In this document: piece after piece, positions 1 through 38,866 of the stretch
Layout of the letters: each line of letters begins with the position of its first letter
Position numbering within the stretch: the stretch's first letter is position 1
Source of the DNA: Oscillatoria sp. HE19RPO
GTDB taxonomy: Bacteria > Cyanobacteriota > Cyanobacteriia > Cyanobacteriales > Laspinemataceae
Assembly: GCF_024220515.1 (NCBI RefSeq)
Contig: NZ_JAMXOT010000254.1
Span: forward strand, 1 to 38,866
Reading direction: 5' to 3'
DNA: 38,866 bases
Translations under genes and position numbers: made by a program
Notes under the pieces: model-generated
Databases searched by the model: none
What the model was told of the DNA's origin: nothing
What the model saw: the letters and a program-made list of their open reading frames with translations, nothing else

Positions 1-64
1 GCTTGCGCCCTCCGGAGGGCGCAAGCATTGCGCCCCTACAATCTACACACCTTGACAGGGCTAG
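1..64. repeat. Right half of a composite palindromic element, cut by the window edge
   Basis: The first bases form a GC-rich hairpin centred on CCCTCCGGAGGG. It is followed by CATTGCGCCCCTACAA and then by CACCTTGACAGGGCTAG. The same three blocks in the same order make up the right half of the complete 145-base element at 38051-38195, so this is a second copy whose left arm lies outside the window. The element looks like a non-autonomous MITE-type repeat; no transposase is visible. Confidence 0.75.
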
Positions 65-107
65 TGCTTAAGCCCCTTAGAGTGAGTTTCACAGCTTTAG
101 GTAGGAA

Positions 108-155
108 ACGACTGAAGTCGTTACTACGAACGAAGAGAAGAACGACTGAAGTCGT
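108..155. repeat. Two copies of a 14-base inverted repeat (ACGACTGAAGTCGT)
   Basis: ACGACTGAAGTCGT occurs at 108-121 and 142-155, each followed by a variant of CTACGAAC. A third copy with the same flank lies at 10683-10696, upstream of the gas-vesicle genes. Each copy is a 6-base stem around GA. This is an interspersed short palindrome of unknown role. Confidence 0.7.
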
Positions 156-195
156 CTCTACGAACATTTCCCATCTCTCCTATCCCTCCCATCAA

Positions 196-230
196 CCAAT
201 GACCAATGACCAATGACCAATGACCAATGA
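196..230. repeat. Heptanucleotide tandem repeat, CCAATGA x5
   Basis: Five exact copies of the 7-mer CCAATGA run head to tail, ending 5 bases before the stop codon of the leftward AAA ATPase gene. Heptamer arrays of this kind are the short tandemly repeated repetitive (STRR) sequences known from filamentous cyanobacteria. Copy number is likely to vary between strains by slippage. Confidence 0.85.
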
Positions 231-235
231 CTCCA

Positions 236-2113
236 CTAAGCCGATCGCTGTTGGTTCAAGGCATCGTAAGCGTAGGCAAAATCCTCGGTGGTAATCCGGA
301 TTTGGGCGGGATCGCTCATGCCGATCGCCCGGTAGCGGCGGATGGCTTCGACTGCGGCGCGATCGCCTAATAAGGCTAAATCTGCTCCATTCCAACCTTC
401 GGTAACCGTTGCCCAGTGAGACAAATCCACCTCGGACAAGGGACGTTCCTGATTGTGGACTTGCAAGATTCCTAAGCGGCTGTCTCCATCGGGTAAATCC
501 ACCATCAGTTGCAAGTCGAAGCGTCCCGCCCGCAAGAGGGCCGAATCCATTGCCTCGGGCCGATTCGTCGCCCCAATGACTAGAATATTGGCCCCGGTTG
601 CCAAGCCGTCTAGTTCCACGAGTAACTGTCCAACCACGCGATCGCTGACGCCGGAATCCCCGGTATGTTGGCCTCTGGCGGGGGCTAAGGTATCGATTTC
701 ATCAATAAACACCACACAGGGCGCTGCTTGGCGGGCTTTGGTAAATAATTCCCGAACCGCTTGTTCGCTGGCCCCCACCCATTTACTGAGTAATTCCGGT
801 CCATTGATACAGATAAAATTCGCTTTGGCTTGGGAAGCGACGGCTTTGGCTAACAGGGTTTTGCCCGTTCCTGGAGGACCCCAGAGCAAAATTCCTTTGG
901 GCGATCGGGCTTTGGTTTGTAAATACAATTCCCGATTAATCAGCGCCCCTTCTACCGATTCTCGTAGGGTTTGTTTAATGCTCTCCAATCCGCCAATTTC
1001 CTCCCATGAAACATGAGGAGATTGCACTTCCACGGACCGCAAAACTGCGGGTTTAACGGCTTTGAGGGCTTCTAAAAAATCCCCCTGTTGAACCGTCATT
1101 GTTTCCGGAATCTCTGCTTCAATGGAAGGCACTTGACGACGGAGAGCAGTATAGGCGGCTTTTTGGCAAACCGCTTTCAAATCGGCCCCCACAAATCCCG
1201 TGGCTAATTCAGCAATTTCAGCTAACTGTACTGTTTCATCTAAAGGCATTGCGCCGGTGAGAATTTCTAATATTTCCAACCGTCCGGCGCAGTCGGGGAC
1301 TCGAAACTGCACTTCGCGATCGAACCGTCCCGGGCGACGCAAGGCAGGATCGAGGGCATCCGGTCGATTTGTGGCAGCTAGGACAATCACCCCTTGAGTT
1401 TGAGCAAATCCATCCATTAAGCCTAATAATTGGGCGACTAGGCGTTTTTCGACCTCTCCCTCAACTTGAGAGCGATCGGGCGCTAAACTGTCAATTTCAT
1501 CAATAAAAATAATACAAGGCGCACTATTCACCGCTTGGTCAAAAATAGCCCGCAGTTTTTGCTCCGCTTCGCCGTAATATTTACTAATCACTTCTGGCCC
1601 AACTAAATCAATATAGTTAACGCCCAATTCTGAAGCTAAAGCGCGAGCCGTTAAAGTTTTTCCAGTTCCCGGAGGTCCAACTAACAACACCCCTCGGGTC
1701 GGTTCTAATCCAATTTTTTCTAATAAATCGGGACGTTTTAAAGGCATCCCAATCAGTTCTTTCAGTTCAGCTAAAACTTCTCGAAGTCCGCCAATATCTT
1801 TCATCGAAGAACCCGATTTTTGGGGCTTCGACACCCCGGGAGTCGGGGAAGTAAAATTTGACCCACCGCCTGTGGAACGAGGACCCGTGGAACGAGGACC
1901 TGTGGGTGTCCGGAATGGACTGGCATCTACAGAAACCCCACCCGTCGAGACTCCGACATTCCCAGTCCGGGGAATTGCCCCAGTACGGGGTATGCTACTA
2001 ATCGGACGAGTACGGAACTGCATATCTGCCTTGAGTTCTCCAGCTTCTCTTTTTTCTTCCAAGGTTTTTGCGAGTTCTAATAACTGCTCAAACCCTTTAA
2101 ATAAATCGTTCAT
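236..2113 (-). CDS. CDC48-family AAA+ ATPase with two AAA domains
   Basis: This 625-residue protein carries two AAA+ modules. Walker A motifs GPPGTGKT lie at about residues 146-153 and 412-419, each followed by a Walker B FIDEID and an ATNRP sensor segment with a downstream RPGRFD/RAGRFD arginine-finger region. That arrangement is typical of CDC48/p97-type unfoldases, which use ATP to unfold or extract proteins. It differs from eukaryotic p97 in lacking the N-terminal double-psi barrel. Instead, residues 1-105 comprise a short charged helix and a low-complexity stretch rich in Gly, Ser, Thr and Pro with the repeat TGPRS, probably a flexible substrate-recruiting arm. The gene is last in a leftward series (LamG protein, ArsA-type ATPase, this gene), but a 0.6 kb repeat-rich gap makes co-transcription with arsA doubtful. 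Its substrate is unknown. Confidence 0.92.
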   Translation of the reverse strand: MNDLFKGFEQLLELAKTLEEKREAGELKADMQFRTRPISSIPRTGAIPRTGNVGVSTGGVSVDASPFRTPTGPRSTGPRSTGGGSNFTSPTPGVSKPQKSGSSMKDIGGLREVLAELKELIGMPLKRPDLLEKIGLEPTRGVLLVGPPGTGKTLTARALASELGVNYIDLVGPEVISKYYGEAEQKLRAIFDQAVNSAPCIIFIDEIDSLAPDRSQVEGEVEKRLVAQLLGLMDGFAQTQGVIVLAATNRPDALDPALRRPGRFDREVQFRVPDCAGRLEILEILTGAMPLDETVQLAEIAELATGFVGADLKAVCQKAAYTALRRQVPSIEAEIPETMTVQQGDFLEALKAVKPAVLRSVEVQSPHVSWEEIGGLESIKQTLRESVEGALINRELYLQTKARSPKGILLWGPPGTGKTLLAKAVASQAKANFICINGPELLSKWVGASEQAVRELFTKARQAAPCVVFIDEIDTLAPARGQHTGDSGVSDRVVGQLLVELDGLATGANILVIGATNRPEAMDSALLRAGRFDLQLMVDLPDGDSRLGILQVHNQERPLSEVDLSHWATVTEGWNGADLALLGDRAAVEAIRRYRAIGMSDPAQIRITTEDFAYAYDALNQQRSA

Positions 2114-2375
2114 GAATTGTTCTCCCTAATTTTTAACAGTTCCGTTGTTGACCCCATTCATTTGGAGCTAAAATGCAATAATTTACCGCATTTTTCTCTA
2201 CCCTAAGATATGGAGAAAGCCCCGGAATTGTTTAAGGGAGGTTACTTAACAATCTAACGATTTATCCCTTAAATAGTCTTCCTCTCAAGGCTGATTTTAT
2301 AGGGCATGGGTCCCTATATCCCAAGGTGTAGAGTCGATTAGACTCAATCTTAGCATTTTTTAATCCCCCCTCCAA

Positions 2376-2726
2376 CCTCGTATCATGGCTCTGCCGTGAT
2401 ACGCACTCTCTGCGGCTCTGCCGCCTGTTTAAGTGCTATACAAACTCCCCTTCCGGTCCCCTCCCCTTAGCAAGGGGAGGGTTAGGGTGGGGTTCTCTTG
2501 ACTTTGCTTTGCAAGTCAAGAGGAATCAGTGGGTGGAGGGTCTCCCGTGAGATGGCGGTAAGCGGAGCTATCCCGTAGGGAATCGCCACCTCACGGGAGA
2601 CCCCACCCTAACCCTCCCCTTGCCAAGGGGAGGGGACCGGAAGTAAAAACCCTACTCTATACACCTCCCCCCTCGTATCATGGCTCTGCCGTGATACGCA
2701 CTCTCTGCGGCTCTGCCGCCTGTTTA
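2376..2726. repeat. Pair of 56-base direct repeats bracketing an inverted-repeat element
   Basis: Nearly identical 56-base blocks lie at 2376-2431 and 2671-2726. Each starts CCTCGTATCATGGCTCTGCC and contains two small hairpins: TATCA...TGATA, and GCGG...CCGC around CTCTG. Between them sits the inverted-repeat element at 2450-2643. The arrangement suggests one repeat inserted next to or into another. The remaining bases of the 637-base gap (2114-2375 and 2727-2750) show no coding potential; a promoter for the AAA ATPase gene probably lies just upstream of 2113, but I could not assign boxes. Confidence 0.75.
2450..2643. mobile_element. MITE-like element with 44-base terminal inverted repeats
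   Basis: The left arm (2450-2494), starting CTTCCGGTCCCCTCCCCTT, is the reverse complement of the right arm (2600-2643) with very few differences. Internally there are further nested hairpins: a CTCTTGACTT/AAGTCAAGAG stem at about 2496-2521, and a GGTCTCCCGTGAG stem with its complement at about 2539-2603. No open frame spans it, so it is non-autonomous. Such C/G-rich 'CCCTCCCCTTGCCAAGGGGAGGG' type hairpins are common between cyanobacterial genes. Confidence 0.7.
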
Positions 2727-2750
2727 CATTTGATACAAACCCCACCCGAA

Positions 2751-4652
2751 TTAAAACAACAAATCAGCAGCCCCTTGAATCCGCTCTAAAGCAGACACAG
2801 AACGCGGCAAAACCGGCAAGCGAATCACCGTTTGTTCCGGAAATAATTCCCCTTTAATTTCACCCCCCAGGCGATACCGATTATGCACCACATAACGTTG
2901 AGGCACTTCCATTGTTCGCAATAACTCCGTTAATCGCACCTGTTCCGACAGAATTGCCGCTTGTGCTTGCACCACCCCAATAAATTCCGTATGTTGGGCA
3001 TCTTTTAACTGCTTTTGTGCTTTCACAACTTGTTGCCGCAACGTCCGTAATCGTCCCATGAATTCCACTCGCCCTAACACATTTTGATATTGAATCCATA
3101 ATTTAAAAATCCATGCTAACCAATCGGATAAAGCCGCAGGCATTTCTAAAAACCGCAATAAATGACCCGTAGGAGCAGTATCTAAAATAATTAAATCTTG
3201 TTCGTTGCGATTTAATAAATCAAATACCTCAATCAAGGAAAGCATCTCATCAATTCCCGGTAGAGCTTGGGCGACTAACATCCGCCACGCTTCAGGAGTA
3301 TAGGCAATTTTGATGTTTCCTGGGTTCGGCCCTTCTCCACTCATCATTTCCGCTAATTCCCAGAGATAGTTCTCTCGGAATTGTTCCAAAATCACCTCGG
3401 CATCAATTTCTTGCCCGCTTAAATTATTCGTGATTTGCATCGGGGTATGTCCCAACTCTTGACCGAAAGCATCTCCTAAAGAATGGGCAGGGTCGATGGA
3501 AATCACTCTAATTTTTTTGTTTGGATAGCGCTGCGCCAATCCCCAGCCTAATGCAGCGGCAACGGTGGTTTTTCCCACTCCTCCTTTTCCGCCAATTAAA
3601 ATTAATTGGCGACCTTCGGCGATAAAATCGGGGAAGCTAGGGGGCATTTTTTCGGGCCATTGCACGATCGCCTCGGGACCCAATTCCACCTGTTCTAGGG
3701 CTTGCAGTTGGGGTATCAGGCCATCTAGGGCCTCTGCACCCAAGGGTTCTGTAGCTTGTTGCGGGAGGATGAACACCGGGTGATTCCCGGGGAGTTGGAG
3801 GAATTTTTGGAGTAATTGTTGTTGTTCACTATAGCGGTCTAAATCCGGTTCGGGATTGAGGAGAATTTGGTTAATGAATAAACCCTGACAAGGAATTAAT
3901 AATTCCTCCAAACTGGTGATAAATCGCCCAGTTTCTAATAAACTCATCGGTTCGGCGATCGCCACCACTAAGCAAGCGGTAAAGCTATCATCTTGCAGCA
4001 AGGTTCTCCCTTCGTTTAAATCAGTTTTCAAGTCAACCAAAAACTCATCGACTTTATCGGGGGTATAGGTTCCTCTAAAGGTTTGAGACATGGCACGATG
4101 TTTTTCTTGGAAGAGTTCCAAGGAATTTAACACCACATCTAAGAAATCTTTGATGCCTAATAAATTCAAGGTATGACCGGAAGGTGCCATATCCACTACA
4201 ATTCTATCTACGACTTTCTCCGTGAGTAATCGTTGAATTTCCAGCAATCCCATGATTTCATCTAATCCGGGCCAGTCTAAATCCCACACCGGGGTTAAAT
4301 CTTCTCCTTCTACAAAACTGCCCCGTTCTACTAATAATTCTAAGAATTTGCCATATTTGGCTTTAAATTCTCCTAAGAGTTCTTTGGCATCGAGCGATCG
4401 CACCTGTAAATTGGGCAAGTCCTCTAACGCTGTGGCGGCAGTGGTTACCGGAAGCTGCAACACATCCCCTAAAGAATGAGCTGGATCGGTGGAAATTAAT
4501 AAAATAGACTCTTGGGGAAATAATTTAGCCCATTTTCGGGCAAAAGCACAAGCGAGGGTGGTTTTGCCGACTCCCCCTTTGCCACTAAATAAAGCAAGGT
4601 GAAGGGAGTTGTACTGGGTAATCGAAGTGAGTTTTTTATCGGTTATATTCAT
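2751..4652 (-). CDS. ArsA/GET3-family ATPase, two tandem P-loop halves
   Basis: The protein is an internally duplicated ArsA/TRC40-type ATPase of about 633 residues. A deviant Walker A, SGKGGVGKTT, lies near the N-terminus and a second one, GGKGGVGKTT, near residue 357. Each is followed by an S(T/I)DPAHSLGD switch and by (V/L)DxAPxGHxL(N/R)L. In this family the halves act as one nucleotide-driven dimer; relatives drive arsenite pumps or deliver tail-anchored membrane proteins. No arsenic genes are nearby, so a protein-targeting or chaperone role is more likely than arsenite efflux. I prefer the ATG at 4652 over the one at 4667 because GGGAG lies 8 bases upstream of it. The gene begins 74 bases past the end of the LamG gene. 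A specific link to gas vesicles is possible from position only. Confidence 0.9.
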   Translation of the reverse strand: MNITDKKLTSITQYNSLHLALFSGKGGVGKTTLACAFARKWAKLFPQESILLISTDPAHSLGDVLQLPVTTAATALEDLPNLQVRSLDAKELLGEFKAKYGKFLELLVERGSFVEGEDLTPVWDLDWPGLDEIMGLLEIQRLLTEKVVDRIVVDMAPSGHTLNLLGIKDFLDVVLNSLELFQEKHRAMSQTFRGTYTPDKVDEFLVDLKTDLNEGRTLLQDDSFTACLVVAIAEPMSLLETGRFITSLEELLIPCQGLFINQILLNPEPDLDRYSEQQQLLQKFLQLPGNHPVFILPQQATEPLGAEALDGLIPQLQALEQVELGPEAIVQWPEKMPPSFPDFIAEGRQLILIGGKGGVGKTTVAAALGWGLAQRYPNKKIRVISIDPAHSLGDAFGQELGHTPMQITNNLSGQEIDAEVILEQFRENYLWELAEMMSGEGPNPGNIKIAYTPEAWRMLVAQALPGIDEMLSLIEVFDLLNRNEQDLIILDTAPTGHLLRFLEMPAALSDWLAWIFKLWIQYQNVLGRVEFMGRLRTLRQQVVKAQKQLKDAQHTEFIGVVQAQAAILSEQVRLTELLRTMEVPQRYVVHNRYRLGGEIKGELFPEQTVIRLPVLPRSVSALERIQGAADLLF

Positions 4653-4726
4653 CAAGATTGCTCCCATTCCGGTTTCTTAATCTGCATCTGATTATCCCAT
4701 TGTTCCAGCATCAGCGATCGCCCATT

Positions 4727-7700
4727 TTACCCAAGCGGTATCTCCATCTGTTCCCATGTCGCCCCCAGAATCCGTCCGCGATCGCCTACCCAGTCCCCAT
4801 CCCCTTCATTCAAGGGATAATAAGCAGTTAATCCCGGTTCATCCCCTTGCAAGCGATGGGTGAAATCTCTGTAAATTTCTGCCTCAGTTCGCGCCACCCG
4901 CCACAGTCTCACTTCGGCAATTTGACCGGCAAAAAAGCTATCTCGGTTTCCAAAAACCTGGGATTTACCTAAGCAATAGTCTCCCGGAGTTTGCTGTAAT
5001 CGTTCCGGTGCCGGTTGGGTGGCAAACCATTCGCCGTTGCGGTAAAAGTGATAGAGACTTAGAGCTTTCACCCAAGTGATATGAACCCAGCGATCGCCGG
5101 TTTCAAAGAAGTTGAGCAAGACATTGGTATCAGGCGTTTTCTCCCCTACCCCGACGGAGTGATACTGCAAGGCGCGATCGCAAGGACACAACGCGAGTCC
5201 CAGTTGCTCTGAGTTCCCCTTGCTCAGAATACCATGCCACCGTTCATCATCCACTGTTGTCGGTTTAACCCACAGTGACAGGGTAAAGGTGCGATCCATT
5301 TCCCCGAGTGGGGGAAGGATGACGACATCATCCTCTCCATCAAACGTCAGCACAGATTGGACAAAGTGAGGGAGGGCGAATTCCGGTTCCGGGAGGGCGA
5401 TCTCCACTTCCTCAATTTCCCATGTTGCACCCCGAATTTTACCATGATTCGGGGGATTGGCAATATCCTGAACCCATGTCCCCTCCCCTTCATTTAACGG
5501 CCAATAATAACGCAATCCAGTCTCCTCCCCAGTGACACCCTGCTGCAAATTCTGCTGAATTTGTTCCTCTGTGAGTGCTACATTCCAGACTTGAATTTCC
5601 GCCATTTGACCCCGAAAGTGCGAAACGGAATTCCCGATTCCCACCTTGCCAAACCAATAGGTTGTATTATCAGTATAGAACCGTTCCGGTGCAGCTTGGG
5701 TGGCAAATAGCGTCCCATTCCGATAAAATCGATACTCTGTTCCCGCTTTCACCCAGGCGAGATGCACCCAGTCGCCTTCAGAACCTGCAAAAAAGTTCAA
5801 CAACGGGGCGGCATGACGCAGGTTGGGGGAAGATGGATCAATGGTATGATAGTATAACGTTTGTTGATACTCAACCCCCCAGAGTTCCGGTTTGAAGGCA
5901 GAGGGCCACCAGCGTTTTCCCATGATTCCATAAGGGTTTGGACCTACATTAGACAATTTCAACCACAGGGAAATCGTAAAGGTGGTATCATTCTCGAAAG
6001 GGTCTTCGACTTCGATATAGTTCCTCTCACTAGCGAAGCATAACACGGGCCGAAATTCTCCCTCTGAGGAAGTATCACCCTTTCCAGGGGGGTTACCTTG
6101 TCCCCAGGTGGCACCGATGATTTTCCCTCGGTTAGCGCATTTTGCTCCATCGGAGGCGATCGCGCCATTGCCGTCATTGAATGCCCAGTAATGGCATAAT
6201 CCCGGTTCCTCGCCGGTTAAAGGACGATGCAAGTCATGGCGAATTTCCGCAGCAGTTCGGGCAATTTTCCAGACTCTCACATCCCGAATTGCCCCGGCAA
6301 ACCCCTTTTCTCCCATGCCAATTAGCGCTTGGGATTGACGCAAATAAAAGCGATCGGGTGCCGGTTGGATGGCATATAATTCGCCATTGCGATAAAACCG
6401 ATATTCTGTTCCCACTTTCACCCAGGCAATCTGTACCCAGCGATCGGTGCTTTCAAAGAATCCGTCAAGGGTATCATGATATCGACAAGTTCCCTCTGCA
6501 TCAAAGGAATCGTAATACAATCCCCCTTTCGGGGCAATTCCGAGTTGCAGGGGAGGTAAATTCTCTCCGGAATCATTACTGAACAACCCACACCAACCCC
6601 GATCTAACAATGCGGGTTTAACCCATAGAGATAGGGTGAAAGTCCGGTTATTTTTAAAGGGCGTTTTAACTTGTACATTGTTATTAATACCATTAAACAT
6701 TAAAGCAGACTGGAAGGATTTCTCGGAAGGGATATCTTCCGGTTCCGGTTCTATCTGGACTGGCGATTCGCGAATCGCCCCTACATTGCTGATTGATTCT
6801 TCAATCTCTGGGGGAGGTTCTTCTAATAAAATATTCGGTTTTATCTCGACTGGCGATTCGCGAATCGCCCCTACATTGTCGATTGATTCTTCTTCAATCT
6901 CTGGGGGAGGTTCTTCTAATAAAATATTCGGTTCGCTCTGGACTGGCGATTCGCGAATCGCCCCTACATTGCTGATTGATTCTTCTTCAATCTCTGGGGG
7001 TGGTTCTTCTAATAAAATATTCGGTTCTATCTCGACTGGCGATTCGCGAATCGCCCCTACATTGTCGATTGATTCTTCTTCAATCTCTGGGGGAGGTTCT
7101 TCTAATAAAATATTCGGTTCTATCTCGACTGGCGATTCGCGAATCGCCCCTACATTGCTGATTGATTCTTCAATCTCTGGGGGAGGTTCTTCTAATAAAA
7201 TATTCGGTTCGCTCTCGACTGGCGATTCGCGAATCGCCCCTACATTGCTGATTGATTCTTCTTCAATCTCTGGGGGAGGTTCTTCTAATAAAATATTCGG
7301 TTCGGTGTTGGTTTCTGGGGGAATTGGGGAAGGTTCTACTCCGGAGGAAGGAGAGGGAACAATGGAGGGAGTTAGAGTTGGCCGATCGCCCCCTAAATCC
7401 TGACTCGCTACAGTAGCAATATCCGCAGCAACTAACGGACTATTCCAAATTCTAATTTGCGTAATCCGTCCCTGAAAAAAACAAGGACTCGCCCCACTTT
7501 GTTCCGTGGCCCCCGCCCCCACCCGCAGGGAATTGCGCTCATTCGGATGAAAGGGAATTCCGGTTCGTTGCGCTACTAAACTGCCATTAATATAGAAAGA
7601 AACCGTTTGCGACGGTTCATCATAAATTCCCGCTAAATGTGTCCAGACCCCTTTTGTAGCTCTCGGTCCAGTCAGCATCACCCAAGGCGCATCTGGTTGA

Positions 7701-8068
7701 CCGCTACCCACCCAAAACTGCCAATTTCCGGCGGGATTCACACAAAAAAGATAGCCCCTTCTTCCCTCTTGAACAGAACTACAAACTGAGGTTAAAATTG
7801 CGCGATAGCCGATTCCACCTTGATAGTCTACCCACAGTTCTACCGTAAATTGACGGAGATTAAAATCTCTGAAATAGGGAATTTCAATCCAATCGCTAGT
7901 CCCATTAAATAAGGTAATTTCGGGATAAGAATAGCCGAGGTCAACTTCTTTGGCGGTGGGGGGAATGGCAACAGATTCGTTGAAAATCATCTTGGGGGAT
8001 TTGTAGCTGCTAATTGAGCGATCGGCATTTAGGCTAAATTCGACTGGCGATATGATAGCGGTTCCCAT
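4727..8068 (-). CDS. Multi-LamG-domain protein with a palindrome-derived repeat linker
   Basis: This 1113-residue protein contains four concanavalin-A/LamG-like jellyroll domains, at about residues 50-220, 450-640, 675-850 and 900-1075. They are recognisable from recurring FTLSLWVKP strands, the HxxWVKxxxxYxFYRNG core and the closing WxxARTxAEI segment. LamG domains bind sugars or protein ligands. Residues about 252-434 are a linker of six 30/31-residue repeats built on EPNILLEEPPPEIEE and NVGAIRESPV; it is proline-rich and acidic and probably extended. I see no N-terminal signal peptide, transmembrane segment or sorting motif, so export, if any, is by an unknown route. No strong ribosome-binding site precedes the ATG at 8068, which leaves the start slightly uncertain. 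The gene lies 142 bases downstream of gvpN in the same orientation. Confidence 0.9.
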   Translation of the reverse strand: MGTAIISPVEFSLNADRSISSYKSPKMIFNESVAIPPTAKEVDLGYSYPEITLFNGTSDWIEIPYFRDFNLRQFTVELWVDYQGGIGYRAILTSVCSSVQEGRRGYLFCVNPAGNWQFWVGSGQPDAPWVMLTGPRATKGVWTHLAGIYDEPSQTVSFYINGSLVAQRTGIPFHPNERNSLRVGAGATEQSGASPCFFQGRITQIRIWNSPLVAADIATVASQDLGGDRPTLTPSIVPSPSSGVEPSPIPPETNTEPNILLEEPPPEIEEESISNVGAIRESPVESEPNILLEEPPPEIEESISNVGAIRESPVEIEPNILLEEPPPEIEEESIDNVGAIRESPVEIEPNILLEEPPPEIEEESISNVGAIRESPVQSEPNILLEEPPPEIEEESIDNVGAIRESPVEIKPNILLEEPPPEIEESISNVGAIRESPVQIEPEPEDIPSEKSFQSALMFNGINNNVQVKTPFKNNRTFTLSLWVKPALLDRGWCGLFSNDSGENLPPLQLGIAPKGGLYYDSFDAEGTCRYHDTLDGFFESTDRWVQIAWVKVGTEYRFYRNGELYAIQPAPDRFYLRQSQALIGMGEKGFAGAIRDVRVWKIARTAAEIRHDLHRPLTGEEPGLCHYWAFNDGNGAIASDGAKCANRGKIIGATWGQGNPPGKGDTSSEGEFRPVLCFASERNYIEVEDPFENDTTFTISLWLKLSNVGPNPYGIMGKRWWPSAFKPELWGVEYQQTLYYHTIDPSSPNLRHAAPLLNFFAGSEGDWVHLAWVKAGTEYRFYRNGTLFATQAAPERFYTDNTTYWFGKVGIGNSVSHFRGQMAEIQVWNVALTEEQIQQNLQQGVTGEETGLRYYWPLNEGEGTWVQDIANPPNHGKIRGATWEIEEVEIALPEPEFALPHFVQSVLTFDGEDDVVILPPLGEMDRTFTLSLWVKPTTVDDERWHGILSKGNSEQLGLALCPCDRALQYHSVGVGEKTPDTNVLLNFFETGDRWVHITWVKALSLYHFYRNGEWFATQPAPERLQQTPGDYCLGKSQVFGNRDSFFAGQIAEVRLWRVARTEAEIYRDFTHRLQGDEPGLTAYYPLNEGDGDWVGDRGRILGATWEQMEIPLG
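6766..7310 (-). repeat. Six tandem 90/93-base coding repeats containing the GGCGATTCG palindrome
   Basis: Within the LamG gene, six units of 90 or 93 bases follow one another; length differs by one Glu codon (EES versus ES). Each unit contains the 18-base palindrome GGCGATTCGCGAATCGCC flanked by CCTACA, encoding GAIRES on the minus strand. The same core with the same CTACA flank is an intergenic repeat elsewhere in this window. Units differ by only a few substitutions, so amplification is recent or the units are homogenised. Confidence 0.9.
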
Positions 8069-8210
8069 TTAGGAGTGTGTTAGCGGAGCGTGTGCGTCAG
8101 CACAAACATCTTGATCGCTCTTGATTCTAGGGATCAAGATGCTTGCATTCCTCTGCTCTAAATTTCTGTACCTCATGAGTCCGAGAACCGCAATATTCTT
8201 CCCAGCGAAT

Positions 8211-9149
8211 CTAGCCTAATTTACCATGAGTTAAAACCTCCGCAGGAGCCGAACGTTTGTCTGCCGCTAGGACTTCTTTAAACAGTTGTCCAAGAATGGT
8301 GAGGCCCTCTGCATGAGGGATTTTTGCCCGCGAGAGCAAAATATCGCTACAAATTTCTCGAAAGTCGGCACTGGTTGGCAAGACGGGAATATTATTTTGG
8401 TGGCAGACTGTGGCAACAATTAAACAAGCGCGTAAACCCGAGGATTTTTCATGAGTCGTACTCCGTTCTCGAAAGGTCTTGACCAAATGCACAATCATTG
8501 CCGCATCCCCTCGGGTTAATCCCGATTTTTGGACAACAATTTCTTGTTGAGTCAGTTCGTCGGGTTCGGGAATATCCAGGGTAATCAACCGATCCATTAA
8601 GGCATCCTGAGTTTCATGGACTCCGCAATATTCCTCGGGATTGGAGGTGAAAATCACACGAAACTGGGGATGCGCCCGAATATATTCCGGTTGTTGTGCA
8701 CTGGTTGGCAGCACTAACAGTTTTTCTTCTAAAACTGATAGCAGCACATTATTCACCTCGGGACGCGATCGATTAAATTCGTCATAAATGAGGGTAAATC
8801 CCTCGCGGCAGGCGGTGGTTAACCTTGCATCTGACCAGGATTGACGATATTCATCTTCGACTTTAATCACGTTGTGAATAAAGTTGTCCACGACTTTTTT
8901 ACGGTTGTATCCTCGTTGGTTGCCAATCAAGTCGGATGATTTGTATTCATCATCCCCAAACATTAAAACAATTGGACGTTCTAACAGATTGGCTAGATGA
9001 ATGGCTAAGGTGGTTTTGCCGGTGCCAGCAGGACCGCGCAGGTGGATGGAAAATCCCGCATGGAGATAGCGCAAGGCGCGTTTGGTCAGACGATGAATGG
9101 CCGGTGTATCGACAAAATTCTGGGAAGTGGCTTGTAAAACTGTGGTCAC
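8211..9149 (-). CDS. gvpN: Gas vesicle protein GvpN (AAA+ ATPase)
   Basis: GvpN is an MoxR-like AAA+ ATPase needed for gas vesicles to grow to full size; in cyanobacteria it is thought to act with GvpC on the shell. The 312-residue length fits the family. Visible motifs are Walker [10 protein letters not shown] near residue 40, Walker [20 protein letters not shown], and the sensor segment [20 protein letters not shown], which is characteristic of GvpN. The start is GTG at 9149, preceded by GAGG about 8 bases upstream. The gene is separated from gvpC by 30 bases and is the third gene of the leftward gvpA-gvpC-gvpN set. Confidence 0.96.
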
Positions 9150-9179
9150 AAATAACCTCTTTGCATCACGTCCGTTGAG

Positions 9180-9548
9180 TTAGCGCTTAGGGGAATTCAG
9201 GGAAACTCCACTGGGTTTGGGACGAGGTTTAATTGGGGTAGGCGCTGTCCCCCAAACATACGATTGCAGGTTGGTTACATAAGCACTCCGCTGCTGTTTT
9301 TCGGCAGCCCACATTTGTTCCTGTTGCGATCGCGTTTCTTCTCGAAAAGCGGCAATATCGGCTTTTAAGTTGGCATAAAAGTCCTGCAACCCTTGGCTGA
9401 CTTCCGCTGCCATTTCGACTCGATGGGCGGCAATTTCTTCTAGTTTGATTTGAGTCTCATAGCGCTGTTCTAGGATCTGTTGTTGCCGAAGTTGAATTTC
9501 CTGCTGACGTTGCACCCTAGCAGCGTTCCATTGTTCTCGCAAAGACAC
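9180..9548 (-). CDS. gvpC: Gas vesicle outer-surface protein GvpC (short form)
   Basis: GvpC is the amphipathic helical protein that winds round the outside of the gas vesicle and strengthens it against collapse. The 122-residue product is highly charged and Gln-rich, and helical through about residue 90 (MSLREQWNAAR..., then QGLQDFYANLKADIAAF). It ends in a basic, Pro-rich tail (TPIKPRPKPSG). The LQxFYxxLxxxxxxF pattern matches the 33-residue GvpC repeat, but only about two degenerate copies fit, fewer than the four or five in Anabaena or Dolichospermum. The start is GTG with GGAGG six bases upstream. Identity rests on this pattern and on the position between gvpA and gvpN. Confidence 0.85.
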   Translation of the reverse strand: MSLREQWNAARVQRQQEIQLRQQQILEQRYETQIKLEEIAAHRVEMAAEVSQGLQDFYANLKADIAAFREETRSQQEQMWAAEKQQRSAYVTNLQSYVWGTAPTPIKPRPKPSGVSLNSPKR

Positions 9549-9659
9549 GACTTTTCCTCCGGGTATAATCCCACTTAAATTATGGGCAAAATGTTCAAGA
9601 TATGGCCGAGTCTGGCTTTCCCTTTCCGGTGAATTTTCCTGTTTTAATATATGGGAAAT

Positions 9660-9688
9660 ACCTGCTGCTTTTTAGGCAGGCAGCAGGT
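9660..9688 (-). terminator. Hairpin between gvpA and gvpC (likely attenuator or mRNA stabiliser)
   Basis: A perfect 9-base stem, ACCTGCTGC / GCAGCAGGT, encloses an 11-base loop in the 183-base gap after gvpA. No T-run follows on the minus strand, so complete Rho-independent termination is not supported. A hairpin here could protect the gvpA message or reduce read-through into gvpC-gvpN, which fits the large excess of GvpA over GvpC in the organelle. That functional reading is inference. Confidence 0.6.
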
Positions 9689-9731
9689 TAGATCTCCCTT
9701 GCGATCGCTATTTTCGATCCACTACAATGGA

Positions 9732-9950
9732 TTAAGCCGCAGGGACAGCCGCTTGGGAAGTCAGCCCTACCGCTTCCGCATATTTCAAATAGGTTTCCAC
9801 CGAGGCGATGACAATTCTAGCTTCGATCGCCAGTAGTTCGATGCCCACTAGGGATACACGGACCCACAGATCGATCACGACGCCTTTATCTAAAATGCGA
9901 TCGATGACTTCGGCTAGACTGGAAGATGAGTTGACTTTTTCAACTGCCAT
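9732..9950 (-). CDS. gvpA: Major gas vesicle structural protein GvpA
   Basis: GvpA is the small hydrophobic protein that assembles into the ribs of the gas vesicle wall. The 72-residue product matches the near-invariant cyanobacterial sequence: [15 protein letters not shown], then the helix [20 protein letters not shown] and the strand region [19 protein letters not shown], with a short Ala/Pro tail. The ATG at 9950 is preceded by GGAG. It is transcribed leftward, away from the divergent gvpJ-K-F/L-G set. Only one gvpA copy is present here, whereas some cyanobacteria carry several in tandem. Confidence 0.98.
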
Positions 9951-11126
9951 GATGATTGCTCCAGAGTGTAAATAAAAACTTGGACTTTCCCACCCCTTGA
10001 TTCAGGTGGATGAATGACTTAATTGAGTCCATTTAACATAAAAAGACTGGGTTTTTATGTCAGCGATGGTTCTCTGCTTGCTTCCCCCTTCAATACAGAC
10101 ACAAGATTAAAAGGGAACCCTCCTACTCCGGTTTGAACCCTAAAATTTAGAGGAAGAACAGGGTTCATTCGCCTTGATATTTTAGCTGCACAAGTCGAAC
10201 GGAAACAACAGTCCCTCCCTGCATTTTTCGGTGTTTTGCCCTTTGGTTGAACTCCACCCCCTTCTAACTCATTACCCCCACCGCTTGTCGGCTGATTTAG
10301 CCCAGAGTTACTCTGAGTTTCATCCTTCCGCTCAAGGTGTTTTTCAATGGCTCTGGTGAGCGGCGATCGCAAAATCGTCTCATCAGTTTGCCGGGAGTTC
10401 CACACCCTGATTCGATGGGGGATTTGTTGAGGAAATCTACTTGTTGTTATCGTACCTCAGTCGGCCACCTCAATTATCAAGGAAATTACAAATTTAACAA
10501 AACTTTAAAGAGAGATTTTTAGGGGTCTGGGAGTCCTGGAGGGTCTAGGAAGGCTCTCTAAGTCTTTTTCTCTATCCCAGGGCTTATTTTTAAATCATGC
10601 TTGGGGATTTTTGTCAAGAGAGGGGGAATGAGAGGGATGGGATGTTGAAAATGGCTGAATTCCTTATGGAGAAATGGGGGGAACGACTGAAGTCGTTACT
10701 ACGAACCCGGAATTTCGCAATATTTCTTTAGGAATGTTCATGAAAATATATGAGCGGTGTAACGGATTTTGATTTATAATGTTTAGACCTTTGACCATTA
10801 ACAGTCAGGCGGATTAAAGATTTAACAAAAGATAGCAAGGATGCAGCGGTTTAAAGGGAATTGGCGTGTTAGAATATCTAAATAAAGTGGGGTCACTTTA
10901 ACCCGTAAAAAAACTGAGATTTAGGTGGGCGATCGCAGGTTAAACCGGGAAAAATAGCAGAGGATATTCATTCGGTCGGATTGTTCTGATAGATTGGATG
11001 GTAGGGCGATCGCAATCAACCCCAACCCGAGAATTGCCTTGGATTGGACCTAATCTTTTAGGACAGGCTGAGTGCAGCTAACTCCAGCCAAAACTGATTA
11101 AATCCCTTTACTGAGTTAAATTCATC
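9951..11126. promoter_or_regulatory. 1.2 kb divergent region between gvpA and gvpJ
   Basis: This stretch separates the leftward and rightward gas-vesicle sets and must contain both promoters, but I could not place -10/-35 boxes with confidence. It holds an ACGACTGAAGTCGT palindrome at 10683-10696 and HIP1 sites near 10363, 10931 and 11007. A 116-codon frame at 10055-10405 on the minus strand shows no recognisable domain and has Gly/Pro-rich, out-of-character composition; I do not call it a gene. The AT-rich stretch 10700-10920 is the more promoter-like part. Confidence 0.5.
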
Positions 11127-11534
11127 GTGTCTTCTAACCCGATACAGCCTTCCAGCGCTAAATCCAACTCAAATCGCACCATTGCCACCTCCACCCAAGG
11201 CTCTACTTTAGCCGATATCCTCGAACGAGTCTTAGATAAAGGAATAGTAATTGCCGGGGATATTTCCATTTCCGTTGCCACAACCGAGCTACTCCATATC
11301 CGCATTCGCTTACTAATTGCCTCCGTAGATAAAGCGCGAGAAATGGGAATTAATTGGTGGGAAAATGACCCCTATCTGAGCAGTAAAAATCAAGACTTAA
11401 TCGAAGAAAACCGCCAACTGCACGATCGCCTGCAAGTCTTAGAAGCCGAAATGCGATCGCTCAAAGCCCTCACCAGTAGTCCCCCCATTCCTGAAACCAA
11501 CCCCGAACCCAGCGGCAACGTTGGAGAGATTTAA
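11127..11534 (+). CDS. gvpJ: Gas vesicle protein GvpJ (GvpA-family minor protein)
   Basis: Residues about 25-70 reproduce the GvpA fold signature: STLADILERVLDKG, then IVIAGDISISVATTELLHIR and IRLLIASVDKAREMG. The family is thus GvpA/GvpJ/GvpM. The protein is longer (135 residues), with a Ser/Thr-rich N-terminus and a C-terminal helix followed by a Pro-rich tail, as in cyanobacterial GvpJ. Minor GvpA paralogues of this type are thought to nucleate or cap the gas vesicle. The start is GTG at 11127 with no strong Shine-Dalgarno; the next gene, gvpK, begins 33 bases after the stop. First gene of the rightward gvpJ-K-F/L-G operon. Confidence 0.88.
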   Translation: MSSNPIQPSSAKSNSNRTIATSTQGSTLADILERVLDKGIVIAGDISISVATTELLHIRIRLLIASVDKAREMGINWWENDPYLSSKNQDLIEENRQLHDRLQVLEAEMRSLKALTSSPPIPETNPEPSGNVGEI

Positions 11535-11567
11535 ACCCGGTCAAACTTATAAGAAAACTGCACCCTC

Positions 11568-12047
11568 ATGGCATTAGCTGACACCCCGTCCGACCCGTCC
11601 CAAATCAGCGAAATTCTCCCCACTCGTCGCGCCATTAATAGTAAAGCGGGGTTAGCCTCCCTCGTCTTAACCCTTGTCGAACTGATTCGGCAATTGATGG
11701 AAGCACAAGTGATTCGTCGCATGGATGAACAAATGCTCAGTGAAACCGAGTTAGATGCTGCTGCTGAGAGTTTGCAAAAACTAGAAGAAGAAATCCTCCG
11801 CTTGTGCGATATCTTCGAGATTAACCCCAATGATTTGAACCTGGACCTCGGAGAAGTGGGAACCCTGTTACCAAAACCGGGCAGCTACTATCCAGGCGAA
11901 CCCAGTCAAGAAGCGTCCATCTTAGAATTACTAGACCGACTCTTAAATGTCGGCATTGTCGTTCAAGGTGACCTAGATTTGGGTGTAGCTAACCTGAATT
12001 TAATTCAGGCTAAACTGAGGTTAGTCTTAACCTCCCAACCGCTGTAA
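11568..12047 (+). CDS. gvpK: Gas vesicle protein GvpK
   Basis: The 159-residue protein shows the GvpK core: GLASLVLTLVELIRQLMEAQ, IRRMDE, SLQKLEEEILRLCDIF and DLNLDLGEVGTLL. GvpK is required for gas vesicle formation, probably in nucleation or assembly. After the core, residues about 117-157 (SILELLDRLLNVGIVVQGDL and on to LIQAKLRLVLTS) resemble the conserved GvpA helix-strand-strand segment, so this GvpK appears to end in a GvpA-like module. Spacing to gvpJ is 33 bases and to gvpF/L 32 bases, indicating one operon. Confidence 0.93.
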   Translation: MALADTPSDPSQISEILPTRRAINSKAGLASLVLTLVELIRQLMEAQVIRRMDEQMLSETELDAAAESLQKLEEEILRLCDIFEINPNDLNLDLGEVGTLLPKPGSYYPGEPSQEASILELLDRLLNVGIVVQGDLDLGVANLNLIQAKLRLVLTSQPL

Positions 12048-12079
12048 CTGTTGTTGAATCAATTAGAACATAAATTAAC

Positions 12080-12823
12080 ATGAATTTAGGGTTTTATCTG
12101 TACGGAATTTTGCCAGAACCCCTGCCAGACACCTTGGCGATCGCCGGACTGGATCGCGAACCTGTTCATAACCAAACCATTGAGGGATTCCATTTCCTCT
12201 ATTCCGAAGCCAAACAAACCAAATATCTCACCTCCAGGCGCAATTTATTAGGCCATGAAAAAGTCTTAGAAGAGGCGATGACTGCCGGATTTCGTACCTT
12301 ACTCCCCCTGCGCTTTGGATTAGTTGTCAAAACTTGGGACAGCGTAATCCAAGACTTAATTGCTCCCTATCAGGAGAAACTTCAAGCCCTTTTTGAGAAA
12401 TTGGAAGGACGCCGGGAAGTCAGCATCAAAGTATTTTGGGAGAGCAAAAGCGAGATAGAGGCATTACTCGACTTGAATCCTAGCTTAAAAGAAATGCGCG
12501 ATGCCAGTTTAGGTAAAGCCTTGAGTATGGAAGAAGTCATCAATATCGGTCAGATGATAGAAAGCGGCTTAAAGTTTAGAAAACAAGAAGTGATTGGGGC
12601 ATTTCAAACCGGATTAAATCCCTTAGCGGAAGAAGTCATCGAAAGCGACCCCATGACCGAAGAAATGATTTATAATGCCGCCTATTTAATTCCTTGGGAC
12701 CGGGAACCGGAGTTTAGTGACGCAGTAGAGGCGATCGATAAAACCTTTTGCGATCGCCTGCGAATTCGGTATAATAACTTTACCGCCCCTTATACCTTTG
12801 CCCAACTCGAATCAGAGGAATAA
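12080..12823 (+). CDS. gvpF: Gas vesicle protein GvpF/GvpL
   Basis: The 247-residue product belongs to the GvpL/GvpF family: it begins with the typical FYLYGIL strand and has TLLPLRFGLVVKTWDSV and VSIKVFWE further on, then a second ferredoxin-like half ending in LRIRYNNFTAPYTFAQL. GvpF is a minor assembly factor that binds GvpA and keeps it soluble before wall assembly. Cyanobacterial members are usually annotated GvpF/L because the two paralogues of other clusters are represented by one gene. The stop codon lies 4 bases before the preferred gvpG start, consistent with coupled translation. Confidence 0.93.
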   Translation: MNLGFYLYGILPEPLPDTLAIAGLDREPVHNQTIEGFHFLYSEAKQTKYLTSRRNLLGHEKVLEEAMTAGFRTLLPLRFGLVVKTWDSVIQDLIAPYQEKLQALFEKLEGRREVSIKVFWESKSEIEALLDLNPSLKEMRDASLGKALSMEEVINIGQMIESGLKFRKQEVIGAFQTGLNPLAEEVIESDPMTEEMIYNAAYLIPWDREPEFSDAVEAIDKTFCDRLRIRYNNFTAPYTFAQLESEE

Positions 12824-12827
12824 TTCC

Positions 12828-13148
12828 ATGCTATTTGAACTATTAACCTTTCCCATCTCAGGACCTCTTGGCGGCATCGTCTGGTTAGGAGAACAACTCC
12901 TAGAACGAGCAACCAGCGAACTCGATGATATTCAAAATGTCCAAAAACAGTTATTAGCCTTACAACTCGCCTTCGACATGGGCGACATTTCCGAAGAAGA
13001 CTTTGAAATTCAGGAAGAGGAACTGTTGCTCAAAATTCAAGCAATGGAAGAAGAGGCTGAACAAGAAGAACAAGAAGAAGAAATGGAACCTGAAGAGTTC
13101 ATCAGCGAGGATGGTTTATCATCTTTCTCCATCACAGTCCTGGATTAA
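12828..13148 (+). CDS. gvpG: Gas vesicle protein GvpG
   Basis: GvpG is a small assembly protein. The start MLFELLTFPISGPLGGIVWL at 12828 matches the family N-terminus exactly, so I reject an in-frame ATG 30 bases upstream that lies inside gvpF/L; AGAGGA precedes 12828 at suitable spacing. Residues about 25-65 form the conserved helix with LLALQLAFDMGDISEEDFE. The C-terminus is an acidic coiled coil rich in Glu (EEEAEQEEQEEE) with a short tail, longer than in many GvpG proteins (106 residues in total). It is the last gene of the rightward operon and converges on the gvpV-like gene. Confidence 0.92.
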   Translation: MLFELLTFPISGPLGGIVWLGEQLLERATSELDDIQNVQKQLLALQLAFDMGDISEEDFEIQEEELLLKIQAMEEEAEQEEQEEEMEPEEFISEDGLSSFSITVLD

Positions 13149-13218
13149 CCCGACCCCTTGACAAGGGTTAAAAATAGAACAACGGGGATGGAGATTCCAC
13201 CCCCACTCCCACCCAACT

Positions 13219-13590
13219 TTAATATTCCAGATGAAACGTTTTAAACGGATTAGAATTCCCCCGATGAATCGGTTCAGAAAGGGGAGTTTGAGACCGAGGT
13301 GAACGGTCCTGAATCGGCTTAATTTCCCCAGAAATAGCCGCCACACCCTTTCCAGAAGATTGCCGCAACTCCTGAATCGCCTGTTCCTTCGCCTCAATTT
13401 GACTATCCAACAGACTTAACTGAGAATTCAACAACTCCATCCGCTGTTTCATCATCTGAAGCTCATGCTGGATCCGCTGTCGCTTCGTCATCATTTTAGA
13501 GAGTTCGACTTGTTCCCCCATCTCACAGTTTTTGCGAGGCGTGGAACTAATTTTCGGCGGCATTGACGAGGGCGGTTTAATTCTAGGCAT
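13219..13590 (-). CDS. gvpV: GvpV-like gas vesicle-associated coiled-coil protein
   Basis: The 123-residue basic protein has a Pro-rich N-terminus (PPSSMPPKISSTPRKNC), then a central coiled coil at about residues 28-75 (LSKMMTKRQRIQHELQMMKQ and on to LLDSQIEAKEQAIQEL), and a disordered Ser/Pro-rich tail. This layout, together with its place at the end of a cyanobacterial gas-vesicle cluster, matches GvpV, a small protein of unknown role kept in Microcystis and Anabaena clusters. Orientation is opposite to gvpG and the two genes converge. The identification is from layout and context, not from a diagnostic motif. Confidence 0.6.
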   Translation of the reverse strand: MPRIKPPSSMPPKISSTPRKNCEMGEQVELSKMMTKRQRIQHELQMMKQRMELLNSQLSLLDSQIEAKEQAIQELRQSSGKGVAAISGEIKPIQDRSPRSQTPLSEPIHRGNSNPFKTFHLEY

Positions 13591-13709
13591 AGGTTTTCTC
13601 GCAGACTCTAGCTTATGATACCCAAATCAAGTGGCGATCGCTCAACAGAAACCGAAGACTTCAATATTTCTTTCGTCCAAGGGAGGCGATCGCACCTCAT
13701 TCGGTTCAC

Positions 13710-13931
13710 TTAAACACTTCGCATTCCCGGACCAATCCCTTCAAGAATGACTTGATGCAAAGTTTCTTGTCCCCCAAAGCGCTTAACCGCATTCAGAATC
13801 TCAATCCCAGCTAACTGTCCTTCTGCATCATAATCTGCCGCAATGCCTTCCCCGAGATGTTCAGTCGTGACCGTTGTTTCCCGAAAGGTTATGCTGAGGG
13901 CATCTACTTCTGGATCATAACTAATTTTTAT
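13710..13931 (-). CDS. DUF2283 family small protein with no AUG start
   Basis: Reading leftward from 13931 gives a 73-residue product containing KISYDPEVDALSITF, GIAADYD, GQLAGIEILNA and a GIGPGMRSV end. This is the DUF2283 pattern (KxxYDxxxDxLxIxF...DxxGxxxGIEILxA). Family members normally begin MKI; here the Met position is ATA. No ATG, GTG or TTG precedes it in frame before the TGA of the upstream YjbQ gene, only 12 bases away and in the same frame. GAGGGG lies about 9 bases before the ATA, so initiation at AUA or the adjacent AUC is possible. Alternatively, an ATG overlapping the YjbQ stop (ATGA) would open the frame if the run of five A residues at 13925-13929 had four. Function of DUF2283 is unknown. 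Confidence 0.65.
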   Translation of the reverse strand: MKISYDPEVDALSITFRETTVTTEHLGEGIAADYDAEGQLAGIEILNAVKRFGGQETLHQVILEGIGPGMRSV

Positions 13932-13943
13932 GATAAAATCCCC

Positions 13944-14381
13944 TCATTCCCCGCAAATTTGAATCAGCAGGTTACGTTTTCGTGGCCCATCTAAATCAAT
14001 TAACATCACCGATTGCCAAGTCCCCAAAACTAAATTTCCCTCCACGATGGGAATGTATTCGCTATTGTTGAGGGTGATTGCCATCAGATGGGAATGTCCG
14101 TTGATGGGTTCATCGGGAGGGACGACGCGCAGATGCAAATCGTTATGGAGATATTTGGCATCTGGCGGGGCTAATTTTTCCAAGTAAACCTTGATATCAT
14201 CCAGCAATCTTTCTTCGTACTCGTTAATAAATAAAGCGGTTGTGGTATGGCGAGCAAAAACCAGAACATAACCATTTTTAACCGGATTGGCCTCTAGCAA
14301 TTCTTTGATGTAAGGATTCAGGTTGTGAATGCTGATTCCCCGTTCGGTTTCAATGTCAATAAAATGGTTGGTGATAGTCAT
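13944..14381 (-). CDS. YjbQ/UPF0047 family protein
   Basis: The 145-residue product has the three UPF0047 signatures: FARHTTTALFINEYEE, NGHSHL preceded by NDLHLRVVPPDEP, and LGTWQSVMLIDLDGPRKR. Members such as E. coli YjbQ form compact trimers with a metal-binding site and have weak thiamine-phosphate synthase activity; the physiological role is unsettled. The ATG at 14381 is preferred over one 24 bases upstream because GAGGAG lies about 10 bases before it and the family N-terminus corresponds to TITNHFIDIETERG. It is followed directly, in the same frame after its TGA, by the DUF2283 gene. Confidence 0.93.
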   Translation of the reverse strand: MTITNHFIDIETERGISIHNLNPYIKELLEANPVKNGYVLVFARHTTTALFINEYEERLLDDIKVYLEKLAPPDAKYLHNDLHLRVVPPDEPINGHSHLMAITLNNSEYIPIVEGNLVLGTWQSVMLIDLDGPRKRNLLIQICGE

Positions 14382-14441
14382 TGAATCTGGCACTCCTCTA
14401 ATCAATCTGGTCAGAATAAACCCAGGCTATATTGTACCCTA

Positions 14442-15467
14442 TTATCTTACCCAATCTGGGGCATTCGAGAGTAAGGCGTAAAGGTTTCTTAACGTTTCGA
14501 TATCTTTTTGAAACCAAGTCTCCATCCACTGACTGTATCCGGTAATCACTTGACCCTCAAAGGCTTTCTCCTGCAAGAGTTGGGTAATCAAATGGGCGGC
14601 CATCATGCCGGACATGACTGCTTTGAGGACGCCATGCGAGGAGGCTGGATCTAGGATAGTTGCCGCATCTCCCACGAGAAAATAACCGGGTCCTGCGGGG
14701 GGAGAAACTTGTCTCCAGGTGACATCGGCAACGGCGGGTTTTTTCCAGGGTTTTAGAGTTTTGAATTCGGGGGGTTGCCAGTTTTTTTCTAAGGGTTGGT
14801 GGGTGAAATCTAGGCGGGTCCATTGGTACAGTTGGGGACGGACTTTGGCGGTCCAAATCCATCCTTGATCGCCTGCTACGATCGCCGGTGCATCATCGCG
14901 TATGGGACAGTCTCCTTCCCCATAGCCATAATGGGCGATTAAGGGGGGAGAAAATGGGTGAATTGCTAACTTTAATTGTTTAGCTAACCATTGTCTGCTG
15001 CCGGTGGCATCGACTGCAAATTTTGCCTTGATTTCACCTTGGTTGGTTGCGATTCCTATCACTCGGTTTTGGCTAACAATTGGATGTAAGGCGCGGCAGG
15101 GTTGGTGGACTTTGACTCCTAATTCTACTGCCCGATCGCGCAAAATTGTATCAAAATCTGCCCGCCATGCCTGAAATCCTTGCCAAGGTCCGGTTTCATC
15201 GGACCCGAAGGGTTCAAACCGGCGATTGCCCTCCCATTGTATCCAGTTTCCGGGATGGCGCAGGAATCCGGCAGTTAAGAGGCGACTGCCGACTCCTAAC
15301 TGCTGTAATAGGGGTTCGATGCCGGGGTGGAGGGTTTCCCCCGGGCGATCGCGAGGGAAGGGTTCCGCTTCGGCGATCGCCACTCGGAACCCTTGCTGGG
15401 CGAGGGCAATGGCGGCAGCAGTGCCTCCCGGACCACTCCCGGCGATCGCTACGTCAACCTCGCACAT
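14442..15467 (-). CDS. LodB/halogenase-like FAD-dependent oxidoreductase
   Basis: The protein is a single-component flavoprotein of about 341 residues. The N-terminal Rossmann motif is VAIAGSGPGGTAAAIALAQQ, followed by the EAEPFPRDRPGETLHPG segment typical of the flavin-halogenase/LodB/geranylgeranyl-reductase superfamily. The second FAD contact, FLVGDAATILDPASSHG, is near residue 265. The WxWxIP motif needed for halogenation is not visible. In amine-oxidase operons LodB acts after translation to build the quinone cofactor of its partner. The start overlaps the 3' end of the large upstream gene by 14 bases (ATG at 15467, with GGGA 9 bases before) or 32 bases (ATG at 15485), so the pair is translationally coupled. 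What it modifies is inference; see the partner. Confidence 0.8.
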   Translation of the reverse strand: MCEVDVAIAGSGPGGTAAAIALAQQGFRVAIAEAEPFPRDRPGETLHPGIEPLLQQLGVGSRLLTAGFLRHPGNWIQWEGNRRFEPFGSDETGPWQGFQAWRADFDTILRDRAVELGVKVHQPCRALHPIVSQNRVIGIATNQGEIKAKFAVDATGSRQWLAKQLKLAIHPFSPPLIAHYGYGEGDCPIRDDAPAIVAGDQGWIWTAKVRPQLYQWTRLDFTHQPLEKNWQPPEFKTLKPWKKPAVADVTWRQVSPPAGPGYFLVGDAATILDPASSHGVLKAVMSGMMAAHLITQLLQEKAFEGQVITGYSQWMETWFQKDIETLRNLYALLSNAPDWVR

Positions 15468-17754
15468 TTTTCGATTCCCAGACACCGGAATCCCGTTTCA
15501 TCAACACCCGCAGTCCATCCACAAACAGGGTGACCCGTTCCCGAATTTCTACCCAGCGTTTTCGCACATCTTCCGGGGTGGTGATATTGCCATGTCGATA
15601 CATTTCAAACCGATAGATTTTCCCCCGTAAGCGTTGCCTCGTCTGGGTTTGTGCCTCTATTAGTTCCGTTTCCGTTGGAGTCACTTCCCGGAAAGAGAGA
15701 ACACCCCATTTGGATTTTTCATTGACGATTCGCCCAAATGCCTCAGCGTCTTGCCCTTCGGACTGTCCGGGAGGAAAGTATTTCTCCTCTTCGATGCCTA
15801 AAGCGTGATACACATAAGCGATTGTTAGCACTCTCGCCTCGTATTCTCGCACATCAACTTGTCCCGTGAGGGCTAAGGTGAATTTACCCTGTAAAGCATT
15901 GGTGACGTAATCCACATGATCGATCGCCTCATATTCCACCACCAGGCGATCGGGCAATTGCACCAGGCGCGGTCCCGGAACCCCATCCCAAGGCAATTCG
16001 CCAGTTTGCCCGATTTCCGCATCAGTCAGAGGGCTAACCGTGGGCCAATTTCGCATCGGTTCAAAGGTGCGGGCGGCATCAGGTGAGACCGCAGGCCAAA
16101 AAGCACTAAGTGCGGCACAAAGTTTAGAATCTTCTGGAAAGGGACTGCCGAGACCATAAGCAGCTAGGAAATCTAAGCCTTCGTCAGTGCGATCAAAGCT
16201 CACATCCCATCCTGGCGCATAGATTCCCGCAGCCGCATCTGGGAGGTAAGATTGGCGATTCAGGATGAAACGGTCTAGGGGACGCTGTTTGACAAAGGGT
16301 TCTCCGGGTAAGGAGACGATCGCCGTTACGGTGGCATCTTCCGGGCGAAATCCAGCCTCGGTTAACGCTAAATTTGGCGGCATTCGCTCATCGGACAAGG
16401 ATTCCGGGGGAATTCGCCAAATGCTATTTCTCACCGCTTCTGGCACCGATTGTTCCCACCAATCCATCAGTTGCCGTTGATCGCAGGTGGGGAAGTAATC
16501 CGGGGCGCTGACGAGGGAATAAGCAGGAACCCTTCGGGGGATTTGAATCGCTAATTCGGGACAGAGGGCATCGATCCAGCCATCTGCCGTAAAGTCGAGG
16601 TAATGTAAGGCATTGTATCCTCCTTCGGCAACGATCCGGGCAACATTGGGGCTTTCATTCAGGTCTGTGACTGTCCCATTCGGTAGCACTTGGTGACGGG
16701 CGTGGACATATTCCGGGGCGCGTCGGGCTTCGTTGTCGGAGGGAATCAGTAAGCTGGAGGAGAGGGTTAAGCCATAGTTTGGGGGAACTTGATAAGTGAG
16801 AGGTTTGCCTTGATATTCTGCCGCTTCAACGAGAAGGGGATGAACAATGGGGATAAGCGTTCCCATGCCATCATTGGGATTTTGTGAGAATTCAGCAATA
16901 CCTTCGGTAAAAATAAAGGGGGGATTGCTGAGATCCGGTTCACTCCAGCCGGTGTCATACCCTTGGCTTTGTAGTTGGAGATGGATGCGCCGGAGTTTTT
17001 CGTTGATATGATTAGCTTCTAGGTTGAGGGTTAAATTAAAATCACGGATACATTCATTGCCGGTAAACAGTTTGTGTAAGGGAAACCAGAACAACCTGCG
17101 ATCGTCTCCATCGCGCACCCGCATCGGCTTGTATCCCGGGCGATCGCCTCGACGGATGACGGCAATATAGGCACTATACCGGGCGGGAATCACCCGCATG
17201 GCTTGGGAGTCGCCTTCTACAAAGGGTAAAAAGCCGCGATTTTTGCTGTCATACAGGGGTTCTGCCGTTCCCACTCGGGCGACCCCAGTCCGGGAAAAGC
17301 ACAAATCCGCGTGTTTCTGGTGGGGAGTGTCCGAGGCGGGACGGTATTCGGAGGTAAAGACGGCGATCGCCAAGGGTGCATAATTTGCCTTAACCCGTAA
17401 TTCGGCCAACGAGGGGGGTTGGACGCCATAGACGTAGTTTTCCACTGCCTCAATCTCAGCCAGGGTGGGAAAGGCGGTTAATTCGCTGTCCTCAGCCCCG
17501 GTAACGACTGTCGCCGAAGCTAAGGCATGATAGAGTAAACTCCGGGCGGGATGACCCGGTGCGATCGCCCGATTTCCTTCATCGGCAAAATCCGTAAATC
17601 CTGGAATAGTGCGGTTGATGTTCGGGAGGATTTTCCCCAATTCCGCTGTTAAGTTGGCCGCTGTGATATCCAATCCATGCTGTAACAGTAATTCTCGCCA
17701 TCCGTGGTTCGCGAGGCGATCGCAGACTTGTTGAACCTGATCAATTAAGGCCAT
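15454..17754 (-). CDS. Large protein of unknown function, partner of the LodB-like flavoprotein
   Basis: I do not recognise this 766-residue protein with certainty. It starts MALIDQVQQVCDRLANHGWR, without signal peptide or transmembrane helices. A GVARVG segment near residue 157 resembles the IGIARVG motif of LodA/GoxA oxidases, which carry a cysteine-tryptophylquinone made by a LodB flavoprotein; the overlapping downstream gene is LodB-like. Near residue 540 is a distinctive block: LPDAAAGIYAPGWDVSFD, AAYGLGSPFPEDSKLCAAL, then SAFWPAVSPDAARTF. It contains closely spaced Trp and Cys residues that could be modification sites. Against a LodA assignment, I cannot identify the canonical Cys/Trp pair spaced as in Marinomonas LodA, and much of the N-terminus does not look like LodA. 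The gene is certain; the function is a hypothesis. Confidence 0.6.
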   Translation of the reverse strand: MALIDQVQQVCDRLANHGWRELLLQHGLDITAANLTAELGKILPNINRTIPGFTDFADEGNRAIAPGHPARSLLYHALASATVVTGAEDSELTAFPTLAEIEAVENYVYGVQPPSLAELRVKANYAPLAIAVFTSEYRPASDTPHQKHADLCFSRTGVARVGTAEPLYDSKNRGFLPFVEGDSQAMRVIPARYSAYIAVIRRGDRPGYKPMRVRDGDDRRLFWFPLHKLFTGNECIRDFNLTLNLEANHINEKLRRIHLQLQSQGYDTGWSEPDLSNPPFIFTEGIAEFSQNPNDGMGTLIPIVHPLLVEAAEYQGKPLTYQVPPNYGLTLSSSLLIPSDNEARRAPEYVHARHQVLPNGTVTDLNESPNVARIVAEGGYNALHYLDFTADGWIDALCPELAIQIPRRVPAYSLVSAPDYFPTCDQRQLMDWWEQSVPEAVRNSIWRIPPESLSDERMPPNLALTEAGFRPEDATVTAIVSLPGEPFVKQRPLDRFILNRQSYLPDAAAGIYAPGWDVSFDRTDEGLDFLAAYGLGSPFPEDSKLCAALSAFWPAVSPDAARTFEPMRNWPTVSPLTDAEIGQTGELPWDGVPGPRLVQLPDRLVVEYEAIDHVDYVTNALQGKFTLALTGQVDVREYEARVLTIAYVYHALGIEEEKYFPPGQSEGQDAEAFGRIVNEKSKWGVLSFREVTPTETELIEAQTQTRQRLRGKIYRFEMYRHGNITTPEDVRKRWVEIRERVTLFVDGLRVLMKRDSGVWESKNVRG

Positions 17755-17990
17755 AGGTGATTCCTGGTTTAATCCTCATGATTATAGAGCCTATCTAGTT
17801 GATTGGCGTCAAGATTTGTATCAAAAATTATTATAGGGTTGGCGGGAACCTAGGGGCCTTAAAAATTCTGTGTAAAAAGATAAATATTTGTTATTTAAAC
17901 TCGCGACAAAAAACAATATTCAAATGTTAACATATTAATGTTTCGACAAATTAGACTATAATTAGAGTTATAAATATCCGCCATAAAACA

Positions 17991-18848
17991 ATGGGAAAAG
18001 CAGATATTAGTGGCAAAAGATTAATCGGACTCTCCCCGGATGGATGGGTCAAATGGGTAACTCGATCATCCGGTACAGTTGCCCAAGTCATCCTCGATTC
18101 AGAATTTCAATGGCTGAGTCGAGATAGCGATATCCTCATCAAAGCCTATAGCGAGGAAGAAGGGGAATTTATTAGCCTAACCGAACTCCAATTTCGCCCG
18201 GATACAAGGATGCCGGTGCGGATTCGGGCTTATGCGGCACTGGCAGAAGAAAAATATAATGTACGAGTGTATCCGGTGGTGGTCAATATTTTTCCGCCAA
18301 CCGGGAACACCCCCATTCCCACTCGTTATGAATCGAGTATTATGGGACTAGAGGCAAGGCAAGACTATGAGGTGATCAACCTCTGGGAAATCGATGCCGA
18401 GGTCGCCTTTCAACCTGAACTAAAGGCCCTACTGCCCTTAGCAACGGTGATGAAAGGGGGTGCAAATGAAACCATCTTACGTCGCGCCGCTGTCCGAATA
18501 CAACAGGAAGAACGGTCGGAAGATTTACAACGATTGTTGGGAATTTTTTCTAGCTATGTATTAGGAGAAAATATCGTGGATAAAGTCTTGAATTTTGCAA
18601 CCCAGGCATTATTGGAATCCCCTTGGGGTCAAGACATTTTACAGCAAGGAGTGGAAGAAGGACGCCAAGAAACACGACAACTCATCCAACACCTAATCCG
18701 GTGTCGGTTTGGGGAAGTCCCGGAAGCGGTGGAAGCTAATTTGCAACGGTTGAACCGGGAGCAATTAGAACTGTTTGCCGAAAGGCTGATGAATGTAAAT
18801 TCTTTGGAAGAATTGATGGCGGCTTTTCCTACAGGGACTGACAACTAA
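17991..18848 (+). CDS. Rpn-like PD-(D/E)XK nuclease-family protein with DUF4351-type C-terminus
   Basis: The 285-residue protein has the Rpn/transposase-31-like nuclease core in residues about 15-110: DSDILIKAY provides the acidic residue and TELQF the E-x-Q motif, followed by MPVRIRAYAALAEEKYNV. Rpn proteins are DNA endonucleases linked to recombination and to phage defence. The C-terminal part (VPEAVEANLQRLNREQLELF and EELMAAFP) is the helical DUF4351-type region common in cyanobacterial members. Inside the gene, AGGAG at 18563-18567 stands 8 bases before an in-frame GTG at 18576, which could start a separate 90-residue C-terminal product. A diverged copy of exactly that part follows at 19026. 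The AT-rich 236 bases upstream (17755-17990) should hold the promoter. Confidence 0.85.
   Translation: MGKADISGKRLIGLSPDGWVKWVTRSSGTVAQVILDSEFQWLSRDSDILIKAYSEEEGEFISLTELQFRPDTRMPVRIRAYAALAEEKYNVRVYPVVVNIFPPTGNTPIPTRYESSIMGLEARQDYEVINLWEIDAEVAFQPELKALLPLATVMKGGANETILRRAAVRIQQEERSEDLQRLLGIFSSYVLGENIVDKVLNFATQALLESPWGQDILQQGVEEGRQETRQLIQHLIRCRFGEVPEAVEANLQRLNREQLELFAERLMNVNSLEELMAAFPTGTDN
18576..18848 (+). CDS. Putative internal-start C-terminal isoform of the Rpn-like gene
   Basis: An in-frame GTG at 18576 lies 8 bases after a good Shine-Dalgarno (AGGAG) and would give a 90-residue product beginning MDKVLNFATQALLESPWGQ. E. coli Rpn genes are reported to encode such an internal C-terminal protein that restrains the full-length toxin. 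The downstream gene at 19026 begins at the same codon position, which supports the site being used. This is an inference; it needs ribosome profiling or tagging to confirm. Confidence 0.45.
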   Translation: MDKVLNFATQALLESPWGQDILQQGVEEGRQETRQLIQHLIRCRFGEVPEAVEANLQRLNREQLELFAERLMNVNSLEELMAAFPTGTDN

Positions 18849-18899
18849 AGTCAAGTTCTGTAGAAAAGTCAGGACTTACACCCTCTTAAAAGTTAAACC

Positions 18900-18939
18900 C
18901 TAAATGTAGAGGCGATTCGCGAATCGCCTCTACATTTAG
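18900..18939. repeat. 40-base perfect palindrome (GGCGATTCG family)
   Basis: Every base pairs about the centre between 18919 and 18920; the left half is CTAAATGTAGAGGCGATTCG. It lies between the Rpn-like gene and its C-terminal copy. It belongs to the same family as the sequences at 19321, 22405, 29309 and in the LamG repeats. As RNA it would form a long hairpin and could end or protect the upstream transcript. Confidence 0.9.
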
Positions 18940-19025
18940 CCCAGGTTATCAAAATATGCTTAAGTCCTGATCCACCGGAACCAGCTACTTGGGGATTTTT
19001 TCTAGCTATGTATTAGGAGGAAAAT

Positions 19026-19304
19026 ATGATGGATAAAATCCTAAATCCTTTCACCCAGGCATTATTGGAATCCCCTTGGGGTCAGGAAATTTTCAAGCAA
19101 GGATTGGAACAAGGACGTCAAGAAGTAGTACGACGAATCATCCAACGCCAAATCCAACATCGGTTTGGGGAAGTACCGGAAGCGGTTGAAGCGAACTTGC
19201 AACGGTTGAACCGGGAGCAATTAGAAACGGTAGGGGAAATGCTGATAGATGGGGATTCTTTGGAAGAATTGATGGCGGCTTTTCCTCCTGTCACTGACAA
19301 TTAG
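19026..19304 (+). CDS. Stand-alone copy of the Rpn-like C-terminal region
   Basis: The 92-residue product matches the last 90 residues of the preceding Rpn-like protein nearly throughout (for example TQALLESPWGQ, GEVPEAVEANLQRLNREQLE, SLEELMAAFP). The similarity extends upstream at DNA level into what is coding sequence in the parent (TTTTTTCTAGCTATGTATTA). Here, however, that stretch has become an untranslated leader with AGGAGG five bases before ATG. The nuclease half is absent. It may be a free antitoxin-like regulator, a competitor for oligomerisation, or a decaying duplicate; the good Shine-Dalgarno and intact frame argue against simple decay. Confidence 0.7.
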   Translation: MMDKILNPFTQALLESPWGQEIFKQGLEQGRQEVVRRIIQRQIQHRFGEVPEAVEANLQRLNREQLETVGEMLIDGDSLEELMAAFPPVTDN

Positions 19305-19320
19305 AATCGGGTTTTGTAGA

Positions 19321-19358
19321 GAAATGTAGAGGCGATTCGCGAATCGCCTCTACATTTC
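19321..19358. repeat. 38-base perfect palindrome (GGCGATTCG family)
   Basis: The left half is GAAATGTAGAGGCGATTCG and the right half its exact complement. It follows the stop of the stand-alone C-terminal copy by 16 bases, just as the palindrome at 18900 follows the parent gene, so the duplicated unit ends in the same element both times. The rest of the 331-base gap before valS (19359-19635) shows no other feature I can support. Confidence 0.9.
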
Positions 19359-19635
19359 GGGTAATTTCTCAAAATATGCGTAACTCCTGACCCACCCAAA
19401 CCAGCTTGATGCCAATTTTCCGGTCCCTTTGCCCATATTAAGGGCCCTCAGAAATGGCATAAACTCCTCCCCTAGCGCCCTCTCTCCCCAGCTTTTGGGG
19501 TCAGGGTCCCTCTGGAACTGCCGCAATTGCCATCGATTTTGGAGGGGTCCTGATGATTTTCCGTTCGTTTCCGTCAAAGGCTTGTGGCAAAATCGTAAGA
19601 TAGATCAGTTGTAATCCGTTCACCTTATATTCCCG

Positions 19636-22377
19636 ATGACTTCCACCATTCCTAACTTACCGAGTCAATATGAACCCAAGACGACAGAAGCCAAGTGGCA
19701 GGCGTTTTGGGAAGAAAATCAGGTTTTTAAAGCGGACCCGAATCACCCGGGAGAGCCTTACTGTATCATGATTCCCCCGCCCAATGTTACGGGTAGCTTA
19801 CACATGGGGCACGCCTTTGAAAGCGCCCTGATTGACGTGCTGGTGCGCTATCATCGCATGAAAGGGCGCAATACCCTGTGGTTGCCGGGGACGGATCATG
19901 CCAGTATTGCGGTTCAGACGATTTTGGAACGGCAACTGCGCGAAGATGGCAAAACGCGGGATCAAGTGGGACGGGAGAAGTTCCTGGAACGCGCTTGGCA
20001 GTGGAAAGAAGAGTCGGGTAATACGATTACGAATCAGTTGCGCCGGTTGGGTGTTTCTGTGGATTGGACTCGCGAACGGTTTACGATGGATGAAGGACTC
20101 TCGAAAGCGGTTCTGGAAGCGTTTATCGCCTTGCATGACGAGGGACTGATTTATCGCGGTAAATATATGGTGAACTGGTGTCCCGCGAGTCAGTCTGCGG
20201 TGTCGGATTTGGAGGTGGAACAGCGGGAAGTGAATGGTCATTTATGGCACTTTCGCTATCCGCTTAGTGATGGTTCGGGATTTGTGGAGGTGGCGACGAC
20301 TCGACCCGAAACAATGTTAGGCGATACGGCAGTTGCTGTTAATCCCAATGACGATCGCTACAAAGGGTTAATTGGGAAAATGTTGACCCTGCCGATTATG
20401 AATCGGGAAATTCCGATTGTGGGAGATGAGTTTGTTGACCCGAGTTTTGGGACGGGTTGTGTTAAAGTAACTCCGGCTCATGATCCGAATGATTTTGAAA
20501 TGGGAATGCGGCACAATTTGCCGTTTATTACCATTATGAATAAAGATGGGTCATTAAATGAGAATGCTGGACCTTTTGCCGGACGCGATCGCCAGGATGC
20601 CAGGAAGGCGGTGGTGCAGCAGTTGGAGGCAGAAGGACGGCTGGTGAAGGTGGAGGAGTATAAGCATACGGTTCCTTATAGCGATCGCGGTAAAGTGCCG
20701 GTAGAACCCCTGATTTCAACGCAGTGGTTTGTGAAAATTGACTCCCTTTCCAGTCGCGCCTTGACGTTCCTGGATGAGCAAAATTCCCCTCGGTTTGTCC
20801 CCGATCGCTGGACGAAAGTCTATCGCGATTGGTTGGAAAAACTCAAAGATTGGTGTATTTCTCGCCAACTTTGGTGGGGACATCAAATTCCTGCTTGGTA
20901 TGCGATTAGTGAAACTGGGGGCATGATTGCCGATGATACGCCGTTTGTTGTTGCGAAATCTGCTGAGGAAGCCACAGCTAAACTGAAAGCTCAATTTGGA
21001 GAAACCGTCCAAATTCAACAAGACCCGGATGTTTTGGATACTTGGTTTTCCTCTGGATTATGGCCGTTTTCTACTTTAGGATGGCCTGACAAAACTGAGG
21101 ATTTTAACCGCTATTATCCCACCACGACCCTGGTTACAGGCTTTGATATCATCTTCTTCTGGGTGGCGCGGATGACGATGATGGCGGGACATTTTACAGG
21201 AAAAATGCCTTTTAAAGATGTGTACATTCATGGATTAGTCCGGGATGAAAACAATAAGAAAATGTCCAAGTCTGCGGGGAATGGGATTGACCCATTGCTG
21301 TTGATTGAAAAATATGGGACCGATTCCCTGCGTTATACCTTAATTCGGGAAGTGGTTGGCGCGGGTCAAGATATTCGCTTGGAATATAATCGGGCAACGG
21401 ATGAGTCTGCCTCCGTGGAAGCTTCGCGAAATTTCACGAATAAACTGTGGAATGCGGCGCGGTTTGTGATGATGAATTTGGAGGGACAGACGCCGCAACA
21501 GTTGGGGAATCCTGGAGAAAATGCTGCGGGGTTGGAACTGTGCGATCGCTGGATTTTGTCGCGCTATTATCACACGGTGCAACAAACCTGTGAGGCAGTC
21601 GATACCTACGGATTAGGAGATGCTGCCAAAACCTTGTATGAGTTTATTTGGGGTGATTTCTGCGATTGGTATATTGAATTAGTCAAGTCGCGGTTACAGG
21701 GAGAAAATGCAGCTTCCCGACGAGTGGCGCAACAAACCCTTGCCTTCGTTTTAGAGGGAATTCTCAAATTACTCCATCCGTTTGTTCCTCATATCACCGA
21801 GGAAATTTGGCATACTTTAACCCAAGCAGAATCAACGGCATCTTTAGCTTTGCAATCCTATCCGGACACTGATGCTAATTTGATAAATGGTGAATTAGAA
21901 TCCGACTTTCAATTAATCATCGGTGCGATTCGGACCATTCGGAATTTACGCGCTGAGGTGGAGATTAAACCCGGGGCAAAAATCAAGGCAATTTTGCAAA
22001 GTGACAGCGCCAAAGAACGGGAGATTCTCCAGGCAGGGGAATCCTATATCCAAAATTTAGCCAAAGTTGCAGACTTGACAATTACCCCTGCTTTAGCCGA
22101 AGAACCGGAACAAACCATCGCCGGAGTGGTAGGAACTGTGCAAGTTTTAGTGCCTCTGGCGGGAGTGGTGGATATCGAACAACTCTGTGCCAAACTGGAG
22201 AAAAGTTTGGGTAAAATTGAGGGAGAAGTCAAATCGATTTCTGGACGATTATCTAACTCTAAATTCGTGGATAAAGCCCCACCGGAAGTGGTTCAAGGGG
22301 CGCGAGATAGCCTCGCGGAAGCGGAAAAACAAGCGGAAATTTTACGCGATCGCCTGCGTCAATTAAGAGGTGAATAA
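19636..22377 (+). CDS. valS: Valyl-tRNA synthetase
   Basis: ValS charges tRNA-Val with valine and edits misactivated threonine. The 913-residue length is normal. The class I HIGH signature appears as [15 protein letters not shown] (residues 47-61) and the KMSKS loop as [15 protein letters not shown] near residue 542. The CP1 editing domain is present ([18 protein letters not shown], with HDPNDFEMG further on). The C-terminal anticodon-binding domain is followed by the coiled-coil arm typical of ValS ([20 protein letters not shown] through DRLRQLRGE). The gene stands alone on the plus strand with a hairpin just downstream. Housekeeping gene with nothing unusual. Confidence 0.98.
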
Positions 22378-22380
22378 TCG

Positions 22381-22434
22381 ACAACCACCCTAGGTGGTTG
22401 TGAATGTAGGGGCGATTCGCGAATCGCCTCTACA
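22381..22434. terminator. Hairpin plus GGCGATTCG-family palindrome after valS
   Basis: ACAACCACC / GGTGGTTGT at 22381-22401 forms a 9-base stem with a CTA loop four bases after the valS stop. It is followed at 22405-22434 by a one-mismatch copy of the 30-base palindrome (TGTAGGGGCGATTCG in the left half). There is no T-run, so intrinsic termination is unproven, but two strong stems in tandem probably define the end of the valS message. Confidence 0.65.
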
Positions 22435-22497
22435 GAGATAGATCTCCTGCGTAAGTCGTCGCCCATTCCCATCCATCACCCATTCAAGCAGACTTTG

Positions 22498-22989
22498 ATG
22501 ATATACTTAGCTCAGGTGCAAAAAAAAGGATTCTTAGGCAAAACCGGGTTGCGATTATTAGCCTGTCAGAAATCAGGAGATATCTGGGCTTTGGTGTCGG
22601 AAACTGAGCCAATTGTCACCACGGAAGCGAATGCGTTTGGTGAGGGAATCCTCGTGTTGGCGGATATTGCCAATACGGGACAAATTCGCAGTATCAATGA
22701 AGCGACGGAATGGGCGATTAATCTCATTCAACAATATTTGACCAAAGGATTAACCCCAGCTTTTTTACAGGATCAGGCGGATGAAATTGAACAATGGCGA
22801 CAATCTTTGACCTTACAAAGCCAGGAATTGTCCCGGCGTGCCCTAGAATTAGAAGCCCGGAGAGACCAACTGCAAACGTTAGAAGAAAAGCTCAAAAAAG
22901 AAGAACGCCGCTTGGAAATTTTAGCTCAAAAGTTGGAAGTATCTGCGGAGGATAGTAGGGATGAGAAGGGGGAAGATGAAGCAAAATAA
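22498..22989 (+). CDS. Short HmpF-like protein (N-terminal domain plus start of coiled coil)
   Basis: HmpF is a filamentous-cyanobacterial coiled-coil protein that controls type IV pilus-based gliding motility and taxis. Residues 1-90 here (MIYLAQVQKKGFLGKTGLRL, LLACQKSGDIWALV, then ILVLADI) follow the HmpF N-terminal domain. IEQWRQSLTLQSQELSRRAL is the characteristic start of its coiled coil. Known HmpF proteins run to several hundred residues; this one ends after 163, with about 60 residues of coiled coil and an acidic tail. It could be a truncated paralogue or a small regulator competing with full-length HmpF. I choose ATG 22498 over the TTG directly before it. No motility genes lie alongside. 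Confidence 0.65.
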   Translation: MIYLAQVQKKGFLGKTGLRLLACQKSGDIWALVSETEPIVTTEANAFGEGILVLADIANTGQIRSINEATEWAINLIQQYLTKGLTPAFLQDQADEIEQWRQSLTLQSQELSRRALELEARRDQLQTLEEKLKKEERRLEILAQKLEVSAEDSRDEKGEDEAK

Positions 22990-23154
22990 CAGGAAAAAAT
23001 CAGGCTTGACAGGGTTTGTGATTTGTGTTATTAATCCAGGAAAAACCTGGGGATGAGTGCTGAATATGGGATGTTGTAAGGAGAGACAATTTTAGGTAAA
23101 ATGAAACCACAGTTTCAGATAAAATCCAGATATGAAAAGTTGTTTTTATCCAGT

Positions 23155-23207
23155 AGCCTGCGGAGGCAGGCTTTGTCCGTATAGCCCCAGGCTTCAGCCT
23201 GCGGGTT
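23155..23207. repeat. 53-base palindromic repeat next to the helicase start
   Basis: This is a reverse-complement copy, differing at one or two bases, of the core found four times at 34513-34981. Motifs are GCCTGCGGAGGCAGGC (hairpin), TCCGTATAGCCCCAGG and AGCCTGCGGG. It ends about 15 bases before the Shine-Dalgarno of the helicase gene, so it probably lies in that gene's leader. The rest of the 243-base gap (22990-23232) shows no gene. Confidence 0.8.
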
Positions 23208-23232
23208 CTTGCACTATGAATCAGGAGTGATT

Positions 23233-26200
23233 GTGCCGTCGATTGAAGCAGATCCCACCAATTTTGTTGAATTACTGGAAATTGTCCGGGATGGATATGA
23301 AATCTCTTTAAAACCGGGAGATTACAAGGGGACCTTCACGATCGCCCGCGCAGTGACGATTCGCGGCAGTGGCGGTGATTCTGTGCTGTTTGCGGTGGAT
23401 GCGCCTGCGGTGGTGGTGACGGTTGCCGGAGTGCGCTTGGAGAATTTGGCGATCGCCCGAACTGTTGGGGGTGAAACAGGTGCTGTGGCGGTGAGGGGTG
23501 AGGCGAATACCGCCCCGATTTTGCATCAGGTGAGATTAACCGGCAGCGCGGAAAATGTCCAGTGGGAAGGCGCAATTTGGGAGATTCCAGGGCGATTGGA
23601 GTTTGGAGAGATTGAACCCAATCGCCAGGTAGAAAAGGGTTGGGAACTGCAACTGGGTGAGTCTTGTCAGGTGGTGTCGGACTTGGATTGGTTGCAAGTG
23701 CGATCGCAGTATTTGTCTCCGGGGTTGCAGTTGCTGCAAATGGCGGTGAATTCCCAGGGAATCCCCGCAGGAACTCGACTCTCAGGGTCGTTATATTTAT
23801 GTTCCGAAGGGGACAAGCGCGAGATTCAGGTAACTGCGGAGATTATCAGTCGGGTGGAGTGGGTGACGACGGTAGTCCCCTCGGAGAAATCTGCTGCCAA
23901 GCAGGAGGAGGCAAAGTGGGGGTATCGGTTGGTTGGCAAAACCGCGATCGCCAATGTGATTCGGGAACTGGTAGGGGAGAAACCCGGCGATCGCGATGAG
24001 GATTTTCGCAGTCGTCGCGATCGCGCGGAACTGTTATTCTCACAACTGTTAGAACAGCGATCGCACTCTTTTTACTTGCGGCGTTTAGGGACAGGGAAAG
24101 AAGCGGGAGAGGAACGTTGGCAACTCACCCTCGCTTGCGATCGGGATGAACCGGGAATTTCCCTGCTGGAAAAGCGCTACAAAACCTTATCTTTAAAAGC
24201 GGTAGTTAGTCCCGATGGACGGGGGGGATTACGCTTAATTGATGTAACTTTTGTTCCCATGACTCGGGGACGGGGGGATGGGTTTACGGTCCTCTGTCGT
24301 CTGCAGTTGCTGCCGGATCATCAGTCTGATTTAGGCGTTCCTCGTTCTGCCTTGAAACGTATGGCAAAATTGCCAGTTTCGGGAGATTTAATCCCCACGG
24401 AGGAACAACTTCAGGCATGGCGGGTTTATGTAGAAATTGAAAAACGAATTGCTGAATCCAGGCAGTTTTGTGTCCCCTTTATCGGTCATAATTATGGGGC
24501 GGATGCGCGCCGAATTAGCTTTGAATTGGACAGTCGCGAGGCAACCATTGACGGCAGCAGCGAAACCGAATTAGCCGCAGGGGAATTCTGGAGTCGCACC
24601 TATAAAGCCCGCAGCGAACAGATTCGTCTATTTGAAAGTTCTCCCCTGGGAAAAAGTGGCCGGGATGGACGAATTTTAGGGCGAATTGACTCAGTGGATA
24701 CGGAACGTCGGTTGCTGAGAATTAAGCCGGATGCTGACTTGCTGGAGTTGATGGCGGGGGGTTACTATCAGTTGCCAGACAAGGGTTATTTATTCTTTGA
24801 AGCCTTTGGGGAACTGAGTCAGATTACTCATAAAATGAATGCCTTAAAACGGCTGGAACAGGGTCATAGTCAGAATCGCTTTTTAGGCCAATTTTTCTTT
24901 GATGCGGGACAGGCAAGGGTTCCCAAACAGTTGGTTAAACTGGAGAGGGCGGAGTTATTATTACCCGCTGCCAATCCACACCAAATTGCTGCCGTGGAAA
25001 TGGTGTTATCTGCCAAAGATTTGGTGTTAATTCAAGGTCCTCCGGGAACGGGAAAAACCACGGTAATTGCGGAAATTTGCTACCAGGTGGCGCGTCGAGG
25101 GGGACGAACATTAATCGCATCCCAAGCGAATTTGGCGGTGGATAATGCTTTGAGTCGATTGGTACATAGTCCAGTTATCCGGGCGTTGCGAAAGGGAAAA
25201 GCGGAGAAGGTGCAGGAAGAAGGTGCACCCTATTTAGAAGAGAATGCGATCGGGACTTGGCTACAAAATACGGCGAGTCACTGTGAGACGGATTTGGAAA
25301 AACGGCGCAATGATTTAGCATTTTATCACGAAATGCGGAAGGTGGCGGCGGAATTTGAGCTGTATTTGGCAGCAGAAGAAGCATTCGCCAGCGATCGCCA
25401 GTTTTGGAAAGATCGTCAGGAGAGTTTACTAGAAAATCGGGCCATTTGGGAACAGCAGTATCAAGCGGCACAAGACCAAAATCCCGAGGTAAAACGGGTG
25501 AGTGCGGAGTTGGCAGGGTTGTTAGCAACTGCGCCAAATGTGCAATGGGAATCCCCGGAGGTGGTGAAGTTATTGGCTGAAATTCGCCCCTATACTCTGG
25601 AAGATAGTAGGGTTAAAACTTTTATTGATGCTGTGCGAGTGGCGTTACCTTTAACTCAGGAATTGGGGTGGGTTCGTCCCGATCGCGGTGCATTTGGGTT
25701 GGCAGCTTGGTGTTGCGAAACCGTTGCGCCGGAGTTGGCTAAATTGAGAGAGGTTGTCACGCAAGCGCATGATACTGCCGAGGCGATCGCTGCTGCTGCA
25801 ACTGCCGTCCAACAATTTCGGGCGGATTCCACCCCATTGCAGCAACTGCAAGGGGAATATGAACAAGCCTTGAGTAAGCAAAAATCCCTCCAGCAACGCT
25901 TCCAAAATTTACAAACTCGGAAGTTAGAAATTGACCGGGTAATTAAAGAGGTTGGGGTTTGGTTAGAAACAGCGCCAGCCCAAGTTTATACCATTTTAAG
26001 ACAAGCGGTACAAACGGGTCAACCCTTTAACAGTAAATTGATTCAGGTTCCGCCTAATTTACTAACCATTGCCCAAACCTTGAATGTGGCAATTATGCCC
26101 AATTATGGCAATCATCCGGTGACGGAACTGCCGAATTGGGAGCAATTTCTCAAAGCCTTAGCTTATGAAACTAAGGGCAGTTTTCGCAATACCAAAGGCA

Positions 26201-28209
26201 ATCATTCCTATTTCCATGAATTTTTGCACCGCAGTCTGAATCAGCCCCCGATTGTCTTTTCAGCAGGCGATCGCAGTTTATGGCGGGAACTGGCGGCAGG
26301 ATATGGCAATTATCCCCAACTGACGGCATCGGGACGGCAGAATTTAGTCGTCAAAACCCAGCAGGTTTTACAGCAGCAGCAACAGCAGTATGCCACCCTT
26401 TGGACAACCCAGGCAGTGGAATTGACCCTGCAACAAATCGCCCAAACAACCATTGATGAAATTGTCACCCAGGCGCGTCAATGTTTACTCCCCCTGAAAA
26501 CGGAAACCGAACAGGGATTAAGCCATATCGGACAACAGTGGCATCAAATTCAACACTGGATTGCCGCCCAAAAACCTCAACTCGAACAATCGCAATCTGC
26601 CTTAAATTTATTGCGTCAAGAAGGGGAAAAGACTTTACAACAAGCGCTGTCTCAGTTACAAGAGTTAAGCCAAAAACCGCATTTACCCCCCGCAATTTTA
26701 ACCCCAGTCCAACGATATCAAGCCAACCGTGCCTTAATTTGGGAAAAACCCTCGGAATTTGCGACACTGGTGCAATCCTGGGAGTCTCGAATTGCTCAAT
26801 TAGAAACCGCCATTGCTGCCTTAGCCCCCTTTGAAGTGTTAGGTCATATTCAGACCTTAATTACCGCCTATCTCACCCAGCAACAACAAAATTTGCAACC
26901 CTTGCAACAGCAACTCGAACAGTGCGAATTAGAATTGCATGAAATCACTCAACAACTCACCACCAATCTGCCAGAACCCTTACTCAAGCACCGCAACTGG
27001 TGGCGGAACACCTGGGAAAACCTGCGCGATCGCCTGCCACAAATCTCTGAGGAACACTGCTGTGATTTGCCCTTTTTACACCAAGTCAAAACCCAGTTTG
27101 AAACCTGGGAACAGGCAGGAAATCAGGAAGAACAGTATCTCGATCGCTATCAAAACTTAGTCCAAGATTGGATTGATAAACTGCGCCATCCCTCGGAACA
27201 GGACCGCAATGAATTGCGCCAAATTTATCTCGACAATGCCAATGTGATTGGGATTACCTGTGTCCAAGCGGCGCGACGAGACTTTTCCGAAGAATTTAAT
27301 AAATTTGATGTAGTGATTATCGATGAAGTCAGCAAATGCACGCCACCGGAATTATTAATTCCTGCCCTCAAAGCGAAACGGTTAGTTTTGGTAGGGGACC
27401 GATGCCAATTACCGCCCATGTTGAATGATGATACCATCGAGGATATTGCTATCGAAATGGGCAGCAGTAAAGATGCCTTGCAATTTTTAGAAGACTCCTT
27501 CTTTAAACTCCAATTTGATGCCGCCCCTGAGTCTATCAAAACCATGCTGACGATTCAATATCGGATGCATCCCAACATCATGGGCGCGATTAATCAATTT
27601 TATAATCGCCGTCTCCAATGTGGCATTTTAGACCCGGATCAAGCCCGCAAACATCACCTAGATAGTGCTATCATCCAGGAACACCAACACCTGATTTGGG
27701 TGAAAATGCCCCAAGACTCCACCTTTGGCGAACGCAAAGAAGGAACCTCCTTTATTAACCCCAAAGAAATTGAGGCGATCGAGCAAATTTGTCAGGACAT
27801 GGAAAACACTTGGTCCGAGAAAATTTCCCAGGGTCATCCCCCCAAAGAAATTGGCATTATCACCTTTTATCGCGCTCAACTCAACCGGATTGAAGAGAGA
27901 ATCTTGGACGAAAACCGATTCCCTTCCCTGCAAATTAGAACTGGAACTGTTGACCAATTTCAGGGGATGGAACGGTCCGTGATTATTGTTAGTATGGTCC
28001 GCAACAATGAAGAAGGAAAAGTGGGATTTGCTAAGAAATCGGAACGGGTGAATGTGGCCTTTTCTCGCGCCCGGGAATTGCTGGTTATCGTTGGTTGTCA
28101 TCAATTATTTGCCCATCATCATGGGGAAGTCGGGCGAATTTATTCTGAAGTGTCTAATGTTGTTCGTCATCAAGGAGGTTTAATTGATGTTTCTCGAATC
28201 CTCCCCTAA
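23233..28209 (+). CDS. SF1 (UPF1/DNA2-like, COG1112-type) helicase with beta-rich N-terminus
   Basis: This protein of about 1658 residues is a superfamily 1B-type helicase. Motif I is GPPGTGKTT near residue 602; motif II is VVIIDEVSKC near 1362 with VLVGDRCQLPPM following. Motif IV-type TIQYRMHPNIMGAINQFYN, motif V TGTVDQFQGMERSVIIVSM and motif VI RVNVAFSRARELLVIVG complete the set. About 700 mostly helical, Gln-rich residues separate motifs Ia and II. Residues 1-100 look like short beta-helix rungs (TFTIARAVTIRGSGG, VRLENLAIAR), followed by a BACON/Ig-like domain (LDWLQVRSQYLSPG, GTRLSGSLYLCSEG). GTG at 23233 is chosen because AGGAG lies 5 bases before it. The gene overlaps the next, a PLD-domain gene, by 23 bases. 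Confidence 0.92.
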   Translation: MPSIEADPTNFVELLEIVRDGYEISLKPGDYKGTFTIARAVTIRGSGGDSVLFAVDAPAVVVTVAGVRLENLAIARTVGGETGAVAVRGEANTAPILHQVRLTGSAENVQWEGAIWEIPGRLEFGEIEPNRQVEKGWELQLGESCQVVSDLDWLQVRSQYLSPGLQLLQMAVNSQGIPAGTRLSGSLYLCSEGDKREIQVTAEIISRVEWVTTVVPSEKSAAKQEEAKWGYRLVGKTAIANVIRELVGEKPGDRDEDFRSRRDRAELLFSQLLEQRSHSFYLRRLGTGKEAGEERWQLTLACDRDEPGISLLEKRYKTLSLKAVVSPDGRGGLRLIDVTFVPMTRGRGDGFTVLCRLQLLPDHQSDLGVPRSALKRMAKLPVSGDLIPTEEQLQAWRVYVEIEKRIAESRQFCVPFIGHNYGADARRISFELDSREATIDGSSETELAAGEFWSRTYKARSEQIRLFESSPLGKSGRDGRILGRIDSVDTERRLLRIKPDADLLELMAGGYYQLPDKGYLFFEAFGELSQITHKMNALKRLEQGHSQNRFLGQFFFDAGQARVPKQLVKLERAELLLPAANPHQIAAVEMVLSAKDLVLIQGPPGTGKTTVIAEICYQVARRGGRTLIASQANLAVDNALSRLVHSPVIRALRKGKAEKVQEEGAPYLEENAIGTWLQNTASHCETDLEKRRNDLAFYHEMRKVAAEFELYLAAEEAFASDRQFWKDRQESLLENRAIWEQQYQAAQDQNPEVKRVSAELAGLLATAPNVQWESPEVVKLLAEIRPYTLEDSRVKTFIDAVRVALPLTQELGWVRPDRGAFGLAAWCCETVAPELAKLREVVTQAHDTAEAIAAAATAVQQFRADSTPLQQLQGEYEQALSKQKSLQQRFQNLQTRKLEIDRVIKEVGVWLETAPAQVYTILRQAVQTGQPFNSKLIQVPPNLLTIAQTLNVAIMPNYGNHPVTELPNWEQFLKALAYETKGSFRNTKGNHSYFHEFLHRSLNQPPIVFSAGDRSLWRELAAGYGNYPQLTASGRQNLVVKTQQVLQQQQQQYATLWTTQAVELTLQQIAQTTIDEIVTQARQCLLPLKTETEQGLSHIGQQWHQIQHWIAAQKPQLEQSQSALNLLRQEGEKTLQQALSQLQELSQKPHLPPAILTPVQRYQANRALIWEKPSEFATLVQSWESRIAQLETAIAALAPFEVLGHIQTLITAYLTQQQQNLQPLQQQLEQCELELHEITQQLTTNLPEPLLKHRNWWRNTWENLRDRLPQISEEHCCDLPFLHQVKTQFETWEQAGNQEEQYLDRYQNLVQDWIDKLRHPSEQDRNELRQIYLDNANVIGITCVQAARRDFSEEFNKFDVVIIDEVSKCTPPELLIPALKAKRLVLVGDRCQLPPMLNDDTIEDIAIEMGSSKDALQFLEDSFFKLQFDAAPESIKTMLTIQYRMHPNIMGAINQFYNRRLQCGILDPDQARKHHLDSAIIQEHQHLIWVKMPQDSTFGERKEGTSFINPKEIEAIEQICQDMENTWSEKISQGHPPKEIGIITFYRAQLNRIEERILDENRFPSLQIRTGTVDQFQGMERSVIIVSMVRNNEEGKVGFAKKSERVNVAFSRARELLVIVGCHQLFAHHHGEVGRIYSEVSNVVRHQGGLIDVSRILP

Positions 28210-30118
28210 ACCCATTGATTCCTCCCTGCAATCCTCGGTGGAAAAGCTGGAAAAAACCAGTCCGGGATTATCGGTGATTGCTGCTAGACAATTCCGGTAT
28301 TCCTTGGTACAAACGGGTATAGAATTGATGGTAACCTCCCCCAGAAAATTCAATGTTTTAGAAGAATTTATCCTCCGGGCCAGCCTAGAAATTACCCCGA
28401 AACCCACGGAAGTTGAACTCGCCCAAGTCTTGGGTTTGGACCCGATTTTTGTTAGAAGTACCACCGGCAATCTCCAGGAATTAAATACCCTAAATGTTTT
28501 GCCAGACGGGTCCCTTAAACTCACTCCGGAAGGGCGAGCTTTTTATGAAAAAGGGTCTGTCCCGCAACCGCCAGAAAGTCACCCCCTCTATGCGATCGCC
28601 GATCCTTTATTAGAGGCGACTACCTTTGAACTCAATCCCCTCCGCGAATCCGCCTTAAACCTCCCCAATTTAGGCGATTTTCTCCCCCTCAACCGCCGCA
28701 TCCAACCCGTAGACTCCCTCACCCTCACGGAAGTCCAGCAACGTCTCATCCATCAAGGATTGGGATTCCACAGTCCCGAATCCGGCAAAGAAGTCACCGC
28801 CTTCCAAATCGCCGAATCGCCGGAAACCCGCTGGCAATCTGTGGCATTGTTTGCCATTTTTGATACTCTCAATCAGCGTTTAACCCTGCAACTCAGGCGG
28901 GGACAACAGTTACTAGAATCCGCCACCCTTTGGCTAGAAACACTCCAATCTGAGGGAAAAATTTCCCTACCGGAGTTGTTTGAAATCCCTTGTCAGGAAA
29001 GTTTTCCACCGGAGAATCCAGAAGTTGAAGCTAGACTGGAAAAAGTCCGAACAGCAGCAACTACCCATGAGGATAATGCAGAAGAAAATACCCCGGAAAC
29101 CGGCAGTGTAATTTTAATTCCAGAGAGTCAGATTCACACCCAATTTTTAGAAAGCCTTAAAACCGCCAATCATCAGGTTTTAATCTATTTGCCTCAATTC
29201 CCCGAACAAGGAATAGATTCTCGCCTGTTACAAGGATTAGAAAGCCTTGTCAAACGTGGGGTTTGGATTCTCATGGGACAGGGAACTATACCGCAGGAAT
29301 CATCAGACTGTAGAGGCGATTCGCGAATCGCCTCTACAGATATAGAGAGCACGGGTAAATCCTGTCCCCAATGGCTGACGCAATTGGCAGCAGTGAAAAC
29401 AGCAGAAGGATTATCCGCTATACAAGTCCTTGAGTTGGAACAGTCTCACGCCAAAGAAGTTGTCATCGATCGCCAGATTTATGTCTGTAGCGCGCCTAAT
29501 TGGCTAACTTATGGAGGCGACTGTCTACCCCAGGGAGAAAGTCTCTATCAAGTCACCCTTCCCGAAATCGTCAGCGATGCCTATCAGTTCCTCTCTAGCC
29601 AACTTCAACAACGCGCCGAATCCCTCTGGCAGCAGGCAATTACCCATCAGGATGAATCCCTTGCCACCACCTCTCTAAGTATCTGGGGTGCGTTGGGTAT
29701 GACAGAAAACGCCTTACAGCAGATTCAGGACCAGGGGTGGCTGGAATTGCTTCCGATTTGGCTGAAAATTGCTTGTCAGGGCTTGCGATCGCAGCAAATG
29801 TCTCCGGATGACCCTAGCTTGAATCAGGCGCTTTCCCAACTCTCTGAACTCACCCCGGATTCCCCGGAACTGGATAGCTTGTGCGAAGCATGGCGGCAAG
29901 TGATAGCTGTCATTGCCGATCGAGATAGCGCGATCGCCCTCAATTTGCTCTCAGAACCCGTCTGGCAAGACTTCACCCGCCTGGGGATCGCATCGGAGGC
30001 AGTTGAGTCACCGGATGCCTTTATTTCAAGTCAACTAGCTCAACTTTCGCAGAACCAGCCTAGGGTGAAGAGTAAAAATACTCAACCCAAAAAACGAAGC
30101 CGGTACAAGTCCGATTAA
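28187..30118 (+). CDS. HTH and PLD-like nuclease-domain protein, helicase partner
   Basis: The 643-residue product begins with a winged-helix-like region (residues about 50-125: FNVLEEFILRASLEI, EVELAQVLGLDP, GSLKLTPEGRAFYEKG). A phospholipase D-like domain follows at about 305-490, with SVILIPESQIHTQFLESLK, ESLVKRGVWILMGQG and then HAKEVVID, an exact HxK(x)4D motif (H421, K423, D428), plus CSAPNWL in place of the usual GSxN. Only one HKD motif is present, so an active enzyme would need to dimerise, as single-motif PLD nucleases do. A helical C-terminal region ends in a Lys-rich tail. AAGGAGG sits 8 bases before ATG 28187, inside the helicase gene. A 30-base palindrome is inserted in frame at residues 375-384. 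Confidence 0.85.
   Translation: MFLESSPKPIDSSLQSSVEKLEKTSPGLSVIAARQFRYSLVQTGIELMVTSPRKFNVLEEFILRASLEITPKPTEVELAQVLGLDPIFVRSTTGNLQELNTLNVLPDGSLKLTPEGRAFYEKGSVPQPPESHPLYAIADPLLEATTFELNPLRESALNLPNLGDFLPLNRRIQPVDSLTLTEVQQRLIHQGLGFHSPESGKEVTAFQIAESPETRWQSVALFAIFDTLNQRLTLQLRRGQQLLESATLWLETLQSEGKISLPELFEIPCQESFPPENPEVEARLEKVRTAATTHEDNAEENTPETGSVILIPESQIHTQFLESLKTANHQVLIYLPQFPEQGIDSRLLQGLESLVKRGVWILMGQGTIPQESSDCRGDSRIASTDIESTGKSCPQWLTQLAAVKTAEGLSAIQVLELEQSHAKEVVIDRQIYVCSAPNWLTYGGDCLPQGESLYQVTLPEIVSDAYQFLSSQLQQRAESLWQQAITHQDESLATTSLSIWGALGMTENALQQIQDQGWLELLPIWLKIACQGLRSQQMSPDDPSLNQALSQLSELTPDSPELDSLCEAWRQVIAVIADRDSAIALNLLSEPVWQDFTRLGIASEAVESPDAFISSQLAQLSQNQPRVKSKNTQPKKRSRYKSD
29309..29338. repeat. 30-base perfect palindrome inserted in frame within the PLD gene
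   Basis: The left half is TGTAGAGGCGATTCG and the right half its exact complement. It starts exactly on a codon boundary and adds ten codons, CRGDSRIAST, between the strand VWILMGQG and the next helix of the PLD-like domain, where a surface loop would be expected. It is identical to the core of the intergenic palindromes at 18905-18934 and 19325-19354. Confidence 0.93.
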
Positions 30119-31299
30119 ACCTTGGACTGACCCTAAATTTAGGGGCAACTTGTGAATCCTCTTGACAACTGACAGAGCAAGTGAGGGGTTTGACCTCACA
30201 GGGGTTAAACCCCTCATTAAGAAAAGCATAATTGGGTTCAGGAATGCGATCGCTCTCCCCCATTTCTCTCTTCTCTTTCGAGTTAGCAGATCCGAGGATA
30301 TTGTCCCCTTTTCTTCCTATTGTTGTTAACGAGGATACAATCGCGCTTGATCGCATTCCGTCTGATATTCTGTGATCCAAGTCTACAAATTCAGGGCTAA
30401 TTGTGGCTACGGAATCAGATAATGAAATTTATCATAAACTGGTCGTTATCTGTATTAAGATTTGATGAAAATTATAGGACTAGCGCATCATTCCTAATTC
30501 CTGGTAAGGGGAATTGATGAAAAAAATCCGAGGTCCCCTCTACCTAAAGGAATAGATTGGACGCGCACCGCCTTAACGGATCGTGGTCTGGATCTCATCC
30601 GGAAAACCCAGGGGGGTCACCGTTGAAAAGCTATTCAAGGTAGAGCATCGGGAATTTTATCCTTGAGAAGGGGATCAACTCCAGAAGTGGGTGGATACTT
30701 TGAAAGTTTACAAAGACTCTAACTTAAGAGTGATCGTTTCAGGGATGACAGCACTCAACCCCTTATCCATTAATACCCCCTCCGAGAGATTAAAGAGCTA
30801 ATACTTCTATGTTGAAATAGCAACCAGAACTTTAAAGAACGCTTCTGACTCGTAAAACCGTCTTACAACGTTAAGACTTTGAGCAATTCAACCTATCCCT
30901 AGAGTGTGATAACCCCCTCTATCTATAAATAACGGGGCTGATATTTTTCCTGATGCCTCCATCAGGAGAAGCAAAAATTTTTGCTTCCGACTAAGAGTCG
31001 GCCCAGAACTTTCCATCATCCAGGGGGACAACAGGTCTAAACCAGAATGTTCTGTAAATCCGATATTTGAGGTTAGAATGCTATATTCTTTTTGTTTTTC
31101 AGGCTATTCAACTCCTAATGTTGAAAACCAACTTAGAATTTTAATAAACTCCAATACAAAGATAAATTTTATTATTGGGCCAACCTAAATAAATATAGAC
31201 TTTCTAAATCATTTAGAGAAGCTTTTAAGCTTTAACAAGTTTAACAAGCAAGACCTATTCACGATTGGGTCTTCCACTATTCATTTAGGTTTGCTAGTT
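30119..31299. other. 1.2 kb non-coding region between the PLD gene and hetC
   Basis: I find no gene here. A 9-base stem (GAGGGGTTT / AAACCCCTC, 30183-30215) 65 bases after the PLD stop may mark the end of that operon, although no T-run follows. A 20-base perfect palindrome, GAAGCAAAAATTTTTGCTTC, lies at 30968-30987 in the AT-rich half leading to hetC. Its size and position would suit a regulator-binding site or a small-RNA hairpin; the long leader of hetC may be transcribed. No promoter boxes could be assigned with confidence. Confidence 0.5.
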
Positions 31300-34200
31300 A
31301 TGAAAGAAATATTTCAAAAAAATAAATCTGATGAATCATCCCGAATTTCGTCAGCCCATCCCTTAGAGAATTTACCCACGCTGATGCAGATTTTACCGGC
31401 AGCCAGCCGGGAGTCAAGGACTACGGCTCAACTGGTTAAAGCGTTTGAAGTCCAGGGGTTTCAAATTGGAGATGAACTCCTCTACGTGGGGGAGTCCGAT
31501 CCCGGAATGGCTGAGAATCAAATGCCCGGTCATAGCGATTGTTACTTCATAGACCAAGGCCGAGTTCGGCTGCTGGTTTTTGATGCAGAACGACAGCGAG
31601 AAATTTGTGCGATGGTCCTGGAGAAAGGGGATAGTTTTGGAGGGGATGAAGGGTTAGACCAAAAGCCACTCCCGTACCGAGTCGTCGCGGCGAGTGATGG
31701 CGTGGTTTCGCGAATTTCCCCAGACAAACTGCGGCCTTTTTTGGAGGAAGAACCGACGATTCAAGCCTATTTGAGTGAACAAATGACTCAACGGCAATGC
31801 CAGCTTTTTTTGAAAACTGTCACCGAATTGCGATCGCTCTCCAGTCATCAGATTCGGCAACTACTCCCCTATCTCCAAGAAAAATCCATCCCCGCCCATG
31901 CCTCCCTGGTTGAAGTTACCCCAACCTCCCAGGGTCATTATTGGCTGCGGCATGGAGAGATTCAGGGAGGGACTGAGGCATCCCATGTGCAAATTCAGGC
32001 GACGGGAACGAGTTGGGGATATCCCCAGGAAACGCCGACGGACTGGATTGCGGCAACGGAATTGGACATTATTGAACTTCCAGTCGCCCAGTGGGAATCT
32101 GCCACGGCGATCGCCCCAGTCCTAGCTGGCGATCGCAGTGAAAACGGGAATGGCAATGGGAATGGGAATGGACACCGGCGATCGCCCACCCGCATTCTCC
32201 ACCGTCCCTCCCCCCCAATCATGACCCCCGCCACCGGACCCCAATCCAGTCGGGATAACGGGAATAGCCGCCCGGATGGATCGGACCCGCGATCGGGTCA
32301 GAACCCAGTCCTGTTTCCCAAACCCACCCACCGACGGTTTTTAGACCTGCTGGCGCGATATCCCCACGTCCAACAGCAATCCTCCTCCGATTGTGGTGCC
32401 GCTTGCTTAGTGATGATTGGCCAATACTGGGGTAAACGCTTTAGCATCAACTATGTGCGAGATTTGGCCGGGGTGGGGCGATCGGGAGCCTCCCTCAAAG
32501 GATTAGCCAAAGCCGCTGAAAAGCAGGGATTTCATGCCCTGCCCGTGCGCGGGTCCTTAGACCGTTTAGGCGAGCGCAAAAATCCCTGGATCGCCCATTG
32601 GCAGGGCATTCATTATGTAGTGGTCTATAAAGTTACCCCCCATCGCATCCTCGTTGCCGACCCTGCCGAGAGCAAAAAATGGGTGAAGCGCCAGGAGTTT
32701 CTGTCCCACTGGACAGGTTACGCCCTGGTCCTCGACCCCACCGAACGCCTGAAAGAGGCCAAAACCGAGAAACGCTCCCTGGGCCGATTTATCAGTGCCT
32801 TAGTGCCTTATCGCAATCTGGCGTTACAAATTATCGCCTTCTCGATTCTCATCCAAATTTTTGGCCTGATTCAACCCCTATTTACCCAGATTATTCTGGA
32901 TCAAGTCGTCACCCAACAAAGCCTCAGTGCCCTCAATCTCTTTTGCTTAGGTGCACTCATCTTTGGACTCTGGAGTAAAGGGCTCTCTGCGGTGCGGAAA
33001 TACCTGCTGAGTTATTTTTCCAACCGTTTGGACCTCACCCTGATTGGCGGCTTTATCCGTCACGCCATGATGCTCCCCTTGAAGTTTTTTGAATCGCGCC
33101 GGGTGGGGGATATCATCACGCGAGTTCAGGAAAACCGGAAAATCCAACAATTTTTGATTGGTCAAGTGGTCCTAGCCTGGTTAAATTTCATCACCGGGTT
33201 TGTATATTTGGGCCTGATGCTCTATTACAATGCCCGCCTGACTCTGCTGGTGCTGGCAATGATTCCGTTCATCATCCTCTTGACCCTTCTGGCAACCCCC
33301 TTATTGCGTAAAGTATCTCGGGAAGTCTTTAATGCCTCTGCGGATCAGAATTCCTCCCTGGTGGAAATGTTTACCGGAGTCACCACTCTCAAATCTACCG
33401 CCACAGAGTATCAGATGCGCTGGCGCTGGGAAGATTACTTTACCGAAGCCCTCAATGTCCGCTTTAAGGGTCAAAAACTGGGCATTGGCTTAGAAGTGAT
33501 CAACTCCACCATTAGTATCGTCGGCAGTATTGCCTTGTTGTGGTACGGGGGACGGCTGATTATTCAAGGGGACCTCACCATCGGACAGTTCGTGGCCTTT
33601 AATATGATGAAAGGCCGGATTATTACGCCGGTTTTAGCCCTGGCAAACCTCTGGGATCAACTGCAAGAGGTGCTGATTTCTGTAGAAAGACTGAATGATG
33701 TCTTTGAGACGGAACCGGAGGAAAGTCCCGGAAGTGCCATGATGGTGTTGCCGCCATTGCGGGGGGACGTGCGCTTAGAAAATGTCACTTTTCGGTATAG
33801 CGAAGATGACGAACGCAATACTTTGGAGAATATTTCGTTTGAGGTGAAAGCGGGGCAAACTACGGCGATCGTCGGGCGGAGTGGGTCGGGGAAAAGTACC
33901 TTGGTGAGCTTGCTTCAGCGGTTGTATTCCCCGAATAGCGGGCGGATCTTTATTGATGGTCACGATATCTGTCATGTTTCCCCCTCTTCCTTGCGAAGTC
34001 AGATTGGGGTAGTGCCGCAAGATTGTTTCTTGTTTTCGGGGACAATTTCCGAGAATATCACCCTTTACTCCGATGAGTTTGCCCTAGATGACGTGATAGA
34101 GGTGGCAAAAATGGCGGAAGCCCATCCGTTTATTCAGGAGATGCCTCTAGGATACAATACCAAGGTGGGGGAGCGTGGTTCCTCACTTTCCGGGGGACAG

Positions 34201-34494
34201 CGCCAACGAATTGCGATCGCCCGGGCATTGTTGGGCAATCCCCGAATTTTGCTCCTAGATGAGGCAACGAGTTCGTTGGATACGGAGTCGGAACGCCGGT
34301 TCCAGCAAAATCTGGCTCGGTTTAGCCGCGATCGCACGACTTTTATTATTGCCCACCGACTCTCGACAGTCCGCAATGCTGACTGTATTCTGGTTCTCGA
34401 TCGCGGACTTCTCGTGGAGCGCGGCACTCATGAGCAACTCATGGAGCAGCGCGGGTTGTACTATCATCTGGCTCAACAGCAGCTCGATCTTTAA
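31300..34494 (+). CDS. hetC: HetC-type peptidase-containing ABC exporter (PCAT) with N-terminal cNMP-like domains
   Basis: This 1064-residue inner-membrane exporter matches HetC-type transporters in layout. Residues 1-150 and 180-265 look like two cyclic-nucleotide-binding-like folds, joined through a Gly/Asn/Pro-rich linker (GNGNGNGNGH near 284). The C39 peptidase domain (about 355-480) has its triad at C365 in SSDCGAACL, H438 in GIHYVVVY and D454 in VADPAE; it cleaves leaders after Gly-Gly. A six-helix membrane domain (about 500-790) precedes the ATPase, with Walker A GRSGSGKST at 859, LSGGQRQR at 963 and LLLDEATSSLD at 984. In Anabaena, hetC lies directly upstream of hetP and is needed early in heterocyst development; here a HetP-domain gene follows after an HlyD gene. 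ATG 31300 is chosen over a TTG 9 bases earlier. Confidence 0.88.
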   Translation: MKEIFQKNKSDESSRISSAHPLENLPTLMQILPAASRESRTTAQLVKAFEVQGFQIGDELLYVGESDPGMAENQMPGHSDCYFIDQGRVRLLVFDAERQREICAMVLEKGDSFGGDEGLDQKPLPYRVVAASDGVVSRISPDKLRPFLEEEPTIQAYLSEQMTQRQCQLFLKTVTELRSLSSHQIRQLLPYLQEKSIPAHASLVEVTPTSQGHYWLRHGEIQGGTEASHVQIQATGTSWGYPQETPTDWIAATELDIIELPVAQWESATAIAPVLAGDRSENGNGNGNGNGHRRSPTRILHRPSPPIMTPATGPQSSRDNGNSRPDGSDPRSGQNPVLFPKPTHRRFLDLLARYPHVQQQSSSDCGAACLVMIGQYWGKRFSINYVRDLAGVGRSGASLKGLAKAAEKQGFHALPVRGSLDRLGERKNPWIAHWQGIHYVVVYKVTPHRILVADPAESKKWVKRQEFLSHWTGYALVLDPTERLKEAKTEKRSLGRFISALVPYRNLALQIIAFSILIQIFGLIQPLFTQIILDQVVTQQSLSALNLFCLGALIFGLWSKGLSAVRKYLLSYFSNRLDLTLIGGFIRHAMMLPLKFFESRRVGDIITRVQENRKIQQFLIGQVVLAWLNFITGFVYLGLMLYYNARLTLLVLAMIPFIILLTLLATPLLRKVSREVFNASADQNSSLVEMFTGVTTLKSTATEYQMRWRWEDYFTEALNVRFKGQKLGIGLEVINSTISIVGSIALLWYGGRLIIQGDLTIGQFVAFNMMKGRIITPVLALANLWDQLQEVLISVERLNDVFETEPEESPGSAMMVLPPLRGDVRLENVTFRYSEDDERNTLENISFEVKAGQTTAIVGRSGSGKSTLVSLLQRLYSPNSGRIFIDGHDICHVSPSSLRSQIGVVPQDCFLFSGTISENITLYSDEFALDDVIEVAKMAEAHPFIQEMPLGYNTKVGERGSSLSGGQRQRIAIARALLGNPRILLLDEATSSLDTESERRFQQNLARFSRDRTTFIIAHRLSTVRNADCILVLDRGLLVERGTHEQLMEQRGLYYHLAQQQLDL

Positions 34495-34512
34495 TCCCTG
34501 TTTTGGATTACA

Positions 34513-34981
34513 GTCTATAAAAACCCGCAGGCTGAAGCCTGGGGCTATACGGACGAAGCCTGCCTCCGCAGGCTGAAGAGAAAGGCGACTTTTAATAGCC
34601 GAATTGGGTATGATACGGAATCCGGTTGTCAAAGGTCTATAAAAACCCGCAGGCTCAAGCCTGGGGCTATACGGACGAAGCCTGCCTCCGCAGGCTGAAG
34701 AGAAAGGCGACTTTTAATAGCTGAATTGGGTATGATACGGAATCCGGTTGTCAAAGGTCTGTAAAAACCCGCAGGCTCAAGCCTGGGGCTATACGGACGA
34801 AGCCTGCCTCCGCAGGCTGAAGAGAAAAGCGACTTTTAATAGCTGAATTGGGTATGATACGGAATCCGGTTGTCAAAGGTCTGTAAAAACCCGCAGGCTC
34901 AAGCCTGGGGCTACACGGACGAAGCCTGCCTCCGCAGGCTGAAGAGAAAAGCGACTTTTAACAACCGAATTTGGTATGATT
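34513..34981. repeat. Four tandem copies of a 122-base repeat
   Basis: Copies begin with GTCTATAAAAACCCGCAGG or its GTCTG variant at 34513, 34635, 34757 and 34879, giving an exact 122-base period; the last copy is slightly short. Each contains the 53-base hairpin element also found inverted at 23155-23207, followed by a spacer with CGACTTTTAATAGC and TGATACGGAATCCGGTTGTC. The array lies in the 912-base gap between the exporter and the HlyD gene and would form four successive strong hairpins in a shared transcript. Confidence 0.92.
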
Positions 34982-35406
34982 TGCCTGTTCCCGATTTCCG
35001 TCTGTCTCTCTGAATCCCGGGATTTGTGCCTCGGTTTCTCCGTGAAAATGCGGAGATTGTAACGATTTAAATCTTTATCAAAACTTTAAAAACTTCATAA
35101 ACCTGGGACAATTCAGGAGTCTTTTTTAAATGTTCGGTAAAATAGGTCACCAAATTGCCAAAATGGCAAAAACAGCCGAGTTCAATATCTTAGTATATTC
35201 ACGGAGGCGGCTTTTGAAGATTACCCGTTGCCTTCCCACAGAATTTAGGGGAAACTCACTCTCCCCCAGCCAATGCTCAACCTGTCTTCAGAGAAAGCTG
35301 TTAATTCAGCAAAAATCCGTGGTTCCTTCCCGAGTTTACACCAGCAAATCAGCCTACATAATGACAATCATCTCTAGAGAAGTAGTCCAGAAAGGAAACG
35401 CTGACC
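34982..35406. other. Leader region of the HlyD gene
   Basis: This 425-base stretch follows the tandem array. An open frame at 35130-35462 exists, but it runs into the HlyD gene in another frame, has no recognisable domain or ribosome-binding site, and is not called. GAAAGGAAACG 9 bases before 35407 is the likely Shine-Dalgarno of the HlyD gene. An independent promoter is plausible in the AT-rich part near 35050-35110. Confidence 0.45.
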
Positions 35407-37428
35407 ATGAATTTTCATCTCGGACCCGATTCTCCCTTCACTCACCCAAGCGGGAGGAATAGTCAAGAACCGTCATCTCGTCACCGGGGTAGCTTGCACT
35501 TGCTCGATACTGCCTGTGATGTTGATAGAGGGACACAGAGGGTGAAGGCTGGCGATCGCGCTGATGCCATCTATGGCGGGATGGCAGCGTCAGACGCGCT
35601 GCCTCGGACTGGACGAGATCGCCCCGATCGCGACGATGATCGCAGCGCTCACTGGTCGAGTGCCATGCAAAACCTGCTGGATCGTCCCCCTGCCTCCTTT
35701 CCTACTCAATTACTCTTAGGGGGAATGGCATTCTGTATAGCATTTGGGGCTTGGTCTTGGTTCGGGCGGATTAACGAAGTGGGTCAGGCAGTGGGCGAAC
35801 TGATTCCCCAGGGAGATGTCTATCAAGTTCATCCCCTGGAAATGGGGAAGGTTGCCAAAGTCGGGGTTGCCGAAGGGGATCAAGTGCAAGCGGGGACAGT
35901 CATTGCCGAACTGGATACCCAACTGGCTGCCACGGAAGTGGATCGCCTGGGAGAGCAGTTAGCCACCTATCAACTGCAATTGGTGCAGAAACAAGCACTG
36001 ATGGAGAATACCGGGCTGGAAGCAGAAACCCAAGGGGCGATCGCCAAAGCTGATGCTCAAGCTCATCAAACCCTGATTGCTCAAGCCGAGAAAAATGTCA
36101 CCACCACCCAAAATTTGCTCACCCAACTCCAAGCGGATGCGGCTGAACTGGAGGCGCGACGGCAGACCCTCGCCCCCCTAGCGGGACAAGCCCAGCAACT
36201 GGTGGAGCAACTGCAAGGGGATATAGAGGCTCAACGGGAACGGGGTGAGATCTTAAAGCCGATGGAAAATCAGACTCGGGAACTGATTGAGCGACTGGAA
36301 ACCGATGTCACCGCCCAGCAGCAACGGCAGCAACTGCTCGAACCGATGCAACAAAAAACGCAAGCGTTGATTGAGCAACTCAAGGTTGATGTGGCTGAAC
36401 AGCAGGCACGGGTGGAACGGCTGAGTCCGTTGGTGGAGGAGGGAGCTTTGTCCCGAGAGCATTTGTTTCAAGCGGAACAATCCCTGCGCGATCGCCAGAA
36501 TGCCTTAACCCGAGCAGAAATGGTCGAGGCAACCCAAGCCAAAGAGCGGATGTTTGATGCCGAACAAGCCGAACGCGATCGCCGGAATGCGTTACTGCGG
36601 GCACAAATGTCGGAGGTGACTTCGGTGCAAGAACGGATGTTTGAAGCCGAACAAGCCCTGCGCGATCGGCAAACGGCTGCGGTGCGATCGCAACTCTCCG
36701 AGGCAACCATTGCCCAGGAACGATTGTTTGAAGCCGAACAAGCCCTGCGATCGCATCGCCAACGGATTACCGACACCCAAGCCCAGCTTGAGCAACGGGA
36801 ATCGGAATTAGCACAATTACAGGCACAACAGATTCAGAAACAAGCCGAAGCCCAACGTCTTGAAATTGAGTCCCAACAGCGCATCAAACAGTTGCAAGTC
36901 GAAGTTACCCAGCTAGAAGGTTCCATCGCCCAAACTCACAATCACCTCACCCGTGCCAAAACTCAGTTAAACCAGCAATTTCTATATGCGCCCGTCGATG
37001 GCACCATCCTTGCCCTCAACATTGCTCACCCCGGGGAAGTCGTCCAACCGGGACAGACCCTAGCCCAAATTGCCCCAGAGGATGCACCCCTCGTCCTTTC
37101 AGCGATTATCCCCAGTCGGGAAGCCGGTTTTATCGAGACGGGAATGGAAGTACAAGTGAAACTTGATGCCTACTCCTTCCAGGATTATGGCGTCATTCCA
37201 GGAGAAGTGACCTCTATTTCTCCTCAAGCCAACGCCGATCCCCAATTAGGATCCGTATATAACATCGAAATTGCCCTCGCTCATAACTATGTGACAGAAA
37301 ATGGAGAAAAGATTTATTTTAAGCCCGGTCAAACTGCCAACGCCGATATCATCATCCGGGAACGTCGGATTCTTGATGTGATATTGGATCCGATCCGGAA
37401 GTTGCAAGACGGTGGCATGAATTTCTAG
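35407..37428 (+). CDS. HlyD-family membrane fusion (periplasmic adaptor) protein
   Basis: The 673-residue protein is the adaptor that would link the HetC-type exporter to an outer-membrane channel. An unusually long hydrophilic N-terminus (residues 1-98, rich in Arg and Asp) is followed by one transmembrane helix (about 100-119). Next comes the first half of a lipoyl domain (VHPLEMGKVAKVGVAEGDQV), then a coiled coil at about 175-520, the second lipoyl half (LYAPVDGTILALNIAHPGEV) and a beta-barrel domain. The coiled coil contains two internal repeat series: four 28-residue units marked L(A/K/E/S)P(L/M), and four 29-residue units marked (L/M)F(Q/D/E)AEQ at about 353, 382, 411 and 440. This makes the hairpin longer than usual for the family. 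The HetP-domain gene follows after 46 bases. Confidence 0.92.
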   Translation: MNFHLGPDSPFTHPSGRNSQEPSSRHRGSLHLLDTACDVDRGTQRVKAGDRADAIYGGMAASDALPRTGRDRPDRDDDRSAHWSSAMQNLLDRPPASFPTQLLLGGMAFCIAFGAWSWFGRINEVGQAVGELIPQGDVYQVHPLEMGKVAKVGVAEGDQVQAGTVIAELDTQLAATEVDRLGEQLATYQLQLVQKQALMENTGLEAETQGAIAKADAQAHQTLIAQAEKNVTTTQNLLTQLQADAAELEARRQTLAPLAGQAQQLVEQLQGDIEAQRERGEILKPMENQTRELIERLETDVTAQQQRQQLLEPMQQKTQALIEQLKVDVAEQQARVERLSPLVEEGALSREHLFQAEQSLRDRQNALTRAEMVEATQAKERMFDAEQAERDRRNALLRAQMSEVTSVQERMFEAEQALRDRQTAAVRSQLSEATIAQERLFEAEQALRSHRQRITDTQAQLEQRESELAQLQAQQIQKQAEAQRLEIESQQRIKQLQVEVTQLEGSIAQTHNHLTRAKTQLNQQFLYAPVDGTILALNIAHPGEVVQPGQTLAQIAPEDAPLVLSAIIPSREAGFIETGMEVQVKLDAYSFQDYGVIPGEVTSISPQANADPQLGSVYNIEIALAHNYVTENGEKIYFKPGQTANADIIIRERRILDVILDPIRKLQDGGMNF

Positions 37429-37474
37429 CACCTTGTTTAAGTAAACCCCAATTTAACCCAAAGGAGAAATAAAA

Positions 37475-37882
37475 ATGGCTTATCAAATGCATTATTCTAA
37501 CCGTAACCTGAACAAAATCATGACCCAAGAGCAATTTGAACTCGTGGTGGATGCAATTCTAGCGGGTAAGTATTCCTGGGCTTGCGTCTTGATCCTGCGC
37601 TTTGGCGGCTACAACCCCCTTCATTACATTCCCTACCGCACCTACAACAGGTTGATGAAACAACAACGCCAAGGGCGTCAGGAAAGCGGCCATCGCACCA
37701 AGGATGACTACTCAGATCAAGAACAGGATAAAGGGAACAATTCCCAGGACGGCAATCATAAAATCAAGGACTTGACCTATTTAGAAGTTGTCGAGCATCA
37801 AAGCCACCAGGTAACAGGCGGATCAACCGCTCTCTATGCTTCTGAGTCCACAGCGCTTGGAAATGTTATTTCGTTTCAGTAG
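37475..37882 (+). CDS. HetP-domain protein ending in a double-glycine leader-like segment
   Basis: Residues 15-62 carry the HetP-family domain: [20 protein letters not shown], then [20 protein letters not shown]. HetP proteins control commitment to heterocyst development in Anabaena, by an unknown biochemical mechanism. A hydrophilic, Gln/Asp/Gly-rich linker (64-95) leads to [20 protein letters not shown] (97-116), a segment with the form of a bacteriocin-type Gly-Gly leader, followed by a 19-residue tail rich in Ser/Ala. The following small gene begins with nearly the same leader. AAAGGAGA lies 8 bases before the ATG. Placed right behind a C39 exporter and its adaptor, the protein could be an export substrate cut at G116, or a HetP protein tethered to the exporter. 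A strong intrinsic terminator follows. Confidence 0.82.
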
Positions 37883-37969
37883 GGGGGGGATGTTTGCTGC
37901 AACCTGCGATCGTCTCTCATGATTTTAGCTCCTGTTTAGAATATGCTTATTTTTCGCTAGATAGTTTCA

Positions 37970-38010
37970 CTGGCGGAGTTCTAAAAATCCTGAACTCTGC
38001 CAGTTTTTTT
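37970..38010 (+). terminator. Rho-independent terminator after the HetP-domain gene
   Basis: CTGGCGGAGTTC at 37970-37981 pairs with GAACTCTGCCAG at 37992-38003 (12 bases, one G-T pair) around a 10-base AT-rich loop, and is followed at once by seven T residues. It ends the transcript 88 bases after the stop codon, so the next small precursor gene must have its own promoter. Confidence 0.93.
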
Positions 38011-38050
38011 ATACCCAATCCGGTTCTCATACAGAATCCGGTGGGGATAG

Positions 38051-38195
38051 GTCTGTAAAAACTAGCCCTGTCAAGGTGATAAATTTAATGACGAAAAATC
38101 ATTGTTTCTTGTAGGGGCGCAATGTGCAGGCCCTCCGGAGGGCCTGCGCATTGCGCCCCTACAAATACACCTTGACAGGGCTAGTTTTTATAGAC
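38051..38195. repeat. Composite 145-base inverted-repeat element
   Basis: Outer arms of 28 bases (GTCTGTAAAAACTAGCCCTG through 38078, and its complement from 38168) differ at one position. Nested inside is a second stem, TTGTAGGGGCGCAATG with its complement (38109-38164), which encloses the perfect palindrome GCAGGCCCTCCGGAGGGCC at 38126. A partial copy opens the window at 1-64. Its GTCTRTAAAAAC end and the AATCCGG flank resemble the spacer of the 122-base repeats, so the two families may share an origin. No coding capacity. Confidence 0.85.
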
Positions 38196-38218
38196 TATCT
38201 GAATTTTTATCCAATATT

Positions 38219-38480
38219 TGTCAAAATGGCAACACGAGATTGAGGCAACTGACTAAGATAAATACAGTGAATTTTCATCGTGAATTTCCTAGGAATTTGT
38301 CAAAATGGCAACACGAAATTGAGGCAACTGGCTAAGATAAAGACAGTGAATTTTCATCGTGAATTTCCTAGGAATTTGTCAAAATGGCAACACGAAATTG
38401 AGGCAACTGGCTAAAATAAAGACAGTGAATCTTCATCGTGAATTTCCCAGGAATTTGTCAAAATGGCAACACGATATGGA
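38219..38480. repeat. 79-base tandem repeat, about 3.3 copies, upstream of the precursor gene
   Basis: TCAAAATGGCAACACGA recurs at 38221, 38300, 38379 and 38458, an exact 79-base period. Each unit also contains GAGGCAACTG, AAGACAGTGAAT and TTCATCGTGAATTTCC, with very few differences between units. The array ends about 55 bases before the start of the small precursor gene, so it occupies the promoter or leader position of that gene. The repeat could be a set of regulator-binding sites. Confidence 0.92.
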
Positions 38481-38534
38481 GAAAATGGGTTAAATTGAAT
38501 GATTTAACCTAATAAATTCAAACAGGAGAAACCA

Positions 38535-38846
38535 ATGATTATTTCTGACTTAAACCATTTAGAAGTTGTTAACCAAGAAACCCAAGTCGTTGGCGGCTGG
38601 GGCGGAAACGACGCCAATTTCGATTTCAATGCCGATATCTACAAAGATGTAGATGTCAATGTGAACGAAGATGTGGATATCTACAAAGAATTTGATATAG
38701 ATGCCGAAGTTAAAGGCATCAGTGCCTTTGCCGAAGCTGAAGCGATCGCGATGGGCGACGATGCTCATGCTGAGTCCTTAACCTTCACCTTCACCGAAGA
38801 CTACTTCGCCGCCTCTTCAGCCCAATCTGTGTCCGTCACGGGCTAA
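38535..38846 (+). CDS. Double-glycine leader peptide precursor with acidic core
   Basis: The 103-residue product begins with the leader MIISDLNHLEVVNQETQVVG plus G21, a bacteriocin-type Gly-Gly leader. The predicted core is 82 residues, very acidic, with no Cys and almost no basic residues. Residues 29-57 repeat an Asp/Asn/Val/Tyr pattern (DFNADIYKDVDVNVNEDV, DIYKEFDID), then an Ala-rich stretch and a Thr/Phe/Ser-rich end. DLxxLEVV is shared with the C-terminal segment of the HetP-domain protein, so both are probable substrates of the same exporter. Lack of Cys and of modification enzymes nearby argues against a lanthipeptide; it may be an exported structural or signalling peptide. AACAGGAGA precedes the ATG at good spacing. 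The stop lies 20 bases from the window end. Confidence 0.85.
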   Translation: MIISDLNHLEVVNQETQVVGGWGGNDANFDFNADIYKDVDVNVNEDVDIYKEFDIDAEVKGISAFAEAEAIAMGDDAHAESLTFTFTEDYFAASSAQSVSVTG

Positions 38847-38866
38847 TCCAGAGGCCCATTTCTTCC

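Follow-up and report, generated by a model that had tools for sequence, protein, structure and literature searches.

A C-terminal leader-like segment of HetP-family proteins is shared with free peptide precursors and tends to decay once the exporter HetC is lost

The window analyzed here is the whole stretch of 38,866 nucleotides from Oscillatoria sp. HE19RPO (contig NZ_JAMXOT010000254.1). The genes and elements at the locus under study are as follows.

31291–34494, plus strand: peptidase-containing ABC exporter (PCAT), 1067 aa in the listed frame (PF00027, PF03412, PF00664, PF00005)
32359–32745, plus strand: C39 peptidase domain of the exporter, the presumed leader reader (PF03412, 137 bits)
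35407–37428, plus strand: HlyD-family adaptor (membrane fusion protein), 673 aa in the open frame (TIGR01843, 226.6 bits, cut-off 208.65; PF13437)
37475–37882, plus strand: HetP-family protein with a C-terminal leader-like segment, 135 aa (open reading frame and NF037966)
37484–37663, plus strand: HetP domain, three helices in the model (NF037966, 118.1 bits; AlphaFold model)
37760–37822, plus strand: leader-like segment, residues 96–116 (K96–G116), predicted cut after G116 (HetP alignment, leader HMM)
37823–37879, plus strand: C-terminal tail, exactly 19 residues, which cleavage would free (sequence)
37969–38004, plus strand: hairpin followed by a T run, terminator-like (−22.3 kcal/mol, z −6.3, 0 of 200 shuffles as low)
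38535–38846, plus strand: free precursor gene, 103 aa (open reading frame; leader scan)
38535–38597, plus strand: N-terminal leader of the free precursor, MIISDLNHLEVVNQETQVVGG (leader scan; DNA repeat with the HetP tail)

An earlier note on this DNA had described the protein at 37475–37882 as a HetP domain followed by a Gly-Gly leader-like segment and a 19-residue tail, and the profile search bears this out: residues 4–63 match the NCBIfam HetP_family model NF037966 with 116.9 bits against a curated cut-off of 45, and this is the single HetP match in the genome. The AlphaFold model of the domain comprises three confident helices (mean pLDDT above 90 in each ten-residue block from residue 21 to 60), and a PDB fold search with it returned nothing at E <= 0.001. 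The tail is modeled with low confidence as mostly unstructured and is predicted to be disordered; structural support for docking is therefore absent. The segment itself reads KIKDLTYLE, ten further residues and GG, and thus follows the published pattern KIxDLxYLEx10GG. In an alignment of 29 HetP proteins, whose members were chosen for their tails, G115 is invariant and D99, Y102 and G116 are each conserved in at least 90%. Among the properties expected of a PCAT substrate, the window protein has the cut site (Gly-Gly, Gly-Ala or Gly-Ser; here Gly-Gly at residues 115–116), a hydrophobic residue at −4 (V113) and a gene beside a C39 exporter; it departs from them in the placement of the leader, which should be N-terminal and here starts at residue 96 of 135. 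The earlier note had called a leader behind a folded domain unusual, a layout that is not in fact unique: in NHLP and Nif11 precursors, too, a domain-derived leader is followed by Gly-Gly and a variable peptide. Unlike those precursors, HetP also acts as a regulator in heterocyst formers, and searches of NCBIfam and Pfam with E up to 1 matched the window protein to neither family. PMC3140520 names both.

Upstream of the HetP gene, the exporter combines cNMP-binding, C39 peptidase, ABC membrane and ATPase domains, which is the architecture of HetC, and carries the Cys, His and Asp that were used to define the catalytic columns. Between the two genes lies the HlyD gene, absent from the earlier note, which ends 46 bases 5’ of the HetP gene on the same strand. 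The hairpin at 37969–38004, which a terminator scan with a loop limit of 8 did not detect, would terminate the exporter-HlyD-HetP unit. Further downstream, the free precursor matched nothing in Pfam and nothing above cut-off in NCBIfam; it starts with a leader matching that of HetP, as had been claimed; at the DNA level the two leader segments are 76% identical over 38 nt (37769–37806 and 38547–38584).

The spaces between these genes are rich in repeats. A 122-nt unit is arrayed in tandem in the exporter/HlyD gap (34513–34980, copies 95–98% alike), with a diverged copy (70%) of its core at 38006–38075, and a 79-nt unit is repeated in tandem directly 5’ of the free precursor gene (38216–38493). 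Nested inverted repeats resembling a MITE lie between the HetP and precursor genes (38051–38195), with 28-nt arms that are 96% complementary and an inner palindrome of 28+28 nt.

The motif has been in print for some time. Wang, Fewer and Sivonen reported KIxDLxYLEx10GG in 2011 in HetP proteins that lie beside bacteriocin clusters with C39 exporters, proposed these proteins as bacteriocin precursors and suggested M16 as the protease (PMC3140520). The window HetP shares the family, the motif and the C39-exporter neighborhood of these HetP-type precursors, which the 2011 and 2015 papers treat as bacteriocin precursors; the tie to HetC is what is added here. In 2015, Micallef et al. described the same pattern for true-branching (Subsection V) cyanobacteria, each genome under study having it in a HetP-type precursor (PMC4558948). 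The word HetC is absent from the main texts of both papers, and a literature search covering the main texts of open-licence papers returned none that ties the HetP motif to HetC. The motif has thus been known since 2011 and 2015, and our additions are its link to the state of HetC, the box that HetP and the free precursors in these clusters share, and the single clade that unites the exporters.

PCC 7120 needs the exporter-protease HetC to form heterocysts; the peptidase residues of HetC are essential, and its substrate was described in 2024 as an open question (PMC10986499). According to that account, no leader-bearing gene and no membrane fusion gene lie near hetC, and the export of HetP-derived peptides by HetC is raised as a question, in passages that do not mention the motif. 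The HetC-HetP pair of Anabaena/Nostoc PCC 7120 resembles the window in that a cNMP-binding C39 exporter adjoins a HetP protein, and in the box and Gly-Gly, which are present in heterocyst-forming relatives. It differs in two ways: an HlyD partner and a nearby free precursor accompany the exporter of the window, and that exporter falls outside the HetC clade.

To survey HetP loci, we searched 386 cyanobacterial genomes with NF037966, of which 64 were positive, the window's own included; the 63 others yielded 146 loci, taken with up to 9.9 kb on either side. A locus was called linked if a C39 exporter lay at most 3.5 kb upstream on the same strand (35 of 146), and three loci cut by contig ends stand outside the 35 linked and 108 unlinked ones. 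The earlier note had proposed that Gly-Gly should go together with the exporter, and it does: Gly-Gly was found in 29/35 linked as compared with 7/108 unlinked loci, using a regular expression and inspection by eye. The expression alone gave 27/35 and 7/108, missing the tails of L086 and L091, which were added by eye, and falsely matching L120 and L123, two unlinked rows with the helix only. Absence of Gly-Gly next to exporters, named in the note as grounds for rejecting the idea, was seen in just six of the linked loci, where the HetP protein is tailless (L092, L161 and L177) or carries Gly-Ser (L039, L049) or Gly-Arg (L054); L161 and L177 nevertheless have free precursors. Among the seven unlinked loci with Gly-Gly, three have HlyD directly upstream (L082, L087 and L108) and one an ABC exporter fragment (L041). 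In the survey, the tails behind Gly-Gly range from 1 to 53 residues.

We then scanned the neighborhoods for small open reading frames that had a Shine-Dalgarno-like site, started with ATG and encoded a leader of the D-L-x-x-L-E..GG type at the N-terminus. These occurred near 20/25 of the HlyD-linked HetP loci, as opposed to 3/121 of the others, and the latter three look spurious. A profile was built from 33 leaders, the window's own included, which were chosen by eye among 49 scan matches with near-copies, doubtful matches and one HetP match omitted. With this profile the tail of the window HetP scored 12.0 bits, as compared with 5.1 at most for 200 shuffles of the same tail; out of 147 HetP tails, window included, 130 were scored, and 43 of these exceeded the 99.9th percentile of 18,371 shuffles and 19 exceeded every shuffle. 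Position −4 is hydrophobic in all of the free-precursor leaders (33/33) and HetP tails (29/29) examined, and position −7 in just 2/33 and 2/29, respectively. By these sequence measures, the window HetP segment and the leaders of the free precursors share one leader class. HetP boxes were no closer to the precursors of their own cluster than to those of others (p = 0.31 and 0.56).

This class departs from the canonical C39 leader, which has Leu-12, Glu-8 and Leu-7 (PMC6363468), a combination that the window HetP does not display. The leaders read by ComA, LahT and CvaB (PCAT/AMS) share with the window HetP the Gly-Gly, the hydrophobic −4 and a gene beside a C39 exporter, whereas the HetP box is C-terminal to a domain of ~63 residues and lacks the hydrophobic −7 in 27/29 proteins. 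The departure at −7 may be why the signal near hetC was missed: in relatives, hetP, next to hetC, bears an atypical form of the leader signal that was said to be absent there (PMC10986499). Arrays of free precursors with Ala/Ser/Tyr-rich cores were observed beside HetP-linked exporters at several loci (L042, L091, L161 and others).

In a FastTree phylogeny of 67 exporters, HetC (17 rows) is a single clade (support 100) nested within a clade of 41 rows (support 99), to which every one of the 21 exporters with an HlyD link to HetP also belongs. The 26 other exporters fall outside it, among them the second exporter found downstream of hetP in many Nostocaceae. HetC and the HetP-linked exporters thus share a clade in this sequence tree. 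The window exporter had been called HetC-type, which holds for its cNMP-binding/C39/ABC architecture and not for its position or context: it lies outside the HetC clade, its nearest kin are HlyD- and HetP-linked exporters, and it has an HlyD partner. An HlyD-like ORF of 283–435 aa lies between hetC and hetP in 8 of 80 named loci, themselves the best 80 of 263 matches (L195, L206, L208, L210, L213, L214, L215 and L249), giving Fischerella, Westiellopsis, Chlorogloeopsis, Pelatocladus and a Nostocales MAG the same order as the window; the missing membrane fusion gene is therefore not a general feature of hetC loci. At most hetC loci surveyed, HlyD and the free precursors are gone and HetP is the leader-bearing protein adjoining HetC. 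The HetC-HetP pair of heterocyst formers would then be a derived form of the exporter-HlyD-HetP module, a direction of descent that we infer, the tree being rooted at its midpoint.

To relate the segment to the state of HetC, we pooled 42 heterocyst-type loci from the phylum sample, chosen by eye from their tails (40 after identical proteins were removed), with the 80 named loci, whose selection by match to a tail-including alignment favors tail-like rows; removal of nine identical proteins from the 122 left 113. HetC upstream was intact in 56 of these, carried a catalytic Cys-to-Ser change in 2, was a remnant in 26, absent in 27 and of unknown state in 2 (the remnant calls at L223 and L248 are based on 27–29% matches and may be absences). 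Gly-Gly accompanied 52/56 intact HetC, 1/2 with Cys-to-Ser, 16/26 remnants and 4/27 absences in the pooled rows, and a tail of at least 15 residues 56/56, 0/2, 23/26 and 4/27, respectively. Tails beside intact HetC measured 18–42 residues, none being shorter than 18, whereas 23/27 HetP proteins without HetC end 1–11 residues after the predicted cut site. In the phylum sample alone, Gly-Gly was present in 10/11 rows with intact HetC vs 3/23 without HetC, and a tail of at least 15 residues in 11/11 vs 2/23. A strict rule that HetP is truncated wherever HetC is lost was rejected, as 23/26 remnant rows retain such a tail.

Constraint on the motif follows the same division. Its pN/pS was 0.104 with HetC (bootstrap 0.063–0.144) and about double that with a remnant (0.230; 0.175–0.303) or none (0.229; 0.189–0.269), the sequence pairs being non-independent and the bootstrap resampling rows. 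The HetP domain remained steady (0.156 with HetC, 0.150 remnant, 0.156 none), and the linker gave 0.388, 0.443 and 0.383. The tail behind Gly-Gly (0.475) evolves as fast as the linker (0.388). On a HetP tree calculated without the tail columns, 12/12 inferred tail losses and 15/17 Gly-Gly losses fell on branches where HetC is lost, which make up 37% of the tree length; the 12 tail losses split one lineage, and merging likely single events by eye gave 8/8 (P = 3.8e-4) and 11/13 (P = 6.8e-4). Phylogenetically independent pairs were on average concordant in 1.9 and opposite in 0.3 cases for Gly-Gly, and in 3.5 and 0.0 cases for tail length, too few in either to reach 0.05. Taken together, these sequence comparisons show that in heterocyst formers the leader segment of HetP tends to decay once HetC is lost.

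Individual loci illustrate the pattern and its exceptions. In one genus (code g41), two loci carry HetC with a catalytic Cys-to-Ser change and a HetP tail of four residues (L049, 5554–8605; L063, 5560–8737), and a third has no HetC and one residue after Gly-Gly (L050). A single residue likewise follows Gly-Gly at L035, which has no HetC; L035, L050, L070 and L250 are the rows that retain Gly-Gly without it. Conversely, L054, L230 and L260 have Gly-Arg, which C39 peptidases are not expected to cut, beside a catalytically intact HetC. In 17/27 rows without HetC, probably of one lineage, HetP ends in REKKSA or a close form. The idea that HetC had merely moved elsewhere was rejected: a genome-wide search of 29 genomes without hetC beside hetP gave no strong match (best, 762 bits), as compared with 972 to 2399 bits in positive controls (4 of the 33 genomes searched), where in two of the four some strong matches are the HlyD-linked cousin and not HetC. 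At a number of Nostocales loci (L192, L198, L207, L227, L233, L239 and similar ones), hetC survives upstream of hetP as short fragments only (ORFs of 108–260 aa), although the records mostly bear the name of Nostoc, a genus that forms heterocysts.

The association of segment and exporter suggests that the C39 peptidase of the upstream exporter has the HetP-family protein as a ligand and, with good probability, as a substrate that it both binds and cuts. The HetP domain is followed by a flexible linker and then by the box of the free precursors (D-L-x-[YH]-L-E, a spacer, a hydrophobic −4 and Gly-Gly); the C39 domain would bind this box and cut after Gly-Gly, so that the HetP domain and a short tail come apart, and processing would alter the activity or release of HetP rather than mainly export a signal. 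The link between HetC and HetP through a leader signal, which the earlier note had proposed as new, accordingly stands on the shared class, the linkage, the decay upon HetC loss and the common clade of the exporters, while the motif was already published. HetP, which retains the signal mostly where HetC is retained, becomes the leading candidate for the target of HetC.

Genetic data from PCC 7120 bear on which product matters. There, in a strain with HetP-sfGFP next to the native hetP copy, a 3–4 fold rise in hetP transcript gave a mutant without the HetC peptidase motif its heterocyst frequency, nitrogenase and diazotrophic growth back, the rescued mutant having more contiguous heterocysts than the wild type (PMC4133259). 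Such a rescue would be expected if HetC acts through HetP; it also argues against an exported HetP peptide as the essential product. The authors describe HetP-GFP as cytoplasmic, and this together with the rescue favors processing that changes the activity or release of HetP, and after it docking alone; the epistasis thus speaks for HetP rather than the freed peptide as the functional output (PMC4133259). Several observations count against binding with cutting: the tailless proteins at L092, L161 and L177, Gly-Arg beside intact HetC at L054, L230 and L260, Gly-Gly without HetC at L050 and L035 and in 16/26 remnant rows, the non-canonical box, the lack of an own-cluster match, the non-significant pairs and the fast-evolving tail, as well as the apparently cytoplasmic HetP-GFP, whose position is similar when hetC lacks the peptidase motif (PMC4133259).

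Docking without cutting, in which the tail acts as a pseudo-substrate, tethers HetP to the C39 domain and either places HetP at the exporter or throttles the exporter, is an unlikely alternative with some points in its favor. HetC-GFP and HetP-GFP are both concentrated near the heterocyst poles (PMC4133259, PMC10986499), the box is much better conserved than the tail behind Gly-Gly (0.104 vs 0.475), and Gly-Arg is tolerated beside intact HetC. However, docking alone needs neither the second glycine nor a tail of at least 18 residues, both of which are retained (the former in 52/56 HetC-intact rows), and HetP-GFP is located similarly in the hetC peptidase-motif mutant (PMC4133259). Improbable, in our judgment, is the proposal that HetP proteins are bacteriocin precursors with an exported C-terminal part (PMC3140520): the bacteriocin-type clusters, the leader class and tails of 18–42 residues while HetC is intact agree with it, but tails behind Gly-Gly vary from 1 to 53 residues under weak constraint, the HetP domain of this known regulator is strongly constrained (0.156), and the rescue by GFP-fused, raised hetP makes an exported peptide seem non-essential (PMC4133259). 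That the segment has a function for HetP itself or for another protease (M16, PMC3140520) and was lost with hetC by accident of descent is very improbable, as the REKKSA-like ends of 17/27 HetC-absent rows, the underpowered pairs and the four rows with Gly-Gly and no HetC would allow it, whereas losses still fall 8/8 and 11/13 on HetC-lost branches after that lineage is merged, the shift in constraint is confined to the motif, and free precursors are headed by the same box.

Extending the binding-and-cutting reading, we tentatively propose, with somewhat more doubt than belief, that HetP is the missing substrate of HetC, that the HetC-HetP commitment step in heterocyst formation arose from a peptide-export operon of non-heterocystous cyanobacteria whose HetP protein already bore the leader of the exporter, that the cut switches HetP on, and that lineages without HetC have a hetP already ending near the cut site. 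If true, a switch in heterocyst differentiation would be traceable to a bacteriocin-like export module. A conserved pheromone as the freed tail was rejected as the main reading, since the tail evolves like the linker. Within the tails of HetC-intact rows, W, E and a C-terminal C-E-F-N are frequent.
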